Assembly: GCA_946636615.1 (NCBI GenBank)
Contig: CAMPBE010000017.1
Location: 1-34,060 of the forward strand
DNA: 34,060 nucleotides
Direction: 5' to 3'
From: an uncultured bacterium
GTDB lineage: Bacteria > Cyanobacteriota > Vampirovibrionia > Gastranaerophilales > Gastranaerophilaceae
A program made the position numbers and the translations under genes. The notes below the pieces were generated by a model that was given only the letters and a program-made list of their open reading frames with translations, was not told the DNA's origin and made no database searches. Below, piece by piece: positions 1 through 34,060 of this stretch (the stretch's first letter is position 1; every line of letters begins with the position of its first letter).

Positions 1-126
1 ACATTTCTATTATTTAGTTATAATAATTTGTTAAATTTTATTCACAAATAAAAGTTATGAGGCAATACTCATTAAAAAAAATACTTTATATAAGAGTAGT
101 GTAGTAGTTTATATTGTAGTGTGTAA

Positions 127-903
127 ATGGTATTAGAAATCAATAGAACGCTTAATGTAGGCGGAATTACCCCTAATATTTATAATAACCGAAACAGATA
201 TGTAAGTTTCGGTCAACAGAGTGCTGACACTTTTGAAAACACTTCGCTCAATCGCTACACAACTGAAACTGCAATAAGAAGAATGATTGAGAATAACCAT
301 AAAGTTAAAAATATTATTAAAGATTTTAATCCGAATATGGATTTGAATATAGAAGAATTAAACGAGCTTATGCAAAATCATGCTACAGATACCCGTAATA
401 TAACAATAGGAATAGCTGAACATCTTCCGTTTGCACTACAGTCAAAAGTTGATAAAAAAGCGCTAAATGATGCTGCGTACTTGCATGATCTGGGTAAGGT
501 GTTAATTCCTAAAGAAATTTTAAATAAGCCTGCAAAATTAGACGAAGCAGAAACAAAAATAATGCATACTCATTCTGAATTAAGCTATGAAATGCTTAAA
601 AATTCCGGTCTGAATGATAAAACTCTTAAATTAATAAGAAATCATCATCAAAATGCAAAAAGGACAGGTTATCCTTGGGTTAGCAATAATTTTAACGCCG
701 ATTTAGATTTGCAAATTTTGTCAACTGCTGACAAATATTCTGCATTAACGGAGAAACGTCAATATAAAGAACCAATGTCTTCTGAACAGGCTTTGACAAT
801 AATTTATCAGGATGTTAAGGATGGAAAGCTGCATCCGTTTGTCTTTAAAGCATTGGTTAATTATACGAACAGCCCTGAAGCTATACAAAAAGTTGCTTCA
901 TAA
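127..903 (+). CDS. HD-GYP-type phosphohydrolase, probable cyclic di-GMP phosphodiesterase
   Basis: 258 aa. The HD-GYP core spans about residues 85-245. Visible motifs are HDLGK at 120-124, the following 'IPKEILNKP' stretch, HTH at 147-149, NHH at 172-174, GYP at 181-183 and ADKYSAL at 201-207 followed by R211-Q-Y, the usual order for HD-GYP domains that hydrolyse cyclic di-GMP. The common HHE is HHQ here. There is no receiver, PAS or membrane segment, only a roughly 80-residue N-terminal region of unknown role containing a short V-S-F-G motif at 26-29 that recurs in other orphan proteins of this window. No Shine-Dalgarno sequence precedes the ATG; a -10-like TATATT sits at 110-115, so the mRNA may have almost no leader. 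Fold assignment is firm; catalytic activity is inferred from retained metal ligands. Confidence 0.85.
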   Translation: MVLEINRTLNVGGITPNIYNNRNRYVSFGQQSADTFENTSLNRYTTETAIRRMIENNHKVKNIIKDFNPNMDLNIEELNELMQNHATDTRNITIGIAEHLPFALQSKVDKKALNDAAYLHDLGKVLIPKEILNKPAKLDEAETKIMHTHSELSYEMLKNSGLNDKTLKLIRNHHQNAKRTGYPWVSNNFNADLDLQILSTADKYSALTEKRQYKEPMSSEQALTIIYQDVKDGKLHPFVFKALVNYTNSPEAIQKVAS

Positions 904-904
904 A

Positions 905-935
905 AACAACCCCCTAAATATTTAGGGAGTTGTTT
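905..935. terminator. Bidirectional rho-independent terminator between the HD-GYP gene and pnp
   Basis: The arms 905-919 and 920-934 form an inverted repeat of about 15 bp with one mismatch, folding on AACAACCCCCTAAAT. It lies between the stop codons of two convergent genes. On the minus strand (pnp) the stem runs into TTGTTTTTAT, a fair U-tract; on the plus strand the tail is shorter. Confidence 0.8.
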
Positions 936-952
936 CATAAAGATTATGTGTC

Positions 953-3094
953 TTATTGAACGTTTGCTTTTTCTTCGTCAGTTACCCCTTTGATTGTAAG
1001 GTTTACTCTGCCTTTGTCATCTATCTTAATAACTTTTACAATTACTTCTTGACCAATTTGTAAATGCGGTTCAATAGTTTCAATTCTCTCATTGCAAACT
1101 TGAGAAATATGAACCATACCGTCTTTTCCAGGAGCAAGTTCAACAAATGCACCAATTGGAATGATTCTTACAACTTTACCTTTCAAAACCATTCCTTGTT
1201 CTGGTTTGAAAGTAAGTTCTCTAATCATTCTCTTCGCAATTTCAGCGCCTTCCTGATCGTTAGATGTAATTGTTACTACACCTGAATCTTGAATGTCAAT
1301 TTCAGCGCCTGAAGCATCAATAATTGCTCTAATTTGTTTTCCGCCAGGTCCAATTACTGTTCCTATATCTTCTGTCGGAATTGTCATTGTTGAAATGCTA
1401 GGAGCAAACGGCGACATCGGTCCCGGTTCAGTGATTGCTTCTCTCATTTTGCCTAAAATATGTAATCTGCCTTCTTTAGCCTGAGCCAAAGCTCTTCTCA
1501 ATGTATCGTTTGCAATACCTTTAGCTTTCATATCCATTTGAAGGGCTGTAATTCCTGTATCGTTACCTGTAACTTTAAAGTCCATGTCGCCCAAAAAGTC
1601 TTCGATACCCTGAATATCGGTTAATACAACAGGTTCTTTGCCTTCTTCAGTAATCATACCCATTGCAACACCGCCAATCATACATTTAACAGGAACGCCG
1701 GCGTTCATCAATGCCATTGAAGATCCGCAAGTTGAAGCCATTGATGTTGAACCGTTTGATTCCAATACATCTGATGTTACTCTGATTGTATAACCGAATT
1801 CTTCCTGAGAAGGAAGTGCAGGAACATTAGCTCTTTCAGCCAAGTTCCCGTGTCCTACCTCACGTCTTCCCGGTCCCCTTAGAGGTTTTACTTCACCTAC
1901 TGAGAAACCTGGGAATATGTATTTGTGCATATATGTTTTTTCGGTTTCCGGATCAACTCCGTCAAGTTCCTGTTTCATTGCAGGACCTGCAAGAGTTGCT
2001 ACTGATAAAACCTGAGTTTGTCCTCTTGTAAATACTGCAGACCCGTGAGCTCTTGGAATAACTCCAACTTCGCACCAGATTGGTCTAACATCATGAGGCT
2101 TTCTTCCGTCAGCTCTAACACCTTCGTCCAAAATCATTGTACGCATAATTTTCTTTTCTGCGTTTTTGAATTCTTCTGCAACAAAATCAATACCTGTTTC
2201 TTCCATAATTTTCTTTGAATAATCGTCATCAGGAAGTGCATCAATTTTTTCTTTGACAAGTTTTTTTGCTTCTTCAAGTTTTTCTTGTCTGTATGTTCTG
2301 TCGAAATTATGATAAGCATCAAAAATCATATCGTGAGCTGTTTCGTCAATGATTTTTTTAATTTCTGTTGTATCATAAGGATTTACAAATTCTTCTTTAA
2401 CTACTCCGCAATCTTTTGCAAATTGTAATTGAGCTTCGCATTGTTTTCTGATTTCAACTTGTGCAAATTCTACAGCATTCATAATATCGTCTTCTGTGAC
2501 AAATTTACATCCGGCTTCAACCATAATTACACTGTCGTGTGTACCTGCAACTACGATATCTAAGTCTGATTTGTCAGCTTGTTGGTGAGTTGGGTTTGCT
2601 ATCATGTTGCCATTTTCATCACGAGAAACTCTAACAGCACCAATAGGTCCTTCAAAAGGTGCGCCTGATAACATTAAAGCGCAAGATGCACCAAGCATTG
2701 CCAATGTGTCAGGTTGATTTTGTTGATCGTAGCTGAATAATTGAGCAACGATTTGAATATCGTTTCTGTAACCTTTAGGAAATAAAGGTCTTATTGGTCT
2801 GTCAATCAATCTTGAAATAAGTATAGCTTTGTCGCTGGCTTTTCCTTCTGAACGGTTGTAACCTCCAGGGATACGACCGATTGATGACATTCTTTCTTCG
2901 TAGTCAATTAGTAGTGGGAAAAAGTCAATACCAACTCTTGGTTCTTTTGATACACAGCAGTGAACGAATAACATTGTATCACCGCATCTTACTGTAACTG
3001 AGCCATTAGTGGATTGTGCATATTTTCCGGTTTCAACGGTAACAATTTTACCGCCAATTTCAATTTCAAACTTCTTAGTTTCCGGTATTGTCAT
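953..3094 (-). CDS. pnp: Polyribonucleotide nucleotidyltransferase (PNPase)
   Basis: 713 aa, normal length for the family. PNPase is a phosphorolytic 3'-5' exoribonuclease of mRNA decay that acts as a trimer. Two RNase PH-like halves are recognisable, the first with FFPLLIDYEER and RLIDRPIRPLFP. The second has the RADGR motif near 330, FTRGQTQ and the phosphate-site region SNGSTSMAS. After it come a KH domain (about 570-630, GxxG loop as GPGG at 582-585) and a C-terminal S1 domain (about 634-703, GAFVEL and GMVHIS). The ATG is preceded by AAAGG at suitable spacing. It stands alone, convergent with the HD-GYP gene; rpsO, its common partner, is not adjacent. A small hairpin sits in its 5' leader. 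Identification is essentially certain. Confidence 0.98.
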   Translation of the reverse strand: MTIPETKKFEIEIGGKIVTVETGKYAQSTNGSVTVRCGDTMLFVHCCVSKEPRVGIDFFPLLIDYEERMSSIGRIPGGYNRSEGKASDKAILISRLIDRPIRPLFPKGYRNDIQIVAQLFSYDQQNQPDTLAMLGASCALMLSGAPFEGPIGAVRVSRDENGNMIANPTHQQADKSDLDIVVAGTHDSVIMVEAGCKFVTEDDIMNAVEFAQVEIRKQCEAQLQFAKDCGVVKEEFVNPYDTTEIKKIIDETAHDMIFDAYHNFDRTYRQEKLEEAKKLVKEKIDALPDDDYSKKIMEETGIDFVAEEFKNAEKKIMRTMILDEGVRADGRKPHDVRPIWCEVGVIPRAHGSAVFTRGQTQVLSVATLAGPAMKQELDGVDPETEKTYMHKYIFPGFSVGEVKPLRGPGRREVGHGNLAERANVPALPSQEEFGYTIRVTSDVLESNGSTSMASTCGSSMALMNAGVPVKCMIGGVAMGMITEEGKEPVVLTDIQGIEDFLGDMDFKVTGNDTGITALQMDMKAKGIANDTLRRALAQAKEGRLHILGKMREAITEPGPMSPFAPSISTMTIPTEDIGTVIGPGGKQIRAIIDASGAEIDIQDSGVVTITSNDQEGAEIAKRMIRELTFKPEQGMVLKGKVVRIIPIGAFVELAPGKDGMVHISQVCNERIETIEPHLQIGQEVIVKVIKIDDKGRVNLTIKGVTDEEKANVQ

Positions 3095-3113
3095 AATTAC
3101 CTTTCATCTTTCC

Positions 3114-3130
3114 CGCACTTCCTAAGTGCG
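3114..3130 (-). promoter_or_regulatory. Perfect 7-bp stem-loop in the pnp 5' leader
   Basis: On the minus strand CGCACTT-AGG-AAGTGCG forms a perfect 7-bp stem with a 3-nt loop, about 20 nt upstream of the pnp start and just before its Shine-Dalgarno. It has no U-tract, so it is not a terminator. In enterobacteria a larger hairpin in the pnp leader is cut by RNase III and mediates autoregulation. A similar role here is only a guess, because this stem is far shorter than a typical RNase III site. Confidence 0.5.
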
Positions 3131-3176
3131 ATTTATGTTATACACTTCTAATGTTCAAAATAATTATAATACAAAC

Positions 3177-3368
3177 ATGAAAATGTGGTATATAAATGTT
3201 AATGGCTTAAGTATTCCGCATAATCTCAAAAAAATTGCCGAAGGTTTTGGCTGAAAAATGCCCGAACTCTTTTTACATGTAGAAGAAACAATGCCCGAAG
3301 ATTTTAAAAATCTTTGTATGCTATCATTATTAAAATTTTGGCAAAAAATATTTTTACGTTTTTTATAG
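3177..3368 (+). pseudogene. Possible ORF remnant interrupted by an in-frame TGA
   Basis: From ATG 3177 a reading frame gives 25 codons (starting MKMWYINVNG) to a TGA at 3252-3254. It reopens in the same frame at ATG 3258 for another 36 codons (starting MPELFLHVEE) to a TAG at 3366-3368. Without the TGA it would be one 63-codon ORF ending 5 nt before the next gene. No Shine-Dalgarno or recognised domain is visible. It may be a decayed gene, two tiny ORFs, or chance in AT-rich DNA. TGG is used for Trp elsewhere in the frame and throughout the window, so code reassignment is unlikely. Confidence 0.25.
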
Positions 3369-3373
3369 TCAAC

Positions 3374-3940
3374 ATGAAAACAGATAATATTTCATTTGGT
3401 GCAAAATTTATTAATCCTATAAATGTAGGTAAATTTAATGGAAAAACTTACAGGCAGGTTGATGTTTCTTTTGTAGAAATTAGTCCTTTTAGTGTTAATG
3501 ATATTTCGGCGCTTAAAGATATTGCAACGTATTGGGAAAATGATAAATTTGCGGGGAATATATATTTTTCTGCTGAAAAAATATATAAAACAAAATCTCA
3601 AGATGGCATAAGGATTTTTGCATTAACAACTCAGGTAGATAGCTTTGAAAAATTGGATGCCGATAAAATATTAGGTGTGATTGAGACCGAAAAAAGGGGA
3701 GAACGAGCAATTCATTTTAATGATTTACAAGCAAAACCCGATTGTGTATATGCTGTTCAACCTGAATATAAAGGTATAGGTGATGCTATCTCAAATTCAT
3801 TAAAGAAAATTTATAATAAAATGACCGCAAAATCTGCTCCTGATTTATCTGTAAAGAGATTTTATGAGCGTAACGGATTTGTAGAGAGTGATAAACATCC
3901 TAATTTCTATACTTGGTTAAGAATTGACAAATATATTTAA
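3374..3940 (+). CDS. GNAT-like N-acetyltransferase, orphan
   Basis: 188 aa from ATG 3374. A longer frame opens at TTG 3314, but the preceding 20 residues are hydrophobic and lack an RBS, so the ATG is preferred. The second half looks like a GNAT fold: ILGVIETEK (99-107, strand 4 region), then YAVQPEYKGIGDAI (126-139), matching the acetyl-CoA loop between strand 4 and helix 3, and VKRFYERNGF (160-169), the C-terminal motif of many GNATs. The loop is about two residues shorter than the usual YRGKGIG form, so cofactor binding is uncertain. The N-terminus carries N-I-S-F-G-A-K-F at 5-12, the motif shared with other orphans here. No Shine-Dalgarno; TATAGT at 3364-3369 is a possible -10 almost touching the start codon. 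Substrate unknown. Confidence 0.65.
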   Translation: MKTDNISFGAKFINPINVGKFNGKTYRQVDVSFVEISPFSVNDISALKDIATYWENDKFAGNIYFSAEKIYKTKSQDGIRIFALTTQVDSFEKLDADKILGVIETEKRGERAIHFNDLQAKPDCVYAVQPEYKGIGDAISNSLKKIYNKMTAKSAPDLSVKRFYERNGFVESDKHPNFYTWLRIDKYI

Positions 3941-4174
3941 ATGTTATTTGTATAAATAATGTTTTTGTTTGATATCTGTATTAGTAAGAGATTTTTGCTC
4001 CGAATTAAGATACGGGAACATAGCATCTTTTGGATTTCGTGTGTGTTCAATACAGATTTAGTGTACTGCCTCATGGAGCATTATCATGTATAGTTCTTTG
4101 GCAGAATAATTTCTTCAAAAAAGCATATGTATTTGATCTTTGATATAAACGCTTTTCATTAAATTTGCTTTTAA
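3941..4174. other. Intergenic stretch without a recognised gene
   Basis: AT-rich, with no ORF longer than about 35 codons, no obvious hairpin and no RNA gene signature. It may be decayed coding DNA, since short open stretches run through it. Confidence 0.5.
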
Positions 4175-4318
4175 ATGATTTGGTATATAACACCTACAGG
4201 CATAATCTATCATGAAGCTGATAGTGCCTATATTGACATTGAAAAAATGCCAAAAAAATACAATAAAATTTTTCAAACAACACTCATTATTTATAATTTA
4301 GAAATGCATATCAAATGA
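4175..4318 (+). CDS. Possible 47-aa ORF or gene fragment
   Basis: ATG 4175 opens a 47-codon frame beginning MIWYITPTGIIYHEADSAY and ending in TGA at 4316-4318. It overlaps the 3' end of the convergent 98-aa gene by 21 nt. The composition looks protein-like, but there is no Shine-Dalgarno and no recognised domain. Its W-Y-I start echoes that of the remnant at 3177. It could be a 3' fragment of a lost gene or chance. Confidence 0.2.
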   Translation: MIWYITPTGIIYHEADSAYIDIEKMPKKYNKIFQTTLIIYNLEMHIK

Positions 4319-4594
4319 AGATGGCATTCCGTTAATTCTTTCATCTTCCATACGCATTGCAGAACCTATCGTAAAACTTTCAGCATATATTTTGTTAATT
4401 TTGTATGTCAAATCTCCGTTAAATACTTCCTCGTTTTCTTCTAAAAACTGAAACAGCGGCTCTGCCGGTGATTTTACTATATTATTTAAAGTTTCTTTTG
4501 CATGTTTAATTGTATGTTCGCCAATTTCGGGAACTTTAACATTCATTCCGAATGGTTTATAAGGTCTGTTAAATGATGCTCCTGTTTCTGCCAT
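4298..4594 (-). CDS. Orphan 98-aa protein of unknown function
   Basis: A small soluble protein with no signal peptide, membrane segment or recognised domain. The N-terminus MAETGASFNRPYKPFG is Pro/aromatic-rich and includes G-A-S-F-N at 5-9, loosely like the S-F motif in its neighbours. The remainder is predicted mainly helical and acidic. A good AGGA Shine-Dalgarno lies 8 nt before the ATG, supporting it as a real gene. It follows the larger HNH-like gene on the same strand after a 93-nt gap, so cotranscription is possible. Confidence 0.6.
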   Translation of the reverse strand: MAETGASFNRPYKPFGMNVKVPEIGEHTIKHAKETLNNIVKSPAEPLFQFLEENEEVFNGDLTYKINKIYAESFTIGSAMRMEDERINGMPSSFDMHF

Positions 4595-4687
4595 GATACT
4601 TATCCTTTTTATACCATGGTAGTTATCGGAATTTTTGAGATGAAAATTTAATAATTTGTACTATATTTTTACATTTGTTAATATTTG

Positions 4688-6100
4688 CTATTCACTATAA
4701 GAAGGTCTACATTTAAGATGCTTTGATTTAATTTTTATACCGCTTTCGTCCTTAAATATTTTTAGCATATTTACTACGTCTTCAAAATCAAAGTAGCCTT
4801 TATTTGCATCTTCAATAATTTCATTCCAATATTTTTGTGCATTACACTTTTTAAACATTTTATAAAATTCACCCATATCACTGTGTTGCCGAGTATTATT
4901 GCAGCGCTTACAAGCAATTGCCCAATTGATTATTGAGTCTATACCGCCTAAAAAGGATGGCTTTTGATGTTCTATTGTTAGTTCAGATGGAGTAAATAAA
5001 TCATATGCAATTTTTTCTGGTGACAACTGATCATGCTTTGTTATAAATGCGTATACGTTATCACTTGATGTTGGTAAACTGTTTGCTTGCTTGAATAGTT
5101 CAGCTCGCAATGGGTTTGTATCCTCGAGACCTAATAGTGCTTCTTTTAGGTCATATACAAATGACCTGTTAGAGAATTTCCCCATAATTGGTTCTCCGTT
5201 AAGCTGCTTTTCTGCTTCTAAGCACAAATTGTATATATCTTTCTTTTTATGATTTTTCGTTTCTGTTTTAATAGCCTGTATTATCATTGTGTTAAGTCTT
5301 TTTGCGGGATAATTAATTTTTATATTGTTTATTTTATTTGTTTTTGCGTTTGGTGATATAGTTTTCAAAATTCTTAGTACTATTTTATCAGTAATTGGTT
5401 CAGTTTGTTTGTATATAGCAGGTATTGTTAGCAATTCAGTAAGGCTATTAATTCTCTTTGCCAATTTCGGATCGGATATGGCTTTGGTAAAATTTTCAAT
5501 TTTATATCTTATTTCTTTTCCGCTAAATTCTTCTTCATGAGGTATTCTTAACATTCTGTATCTACTTTTTGCTATTAAATTTAATACATTTGTTTTATTT
5601 TCTTCAGGTAGTTTATTTGCAAGGACTGCCATTTTATTAAATATTGGTTCTTGAGATTTTAAAAGCTCTTTATTTGCTTTTGTTGACATTATTTTTATAA
5701 CTGTATCCAGCTTTGCTTGAGGATTCTTTCTTGATATATATTCGACATATTCAAAAATTTCACGTTCAGAAGTATGTAAGCATTCTTTGTATTTTCTAAA
5801 TCTTTTTACAAAAGCTCCTATTGGTAATGAGAACAAATTGTCATTTTTCCAAGTGTTAAATAAAGCTTCATCATATTTCATTAGTACACTACAGTACATG
5901 CAATGATATCCGCCTCTTTGTATTGCTCTCTCCTTAAATGCTTTGACTGTTTTTATAGGTATTATTCGGTGTTTACTGCTAAAAGAAACTTTATCTGAAT
6001 TAGGAATAAAATTTGTAGGATAATTTTGCAAAGTCAAATTATGATTGCTTTGCATGTTTCTGTTTGAATGCAGTTGTGGAAGTATTGATTGAATCCTCAT
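4688..6100 (-). CDS. HNH-type nuclease-like protein with long insertion between zinc-knuckle halves
   Basis: 470 aa. A first Cys pair C67-x-x-C70 sits in GGYHCMYC, typical of the start of an HNH zinc knuckle. The rest of the HNH signature appears about 300 residues later: T-I-E-H at 375-378, P-x-x-x-GG at 381-386, N392, C397-x-x-C400-N-N at 397-402 and R404. A largely helical region fills the gap. The next upstream gene encodes a shorter paralogue with the same plan. The N-terminal 45 residues look disordered and contain K-V-S-F-S at 37-41. There is no clear Shine-Dalgarno; the start codon lies in a weak ATCCT/AGGAT inverted repeat. HNH proteins with these residues usually cut DNA with a divalent metal; activity and target here are unknown. 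Confidence 0.7.
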   Translation of the reverse strand: MRIQSILPQLHSNRNMQSNHNLTLQNYPTNFIPNSDKVSFSSKHRIIPIKTVKAFKERAIQRGGYHCMYCSVLMKYDEALFNTWKNDNLFSLPIGAFVKRFRKYKECLHTSEREIFEYVEYISRKNPQAKLDTVIKIMSTKANKELLKSQEPIFNKMAVLANKLPEENKTNVLNLIAKSRYRMLRIPHEEEFSGKEIRYKIENFTKAISDPKLAKRINSLTELLTIPAIYKQTEPITDKIVLRILKTISPNAKTNKINNIKINYPAKRLNTMIIQAIKTETKNHKKKDIYNLCLEAEKQLNGEPIMGKFSNRSFVYDLKEALLGLEDTNPLRAELFKQANSLPTSSDNVYAFITKHDQLSPEKIAYDLFTPSELTIEHQKPSFLGGIDSIINWAIACKRCNNTRQHSDMGEFYKMFKKCNAQKYWNEIIEDANKGYFDFEDVVNMLKIFKDESGIKIKSKHLKCRPSYSE

Positions 6101-6145
6101 ATAAGGATAAAATTGCTAACAAAATTTTTTTGCTAGTTTGTAAAT

Positions 6146-7099
6146 TTATTTGTATAAATTGTTAATATCAGCTTCAATTATACCTTCTGACAAGTTATAT
6201 AGTGTTTTTGACAAATTTTCCACATATTCCTTTTTGCATAGTTTTTTATTGCATAATGATATTAATTTGTCAAAATGATATTGTGCATTTTCAGGCATAT
6301 ATGGATTTTCTTCTATCTGATATGATATCGGATAATGGTGTCTTGAATTGTTGCAGTGTGTACATTCAAGCGCAAAATTTAAAGAATTATTTTGTCCTTT
6401 TAAACATTTTGGCATAAGATGTTCAAAAGTTCCAACTGAAGGATGTATTAGATTTAGTGCTATTATTTCCGATTTTTTTCTAGCATTTTTTACAACGAAA
6501 GCACAAACTTCATCGCTTGATCTTGGTAATCTTTTTGCTATTGTAATAATTTCTTCTCTTATTTTAGCGTTTTCAATATTTGATACTATTTGTTTTAATT
6601 TATGAATAAAAATTCTTCTTGAAAATGGCTTGTGAGGTTTCGGATCAAATATTATATCATTTGTTTTGATAATTAATTTTCTAAGTGCTCTTGCTGTCTT
6701 TTTGGGAAGAATTCTTCTGTAAAAACTTATTTTATTAAATATGTTGCTTTGGATTTTGACAAGAGCAAGTTCATGTATTTCTTTTTTTAATAGTAATAAT
6801 TGCTGAAAATCCATTTCGGGATATTTTTGGGCCATTCCTTTAAACATGTTAAACACTTGTCTTTCAACCGGATGCATAATTCTTTCATACGGTTCAAGAA
6901 CTTTTACGACATCATAAGCTTTCCCAACCAATAAGTGATCATCAAGAATTTTGGTATATTCATCAGGATGCATCATTTCCAAACCACAACAAAGACAAGG
7001 AATATGAAATTTAAATAATTCTCTAAGTTCCTTGCGAGTAAGGGGAATCTCTTTGCAGCGAAAAGCTGCATTTTCGATTTTTACAACTTTTCTATCCAT
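6146..7099 (-). CDS. HNH-type nuclease-like protein, shorter paralogue
   Basis: 317 aa from ATG 7099, chosen because AAAGG precedes it by 5 nt; an upstream TTG at 7117 would add six residues. Numbered from that TTG, C41-x-x-C44 (PCLCCG) forms the first half knuckle. The second half has F-E-H at 231-233, N247, C252-x-x-C255-N-N at 252-257 and R259. The insert is about 190 residues. It aligns with the 470-aa neighbour across the insert (both contain ER-x-(V/I)-F, then Q-x-x-IFNK and LP) and most clearly just before the E-H (LP-x-SSD-x-V-x-AF, then PS-x-x-T-x-EH). It lies 45 nt upstream of that gene and 53 nt after tsaB, all on one strand. Paralogy is clear from sequence; nuclease function is inferred. 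Confidence 0.7.
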   Translation of the reverse strand: MDRKVVKIENAAFRCKEIPLTRKELRELFKFHIPCLCCGLEMMHPDEYTKILDDHLLVGKAYDVVKVLEPYERIMHPVERQVFNMFKGMAQKYPEMDFQQLLLLKKEIHELALVKIQSNIFNKISFYRRILPKKTARALRKLIIKTNDIIFDPKPHKPFSRRIFIHKLKQIVSNIENAKIREEIITIAKRLPRSSDEVCAFVVKNARKKSEIIALNLIHPSVGTFEHLMPKCLKGQNNSLNFALECTHCNNSRHHYPISYQIEENPYMPENAQYHFDKLISLCNKKLCKKEYVENLSKTLYNLSEGIIEADINNLYK

Positions 7100-7152
7100 A
7101 AATGCCTTTGTTTTCAATATATATATTCCCTTGAATGAACCTTTTTAATCAC

Positions 7153-7764
7153 CTAACCCATAGGTGGAGGCTGAATGTACAAGGGTTTCAAAAGCCGCCA
7201 ATTGCATTCTTGGTCAGGCATTTTTTCTTCTGCTAGTTTTATTAAAATTTCTCCCAAATTAAGTTCTTGATTTTGATATGATTTTCCCCCAAGAATTGGT
7301 TGCAGCTTGTTATCAGTTAATACTGAATATTTTTCAGTGTCAATTAATTTCTTAACATCTTCTAGCTGAACAGCACCTTTTATTTCATTATCTACGTATA
7401 AGTAAGCGCAATTTTTTCTTGCGTCAAGAGCAATAAGAGGATTTTCTCCAGCACAATTGGCTAGAATTTCGAGTGAAGATATTCCGATAGCCATACAATT
7501 TAGCTGTTGTGCCATTACTCTTGCTACAGTAACACAAGCTCTTATACCCGTAAAACTTCCCGGGCCTATATTAACTGCTATTAAATTTATATCTCTAGGT
7601 TCAATATTGTTTTCTTTTAAAATTTCTTTAATAGTTGAAATTAAAAATGCCGAATGGTATTTGTTGTCGTGATTTTCGACAATTTTTGATGATAGAATAT
7701 TATTGTCTTTTCCCAAAGCTACATACATTTTATCTAAACAAGTATCAAACGCTAATGTTATCAT
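7153..7764 (-). CDS. tsaB: tRNA threonylcarbamoyladenosine biosynthesis protein TsaB
   Basis: 203 aa. TsaB (YeaZ) is an ASKHA-fold partner of TsaD and TsaE in forming t6A37 on ANN-decoding tRNAs. It starts MITLAFDTC, the usual phosphate-1-like strand, and has the family hallmark GPGSFTGIR at about 68-76 followed by GISSLEILA. The C-terminal part is shorter and more divergent, as is common in TsaB. Its start overlaps tsaE by 4 nt (ATGA), implying translational coupling. tsaD is not in the window. A weak inverted repeat spans its stop codon. Confidence 0.95.
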   Translation of the reverse strand: MITLAFDTCLDKMYVALGKDNNILSSKIVENHDNKYHSAFLISTIKEILKENNIEPRDINLIAVNIGPGSFTGIRACVTVARVMAQQLNCMAIGISSLEILANCAGENPLIALDARKNCAYLYVDNEIKGAVQLEDVKKLIDTEKYSVLTDNKLQPILGGKSYQNQELNLGEILIKLAEEKMPDQECNWRLLKPLYIQPPPMG

Positions 7765-8222
7765 TTAGAGAGCTCCTCTATAATTTCATCTTCTCCTGCT
7801 GAAATAAATTCATATATGCGAGAATCATCATTGTCATAAGTTACGTTTATTTTTATATGTTTAAAAGGAGCTTCGTTTTGATTAAATTCTGCCCATTCTA
7901 CAAATGTAACTTGTTTGCCTTCCGAATATTCTCTAAGTTCATCGTATATCGTTTTAATTCCTTCATTTTCCAATCTGTACAAATCAAAGTGATAAATTGG
8001 AATTGAGCCTGTATGGTATTCATTCAAGATTACGAAACTAGGACTTGTTACTTTTTCTTTGACATCAAGTGCCTCTGCAACAAGTTTTACAAATGCAGTT
8101 TTTCCGGCTCCAATTTCTCCGTACAAATTTATAAAACACCCATTTTGAATGAGTTTTGCAAATTTTTTAGCAAGAACTTTGGTATCATCTAATGTTTTGC
8201 ATATTTGTTTATATGTTTTCAT
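7761..8222 (-). CDS. tsaE: tRNA threonylcarbamoyladenosine biosynthesis ATPase TsaE
   Basis: 153 aa, normal length. Walker A GEIGAGKTAF lies near residues 36-45, SPSFVILNEY near 60-69, and then HFDLYRLE and a TFVEWAE strand, the standard TsaE series. TsaE hydrolyses ATP to drive turnover of the TsaBD complex. The gene overlaps the end of the GGDEF gene by 14 nt and the start of tsaB by 4 nt, so the run is almost certainly one transcript. Confidence 0.95.
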   Translation of the reverse strand: MKTYKQICKTLDDTKVLAKKFAKLIQNGCFINLYGEIGAGKTAFVKLVAEALDVKEKVTSPSFVILNEYHTGSIPIYHFDLYRLENEGIKTIYDELREYSEGKQVTFVEWAEFNQNEAPFKHIKINVTYDNDDSRIYEFISAGEDEIIEELSK

Positions 8223-9525
8223 GTTTATTCCTGTCGTATGTTACAACTTTATTTCTGCCTGAGGCTTTTGCGTTATATAGGGCTTTATCTGCATTTCTAA
8301 TAAATTCATTTTCATCTTTTTCAGCTTTATATTGCGCAACTCCAAGACTTATTGTAACACCAATATTATGGTTTTCTGAATTATATTTAGAAATGTCAAT
8401 TTTTTTGTTTGCTACAGCTGCACGCAGACGTTCGGCAACCATTTGTGCTTCTTCAATTTTTGTAAATGGTAATAAAATGACAAATTCTTCTCCGCCATAT
8501 CTCCCTGCAATATCGTATTCACGGAGTTGATTTCTGATAACTTTAGATACAGTTTTCAGTACCAAATCACCAACAGCATGACCGTATGTATCATTTACTG
8601 ATTTGAAATAATCAATATCAGTCATAATTGCGCAAAGGTTTCTTTTTTGTCTTTTTGCACTTGATGCTTCTTGTTTTACACGTTCTTCCAATTGTCTTCT
8701 GTTATAAAAACCTGTTAACGCATCTAAAGTTGCGTGTTTTAATATTTCTGCATAAACATTTGCTCTGTTTATAGTTGTTGCAGCCTGAGATGAGAGTTGT
8801 TCAAGATATTCTATTTCTTTTTCGCTAAGAACATTTTCAGTACTTTTTGTTACTATACAGCCAAGTAACTTATTTTCACTAATTAGTGGGAACAGTCCAA
8901 TTTTTTTGTCAGGTGTTAAAATGTATTCTGATTTACTGTTCAACAATTTTATTAATTCAAAAATCTTTTGGTCATTGCAGGCAGAAGGCCATATTAATTC
9001 GTTATTTATAAATATATAGACAAGGTGATCTGAAACAAATTTATCAATCATTTCGCCAATAATAGGAACTATATAGTTAATTTCATATTGTGTTTCAATA
9101 ATTTTGGCAATATTTTTCATTGAATCGTGAAATTCAATATTTTTTTGCATTCTTTCAGACAAAATTACGTTTTGAATTTTTAAAGATATACAAAAACTTG
9201 ACAAATCAAGAAACTCAAAAAGTTTTTCGTGTAAATGTTCCTTAAATTCCAACATACCAATAACTTTTTTGTTATTATAAAGAGCATAGTAAGATTTTGT
9301 TTTTCCGTTAATGTACTTTTTATCTTTTAATTCATTAAACACTTCATTAAGTTCTTTTGACTTTATAAACATCCAACTTTTTGAAAAATCCCTTAAAGAA
9401 TCTGTTGTTGAATCATAAATATATATTGCACTTAGCGGAAATACTTCCTCCAAAGTGGCAGTAATACTTCTAGCGTCATTGCTGTCGTTTAAAAAAGAAA
9501 ATATTTGCTTTAAATTATCTATCAT
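8209..9525 (-). CDS. GAF-GGDEF diguanylate cyclase
   Basis: 438 aa. The C-terminal GGDEF domain (about 265-430) has [11 protein letters not shown]303-x-D-x-[12 protein letters not shown], the active site RYGGEEF (GGEEF at 344-348) and ISLGVA. An inhibitory I-site R335-x-x-D338 lies five residues before GGEEF, so feedback control by cyclic di-GMP is expected. Residues about 130-258 resemble a GAF sensor; the first 125 residues may be a second degenerate one. No membrane segment, so a cytosolic sensor. It is embedded between yebC (4-nt overlap) and tsaE (14-nt overlap), an unusual housekeeping context. It synthesises cyclic di-GMP; the ligand is unknown. Confidence 0.93.
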
Positions 9526-10271
9526 GCTTCTAATTTTTGAATAATTTCATCAGCTATATCAAAGTTTGCATAAACATTTTGAACGTCATCATGTTCTTCA
9601 AGTTTATCTAAAAGTTTTAAAATTTGATCAGCAGTTTTTTCATCGGTAACTTCAACTGTGTTTTGAGGTAATCTTGTAAGTTCTGCAGATTCGGCTTTAA
9701 ACCCTTCAGATTCCAAACCTTCTACAACTTTTTGGAAATTTTCCGGAGATGTGTACACTTTGTATTGTTCGTCTTCTTCTGCGACATCCTCTGCATCGTA
9801 ATTTACTGCAGTTTCAAACAGTTTTTCAAAATCAGTTTCTTCACTGAATGTTAAAACACCTTTTTGATCAAACATCCAGCCAACGCAACCTGTAGCTCCA
9901 AGGCTTCCGTTATATTTTGTAAAATAGCTTCTGATATCACCTGCAGTTCGGTTTCTGTTATCAGTCATAGCTTCAACAACAACTGCAACGCCGCCTGCAG
10001 CATAGCCTTCATAAATCAATTCTTCATAATTGTCACCTGAGCCTGCGCCTGCTCCTTTTTCAATTGCTCTTTTTATGTTGTCATTAGGTAAACCTGCAGC
10101 TTTAGCCTTTTCAATAGCTGTTCTTAGCCTGAAATTACCTGCAGGATCCGGTCCGCCCAATCTCGCAGAAACTATCAATTCTCTTGAATATTTTTGAAAT
10201 ACAACAGCACGTTGTGAATCAACTTTAGCTTTTTTATGTTTAATGGTTGACCATTTTGAGTGTCCTGACAT
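9522..10271 (-). CDS. yebC: YebC/TACO1-family protein
   Basis: 249 aa, the usual length. The signature N-terminus [20 protein letters not shown] is followed by a conserved stretch through [13 protein letters not shown] and [14 protein letters not shown]. The family was named for transcriptional regulation; more recent work links it to translation of proline-rich stretches on the ribosome. AGAGGT precedes the ATG. It sits 46 nt after glmU and its stop overlaps the GGDEF start by 4 nt. Confidence 0.95.
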
Positions 10272-10317
10272 AATTTACCTCTTTCTTTTAGTAAAATATT
10301 ACCATAAAAATAATATT

Positions 10318-11604
10318 TTATTTTTTTTCTAAGTTTTTGCTTACCCAATCTTCAATAATTTTTATTGGAGATCGTGTTAAAGCAAGAGACCACGCTTTAA
10401 TGTTTTTAGTGATTACACTTAGTGCTCCTATATTTGCACCTTCATCAACTGTAACAGGTGCAACAAGCACTGTATTTGAACCAATTTTAACATCATCTTT
10501 TAATATTGTCTTACTTTTCTCTTTTGTAAGTGGATTATAATTTGCCGTAATAGTTCCGGCGCCAATGTTTACTCTCGCACCAAGCTCAGAATCCCCAATG
10601 TAACTAAGATGACCGACATTTGTATTATGGTTAATTTTTGCCTTTTTAAGTTCAACAAAATTTCCTATTTTACAATTATCTGCAATTTCAACACCACCTC
10701 TCAAATGAGCGCAAGGTCCGATTTTACAATTTTTACCAATTTTATTTATTCCCTCAATATATGTTGATGGATAAATTATTGTATCTGTTTCAATTTCAGT
10801 ATCTTCAGATATCCAAGTTGATGTCGGATCAACTATAGTTACACCGTTATCCATAAGATCATTTAATTTTCTTTCATTCATTATTTTTGTTGCTGTAGCA
10901 AGATTATTACGTGAATTTATACCGTATATTTCATCGCTGTTGTCAAGAATGTAAGCATTCACATTTAAATTCTGTTTTTTGCCCCAAGCTATAATGTCAG
11001 TTAAATAGTATTCTCCCTGAGCATTATTGCTTGTTAATTGTGAAAAGGCGTCTTTTATTTTATTCCAATTTAGACAGTAAATCCCAGCATTTACTTCTTT
11101 TATTGCTTTTTGCTCAGGTGTAGCATCTTTTTCTTCAACAATACATTTTAGAGAATTGTCGTTTTCTCTAATTATTCTTCCATAGTTTGTAGGGTTTTCA
11201 AATATTGTACTCATAACTGTAATGTCAGAGTCTTTTGAATTGTGAAACTCTATAAATTCTTTTATTGTTTTTTCTGTTATTAATGGCGTATCTCCGCAAA
11301 GAATAATTGCTTGTCCTTCAAAATTTTGTAGGTGCGGACAAACCATTGATACTGCATGACCAGTACCCAATTGTGGTGACTGTAAAATAGTTTTTGCAGA
11401 TACATAATTTTTTTCAACATACTCTGTTACTTCCTCAGCATGGTGTCCGACAATGACAAATGATTCGTTTACAATATTTTTTACATTATCTAAAACATAT
11501 CCTAATAACGGCTTTTCAAAAATTTTGTGCAAGACTTTTGGGGTTTCAGATTTCATTCTAGTCCCTTTTCCTGCAGCCAATATTATTGCTTTTATTTCGC
11601 TCAT
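10318..11604 (-). CDS. glmU: Bifunctional UDP-GlcNAc pyrophosphorylase / glucosamine-1-phosphate acetyltransferase
   Basis: 428 aa, slightly short for GlmU (often about 450). It makes UDP-GlcNAc for peptidoglycan and other envelope polymers. The N-terminal uridylyltransferase half shows LAAGKGTRMKSETPKVLHK (10-28), then QSPQLGTGHAV and CGDTPLI. The C-terminal left-handed beta-helix shows GPCAHLRGG, the catalytic-His segment NVGHLSYIGDSELG and NIGAGTITANYN, then GSNTVLVAPV. A strong AAAGGAGAT Shine-Dalgarno precedes the ATG. It appears to lead the operon glmU-yebC-GGDEF-tsaE-tsaB. Confidence 0.96.
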   Translation of the reverse strand: MSEIKAIILAAGKGTRMKSETPKVLHKIFEKPLLGYVLDNVKNIVNESFVIVGHHAEEVTEYVEKNYVSAKTILQSPQLGTGHAVSMVCPHLQNFEGQAIILCGDTPLITEKTIKEFIEFHNSKDSDITVMSTIFENPTNYGRIIRENDNSLKCIVEEKDATPEQKAIKEVNAGIYCLNWNKIKDAFSQLTSNNAQGEYYLTDIIAWGKKQNLNVNAYILDNSDEIYGINSRNNLATATKIMNERKLNDLMDNGVTIVDPTSTWISEDTEIETDTIIYPSTYIEGINKIGKNCKIGPCAHLRGGVEIADNCKIGNFVELKKAKINHNTNVGHLSYIGDSELGARVNIGAGTITANYNPLTKEKSKTILKDDVKIGSNTVLVAPVTVDEGANIGALSVITKNIKAWSLALTRSPIKIIEDWVSKNLEKK

Positions 11605-11656
11605 AATTATCTCCTTTTAAAGTTATTATATCATTAAAACAAAAAGGAGAGTGTAA

Positions 11657-12343
11657 TTAGTTACTTTTTCCAGCTCTATAACCACTATATGCATATATTG
11701 CAGGTAATAATGCTTCTATGTGTAATTTTTCAACAAAAGGAATTTTTGCTAATATAAGCACGCCAATTGCATCATCAATATTTGCAATACAGTCTTTTAA
11801 TGTTAATTTTCTGTCAGGTTTTTTGTCTAGCGGGTCAAAAAGAAGATTAGATACTGTTGCGGTACCATACATACCAACTGCCAGTGAAAGAATCACAGAA
11901 CCTATTTTGCTTGGAATATTGTTGTATTTTTTGCTGTTTTCTGTTAATGATAGCACCCCTGTAACTATCCAAGTTGGTACTGTTCCGTTCATAAATTGGA
12001 ATACCCCCTCTCTAAACTTATTCTTTTTTGCTTCTTTTGTATCGCCTATCATTCCGACTGCAGTTGCGCACCCAATTGAAGATGCAGATAGTGTAACCAT
12101 TTCTTTTAAACCGTAGCTTAATTTAAAGATGTTTTTTGTGTTTTGTTTTTTCATCATATATAGAAGCGGTATAGAGGTACCAACTAATGCGCCAATAGCA
12201 GACTGTATTTTATCACTTGTTTTTACTTCGTGCTCGTAAGCTGAACTTCTTCTGTATTTGTCCCGTGATGATTGTTGTTTAGAGCTGGTGAGGCTAAAAT
12301 TTCTGTATATTTGAAAATTTGTATTAATTTTTTCTACTGTCAT
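11657..12343 (-). CDS. Orphan multi-spanning membrane protein
   Basis: 228 aa, no recognised family. The first 45 residues are polar and basic, with R-N-F-S-L-T at 14-19 recalling the N-terminal motif of other orphans here. Four to six hydrophobic segments follow: around IGALVGTSIPLLYMM, VTLSASSIGCATAVGMIG, GTVPTWIVTGVLSLT, IGSVILSLAVGMYGTATV and AIGVLILAKIPF. No catalytic motif is evident. It lies 52 nt upstream of glmU on the same strand and is divergent from rsmE. No clear Shine-Dalgarno precedes the ATG. The polar N-terminus followed by Gly/Ala-rich membrane segments resembles the 560-aa pair downstream in style, but I could not align them convincingly. Confidence 0.65.
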   Translation of the reverse strand: MTVEKINTNFQIYRNFSLTSSKQQSSRDKYRRSSAYEHEVKTSDKIQSAIGALVGTSIPLLYMMKKQNTKNIFKLSYGLKEMVTLSASSIGCATAVGMIGDTKEAKKNKFREGVFQFMNGTVPTWIVTGVLSLTENSKKYNNIPSKIGSVILSLAVGMYGTATVSNLLFDPLDKKPDRKLTLKDCIANIDDAIGVLILAKIPFVEKLHIEALLPAIYAYSGYRAGKSN

Positions 12344-12425
12344 TGTATTTAATTATTTTGTTTATTTTTCTATTATGTATAATAACTAAAAAAAAAAATT
12401 TTTGCGTGTTTAAAAAATTTTTATA

Positions 12426-12431
12426 TATAAT
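12426..12431 (+). promoter_or_regulatory. Candidate -10 element of rsmE
   Basis: A perfect TATAAT lies 9 nt before the rsmE ATG, with a weak TTGCGT about 18 nt upstream of it. Transcription would start within a few bases of the ATG, and no Shine-Dalgarno exists, so a leaderless mRNA is suggested. Such hexamers are frequent by chance in DNA this AT-rich. Confidence 0.4.
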
Positions 12432-12440
12432 ATTATTGTT

Positions 12441-13187
12441 ATGCCACAATTTTTTATAAATTCTAAAGATGTTATTGATGAAAAAGTTGTTATTTCTGAT
12501 AAAGAAAATTACAATCATATAGCAAAATCATTGCGTACAAAAATTGGTGAAAATTTGCTTTTGATTGATGAAAAGCAAATTCAATATGAAACTGTTATTG
12601 AACAAATTTCAAACAAGGAAATAACAGTAAGCATTAAAAAATCCTATAAATCTTCTAGAAAACTTGATTTTAAACTTTATCTAGCTCAAGTTCCCCTTAG
12701 AAGTGATGCTCAAAATATTGTTATAGAAAAGGCTACTGAGCTAGGAGCAGAGGGTATTTTTCCTGTTATAAGTGATAATTGTGCCATAAATAAATCTATT
12801 GTTGAAAAGAAAATTTCCAAATGGCAGAGAATTATGCATGAAGCTTTCAAACAGTGTGAAAGAGCTTATGAACCCAAATGCTATGGAGCAACATCTCTTG
12901 AAAAAATTATTAATCTTAAAAATGAATATAAAATTGTGGCTTTTTGTGAGAGACGTGCAAATTTAACATTACATAATTACATCTCCGAAAACCCAATTCA
13001 AAAAGATGATAAATTAATTGTTATTATAGGTCCGGAAGGTGGATTTTCTGATAAAGAATTTAAAATGTTTGAAGAAAATTCAATCCCTATGCTAACTTTA
13101 GGAAATTTGATTTTAAAAGCTGAAACAGCAGTTATAATTGCGCTTGGTAATATTATTTATGAATATGAAAATTACAGAAAAAATTAA
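12441..13187 (+). CDS. rsmE: 16S rRNA (uracil-1498-N3)-methyltransferase RsmE
   Basis: 248 aa, normal length. RsmE is a SPOUT methyltransferase that makes m3U1498 in 16S rRNA. The N-terminal PUA-like part begins MPQFFI and has HIAKSLRTKIGE. The SPOUT domain shows IVIEKATELGAEGIFPV, KWQRIMHEAFKQCER, IGPEGGFSDKE and the knot motif LTLGNLILKAETA, all diagnostic. No Shine-Dalgarno is seen. Its 3' end overlaps cca, indicating cotranscription. Confidence 0.95.
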   Translation: MPQFFINSKDVIDEKVVISDKENYNHIAKSLRTKIGENLLLIDEKQIQYETVIEQISNKEITVSIKKSYKSSRKLDFKLYLAQVPLRSDAQNIVIEKATELGAEGIFPVISDNCAINKSIVEKKISKWQRIMHEAFKQCERAYEPKCYGATSLEKIINLKNEYKIVAFCERRANLTLHNYISENPIQKDDKLIVIIGPEGGFSDKEFKMFEENSIPMLTLGNLILKAETAVIIALGNIIYEYENYRKN

Positions 13188-14565
13188 ATCTGATTTTATA
13201 TTAAATAAGATAATTTCAAATTTTGATAATGAAATTTATCTTGTTGGTGGCTCTGTGCGTGATTATCTTATGAATATTGAATCTCATGACAGAGATTTAA
13301 TTGTAATGGATGAAGATGCAAGGGTATTTTCAGAAAAAGTTGCAAATTTATTAAGCGCAACTTTTGTGCCTTTGGATGAGGTAAATAAAATTTATCGTCT
13401 TGTAATGCCGAATAAGCTTGACTATTTGGATATTACAAATCCTGTAGAAAATTCATTGGAAAAAGATTTGTTACGCCGTGATATCACTATTAATTCAATT
13501 GCAGTAAATCTAAAAACAGGTGAAGTTGTCGATATTACAGGTGGAATTACTGATATTAAGAATAAAACGATTAACTTAATATCTGATGAAAATTTTGTTG
13601 ATGATCCTTTGAGAATGTTGCGTGTGTATAGATTTCAAGCTTTATACGGATTTGATGTTTCTATCGAAACTACTCAGGCTGTAATAAGGAATGCAAATCT
13701 TATATCTTATCCTTCTGTTGAAAGGATTAATTATGAAATATTAAAGCTTTTTGGCGGAAAATATACAGTTAAAGCACTCAAATTAATGGACGTTTCAGGA
13801 CTTTTACAAATGATTTTCCCTTTTGTTAAAGAGTTGAAAAAAGTTCCACCAAATACTCATCACCATCTGGATTTGTTTAATCACTCGTTGGAAACAGTTA
13901 ATCAAGTTCAAATGTTGTATGAAGATTCTGATGACGAAATTAAAAATCAGTTGAACAAGTGCGATTTTGGCGGACATTCTAGGCTTGCTCATTTAAAACT
14001 TGCGAGTTTTATGCATGATATAGGAAAGTTTTCAACATGGACAATTGAAGAATCCGGCAGACACAGGTTCATAAAACACGATGACGTCGGTTCTAAAATT
14101 GCTAAAAAATTTTTAAAAAATATGCATTTTTCAAACAAGCAGGTTGAATATATATCAAAAATTATTAAATTTCATATTTATCCATCTGCTGTCATGTGTG
14201 CCCCTGACGTTAGTGAAAAGACAATGATGAGATATTTCAGGAAAATGGAAGATGATGCAATCGATGAAATTATATTGGCAAAAGCAGACAGATTATCCGC
14301 CAGAGGACCTGAAATAACAGATGAAATTGTAAATAATAATATTTCTGCTTTGAGTAAATTAGCAGATTTTTGTGTTGAAGCAGCTAAAAATATTAAACCT
14401 TTGCCTATTCTTTTGGATGGTAATGAAATTATGGATATGTTTAATATAAAACCTTCTAAGCAGTTGGGTGATGTTCTTGATGCTTTGCATGAGGCTCAAA
14501 TTTCCGGTGAAATTTTAACAAAAGAGCATGCTATTGAGTTTGTTAAAAATTTGAAAATTAGTTAA
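13159..14565 (+). CDS. cca: CCA tRNA nucleotidyltransferase with C-terminal HD domain
   Basis: About 468 aa from ATG 13159 (another ATG at 13165; a TTG at 13138 is less likely). It adds or repairs the tRNA 3' CCA end. The class II nucleotidyltransferase head has LVGGSVRDYLM, the metal motif HDRDLIV, LLRRDITINSIA and DDPLRMLRVYRFQA. An HD domain follows, with THHHLDLFNHS, FMHDIGK and HDDVGSKIA. The HD part suggests added phosphohydrolase activity, as in other bacterial HD-type CCA enzymes. The start lies inside the end of rsmE (29-nt overlap) with no Shine-Dalgarno, so translation is probably coupled. Poly(A) polymerase is the main alternative; only one such gene is seen here. Confidence 0.9.
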   Translation: MNMKITEKIKSDFILNKIISNFDNEIYLVGGSVRDYLMNIESHDRDLIVMDEDARVFSEKVANLLSATFVPLDEVNKIYRLVMPNKLDYLDITNPVENSLEKDLLRRDITINSIAVNLKTGEVVDITGGITDIKNKTINLISDENFVDDPLRMLRVYRFQALYGFDVSIETTQAVIRNANLISYPSVERINYEILKLFGGKYTVKALKLMDVSGLLQMIFPFVKELKKVPPNTHHHLDLFNHSLETVNQVQMLYEDSDDEIKNQLNKCDFGGHSRLAHLKLASFMHDIGKFSTWTIEESGRHRFIKHDDVGSKIAKKFLKNMHFSNKQVEYISKIIKFHIYPSAVMCAPDVSEKTMMRYFRKMEDDAIDEIILAKADRLSARGPEITDEIVNNNISALSKLADFCVEAAKNIKPLPILLDGNEIMDMFNIKPSKQLGDVLDALHEAQISGEILTKEHAIEFVKNLKIS

Positions 14566-14848
14566 TTTTGTTTGTAATTATAATAAAAATGCAAAATCTT
14601 AATAAAATGTTACATAAAATTTCATAATAATTTTTATTGAATTTTTATGTTTTGGCTTGTTTTTTGCATAAATTTTACAAAATTTTTAAAATTTTTGTTT
14701 AAATTATTTGTATTTTTAAATAAAAAACCAAAATTTCATCTTAATATCTCCTTAACATTTAGTGTAACGGGGGCAATTTTTTTTTATGCCAACTTTTAAT
14801 ATAAATATCAAGTTGTTATAATAGTGTGTGTAGATAACCAGACGAAGT
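14566..14848 (+). promoter_or_regulatory. AT-rich intergenic region with candidate promoter for the 560-aa pair
   Basis: The 283-nt gap holds no ORF of note and no clear terminator for cca. Near its end is TATAAT at 14817-14822 preceded by TG at 14814-14815, an extended -10 (TGTTATAAT). No good -35 is present (TTTTAA at 14794-14799 is the best with 17-nt spacing). The start codon at 14849 has only a weak purine stretch (GACGAAG) before it. Confidence 0.45.
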
Positions 14849-16531
14849 ATGATTGAAAAAATCAGTAGTGTAGATAATAAAAAACAATGTACCCCGAAAA
14901 GGGATAATTATCGCCAAAATCCAACATTTAATGGTTTAGGCGATGGTGTTATTGCTGCAGTTCAACTTTGTGAAAAATATCCTATGGTAAATGTTTCTGC
15001 TTTAGATTTGTCTACTGCTATAGTTCCTCGTACTGTTATTGAAACAAAAGAGTCAAATGGTTATGCAGGCTTTGAAGCATTGAGAAGGGAATCTTCAGGG
15101 CTTATTGTAAACTGTTTAATCCCTAGTTTTATTGTTATGGGTGTTGCAAAACTTTTACAACGTCCTGTTATGGGTGATTTTAAGAAATCAAGCCTGGTTA
15201 ATACTTGGGCAAACAGTGATTCTATAGATAAAATTCATAAGTTTTATACAGGTGCAAAAGGTTCTACACATCAAGAGAGAATTTATAATACTTTTGCTTC
15301 TATGCTAGGGGATTTATCCGGTGTTGATGCAAATGATACAAAGAAATTTAGTGAAATATTCCAAATAGAACTTGATTCTTCCGGCAATATAAAGGACATA
15401 AAAAATAAAAAAATTAAAGCAGCATTAGAAAAATTGACAAGTGCTGTAACCGATAAAGATTATGACAAGAAAAAGGTAAAAGATGCTTATAATGCTATAG
15501 TGGAAGAAACACATATTGCAGAAAATATTAAATTTAAGGGTGATAAAACATTTTTCTCAAATAATTTGGAATCAGTTTGCGAAGATACCGTTAAGATGCT
15601 TCGTGGTGTTGTAAAAGAAAATATTACAGACGAAGCACAGCTAGCAAAGTATTTCAAAAAAGCTCATAAGCTTGTTAATTTGAAAAGTATTGGTGGTTTG
15701 GGATTGATAATTCCGCTGGCTATTTCAATGCAGCCTTTGAACAGGTGGATTACACGCAAGACATCAGGACAGAAAGGAGCTCCAATTTATAAAGATTTTG
15801 GAGAAAATTCCGAGCACAAAGAAATGACTCCTAAAGAAAAAGGGGAATTACTAGCTCAGAAGGTTATTTCTGTTGGTGCAATGATTGGTGTTGCAGGATT
15901 ATCTATGTTTATGGATAAACCATCGTTAAAGATGTTCCAATTTAAGGGATTATTCCCAACTATGGATCAAGCAAGAATTATTTCTACTGCTACATTCGCC
16001 AGCCGCATGGCAGCTTCCGAAGATAAAAATGAATTGCGTGAAGCAACTGTTAGAGATATTGCAACATTTTCTAGCTTTTATTTTATAGGTGATTATGTTG
16101 CCAAGGGTATAGCTACATTCATTGAAAAAAGGAATAAAGATGTACATTTAATAAACAGATTAAAAGAACCTGATTCTAGTGCAAATATATTACAAAAATT
16201 TTGGAATTGGGCTAAACATACAACAATTAAATCTTCCGACGAATTGGCTACAGCCAAAGATAAGCGTCTAAGAACAATATGTCAAATAGGCAGTATTGCA
16301 TTCTCGTTGTTGTCACTCGGAGTATTTATTCCATTATACACAAGGTCGAAAACTAACAAAAAACGTGCAGAAGAATTAGCAATGCTAAAAGCCGAAGCCC
16401 AGACGAAATCACAAGCAGATGCAAGTCCATCGTCAACACAAAAAACATCATCAAAGATAACTTCCGTAGATGATTTTTCAAAACAGTTGATAAAGGACAG
16501 TACAGCATTTAAATCATTTGTGAATTCGTAA
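14849..16531 (+). CDS. Orphan membrane protein, first of a tandem 560-aa paralogue pair
   Basis: 560 aa, no recognised family. A polar N-terminus ends in the motif N-P-T-F-N-G at 24-29. Then come a conserved stretch (ALDLSTAIVPRT near 52-63, RRESSG near 80) and five likely membrane segments: around LIVNCLIPSFIVMGV, GLGLIIPLAISMQPLNRWITRK, VISVGAMIGVAGLSMFM, IATFSSFYFIGDYVAKGI and ICQIGSIAFSLLSLGVFIPLY. A charged motif, ASRMAASEDKNELREATVRD, precedes the fourth. It aligns along its length with the next gene, which has exactly the same length. The C-terminal 40 residues are Ser/Thr/Lys-rich. Function unknown; a structural or membrane-remodelling role is possible but unsupported. Confidence 0.75.
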   Translation: MIEKISSVDNKKQCTPKRDNYRQNPTFNGLGDGVIAAVQLCEKYPMVNVSALDLSTAIVPRTVIETKESNGYAGFEALRRESSGLIVNCLIPSFIVMGVAKLLQRPVMGDFKKSSLVNTWANSDSIDKIHKFYTGAKGSTHQERIYNTFASMLGDLSGVDANDTKKFSEIFQIELDSSGNIKDIKNKKIKAALEKLTSAVTDKDYDKKKVKDAYNAIVEETHIAENIKFKGDKTFFSNNLESVCEDTVKMLRGVVKENITDEAQLAKYFKKAHKLVNLKSIGGLGLIIPLAISMQPLNRWITRKTSGQKGAPIYKDFGENSEHKEMTPKEKGELLAQKVISVGAMIGVAGLSMFMDKPSLKMFQFKGLFPTMDQARIISTATFASRMAASEDKNELREATVRDIATFSSFYFIGDYVAKGIATFIEKRNKDVHLINRLKEPDSSANILQKFWNWAKHTTIKSSDELATAKDKRLRTICQIGSIAFSLLSLGVFIPLYTRSKTNKKRAEELAMLKAEAQTKSQADASPSSTQKTSSKITSVDDFSKQLIKDSTAFKSFVNS

Positions 16532-16543
16532 GGAGAATATTTA

Positions 16544-18226
16544 ATGAATATACAACAAGTTCAACCCCAGATACATCAAAGACAAAAAAATCAATACCAA
16601 GGTAATAATCCAAACTTTACCGGCGGCTTTGAGATGGCTAGCTCAGCTTTAAGATTTTTGGACACTAATCAGGCTTGGGGTGCTAATGCTGTTGACTTGT
16701 GTTCTATGGTTATACCAAGAACAACCGTTGATTTTGTAAACAGAGGCCCTGAAGCTGGTACTGAAACTGCAAGACGTGAATCTATGGGTACATTTAACCA
16801 TTCTATGGTTGGAGTGTATGGTACTGCAGCTGGTCTGGCATTGGCTACTATGTTTAACAAACGTTATGGCGTAAGAGCAGATAAAATTTTTGCTAATGAT
16901 CAAACTGTTGATATTATGGCAAAATATTGGGCTGAAGCTCGTAAAACTTCAGATGATCCAAAAGTTTATGTAAAAAACTATACCGATAAAATTGCTGAAA
17001 ATATTAAATTCTTTAATACAAGTGCTGAAACTGAGTCCGGTTATGTAAAACTTTCACATGAAGCAAAACAAGAGTTCTCAAATGCGCTATCAAATAAGTT
17101 GTTGAATTCAGATTCAAAAATTATTGAAAAAGATTTTCAACAGTACTTATATTCCCTGTTGGCTTCGGATACGGGTGCTGAAACTAAAGTTGTATTAGAA
17201 GGGCATAATATTAAAGCTGACAATTCTCTAAAAACTTTAATTGGAAATGTTTACAATGTATCTAAGACATTCCTCGAAAAAGGTGTGGATAATGTATTTA
17301 AAGGAAACGGCGCTGAAAATAAATTTATTAAAGGCTTGAAAACTTTAAACTTACGCCGTTCTTTGCTTGGTCTTGGAATTGCAACTGTTATTGGTATGTC
17401 TACTCAGCCAATAAATATGTATTTGACTAAAAAGAAAACAGGTAGTGATGGTTTTGTCGGCGTGCAAGGTCGAGAAAAAGATAACTCAGTAAGCTTTAAG
17501 ATCTTAAAAACAAGTGCTGCGGCTGCATTTGCTTTAGGTGCATTGTCGACTATTACAACTAACCCAAAAAGATTTTTAAACAAAATTCAATTCCAAGGGA
17601 TGACTCCGACAATATCTCAATTAAAAATGGTTTATGGCCTTACTATTGCATCAAGACTTTTGTCAGCAAGAGATAAAGATGAGTTAAGAGAATCTGCAGT
17701 TAAAGATTCATTAGGATTTTTGAATCTTCTTGTTTTAGGAACGCTTGTTACTAAAGGTATTGCAAGGGCTTTTGATAAATCTTTGGTTAATGTTTCGAAA
17801 GAAAATTCAAAGAATTTCTTCAAATGGTTAACAAATTCGTCTTTAAAAACACGAGATGAGGTTTTGTATTCTGCTTTAAAGACTCAAGGTATAAAAACAG
17901 TAAAAGATGGTAAAGCAATCCCATTTAAAGAATTAATAAAACTTGCTGATAAAGAAACAAAAGGTAAATTAAGAGTTCTAAATATAGCTCAAATAGCAGG
18001 TTATTTATATTCAGGACTTGTTCTTGGTATTGGTGTTCCAAAGTTAAATATTTATATGACTAATAAATCTGAGGCTAAAAGAAAAGCTAAGTTAGCAGCT
18101 CAGGGCGTTAATATTGACGATAAAAAAGAATCTGTAAATACAAATAATTGTATTGCAAATGACAACCAATACAAAAATATGATTAAGCCTGAAAATTTGG
18201 CCTTTTTAAGCCAAAATATGAAATAA
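16544..18226 (+). CDS. Orphan membrane protein, second of a tandem 560-aa paralogue pair
   Basis: 560 aa, starting 12 nt after its paralogue with GGAGAATATTTAATG as RBS and start. It shares N-P-N-F-T-G at 22-27, AVDLCSMVIPRT, ARRESMG, the segment TQPINMYLTKKKTG (matching QPLNRWITRKTSG upstream), FQGMTPTISQ and ASRLLSARDKDELRESAVKD, in the same order. Five membrane segments are likely, at equivalent places. The central soluble region (about 130-260) is divergent, so the pair is old. It ends 2 nt from the end of convergent atpG with no separating terminator. Function unknown. Confidence 0.75.
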   Translation: MNIQQVQPQIHQRQKNQYQGNNPNFTGGFEMASSALRFLDTNQAWGANAVDLCSMVIPRTTVDFVNRGPEAGTETARRESMGTFNHSMVGVYGTAAGLALATMFNKRYGVRADKIFANDQTVDIMAKYWAEARKTSDDPKVYVKNYTDKIAENIKFFNTSAETESGYVKLSHEAKQEFSNALSNKLLNSDSKIIEKDFQQYLYSLLASDTGAETKVVLEGHNIKADNSLKTLIGNVYNVSKTFLEKGVDNVFKGNGAENKFIKGLKTLNLRRSLLGLGIATVIGMSTQPINMYLTKKKTGSDGFVGVQGREKDNSVSFKILKTSAAAAFALGALSTITTNPKRFLNKIQFQGMTPTISQLKMVYGLTIASRLLSARDKDELRESAVKDSLGFLNLLVLGTLVTKGIARAFDKSLVNVSKENSKNFFKWLTNSSLKTRDEVLYSALKTQGIKTVKDGKAIPFKELIKLADKETKGKLRVLNIAQIAGYLYSGLVLGIGVPKLNIYMTNKSEAKRKAKLAAQGVNIDDKKESVNTNNCIANDNQYKNMIKPENLAFLSQNMK

Positions 18227-18228
18227 AA

Positions 18229-19161
18229 TCAGCCCAACTGAGTGTTTGCACCGGAAACGACTTCGATAATTTCGTTTGTAATAGCATATTGTCTTGTTTT
18301 ATTATATTGAACAGATAATTCCGATAACATTTTGTCTGCATTATTTGAAGCTGCAGACATTGCAGTCATTCTGCTTGCAAGTTCGCTTGCCTGAGCTTCC
18401 AATAATGACTGGTATAGAATATTCGTTAAATACATAGGTACAACTTTTTGCAAAATATGATGCATATCAGGAGTAAACTCCATTAACGGTTCTAATATAT
18501 TGTCGTGTAATTTTTCGTAATCATCTTTTGTATTTTTTAAAGGAAGTACTTCCCAATTCTCAACAAAATAACTCATCATATTTTTAAATCTTGTCGTAAT
18601 AATTTCTATTTTATCAATTTTGTGTGATACAAAATATTCAGCTATATCTTCAACAACTATATGTGCATTTTCTCCAGAAACTTCATTTGCAACTGCAAAA
18701 TATGTTTTGGCAATTTCGCAATTTTTGTCTTTACATTTTTTCTTAAGCGTTGAAACTCCTTTTTGACCAATTATAAAAAGAATTGTTTTAATACCCTTTT
18801 TTTCATATTCATCTATTGTTTGTATTGTTCTTCGGATAATGTTTGCATTATAAGCACCGGCTAAGCCCTTATTAGATGTATTTACAAGAAGTCCAACAGC
18901 TTTTGTTTCTCTAACTTGTAAAAGTTCAGGATAATTGTCAATAGCAACTTTAATTTTTAAAGTTTGAGAACTGTATGTGCCTACGGAATTTAGCAGCTTT
19001 TTAAACATTGCATTTAATTCCTGTGTGAATGGTCTTGAAGCTTTTACAGTATTTTCAGCTTTTTTTACTTTTGCCGCAGCAACCATTTTCATTGCACGTG
19101 TTATTTTTTGAGTGCTTTTTATACTGTTTATTCTGTTTTTTATCTCTTTTAAACTACTCAT
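18229..19161 (-). CDS. atpG: ATP synthase F1 subunit gamma
   Basis: 310 aa. The N-terminal helix has IKNRINSIKSTQKITRAMKMVAAAK and the C-terminal helix SELASRMTAMSAASNNADKML ending AITNEIIEVVSGA, the two conserved ends of the rotor coiled coil. The region between VLPL and EFTPDM seems to lack the inserted regulatory segment of photosynthetic cyanobacterial gamma. It is last in the operon; no beta or epsilon gene follows, as in cyanobacteria. No Shine-Dalgarno; the start lies 5 nt after the atpA stop, so reinitiation is likely. Cyanobacterial literature calls this gene atpC. Confidence 0.96.
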   Translation of the reverse strand: MSSLKEIKNRINSIKSTQKITRAMKMVAAAKVKKAENTVKASRPFTQELNAMFKKLLNSVGTYSSQTLKIKVAIDNYPELLQVRETKAVGLLVNTSNKGLAGAYNANIIRRTIQTIDEYEKKGIKTILFIIGQKGVSTLKKKCKDKNCEIAKTYFAVANEVSGENAHIVVEDIAEYFVSHKIDKIEIITTRFKNMMSYFVENWEVLPLKNTKDDYEKLHDNILEPLMEFTPDMHHILQKVVPMYLTNILYQSLLEAQASELASRMTAMSAASNNADKMLSELSVQYNKTRQYAITNEIIEVVSGANTQLG

Positions 19162-19166
19162 AATTT

Positions 19167-20678
19167 TTAAAATGTACTTTTAAATGTTTCCAATTCTTTC
19201 TTTAGTTCGGCTTTATCTTCTTCAGACAACGCACTGCCATCGTTAAGATTATCAGACAATGATTTTAAATTTTGTTCTAAGTGAGCAAACCATTCTCTTT
19301 TGAATCTTTGTATTTCAGAATTCTGAACGTCATCAAGAATACCTTCATTTGCTGCAAACAATATAGAAACTTGCTCTGCAACACTCAATGGCTTGTATTG
19401 AGGCTGCTTTAATATTTCTGTTAATTTTTCGCCTCTTAAAAGCTGATTTTTTGTTGCTTGATCCAAATCAGAAGCAAATTGAGCAAAAGCTTCGAGTTCC
19501 CTATATTGAGCTAAATCAAGTCTTAATTTCCCTGCAACTTGTTTAATTGCTTTAGTTTGAGCTGCACCACCAACACGAGAAACAGAAATTCCTGCGTTAA
19601 TTGCTGGTCTTACACCTGAGTTAAACAAATTTGACTCTAAAAATATTTGACCGTCTGTAATTGAAATAACGTTTGTTGGAATGTAAGCTGACACGTCACC
19701 CGCTTGGGTCTCAATTATAGGAAGTGCAGTGATACTGCCGCCTCCTAGTTCATCATTTAATTTGACGGCACGCTCAAGCAATCTTGAGTGCAGGTAGAAT
19801 ACATCACCCGGATATGCTTCACGTCCCGGTGGTCTTTTAAGTAACAAGCTCATTGCTCTGTATGCTTGAGCATGTTTTGATAAATCATCATAAATAATAA
19901 GAACGTCTTTGCCTTGTTCCATAAATTCTTCACCTATTGCAACACCTGCAAATGGTGCTATATACTGTAAAGGTGCAGCTTCATTGGCTGTTGCGGAAAC
20001 TATTATAGAATATTCCATTGCACCTTTTTCCTCCAATGTTTTTGCAATTTGTGCTACAGTTGAAGCTTTTTGACCGATAGCGACATAAATGCATATTACA
20101 TTTTCGTTTTTCTGATTAATTATTGTATCTATGGCAATAGCTGTTTTACCTGTTTGTCTGTCACCAATAATAAGTTCTCTCTGACCTCTGCCTATTGGTG
20201 TAAGAGCATCAATTGCAGTAAGACCTGTTTGTAAAGGTTGATGAACAGATTTTCTGGTAACAATACCAGGAGCTACACGTTCGATAGGTCTTGTTTTATC
20301 TGAAATAATTTCACCCTTTCCGTCAATTGGTTTGCCTGTTGGGTCGATAATTCTTCCGATTAATGAATCTCCAACGGGTACAGAAGCAATTTTGCCTGTT
20401 GTTTTTACAAGCATACCTTCTTTTATTTGCGAATATTCACCCAATATAACGACACCAACATTATCTTCTTCAAGGTTCATTGTAATGCCAAGTGTATCTT
20501 TTCCGTCTTCAAATTTTACAAGTTCATTTGACATAGCCCTTCTTAGACCATAAATTCTTGCAATACCATCACCTACGGAAATTACAGTTCCTGTATTTGA
20601 AATCTCTGTTTGAATGTCATAATTTTCTATTTTACTTTTGATGATAGAACTTATTTCATCAGGTTGTATTAGTGCCAT
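19167..20678 (-). CDS. atpA: ATP synthase F1 subunit alpha
   Basis: 503 aa, typical length. The nucleotide-binding domain has the P-loop [49 protein letters not shown] and the SISDGQ-type motif as [10 protein letters not shown]. The C-terminal helical bundle includes [27 protein letters not shown] precedes the ATG. It forms the non-catalytic site in the alpha3-beta3 head; the beta gene is outside the window. Confidence 0.98.
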
Positions 20679-20688
20679 AGTGTTACCC

Positions 20689-21210
20689 CTATATCTTATT
20701 TATCTTATCTATTTTACTTTTTATACTATTATCAAATATATCATCTTTTATTTTTATAACAAGTCCGCCAATTATGCTGTTATCAATACACCAAGTCGGA
20801 ATTACTGATTTGTTATATTTATTTCCCAGCTTTTCAATAATACGTGCTTTATATTCTTCAGATAATTCAATTGCAGAAATTACATCAACTCTAATAATAT
20901 TATTTTTATCATCAATAAGATTTTTATATGCATTAATAATTTCTTCAATTTCATTAAATCTGTCTTTTTGTACAAGCAATTTTACAAATGAAATCATTTT
21001 GTCTTCTATTTTATTTTTAAATATCTCATTGATAACTTCATATTTTTTGTTGTTATCAATTGTCGGATTAAAAATTAATTTTTTAAAATCTTCAACATCT
21101 GACACTTCTTTAATAATGTCAAAGTTATTGATAATGACATCAGAACTCAACCCTATATCAAGGAGTGAGTTCGCATAAATTTTTGATGTTGTAGATATTT
21201 TATTTATCAT
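20689..21210 (-). CDS. atpH: ATP synthase F1 subunit delta
   Basis: 173 aa. OSCP/delta family by position and by the pattern of an N-terminal helical domain beginning [13 protein letters not shown], then [20 protein letters not shown] and a C-terminal [22 protein letters not shown], the family's hallmark GG strand. It links the b-b' peripheral stalk to the head. The start overlaps the atpF stop by 1 nt (TAATG). Confidence 0.93.
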
Positions 21211-21692
21211 TATATTTTTCTTATACTTTCCTCTATAAATTGTTTGTGTAATTCAGGGTTTGAATCAAGGGATAATTTAATTTTTTCAACTGCTAATTCG
21301 GATGCTTTTTTTATTGTATTCATTATTGCATCATTACCAATACTTTTTTCTTCAGCAAAAATCAATTTGCTAATATTTTTATCAATATATTCTTCTTGGT
21401 TTTTTGCATTTTCAATAATTTGCGTTTCAATTGCAGTTGCTTTTTCATTAGCATTATTAGTTTGTGTTTGAATTTCTTGTTCAATATTTCCGGCCAAATC
21501 TTTTGCTTCTTTCAGTTTTAATTCGGCAGCTTCTTTTTCTTTTTTTGCGTTATTAATTGTTAATATAATGGAGCTTTTCAAATTATCTATTACCTGATTA
21601 ATTTTTAATTTATTAAAAAGCACTATAAAAATAAGCAATAATACTGCAAAATTAAAAGTATTTGATTCTACAACAGCATTCCAAAAACTCAA
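21210..21692 (-). CDS. atpF: ATP synthase Fo subunit b
   Basis: 160 aa. One N-terminal membrane helix (about 8-27, NAVVESNTFNFAVLLLIFIV) is followed by a long charged coiled coil (NNAKKEKEAAELKLKEAKDL onward), the standard b-subunit layout. It follows a second b-type gene with a 4-nt overlap, which makes this the b member of a b/b' heterodimer by analogy with cyanobacteria. It is a peripheral stalk component. Confidence 0.9.
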   Translation of the reverse strand: MSFWNAVVESNTFNFAVLLLIFIVLFNKLKINQVIDNLKSSIILTINNAKKEKEAAELKLKEAKDLAGNIEQEIQTQTNNANEKATAIETQIIENAKNQEEYIDKNISKLIFAEEKSIGNDAIMNTIKKASELAVEKIKLSLDSNPELHKQFIEESIRKI

Positions 21693-22114
21693 TTCCTTGC
21701 CTCCTCGAATATTTTTGAAACAATCATTTCAGCTAAATTATCAATTTTGGGATCAAGTTCTTTATTCAAATTGTCTGCTTGCACAAGAAGATTTTCTTTA
21801 GCTGAACTTATTTTATTTTTTGAATTTTCTCTGGCTTGCATTAATATTTTAGAAGCCTTTTCATTAGCTAGAATTGTTTTTTCTGAAATAATTTTTTTTG
21901 AATTTTTTAGCGAATCATTTAATTTTTCATCTCTTTCTTTTAGTATTTTATCAGCCTCCATATCAGATTTTTTCGCAGTTTCAATTGTTTCATCAATAAA
22001 TTTTTGTCTTTCATTGATGATATTTCCAACAGGCTTATAGAATATTTTATTCATTATTATAGTGAATAAAATAAAACTAATTGCAGAGATAATAAATGTC
22101 GCATTAAATTCCAT
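21689..22114 (-). CDS. atpF': ATP synthase Fo subunit b' (second b-type subunit)
   Basis: 141 aa. The membrane helix at about 4-22 is followed by FYKPVGNIINERQKFIDETI, the conserved segment of b' proteins, and a charged coiled coil to the end. It lies between the c-subunit gene (4-nt gap) and atpF (4-nt overlap), exactly the cyanobacterial position of b' (named atpG there). Divergent b and b' genes are typical of photosynthetic bacteria and their relatives; other bacteria mostly use a b homodimer. Confidence 0.9.
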   Translation of the reverse strand: MEFNATFIISAISFILFTIIMNKIFYKPVGNIINERQKFIDETIETAKKSDMEADKILKERDEKLNDSLKNSKKIISEKTILANEKASKILMQARENSKNKISSAKENLLVQADNLNKELDPKIDNLAEMIVSKIFEEARN

Positions 22115-22118
22115 CAGA

Positions 22119-22349
22119 TTATTTTCCTAACAACATAAATGCAATAACGAATGCGTATAGTGCACAGGCTTCTGACAACGCAGCACCCAAAAGGAAGAAA
22201 CCAAACGCCTTACCTGCAACTTCAGGTTGGCGAGACACTGCATCCATTAAACCTTTTGTTGCAAAACCAATACCAAGTCCGGCACCAACTGCACCAAAAC
22301 CTATTGCAATACCTGCTCCTAGATGTGCCATTGAAACTAAATCTGTCAT
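22119..22349 (-). CDS. atpE: ATP synthase Fo subunit c
   Basis: 76 aa: two glycine/alanine-rich membrane helices joined by the polar loop R40-Q-P. The ion-binding carboxylate is E60 in GAALSEACALY. Aligned on the RQP loop with the sodium-type c subunit of Ilyobacter, the glutamine ligand in helix 1 is I27 and the serine after the glutamate is A61, so a proton-type site is predicted. AAGGAGAAAATATT precedes the start. It forms the rotor ring. Confidence 0.97.
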   Translation of the reverse strand: MTDLVSMAHLGAGIAIGFGAVGAGLGIGFATKGLMDAVSRQPEVAGKAFGFFLLGAALSEACALYAFVIAFMLLGK

Positions 22350-22367
22350 AATATTTTCTCCTTATTT

Positions 22368-23057
22368 TTAATGTTCTTCACCTGTAGCTGAACCGACATA
22401 TGCTATCGTCAACATCATAAATACTGTAGCTTGAATAAATGCTACCAATATTTCAAAAAGCATAATTGGCAACGGCAAAAAATATGCCATGGCACCTAAT
22501 GCTATTGATACAAGAATTTCTCCAGCAAAAATATTTGCGAAAAGTCGGATTGCAAGGCTTAACGGTCTTGTAAACATTTCCAATATTTCAACTAAAGCCA
22601 TTACAATTCCTGTAAAACTAAAATCGTGTATAAAAAATTTTCGTCCTTTAGCCCTTATTCCCATAAAGACATAATAAACTAACACTATGATAGCCATTGC
22701 TGCTGTTAAATTTATATCGTTTGTTGGGGAGGCTAATTCACCTTCTCTAATGTGCACCAATCTTAATGGAAGCTGACCCATTAAGTTAGCGGTCAATATG
22801 AATAAAAACAAAGATGCAACAAGTGGAATATGTTCTCTGTTTTTACCCTCAATCATGGTATCCAAGGTTCCGTAGAAAAATTTCATTACAGCTTCTGATA
22901 CAGTTTGCATTTTATTGGGAACAAAAGAGAGATTTCTTGTAGAAATAAATGCAACAATAATTAAAAATAGCATTGCAAACCACATAGTAAATATTGTATC
23001 AAGGTTAACTGATATGTTGTGTCCTGCAATATTAAATATATATAACCAATGTTCCAT
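22368..23057 (-). CDS. atpB: ATP synthase Fo subunit a
   Basis: 229 aa, multi-spanning. The essential arginine helix is present as RPLSLAIRLFANIFAGEILVS, and ILTANLMGQLP matches the conserved middle helix. It forms the proton half-channels with the c ring. It is first in the operon, with AAAGGGAAG before the ATG. No atpI lies upstream; the next gene is divergent birA. Confidence 0.97.
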   Translation of the reverse strand: MEHWLYIFNIAGHNISVNLDTIFTMWFAMLFLIIVAFISTRNLSFVPNKMQTVSEAVMKFFYGTLDTMIEGKNREHIPLVASLFLFILTANLMGQLPLRLVHIREGELASPTNDINLTAAMAIIVLVYYVFMGIRAKGRKFFIHDFSFTGIVMALVEILEMFTRPLSLAIRLFANIFAGEILVSIALGAMAYFLPLPIMLFEILVAFIQATVFMMLTIAYVGSATGEEH

Positions 23058-23075
23058 GAACTTCCCTTTGTAATT

Positions 23076-23104
23076 ATTTTAAAACGATAAAAAAAAATTA
23101 GCAA
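23076..23104 (-). promoter_or_regulatory. Candidate promoter of the ATP synthase operon
   Basis: On the minus strand a -35-like TTGCTA (23099-23104) and a -10-like TAAAAT (23076-23081) are separated by exactly 17 nt and end 18 nt before atpB. The predicted transcript would start close to the Shine-Dalgarno, giving a leader of about 12 nt. The region is AT-rich, so this is a pattern match only. Confidence 0.4.
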
Positions 23105-23148
23105 ATTTTTTATGTTTGTTTTAATATAAGATAGATTAGAGGGAGAGC

Positions 23149-23874
23149 ATGTATACTGTAAAACGACTTGAAAAAGTCAATTCAACAAACCTTTTTGCAA
23201 AACAGAATTTATCAGAAATTGACGATAAAACTGTAATTAGTGCTGATAGACAAACAAATGGTCGTGGGCGGTTTAACAGGTCTTGGATTGACCTTGGGAT
23301 TGATAATGTATTTGCAACTATTGTTTTAAAGCCATCTAAAAATTTCAAAAGTGTTTACACTAATCTTACGCAATATTTATCTGTGGTTATATCGCAAACT
23401 CTTGAAGAATATGGTGTTGAAACTTCTATAAAATGGCCGAACGACGTTTTAATAAATGGCAAGAAAATAGCTGGTATACTTTCAGAAACAGTTATGCAAG
23501 GTTCAACATTTAAAGGTATAATGTTAGGTTTTGGTATAAATTTAAATGCAGAAGCTATAAGTCTTGCTGAAATCAAGGATAAAGAAGCTACCGCTTTAAA
23601 TCTTGAAACATTAGTAAATCATGTTGATAAAGAAGATTTTTTGAATAAGTTATTATACAGATTTTTTGATAAGTATGAAGAATTCCTAAAAACAGGCTTT
23701 GTGATGATAAGTGATTATTATATTAGCAGAGCTTGTTTTTTGAATAAAGAAATTTCAGTACAAGTTTTGAATGAAAAGAAAACAGGTTTTGCTAAAAAAG
23801 TTAATGATTTAGGGGAACTTGTTATAGAAAACGAAAACAGTGAATTAGTATTAACAATGGGAGATATATTATGA
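23149..23874 (+). CDS. birA: Biotin--[biotin carboxyl-carrier protein] ligase, monofunctional
   Basis: 241 aa. The catalytic domain begins near the N-terminus with no DNA-binding domain, so it is a ligase without repressor function. Motifs are GRGRFNRSW (the biotinoyl-AMP loop), IKWPNDVLINGKKIAGIL and GFGINLN, followed by a small C-terminal domain. GAGGGAGAGC precedes the ATG. It overlaps oadG by 4 nt and so is cotranscribed with the decarboxylase whose alpha subunit carries its target lysine. Confidence 0.95.
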   Translation: MYTVKRLEKVNSTNLFAKQNLSEIDDKTVISADRQTNGRGRFNRSWIDLGIDNVFATIVLKPSKNFKSVYTNLTQYLSVVISQTLEEYGVETSIKWPNDVLINGKKIAGILSETVMQGSTFKGIMLGFGINLNAEAISLAEIKDKEATALNLETLVNHVDKEDFLNKLLYRFFDKYEEFLKTGFVMISDYYISRACFLNKEISVQVLNEKKTGFAKKVNDLGELVIENENSELVLTMGDIL

Positions 23875-24104
23875 GTGAAAACTTAATTGAAGGTTTAACA
23901 CTTTTGGCTATGGGAATGGGCTTTGTTCTAACATTCTTGTGCATTATGATTGTATCAATGCATATTATGTCAAATATTGTAGTGTATTTGAATAAAATTT
24001 TTCCTGTAGCTGTTGAAGAAACCTCTAAAAAATCAACATCAAAAGCTGCCGGCGATGACGCCGCAATTGCTTTAGCATTGGCTGCAGCTATGGTAAGAAA
24101 GTAA
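23871..24104 (+). CDS. oadG: OadG-like small membrane subunit of the decarboxylase sodium pump
   Basis: 77 aa. One hydrophobic N-terminal helix (about 8-42) is followed by a short Ser/Lys/Ala-rich tail, like gamma/delta subunits of oxaloacetate or methylmalonyl-CoA decarboxylases that tether the carboxyltransferase to the membrane subunit. Primary sequence in this family is weak; the call rests on topology, length and its place between birA and oadA. Its ATG overlaps the birA stop. A C-terminal zinc-binding His cluster, seen in some OadG proteins, is absent. Confidence 0.8.
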   Translation: MSENLIEGLTLLAMGMGFVLTFLCIMIVSMHIMSNIVVYLNKIFPVAVEETSKKSTSKAAGDDAAIALALAAAMVRK

Positions 24105-24125
24105 GTTAAGGAAGGAAATAAAGAT

Positions 24126-25934
24126 ATGGCAAAAAAATTAATCAAAGTAATGGATACCTCGTTTAGAGACGGGTTCCAATCTATATACGGGGCAAAAGTT
24201 CTCGTTGAAGATTTTATTCCTGCTTTGCAGGCTGCTGTAAATGCAGGGCTAAACCACTTTGAAACAGCAGGTGGTGCCAGATTTCAGGCTCCAATATTTT
24301 TCTGTAATGAAAATGCTTTTGAAACTATGGATAAAATTAGAGCTGCAGTAGGACCTGATGTAAAATTACAATCACTTGCACGTGGTGTAAATGTTGTAGG
24401 ATTGAATTCTCAACCTCGTGACGTTATTGATTTGCACGCAAAAATGTTTGCAAAACACGGAGTTAATGTTATTAGAAATTTTGATGCTTTGAATGATGTT
24501 AATAACTTAATAGATTCTGCTAACAGCATAAAAAAACATGGGCTTCAGCATGAAGTAACAATCACGATGATGGAGCTTCCATATGGTTGCGAAGGTGCTC
24601 ATGATGCAGATTTTTATGAAAGAGTTTTGAGAAATATTTTGGATGCAGGTATTCCGTTTGATAGTTTGGCATTCAAAGATGCATCCGGTACTTCAAACCC
24701 AAGAAAAGTTTATGAAACTGTAAGAAGAACAAGAGAAATTTTAGGTTCTGAAGCTCATATCAGATTCCACTCTCATGAAACTGCTGGAACAGGCTTGGCA
24801 GCATATTTGGCTGCTCTTGATGGTGGTGCTGACGGAATAGATTTGGCTATGAAACCTGTTTCAGGCGGAACAGGTCAACCGGATATCATTTCTATGTGGC
24901 ACGCATTGAAGGGAACTGACTACGACTTAGGATTAGATATCGCTAAAATTATGGAAACAGAAGAAATCTTTAAGGAATGTATGAAAGATTATCCGATTTC
25001 TCCAATTTCTTTGGCCGTCAATCCTATTTTGATTCAAGCTCCTCTACCTGGTGGCGCTACAGCTACAACTGTTAACCAATTAAAAGACATGGGCTTGTTA
25101 GATAAATTCCCGAAAGTAATTGCAAATATGAAAGAAGTTGTTGAAAGAGGTGGGTTTGCAACATCTGTAACTCCTGTTTCTCAATTCTATGCTCAACAAT
25201 CTTTCTTAAATGCAATATCTGAAAAACCTTGGGATCAAGCAAACCCAGGATATGCAAAAATGCTTTTAGGTTATTTTGGCAAAACTCCTTGTGAACCTGA
25301 TCCTGAATTGGTTAAATGGGCTGAAGAAAAAACAGGTTTACAACCAACAACTGAAAAAGTTGTTGATTTAAATGAAAAAGATCCTGAAAAAGGTCTTAAA
25401 GCGGCTGAAGAAAGATTAAAAGCAGCAGGATTACCTGTTACTGATGAAAATCTATTTATTGCAGCTGCTTGCAAGGACGGAAACCTTGATAAAGGTATCG
25501 ATTTCTTGCTTGGTAAAGGTAAAGTTTCTGTTAATAAAAAATCAGCAGAAGCTCAAAACGCACAAGCTCAAGCATCAAGCAATTCTAATGAGTACACTGT
25601 TACCGTCAACGGCAAAAAATATGCAATCGCTTTTGAAGGTCAAAAAGCTACAGTTAACGGAAAACTTTATGATTACAGCGTTAAAGAAGGTATCGAGGCT
25701 ACTCCTGTTTCAGCAGGTGAAGGTACTCCTGTTAAAGCAGCTTTACCTGGAGTTGTGTTAAAAGTTCAGGTTTCTGTTGGTGATACAGTTTCAGAAGGTG
25801 ATGTATTGCTTGTTGTAGAAGCTATGAAAATGGAAACAGAGATTAAGTCTCCTGTTTCAGGTACTGTTAATTCAGTTGATGTTGAACTTGGCAGTAAAAT
25901 AAAAACAGGCGATGTATTGGTAACTATAGGATAG
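24126..25934 (+). CDS. oadA: Biotin-dependent carboxyltransferase, oxaloacetate decarboxylase alpha type
   Basis: 602 aa. The N-terminal carboxyltransferase TIM barrel has D10-T-S-F-R-D-G-F-Q-S, GGARF (49-53), the likely carbamylated lysine in AFKDAS (K184), and the metal-site histidines H215 and H217 in RFHSHETAG. A conserved helical domain follows. A Gln/Ala-rich linker (about 470-490) leads to a biotinyl domain with EAMKMET, the biotin-accepting lysine being K568. The catalytic motifs differ from classic OadA (usually DxxLRDxHQS and HTHxTxG), so the substrate is less sure than the fold. Partner genes support a membrane decarboxylase; pyruvate carboxylase subunit B is the main alternative. 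AAGGAAGG precedes the ATG. Confidence 0.9.
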   Translation: MAKKLIKVMDTSFRDGFQSIYGAKVLVEDFIPALQAAVNAGLNHFETAGGARFQAPIFFCNENAFETMDKIRAAVGPDVKLQSLARGVNVVGLNSQPRDVIDLHAKMFAKHGVNVIRNFDALNDVNNLIDSANSIKKHGLQHEVTITMMELPYGCEGAHDADFYERVLRNILDAGIPFDSLAFKDASGTSNPRKVYETVRRTREILGSEAHIRFHSHETAGTGLAAYLAALDGGADGIDLAMKPVSGGTGQPDIISMWHALKGTDYDLGLDIAKIMETEEIFKECMKDYPISPISLAVNPILIQAPLPGGATATTVNQLKDMGLLDKFPKVIANMKEVVERGGFATSVTPVSQFYAQQSFLNAISEKPWDQANPGYAKMLLGYFGKTPCEPDPELVKWAEEKTGLQPTTEKVVDLNEKDPEKGLKAAEERLKAAGLPVTDENLFIAAACKDGNLDKGIDFLLGKGKVSVNKKSAEAQNAQAQASSNSNEYTVTVNGKKYAIAFEGQKATVNGKLYDYSVKEGIEATPVSAGEGTPVKAALPGVVLKVQVSVGDTVSEGDVLLVVEAMKMETEIKSPVSGTVNSVDVELGSKIKTGDVLVTIG

Positions 25935-25944
25935 GGGGAAGTAA

Positions 25945-27147
25945 ATGAGTATAAGTATTACAGAAGGTTTACAAACCCTTTGGGATTCTACAGGTATAAT
26001 GGGATTTGCTCATTCTGCGCAGAATGCATTTTCAAATTCAGAAATTACCGGAGTTCAACAAATTTTATCTGCACATGGACAATGGATTATGATTTTAATC
26101 TGCTTGTTCTTGTTGTGGTTAGGTATAAAAAAACAGTTTGAACCTTTACTTTTGGTTCCGATTGCATTTGGCGGATTGCTTTCAAACATACCTATGCCAT
26201 TGGGTGAAGAAATAGCAGGCCCTAACGGATTTTTAGGGATTATATTTGAGGCTGGTATTCATAAAGGACTATTCCCATTAATAATATTTATGGGCGTTGG
26301 CGCTATGACAGATTTTGGTCCTTTGATTGCAAATCCCAAAATGGCACTATTAGGCGGAGCTGCGCAATTCGGCATATTCGGAGCTTTATTGATGGCTTTT
26401 TGTGCTTTCGGATTTACTTTGCCGGAAGCTGCTTCAATTGGTATTATAGGCGGTGCTGATGGACCGACATCAATATATGTAACTACTAAATTGGCAACAC
26501 ATTTGTTAGGACCTATTGCTGTTGCGGCATATTCATATATGGCTTTGGTTCCGGTTATTCAACCTCCAATTATGAGATTGTTAACTACAAAGAAAGAACG
26601 TCAGATTGAGATGACTCAGTTGAGAGAAGTTTCAAAGAGAGAAAAGATTGTATTTCCTCTTATGATTTTGCTTCTTTGCGTATTATTATTGCCTAGTGCT
26701 TGTCCTTTGTTGGGTGCGTTATGCTTTGGTAATTTGTGTAAAGAGTGCGGTGTTGTAGAAAGGTTATCTGATACAATGCAAAATGCATTAATAAATATTG
26801 TAACTATTTTCTTAGGATTATCTGTTGGTTCAAAATTGTCAGCAGATCAATTCTTGACTATACAAACAATATTCATTTTAGTATTGGGTATTTTAGCATT
26901 CTCATTTGCAACTGCCGGTGGTGTGTTGATGGCAAAATTAATGAACATATTTTCAAAAACAAAAATCAATCCGCTTATCGGTGCAGCAGGTGTATCTGCG
27001 GTTCCGATGGCAGCACGTGTTGCTAATAAAGTCGGTTTGGAAGAAAATCCTCAAAACTACTTGTTGATGCACGCAATGGGACCTAATGTTTCTGGTGTAA
27101 TTGGTTCTGCCGTTGCTGCCGGTTTGTTATTGGCGTTGTGTCATTAA
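25945..27147 (+). CDS. oadB: Sodium-pumping decarboxylase membrane subunit beta
   Basis: 400 aa, highly hydrophobic. OadB/MmdB/GcdB hallmarks are [29 protein letters not shown] (with the essential aspartate at D172), [28 protein letters not shown], and [15 protein letters not shown] near the C-terminus. It decarboxylates carboxybiotin on the alpha subunit and exports sodium ions. It starts 10 nt after oadA with AGGGGGAAG as RBS, and the operon ends at a strong terminator 19 nt after its stop. Confidence 0.95.
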
Positions 27148-27165
27148 TATTTATTCAAGATTTTT

Positions 27166-27193
27166 AAAAGCTCCTCGAAAGGGGAGCTTTTTT
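27166..27193 (+). terminator. Rho-independent terminator of birA-oadGAB
   Basis: AAAAGCTCCTC-GAAA-GGGGAGCTTTT forms an 11-bp stem (one G-U pair) capped by a GAAA tetraloop, followed by further Ts. Confidence 0.93.
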
Positions 27194-27196
27194 GTG

Positions 27197-27202
27197 TATA
27201 AT
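27197..27202 (+). promoter_or_regulatory. Candidate -10 element of the Cys-tail gene
   Basis: A perfect TATAAT begins 4 nt after the oadB terminator and ends 6 nt before the ATG at 27209. Predicted transcription start coincides with the start codon; no Shine-Dalgarno is possible. No good -35 is visible because that position lies in the terminator stem. Confidence 0.4.
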
Positions 27203-27208
27203 ATATTT

Positions 27209-27535
27209 ATGAAAAATGATGATATTAAATTACATTATTCTTTGTTGCCGGCATTTGATTGTGACGAACCTTTAAAAGAAGCGTTTCTCTCAGGAGTTAA
27301 GGTGTCAGGAGTTACTGTTTATCGAGTTTCAGATAAAAAGATTTTGGCGCAATATCCTGTCTTAATTGAGAACTCAACCCATTTTGATGAGTTTGAAGAG
27401 GAAATGAAAAAGACGGGCAAAGTACTCTATGATAAAGTTTTGGAATGTCTAGAACAAGATAAAGTGTTTGAATTCTCTGATTTGTTTTCAAATGCTCAAT
27501 GTGGTAATTGTAGTGGCTGTGGAAAGTGCCATTAA
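27209..27535 (+). CDS. Small protein with Cys-rich C-terminal tail
   Basis: 108 aa from ATG 27209; extending upstream would read through the terminator hairpin. Residues 1-95 are a soluble alpha/beta-looking region with no recognised family. The last 12 residues contain four cysteines spaced C-x-x-C-x-x-C-x-x-C-H, a likely metal or Fe-S binding tail. The stop overlaps the convergent LysM gene's stop by 4 nt. Expression signals suggest an independent, possibly leaderless, transcript. Function unknown. Confidence 0.7.
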   Translation: MKNDDIKLHYSLLPAFDCDEPLKEAFLSGVKVSGVTVYRVSDKKILAQYPVLIENSTHFDEFEEEMKKTGKVLYDKVLECLEQDKVFEFSDLFSNAQCGNCSGCGKCH

Positions 27536-28848
27536 TGCATCGAAATTCCTTTTTCATTAAAATACAAAACTTTATCAGCAGTATGAAGAACGTAATATTT
27601 TGTTCCATTTTCATCAACTTCAAGTGCAGGTAATTGGACTGTATTAGAACCGCTTTTACCGATTTTTAATTTACCATTTTCGTCAAAGTTGTCGCCGTTA
27701 ACCTCTTTACTTACTAAGGCTTTATATAAATCAGTTTTTCTTAGTAACTCCAGAGCTTCAGGTTTATTCTTTTCCTGAAATATTGCAATTTTGTCGCAGT
27801 TGTTGCCCAAATGACTTGATAAAATTTCGTCAGCAAAGTCGTCTCTATATTTTGGATTTAGATTTTCTCCGGCTTTTAGTTGTACATCTAATCTAGAAGA
27901 CGTTATTCCATCGTTAATTGTTTCCGGTGGTATATTATTTTTAGTTTGATTCCTAAAGAAATTAGCATCAGGCTTTATGTCAACCGGCTTACCATTAATG
28001 TAAATTTTGCCAAGATTAAGCTGTTTATCGCTGTATTTTGTTGGAATGGCAAACTCTTCTTCCTGAGGGGCAGACTGAAGTTTTTCTTTAGTAGTATCAA
28101 TTTGTGGTTCTTTTGTTTTTTCTGTCTTTGTTTTTGAACTAATTTTATTGTCTGCAAATTCCACTGATGTACCTGTCGAATCAAAGTACAATAAATTATC
28201 TTTGCCATGAATTACAAAGTATGTTTTGCCTTCAGCGTCTTTGCCAATTGTTGGTAACTGTATACTGTTTCCACTATCACCTCTCGGTATTAAATTGCCG
28301 CTTTCATCAAAGTTGTCACCATTAACTTCGTTGCTAATTAAAGCTTTGTACAAATCTGTGCTCTCAAATGCTTCTTTCTGATTTTCCGGTCGTCTTTTTC
28401 CATCAGAATCTGTTACAATTCTACTATTGTTATTAAGATGCTTTGACAATATCTTATTGTATAAACTATAAGCATTAGTATCATTTTTATTAATTTCTTT
28501 ACCTGGTTTTATTGATACTGTAACTTTATCACCGGCATTTCCAAGTTTATCTAAGTTATTGTTTGCAAAATAATTAGAATTAAATTTATCTTCAATTATA
28601 TTTCCGTTAACTTTAACTTCACCGAGATTCATTTTGGTAGGGTCATAATCCTCTCTGGGAGTGAACGGTTTATTGTCTGGGACAAATAATTTCTGCCCTA
28701 TAAGAATTAAGTTAGGATTTTTTATTTGTGGATTTAATTTTAATAATGCATCTAAAGTAGTATTGTTCTCTCTTGCGATGCGAATCAGATAATCGCCTCT
28801 TGCGACTGTATAAACATAATTATTACCATTTACACCGTTTGTACTCAT
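27532..28848 (-). CDS. LysM-domain protein with a duplicated 160-residue unit
   Basis: 438 aa. One LysM domain at about 11-57 (YTVARGDYLIRIARENNTTL ... LILIGQKLFVP), which binds GlcNAc-containing glycans. Two related units follow, about 73-228 and 277-436, joined by a Lys/Thr/Gln-rich linker. Both units run: LNLG or MNLG, a strand with (V/I)NG, N-x-x-F, a helix with SKHL/SSHL, TDLYKAL, EVNGDNFDE, a (S)GN-(S)-IQLP/SNTVQLP strand, and a final Y-x-V-x-H...LYF strand. No signal peptide, membrane segment or lipobox is visible, so export is unexplained. AGGAG precedes the ATG. It is monocistronic and divergent from glgC. Confidence 0.8.
   Translation of the reverse strand: MSTNGVNGNNYVYTVARGDYLIRIARENNTTLDALLKLNPQIKNPNLILIGQKLFVPDNKPFTPREDYDPTKMNLGEVKVNGNIIEDKFNSNYFANNNLDKLGNAGDKVTVSIKPGKEINKNDTNAYSLYNKILSKHLNNNSRIVTDSDGKRRPENQKEAFESTDLYKALISNEVNGDNFDESGNLIPRGDSGNSIQLPTIGKDAEGKTYFVIHGKDNLLYFDSTGTSVEFADNKISSKTKTEKTKEPQIDTTKEKLQSAPQEEEFAIPTKYSDKQLNLGKIYINGKPVDIKPDANFFRNQTKNNIPPETINDGITSSRLDVQLKAGENLNPKYRDDFADEILSSHLGNNCDKIAIFQEKNKPEALELLRKTDLYKALVSKEVNGDNFDENGKLKIGKSGSNTVQLPALEVDENGTKYYVLHTADKVLYFNEKGISMH
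27541..28020 (-). repeat. Second copy of the duplicated unit in the LysM protein
   Basis: Encodes residues 277-436. The best match to copy 1 is KTDLYKALVSKEVNGDNFDE against STDLYKALISNEVNGDNFDE; outside these blocks the copies have diverged. Confidence 0.8.
28165..28632 (-). repeat. First copy of the duplicated unit in the LysM protein
   Basis: Encodes residues 73-228. It shares with the second copy the TDLYKAL and EVNGDNFDE blocks in the same order and spacing. Confidence 0.8.
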
Positions 28849-29015
28849 ATTCTTCTCCTATAATTAACAGCATTTATATTATCGGATTAATATATATTTT
28901 TCTTTAATATTTTTTTTTAATCTTAATATAACTTAAAAATTTATAAAATTTTTTTTGTAAAATAACTGTATTTTTTTCTAAATATGATATATAATAATAA
29001 AAAAAGGAGTTTCAT

Positions 29016-30251
29016 ATGTCTATAGATGATGCACTTGTTATGATTCTAGCAGGCGGTGAGGGAAAGAGATTATATCCTTTAACAAAAGATAGAGCAAAGC
29101 CTGCAGTTCCATTTGGGGGAAGATATAGGATTATTGATTTTGTCTTGAATAATTTTATTAATTCTGGATTTTTTAAAATAAAAGTACTCACCCAATATAA
29201 ATCTGATTCATTAAGCAAGCACATTACAAGGGGATGGCCTTTGTCTCCGTTTTTAAATCAATATGTCGATTTGGCACCTGCTCAAATGCGCACAGGTATG
29301 GATTGGTATAAAGGTACTGCCGATGCTATTTATCAGAATATATTTCATATAACAGATGAAGATCCTGACTATGTTTGTATATTTGGCGGAGATCATATAT
29401 ACAAGATGGATGTTTCTCAAATGCTTGATTTTCATAAGGAAAAAGAAGCAGATTTAACAATTTCAGCTATTCCGATTCCTATTGAAGAAGCACACGAATT
29501 TGGAATTATTGAGGTAGATGATAATTGGAAATTAACTAATTTTGTTGAAAAACCACAGTATAAACCAAAATCTATACCCGGAAATCCAAATATGTGTTTG
29601 GCATCTATGGGTAATTACATTTTTAACAAGGATATATTATTAGATGCAATAGAAAGAGATGCGAAGTTAGAAAATTCAAATCACGATTTTGGAAAAAATG
29701 TAATTCCAATGCTGCTAAATGAAGGTAAAAGAATATTTGTATATAACTTTGCTCAAAATACTTTTGCCGGTATGTCAGAAAGGGAAAAGGGCTATTGGAG
29801 AGATGTTGGTAGTATTGATGCGTATTGGCAGGCTAATATGGATTTGTTAGACTATGATCCTGAGTTGAATATTTATTCACAAGATTGGCCATTAAGAACA
29901 TTTAACTATAACTACCCTCCAGCAAAATTCATCTGGGAAGTTGAAGAAAGAGTTGGTATGGCGACAAACTCAATGGTTTCAGAAGGTTGTATTGTTTCTG
30001 GTGGAGGCTTGTCAAGATGTATTTTGTCACCTAAAGTAAAAGTTAACAGTTTTTCACAAATTTCTGACAGTATATTAATGGAAAATGTTGAGGTTGGCAG
30101 ATATTCCAAAATCAGGCGTGCAATAATTGATAAAAACGTTGTTATACCTCCAAATACTCAGATTGGATTTGATAGAGCCGAAGACGAAAGACGTGGTTTC
30201 CATGTTTCTGCGGGTGGAATAACTGTAGTCCCAAAAGGTGCAAAATTATAA
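29016..30251 (+). CDS. glgC: Glucose-1-phosphate adenylyltransferase (ADP-glucose pyrophosphorylase)
   Basis: 411 aa. Makes ADP-glucose for glycogen synthesis. The nucleotidyltransferase core has LAGGEGKRLYPLTKDRAKPAVPFGGRYRIIDF, GTADAIYQN, FGGDHIYKMD, the glucose-1-phosphate site FVEKP and YWRDVGSIDAYW. The C-terminal beta-helix (SGGGLSRCILSPKVKV onward) carries the allosteric site in relatives. AGGAG lies before the ATG and TATAAT at 28991-28996 is a possible -10. It is monocistronic, with its own terminator; other glycogen genes are not in the window. Confidence 0.96.
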   Translation: MSIDDALVMILAGGEGKRLYPLTKDRAKPAVPFGGRYRIIDFVLNNFINSGFFKIKVLTQYKSDSLSKHITRGWPLSPFLNQYVDLAPAQMRTGMDWYKGTADAIYQNIFHITDEDPDYVCIFGGDHIYKMDVSQMLDFHKEKEADLTISAIPIPIEEAHEFGIIEVDDNWKLTNFVEKPQYKPKSIPGNPNMCLASMGNYIFNKDILLDAIERDAKLENSNHDFGKNVIPMLLNEGKRIFVYNFAQNTFAGMSEREKGYWRDVGSIDAYWQANMDLLDYDPELNIYSQDWPLRTFNYNYPPAKFIWEVEERVGMATNSMVSEGCIVSGGGLSRCILSPKVKVNSFSQISDSILMENVEVGRYSKIRRAIIDKNVVIPPNTQIGFDRAEDERRGFHVSAGGITVVPKGAKL

Positions 30252-30274
30252 TTTTGATTTCATATATAAATAAA

Positions 30275-30305
30275 AATACTTGGACTTCTGTTCAAGTATT
30301 TTTTT
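30275..30305 (+). terminator. Rho-independent terminator of glgC
   Basis: AATACTTGGAC-TTCT-GTTCAAGTATT forms an 11-bp stem with one G-U pair, followed by a run of seven Ts including the stem end. Confidence 0.9.
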
Positions 30306-30380
30306 GTAAATTTTTTGTAATAAATCATTATATTCAGGCAATCCACGATCTTCATAATCTTTATTGGTTTGGGTGGAAAA

Positions 30381-30932
30381 ATGCGCATTAATAGTACTGG
30401 TGTAGAAAAATTTTATAATAATGCTCAACAAAGGGTGCTTAATTTGTTCCCTAATAAGGTGTGCAAAGGTACAGGTGCTATAAATTTCTTTAAGAGTACG
30501 GGAGAAAATATTTCGTCTGCAGAGCAAAGACTAATTCTGGGAGCTTCTGCCCTAATGTCACAACCATTTATTGATGCTAATAACAAAAATGTTGATGAAA
30601 AAACTCGAAAAGTTTCTGTAGCAAGAACAATTGCTAAAATTATTGCAGGCACAACAACAGGATTTATCATAAGAAAAGGTTGTATAAGTGCTATAAAAGC
30701 TTTATCTAAACCAAATGCTGCAGGTGTTCCTAAATATAAAACATTTTTCACCCCTAATGTTGTAAAACAGACGAATACTGATGCATTTATGCAATATAGA
30801 AATGCTATGGGAACTATTGTTGCGTTAGTTGTAATGATGTTTACTAACTTTGCTATTGATGCTCCGTTAACAAGATATTTAACTAATAATTTAGTTAAAA
30901 AGCAGGAGGATAAAGATGTCAGCGTTAAATAA
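30381..30932 (+). CDS. Orphan small membrane protein, first of a coupled pair
   Basis: 183 aa from ATG 30381, which has a GGTGG purine stretch before it (a TTG at 30369 would add four residues). No recognised family. Membrane segments are likely near IAKIIAGTTTGFIIRKG and AMGTIVALVVMMFTNFAI. The C-terminal APLTRYLTNNLVKKQ is reminiscent of QPLNRWITRK/QPINMYLTKK in the 560-aa pair, which may mean a distant relationship. It overlaps the next gene by 17 nt. The first half contains AEQRLILGASALMSQPFID, a possible amphipathic or membrane stretch. Confidence 0.65.
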   Translation: MRINSTGVEKFYNNAQQRVLNLFPNKVCKGTGAINFFKSTGENISSAEQRLILGASALMSQPFIDANNKNVDEKTRKVSVARTIAKIIAGTTTGFIIRKGCISAIKALSKPNAAGVPKYKTFFTPNVVKQTNTDAFMQYRNAMGTIVALVVMMFTNFAIDAPLTRYLTNNLVKKQEDKDVSVK

Positions 30933-31554
30933 TTTATTCTCCAATTTTAAGAATGCACTGTATAAAAATTACGGCGAAAACCCAGGCAAAATGCTTGTAC
31001 ATACCGGAGTTTTGGGCTGGGTTTTATCTTCACTTGCACAAGTAAGCGCAATTGTTTTTAATGATAAGATTTCTACAGAACAAAAGAGTTTTTTAATTCC
31101 TCAAGAAATAGCTGATGCAGGTGTAAATATTTTATCATTTTATTTAATTACTAGTTCGTTTAAAAGAGTTGCTTCAAAACTTGTAAAAACAGGTAAATTG
31201 TCAACAAAGCCAATAAGAGAATTTTTATCAAAAAATGGTTTGAATTCTCCGAAATACATTGGCAACAGAAAATTTAATATAGAAAATCTTGCAAATTTTC
31301 AGGATATTAAATCTGAATACAGACCATTTAAAAATGGTGTTGATGTCGTTGCAAGTACGGTAGGTTCAATAATTTCTTGTAATATTGTAACTCCGGTATT
31401 GCGTAATGAATATGCAGCAAAAAAACAGAAACAGGCTTTAGCAAAAATGCATGAAAATGAACAAAAAATAGTTTATCCAAAGGGCGTTTCAATTAGTGAT
31501 TATCAAAAATTATCTGCCATGAAATATTCAAACAGCGGGTATTTAAAAATATAA
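30916..31554 (+). CDS. Orphan small membrane protein, second of a coupled pair
   Basis: 212 aa, starting within the preceding gene with a strong AGGAGG RBS, so the two are translated together. Hydrophobic segments lie around MLVHTGVLGWVLSSLAQVSAIVF, GVNILSFYLITSSF and GVDVVASTVGSIISCNIVTPVL. The C-terminus is basic and helical. No family recognised. Its last 52 nt overlap the 3' end of the convergent anti-sigma gene, an unusually long convergent overlap. Confidence 0.65.
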   Translation: MSALNNLFSNFKNALYKNYGENPGKMLVHTGVLGWVLSSLAQVSAIVFNDKISTEQKSFLIPQEIADAGVNILSFYLITSSFKRVASKLVKTGKLSTKPIREFLSKNGLNSPKYIGNRKFNIENLANFQDIKSEYRPFKNGVDVVASTVGSIISCNIVTPVLRNEYAAKKQKQALAKMHENEQKIVYPKGVSISDYQKLSAMKYSNSGYLKI

Positions 31555-32084
31555 TAAAAAACAAATCCTGCTAAAATAAATGCCACAATAATCAAAAATA
31601 TGTGTAAGACTTGATCAATATTTCCTATTACATTTTCATGCTTTAGTTCTTTTTGCACAACATTTATAACTTTTTTTGAAAAATCAGATTTAACATTTTC
31701 TTTTGTCTTTACGAATGATTCGTACATTATATTTTTAAACTTGTATATATTTTCTAACTCTTTTCTTGCTAAAGGGTTTGAAATTGCTAATTTTTTTATT
31801 TTAATATTTTCATCTGATGATAATTCATTATCTATATATGCGGACAAATTAGTTTTAAATTCCTTGTACTGCTTAGTATCATAATTTTCGGTTTTTGTAT
31901 CAAATGCAATATTTTCTCGATTATTTTTGCTCTTTTCGAGTATATTAAGATATTTTTCCATACAATCAGGGCATTTTTCTAAATGGTCTTTTACTAATTT
32001 TTTTAAAAGTAAATTTAGTGTTCCCTCAGCATAAAAATTTAATAATGCACTTACTTGTATGCAATTTAACCCTTTTTTTGCCAT
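31503..32084 (-). CDS. Zinc-finger anti-sigma factor (membrane-anchored)
   Basis: 193 aa. The N-terminus has the zinc anti-sigma motif H34-x-x-x-C38-x-x-C41 (KDHLEKCPDCMEKY). A polar linker of about 110 residues and a single membrane helix near 155-175 (HIFLIIVAFILAGFVFYYIF) follow, with a short extracytoplasmic tail. It lies 9 nt after the ECF sigma gene with AAGGAG as RBS, the usual partner arrangement: it would hold the sigma at the membrane until an envelope signal inactivates it. The signal is unknown. The 3' end overlaps the convergent orphan gene by 52 nt. Confidence 0.85.
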   Translation of the reverse strand: MAKKGLNCIQVSALLNFYAEGTLNLLLKKLVKDHLEKCPDCMEKYLNILEKSKNNRENIAFDTKTENYDTKQYKEFKTNLSAYIDNELSSDENIKIKKLAISNPLARKELENIYKFKNIMYESFVKTKENVKSDFSKKVINVVQKELKHENVIGNIDQVLHIFLIIVAFILAGFVFYYIFKYPLFEYFMADNF

Positions 32085-32093
32085 TTTGTCTCC

Positions 32094-32687
32094 TTAAATA
32101 TATGTTTTTAATTCTTCCTGCAGTTTTGCTCTTGCCCTGGCTATTCTTGATTTTACAGTCCCTACATTTGAACTAGTTGCAATTGCTATTTCATCATAGC
32201 TAAGGCCTTGAAACTCTCTTAAAATTATTACTATTCTAAAAGCTTCAGGTAAAGCTAAAATTGCTGATTTTATAGTATTTTCAAGTTCATTTGATAAGCA
32301 TTTTTCGTTTGGTTTACATTTTTTATCAGGAAGTTGTATGCTTATTTGAGGTTTATCTTCAATTTCTTGTTCGAGTGAAATTGTTTCGGGCTTTCGGTTA
32401 TTTTTTCTAACTTGATCATAATACAAATGTGTAACTATCTGATTTGCCCAACTTTTAAACAATTTTGGATTTTTCAGTGAATGTAGATTTTTTGCAATTC
32501 TAATCAATGCTTCTTGTGTTAAATCAGATACTTGTTCACTGTTATTACTTAGATAATTTAGTGAAGCAAATATATTTTTTTGAATTCTTTTTATTAATTC
32601 TTCAATAGCGTTCAAATCGTTTTGCTGTGATAGCACAATAATTTCTTCTAGCGACATTTTTTTGTATTGATGTCTTGTCCCAAACAT
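32094..32687 (-). CDS. ECF-type RNA polymerase sigma factor
   Basis: 197 aa. Region 2 is at about 30-100 (NYLSNNSEQVSDLTQEALIRIAKN and KSWANQIVTHLYYDQVRKNN) and region 4 at about 135-192 (ILALPEAFRIVIILREFQGLSYDEIAIATSSNVGTVKSRIARARAKL), with a linker of about 40 residues. Region 3 is absent, as expected for ECF factors. It pairs with the anti-sigma gene downstream. Its AAGGAG RBS lies inside a perfect 11-bp hairpin just upstream, and a plausible promoter lies further up. Regulon and inducing signal unknown. Confidence 0.93.
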   Translation of the reverse strand: MFGTRHQYKKMSLEEIIVLSQQNDLNAIEELIKRIQKNIFASLNYLSNNSEQVSDLTQEALIRIAKNLHSLKNPKLFKSWANQIVTHLYYDQVRKNNRKPETISLEQEIEDKPQISIQLPDKKCKPNEKCLSNELENTIKSAILALPEAFRIVIILREFQGLSYDEIAIATSSNVGTVKSRIARARAKLQEELKTYI

Positions 32688-32690
32688 GAA

Positions 32691-32724
32691 AAAATCTCCT
32701 TAAAGACAATATAAAGGAGATTTT
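32691..32724 (-). promoter_or_regulatory. Hairpin sequestering the sigma-factor RBS; possible leuC terminator
   Basis: On the minus strand AAAATCTCCTT (32714-32724) and AAGGAGATTTT (32691-32701) form a perfect 11-bp stem with a 12-nt loop, ending 3 nt before the sigma ATG. The 3' arm contains the Shine-Dalgarno AAGGAG. The run of six Ts spanning the stem end also makes it look like a weak intrinsic terminator for the upstream gene leuC. Either role, or both, would limit sigma-factor expression. Confidence 0.7.
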
Positions 32725-32728
32725 ATTT

Positions 32729-32757
32729 TTATTACTCAGACCAATAGGTATAATCAA
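32729..32757 (-). promoter_or_regulatory. Candidate promoter of the sigma/anti-sigma pair
   Basis: Minus strand TTGATT (32752-32757) and TAATAA (32729-32734) with a 17-nt spacer, downstream of the leuC stop. A transcript from here would begin immediately before or within the RBS hairpin. Weak -10; pattern match only. Confidence 0.35.
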
Positions 32758-32775
32758 GTGTATATAATAAAATTT

Positions 32776-34017
32776 TTACTTTGCACTAATGTAACCGTTA
32801 ATTGCTGTATAAGCTGCGACATAAGGTGAAGCGAGATATATTTCACCATTAACGTTTCCCATTCTACCTTGAAAATTTCTGTTTTGAGTTGCTAAACAGA
32901 TTTCGCCATCAGCAAGAGTGCCTGCATGAACTCCAACACAAGGTCCACATCCGGGAGGTAAAATTACTGCATTTGCTTCAACAAAAATATTTATTAATCC
33001 TTCATCTAATGCTTTTAGATATACATCTTTAGATGCTGGGCAAATAAGCATTCTAACATCAGAATTAACCTTTTTACCTTTAAGTATTTTTGCAACAACA
33101 CGCAAATCCTCAATTCTACCGTTAGTACAGGTTCCGACATATACTTGATTAACTTTAATATTATTCAAGTCTTCTGCCAACTTTGTATTATCGACAGTAT
33201 GCGGACAAGAAACAGTATGTTTAATTTCAGCTGCATTAATTTTTATTATACGTTCATATACTGCGTCAGTATCCGGTTTTAATGTTCTGAACTTATCTTC
33301 ACGCCCTCTTTCTTTCAAATAAGCCCTTGTTTTTTCATCTGCAACAAATAATCCGGCTTTTGCACCTGCTTCTACAGCCATATTTGCAAGTGTAAACCTT
33401 TCTGACATTTCCATGTTCTCTATAGTGTCGCCACAAAACTCTAATGCTTTATATGTTGCACCATCAGCTCCAATCATACCTATTAAATGCAACATCAAAT
33501 CTTTAGAGCATATTCCTTCATTAAATTCTCCTGTTACCTCAATCTTATATGTAGCCGGAACTTTTAACCATGTTTTTCCCAATGCCATTGCAACTGCAAT
33601 ATCAGTAGACCCCATTCCTGTTGCAAATGCTCCGAGTGCCCCAGATGTGCAAGTATGAGAATCAGCTCCAACAAGAATTTCACAAGGATTTACAAAAGTC
33701 TCAACAAGCCTTTGATGGCAAACACCGGCACCAACGTCAGATAAAACAGCACCATAATCCTTTGAAAATTCTCTTAATACGGTGTGTGTATTTGAAAGTT
33801 CTTTTCTTGGACTAGGCGATGCATGATCTATAAATAATATAGTCCTTTCCGGATTAAAAAGTTTTTCTTTACCTAATTTTTTAAATTCTTGTACTGTTAA
33901 AGGACCCGTTCCATCTTGTACTGCAGTTACGTCAACTTTTGCAATAACTAATTCGCCTGCTTTTACCAAATGGTCTGTATGTTCAGATATTATTTTTTCT
34001 GCTAATGTTTGCCCCAT
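32776..34017 (-). CDS. leuC: 3-isopropylmalate dehydratase large subunit (LeuC/HacA-type aconitase)
   Basis: 413 aa, the shorter LeuC type shared with archaeal and anaerobic bacterial isopropylmalate isomerases and homoaconitases. It carries the aconitase-type [4Fe-4S] ligands C297 (GTCTNGR), C357 and C360 (GCGPCVG), and substrate-site blocks IDHASPSP, GADSHTCTSGALGAFATGMGSTD and QNRNFQGRMG. It isomerises 2- to 3-isopropylmalate in leucine synthesis with a LeuD small subunit, which is not in the window. Homoaconitase or dimethylmalate dehydratase are family alternatives. AAGGAG precedes the ATG, and a TATAAT on the minus strand (34038-34043) is a likely -10; its -35 would fall beyond the window end. 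Confidence 0.92.
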   Translation of the reverse strand: MGQTLAEKIISEHTDHLVKAGELVIAKVDVTAVQDGTGPLTVQEFKKLGKEKLFNPERTILFIDHASPSPRKELSNTHTVLREFSKDYGAVLSDVGAGVCHQRLVETFVNPCEILVGADSHTCTSGALGAFATGMGSTDIAVAMALGKTWLKVPATYKIEVTGEFNEGICSKDLMLHLIGMIGADGATYKALEFCGDTIENMEMSERFTLANMAVEAGAKAGLFVADEKTRAYLKERGREDKFRTLKPDTDAVYERIIKINAAEIKHTVSCPHTVDNTKLAEDLNNIKVNQVYVGTCTNGRIEDLRVVAKILKGKKVNSDVRMLICPASKDVYLKALDEGLINIFVEANAVILPPGCGPCVGVHAGTLADGEICLATQNRNFQGRMGNVNGEIYLASPYVAAYTAINGYISAK

Positions 34018-34060
34018 AGGTGACTCCTTTTTGTCTTATTATATCACAAAAATTATCTAC

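What the first reader, a model, noticed from the sequence alone, without database searches (positions are those of the whole stretch)
4688..7099. Tandem HNH-like proteins with a 190-310 residue insertion between zinc-knuckle halves
In both proteins the first Cys pair (CxxC) is far from the E-H...N...CxxCNN-x-R half that completes an HNH site, whereas the halves are normally a few tens of residues apart. The inserted helical regions align between the paralogues (ER-x-x-F, Q-x-x-IFNK, LP-x-SSD-x-V-x-AF), so this is a defined architecture and not a misassembly. It may be an undescribed nuclease subfamily whose insert recognises a target or partner.
Basis: partly seen in the sequence, partly recalled or inferred. 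Interest (0 to 1): 0.6.

Follow-up and report, generated by a model that had tools for sequence, protein, structure and literature searches.

The report
HNH nucleases with inserted helical domain
Two neighbouring genes of a gut bacterium encode DNA-cutting-type (HNH) proteins whose small zinc-held catalytic unit is split by a large helical domain found, in the genomes searched, only in this bacterial order, and the pattern is kept so strictly across about 170 genomes that it must be a working, previously undescribed nuclease family.

Summary
Window 4688-6100(-) (HNH-L, 470 aa) and 6146-7099(-) (HNH-S, 317 aa from ATG) are homologues in which a CxxC zinc knuckle lies 187 (S) and 306 (L) residues before the E-H...N...CxxCN half of an HNH site. 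In 161 relatives the catalytic His and last Asn never change. Zinc ligands are kept or lost together across the 196-394-residue gap: 113 of 114 proteins with an intact first pair keep CC/CD/HC in the second, against 0 of 47 with a broken first pair. AlphaFold models (pLDDT about 90) align both ends together to one Cas9-type HNH domain. The insert is a lineage-specific helical domain (166/170 genomes of the family, Gastranaerophilales) without Pfam or PDB-sequence match; HNH-L carries a duplicated module. HNH-S is inherited vertically in a GGDEF-tsaE-tsaB-HNH-S-HNH-L-u98 block (dN/dS 0.03-0.09); the second slot varies widely. Related proteins of about 660 aa hold a catalytically dead unit that keeps all four cysteines, then an intact one. 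Most likely these are DNA nicking or cleaving nucleases whose nested domain sets target or partner; activity, target and biological role are inferred, not shown. New variant of a known kind.

The parts
6146..7099 (-). HNH-S, 317 aa: short, conserved paralogue
   Evidence: start codon from invariant M7; pLDDT 90.5 model
6986..6997 (-). HNH-S first zinc pair C41-x-x-C44 (zinc knuckle)
   Evidence: sequence; conservation and joint loss
6449..6964 (-). HNH-S insert: helical domain of about 172 residues nested between zinc knuckle and catalytic half
   Evidence: alignment A5; DSSP of model; lineage-specific
6341..6424 (-). HNH-S catalytic half: E232-H233, N247, C252/C255, N256, R259
4688..6100 (-). 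HNH-L, 470 aa: long, fast-diverging paralogue
   Evidence: Pfam HNH over cut-off at 372-405; pLDDT 89.1 model
5975..6100 (-). HNH-L N-terminal disordered leader (MRI...VSF), residues 1-42
   Evidence: pLDDT under 50; leader class
5891..5902 (-). HNH-L first zinc pair C67-x-x-C70
4997..5869 (-). HNH-L insert, residues 78-368
5420..5614 (-). HNH-L helical module, copy 1 (residues 163-227)
   Evidence: unanchored profile of the short-family module, 15.6 bits; best of 860 shuffles 9.3
5057..5263 (-). HNH-L helical module, copy 2 (residues 280-348)
   Evidence: same profile, 19.4 bits; hhalign of the two copies E 3e-8
4889..4972 (-). HNH-L catalytic half: E377-H378, N392, C397/C400, N401, R404
4298..4594 (-). 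u98: conserved 98-aa protein of unknown function directly downstream
   Evidence: 44 of 77 relatives; adjacent to the HNH pair in 43 loci
7153..7764 (-). tsaB (t6A biosynthesis; Pfam TsaD fold), directly upstream
   Evidence: synteny
7761..8222 (-). tsaE (t6A biosynthesis)
   Evidence: synteny
8209..9525 (-). GGDEF-domain protein, first gene of the conserved block

Best explanation
HNH-S and HNH-L are His-Me-finger (HNH) endonucleases with a nested domain. The zinc knuckle at the N-terminus and the beta-beta-alpha half at the C-terminus come together in one polypeptide to build a single four-ligand zinc site next to an E-H/N/N active site. A helical domain of about 170 residues (one module) in HNH-S, or about 290 residues (the module duplicated) in HNH-L, is looped out of the hinge between knuckle and hairpin. 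Supported by computation: homology, one composite HNH fold, joint zinc-ligand loss, invariant catalytic residues, purifying selection, lineage restriction, module duplication. Inferred: metal-dependent cleavage or nicking of DNA with His as general base, and the nested domain setting substrate or partner. HNH-S, vertically inherited with tsaB, would be the constant enzyme, and the variable second gene an adapting relative, most plausibly in control of foreign or damaged DNA.
For: Catalytic residues: H233 161/161, N256 161/161, E/D232 161/161. Zinc: first pair CC -> second CC 83, CD 22, HC 8, SW 1; first pair broken (47) -> never CC/CD/HC. On the tree the first pair changes 3 times and the second follows in all 3 independent pairs. 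Fold: both models align to Cas9 HNH domains over both ends (HNH-S 7mpz Z 7.1, rmsd 3.5, 103 res, model 27..312; 8f43 Z 6.7, rmsd 3.3, 100 res; HNH-L 9k32 Z 8.0, rmsd 4.5, 97 res, model 41..454; 8zcz Z 7.0, rmsd 3.9, 102 res). Removing the insert in silico lets Pfam HNH profiles match from position 1 in 4 of 5 proteins and raises the score in those, against a control N-part (HNH-L 32.2 vs 28.0 bits). Dead N-units of 10 double proteins keep all four Cys 202-218 apart. Selection: dN/dS 0.03-0.17. Vertical: HNH-S vs tsaB distance r 0.76, same mean divergence 0.22. Module duplication. Insert only in this order: 166/170 genomes of the family, 3 of other families of the order, 0 elsewhere in the phylum sample.
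Against: No coordinates were available, so no Cys-Cys distance was measured; the aligners give only first and last aligned residue, and Z of 7-8 is modest. Joint loss rests on only 3 independent events (sign test p 0.25). The insert-removal test did not help HNH-S itself. Covariation does not separate an intramolecular from a dimer-swapped zinc site. Some members have lost zinc ligands, so zinc is not essential to every one. No activity, substrate or phenotype is known; the defence or DNA-control role rests only on copy number, turnover of slot 2 and variability, and PADLOC finds nothing.
Confidence: 0.62

Rival explanations
1. The proteins are exported effectors or toxins: an N-terminal disordered leader (M[KR]I...SFxG) routes a nuclease out of the cell or to the envelope, where it attacks competitors.
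For: 43% of non-HNH-S members carry the leader against 2% of other proteins; unrelated proteins share it; the second slot diverges fast; HNH toxin domains are common (PMC3482391).
Against: HNH-S, the conserved member, lacks the leader. No secretion gene lies next to the locus. The only steady neighbour that could be an immunity gene, u98, is conserved in genomes where it is not beside an HNH gene. The pair sits in a housekeeping gene block.
Confidence: 0.15
2. Free-standing homing-type (selfish) HNH genes lodged beside essential genes (tsaB, rpsL), spreading by cutting alleles that lack them.
For: Copies sit beside conserved genes at recurring sites: tsaB-u98, and upstream of rpsL-rpsG. Slot 2 holds different lineages or broken genes. 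Free-standing HNH homing genes are a known kind.
Against: HNH-S co-diverges with tsaB and is under strong purifying selection; H and N never decay in 161 proteins; no relative in phage, plasmid or viral collections.
Confidence: 0.1
3. The two Cys pairs do bind zinc together, but between two chains (a swapped HNH-S/HNH-S or HNH-S/HNH-L dimer), so the pair of genes encodes an obligate heteromer.
For: Tandem genes about 45 nt apart; joint ligand loss fits intra- or intermolecular sites equally.
Against: Single-chain models are confident and match monomeric Cas9 HNH domains; many genomes hold a lone copy; the two genes diverge at different rates.
Confidence: 0.07
4. Nucleic-acid-binding proteins without nuclease activity, in which the HNH fold is only structural.
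For: The N-units of the double proteins are catalytically dead; zinc ligands are lost in some members.
Against: E/D-H and the last N are invariant in all 161 single-unit members, including those without zinc.
Confidence: 0.06

Closest known systems
HNH / His-Me finger endonucleases of Pfam PF01844 and PF14279, e.g. Gmet_0936 (PDB 4h9d)
   Same: E/D-H, N, CxxCN core; Cys4 zinc site; beta-beta-alpha arrangement; HNH-L passes the Pfam cut-off
   Different: Cys pairs 31 residues apart in Gmet_0936 (PMC3765158), 207-326 here; nested helical domain absent there
HNH domain of Cas9 (Nba, Nme, Geo, Sa Cas9) and IscB
   Same: Fold match over both ends of both models; some family members have a C-x-Y-S knuckle without zinc, as I recall for Cas9
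   Different: No RuvC, no guide RNA locus (no Rfam hit), and no long insert at this point; NCBIfam IscB matches only the HNH half and far below cut-off
[quoted passage not shown] the paper itself not held)
   Same: An HNH nuclease with a helical insertion that affects metal binding
   Different: From its title the insertion is within the beta-beta-alpha element of a phage protein, not a domain of 170-290 residues between zinc knuckle and hairpin; no sequence comparison made
Treble-clef zinc fingers with nested or interlaced domains (review PMC4999995)
   Same: Zinc knuckle plus hairpin and helix as separate parts that can be interrupted; loss of zinc ligands known in His-Me fingers
   Different: No such nuclease insertion is described in the passages read

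Membership tests
HNH / beta-beta-alpha-Me (His-Me finger) endonuclease | [DE]-H, N, N catalytic residues | tested here: met
   E/D232 161/161, H233 161/161, N247 154/161, N256 161/161
HNH / beta-beta-alpha-Me (His-Me finger) endonuclease | Profile match over curated cut-off | tested here: met
   HNH-L 25.3 bits vs cut-off 21.4; HNH-S only 13.5, member by homology to HNH-L
HNH / beta-beta-alpha-Me (His-Me finger) endonuclease | Beta hairpin plus helix fold with adjoining zinc knuckle | tested here: met
   DSSP of models and alignment of both ends to Cas9 HNH domains; distances not measured
HNH / beta-beta-alpha-Me (His-Me finger) endonuclease | Compact spacing of the two Cys pairs (common, not strictly defining) | tested here: not met
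   196-394 residues between second and third ligand in 161 members
HNH / beta-beta-alpha-Me (His-Me finger) endonuclease | Nucleic acid cleavage activity | not testable with these tools
   needs an assay
Cas9 / IscB RNA-guided nucleases | RuvC domain and guide RNA | tested here: not met
   only the HNH half matches any library; no Rfam family in the window
Free-standing homing endonuclease | Mobility / horizontal spread | tested here: not met
   HNH-S co-diverges with tsaB (r 0.76); for slot 2 the test is inconclusive (r 0.38)
Polymorphic toxin with immunity gene | Dedicated adjacent immunity gene and export module | tested here: inconclusive
   u98 adjacent in 43 loci but also present away from HNH genes; no export gene seen
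Known anti-phage defence system | Match to a PADLOC model | tested here: not met
   no match for the two window proteins

The most novel reading that the evidence does not exclude
A lineage-wide nuclease system of Gastranaerophilales in which a constant, vertically inherited split-zinc HNH enzyme works with fast-turning-over relatives (second slot, double dead-plus-live proteins, versions with C-terminal extensions), the nested modular domain acting as a changeable recognition unit, as part of a defence or self/non-self DNA control system not yet described.
Probability: 0.2. Interest if true: 0.75.

Novelty: new variant of a known kind. Interest (0 to 1): 0.5.

Why it matters
A large domain placed in the middle of a tiny zinc-held nuclease core, with zinc ligands hundreds of residues apart still evolving as one site, shows how an HNH enzyme can take on a new recognition module without losing its fold. 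The family occurs in nearly every genome of a common but mostly uncultured gut lineage, often in several copies, is missed beyond its last 40 or so residues by the profile libraries searched, and can be tested by ordinary expression and nuclease assays. Paired dead and live units and lineages that lost zinc give natural variants for asking what the zinc site and the insert do.

Tried and rejected
Single-protein scan of GTDB contigs found nothing; alignment A1 was too divergent for pattern search, as was the insert alignment A5. Viral contigs, phage and plasmid collections gave no relative with the insert; phage hits were plain HNH cores with normal spacing. Matches to profile A1 in photosynthetic Cyanobacteria (E 1e-9 to 1e-11) were rejected as ordinary HNH cores because the insert-only profile finds none there. 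Foldseek against PDB and BFVD gave no significant whole-fold match. VIA-align hits of the insert to helical bundles (TTYH2 Z 8.4, McpS 8.2, DGR protein 8ub8_C 7.8) are within what any helical bundle gives and were not used. RNA-guided (IscB/Cas9-like) reading dropped: no RuvC, no Rfam RNA. Idea that u98 is an obligate partner dropped: it is present without an adjacent HNH gene. The literature searches found no description of this family, but the held library is incomplete.

Full report
What is there. The window is one whole contig of a Gastranaerophilales genome (class Melainabacteria/Vampirovibrionia; relatives' record titles). On the minus strand the order is GGDEF protein, tsaE, tsaB, HNH-S, HNH-L, u98. 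HNH-L is 470 aa. HNH-S is 317 aa from the ATG at 7099; the tool's TTG start adds six residues, and the methionine at residue 7 is invariant in 13 orthologues. Residue numbers for HNH-S use the TTG ORF.

Observation. The first CxxC and the E-H...N...CxxCN half are 187 (HNH-S) and 306 (HNH-L) residues apart, measured from second Cys to Glu. Pfam, NCBIfam and PHROGs see only the C-terminal half as HNH, and PADLOC sees nothing in the two window proteins. Ordinary relatives have the halves close together: 18 residues in a phage protein, and Cys38/41...Cys73/76 in Gmet_0936 (PMC3765158).

Same site or not. (a) In 161 aligned members, 114 keep the first pair CC; of these 113 have CC, CD or HC in the second pair. 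Of the 47 with a broken first pair none do. On a tree built without these columns the first pair changes three times, and in all three the second goes the same way, so the covariation is consistent but rests on few events. (b) AlphaFold models of high confidence (pLDDT 90.5 and 89.1) align to Cas9 HNH domains over ranges that begin in or before the helix ahead of the first CxxC and end after the last helix, with about 100 residues aligned out of nearly 290-400 spanned; the insert is what is skipped. (c) When the insert is taken out in silico, Pfam HNH profiles match from position 1 in four of five proteins, with higher scores than a control that puts an unrelated stretch in front (HNH-L 32.2 vs 28.0 bits); HNH-S itself did not improve. 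(d) Double proteins of about 660 aa carry two such units. In 10 of 10 the first unit has lost E-H but keeps both Cys pairs 202-218 residues apart; the second unit keeps D-H and N, and both Cys pairs in nine of ten. Zinc without catalysis there, and catalytic residues without zinc ligands in other members, both fit a structural zinc site built from the two ends.

The insert. It is all-helical in the models, net basic (+14 in HNH-S, +17 in HNH-L), and clusters at 205-210 or 290-346 residues between second and third ligand. The long form contains a second copy of a module of about 65 residues: a profile made from short members only hits HNH-L at 163-227 (15.6 bits) and 280-348 (19.4 bits), while the best of 860 shuffles is 9.3; the two copies align with hhalign E 3e-8. 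An insert-only profile finds 166 of 170 genomes of the family, three genomes from other families of the order, and none of the other genomes sampled in the phylum. It has no Pfam family of its own and no PDB sequence relative.

Evolution. Both genes are under purifying selection (dN/dS 0.03-0.17). HNH-S diverges in step with tsaB (r 0.76, same mean distance 0.22), whereas the gene in the second slot has mean distance 0.67 and little correlation (r 0.38). That slot holds long CCCC, CCCD and CCHC forms, short forms, broken genes (L048, L049) or nothing (L066). Other copies sit at other recurring places, for example upstream of rpsL-rpsG. No relative with the insert was found in viral, phage or plasmid collections.

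How it most likely works. Shown by computation: one family, a composite HNH fold, invariant catalytic residues, jointly kept or lost zinc ligands, a lineage-specific nested domain, vertical inheritance of HNH-S. From established HNH chemistry: His as general base with a metal held by the active-site acidic and Asn/His residues, giving nicks or breaks in DNA. Inferred: the nested domain, being next to the active site, basic and modular, positions the substrate or a partner; the constant HNH-S and the variable second gene suggest a house enzyme and adapting relatives, perhaps against foreign DNA. The tsaB linkage may be only a shared transcript.

Verdict. The sequence observation holds fully, and the architectural reading is well supported. 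The functional reading is open. It belongs to the HNH superfamily as a new variant with a nested domain, not a new category.

Noticed in passing
L262:2171-4045(-), L263, L264, L265, L266:2278-4227(-), L272:803-2650(+): MutL proteins (GHKL ATPase plus DNA_mis_repair domain) in other families of the class end in an HNH domain (CVYC...DHxxP...CxxCN, ordinary spacing); in the three scanned (L262, L266, L272) no other C-terminal domain matched at E 0.01. Compare the octocoral mtMutS paper that a search for MutL and HNH brought up (PMC3166940, not read).
   Followed up: partly
L210:16278-18296(+), L276-L286: Double split-zinc HNH proteins of about 660 aa: a catalytically dead unit with four Cys, then a live unit. 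Near-whole-length matches in 11 of 116 relatives searched.
   Followed up: yes
window 5975-6100 and N-termini of many unrelated proteins (L150:10811, L144:12768, L069:6491, L043:1847): A disordered N-terminal leader M[KR]I...(D)xVSFxG is on 43% of non-HNH-S family members and about 2% of other proteins, including unrelated ones; perhaps a lineage-specific sorting signal.
   Followed up: partly
L078, L183, L185, L186, L192: A family copy lies next to genes that look like rpsL and rpsG (directly upstream in four of the five), a second housekeeping neighbourhood besides tsaE-tsaB.
   Followed up: no
window 4298-4594(-): u98, a 98-aa protein of unknown function, is 80-92% identical across the genus and is present even where no HNH gene is adjacent.
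   Followed up: partly
L048:6465-7837(-), L049:6052-7448(+): The second-slot gene is interrupted by stops or frameshifts in two genomes while HNH-S stays intact.
   Followed up: no
L069:4270-6501(-), L196:5894-8089(-), L197:6037-10414(+): Family members of 700-770 aa with a C-terminal extension of about 400 residues; only a weak SMC/LmuB-like coiled-coil match for L069.
   Followed up: no
L103 (FR900446.1): Record named Fusobacterium sp. CAG:439 carries this Gastranaerophilales-specific locus; the name looks wrong.
   Followed up: no
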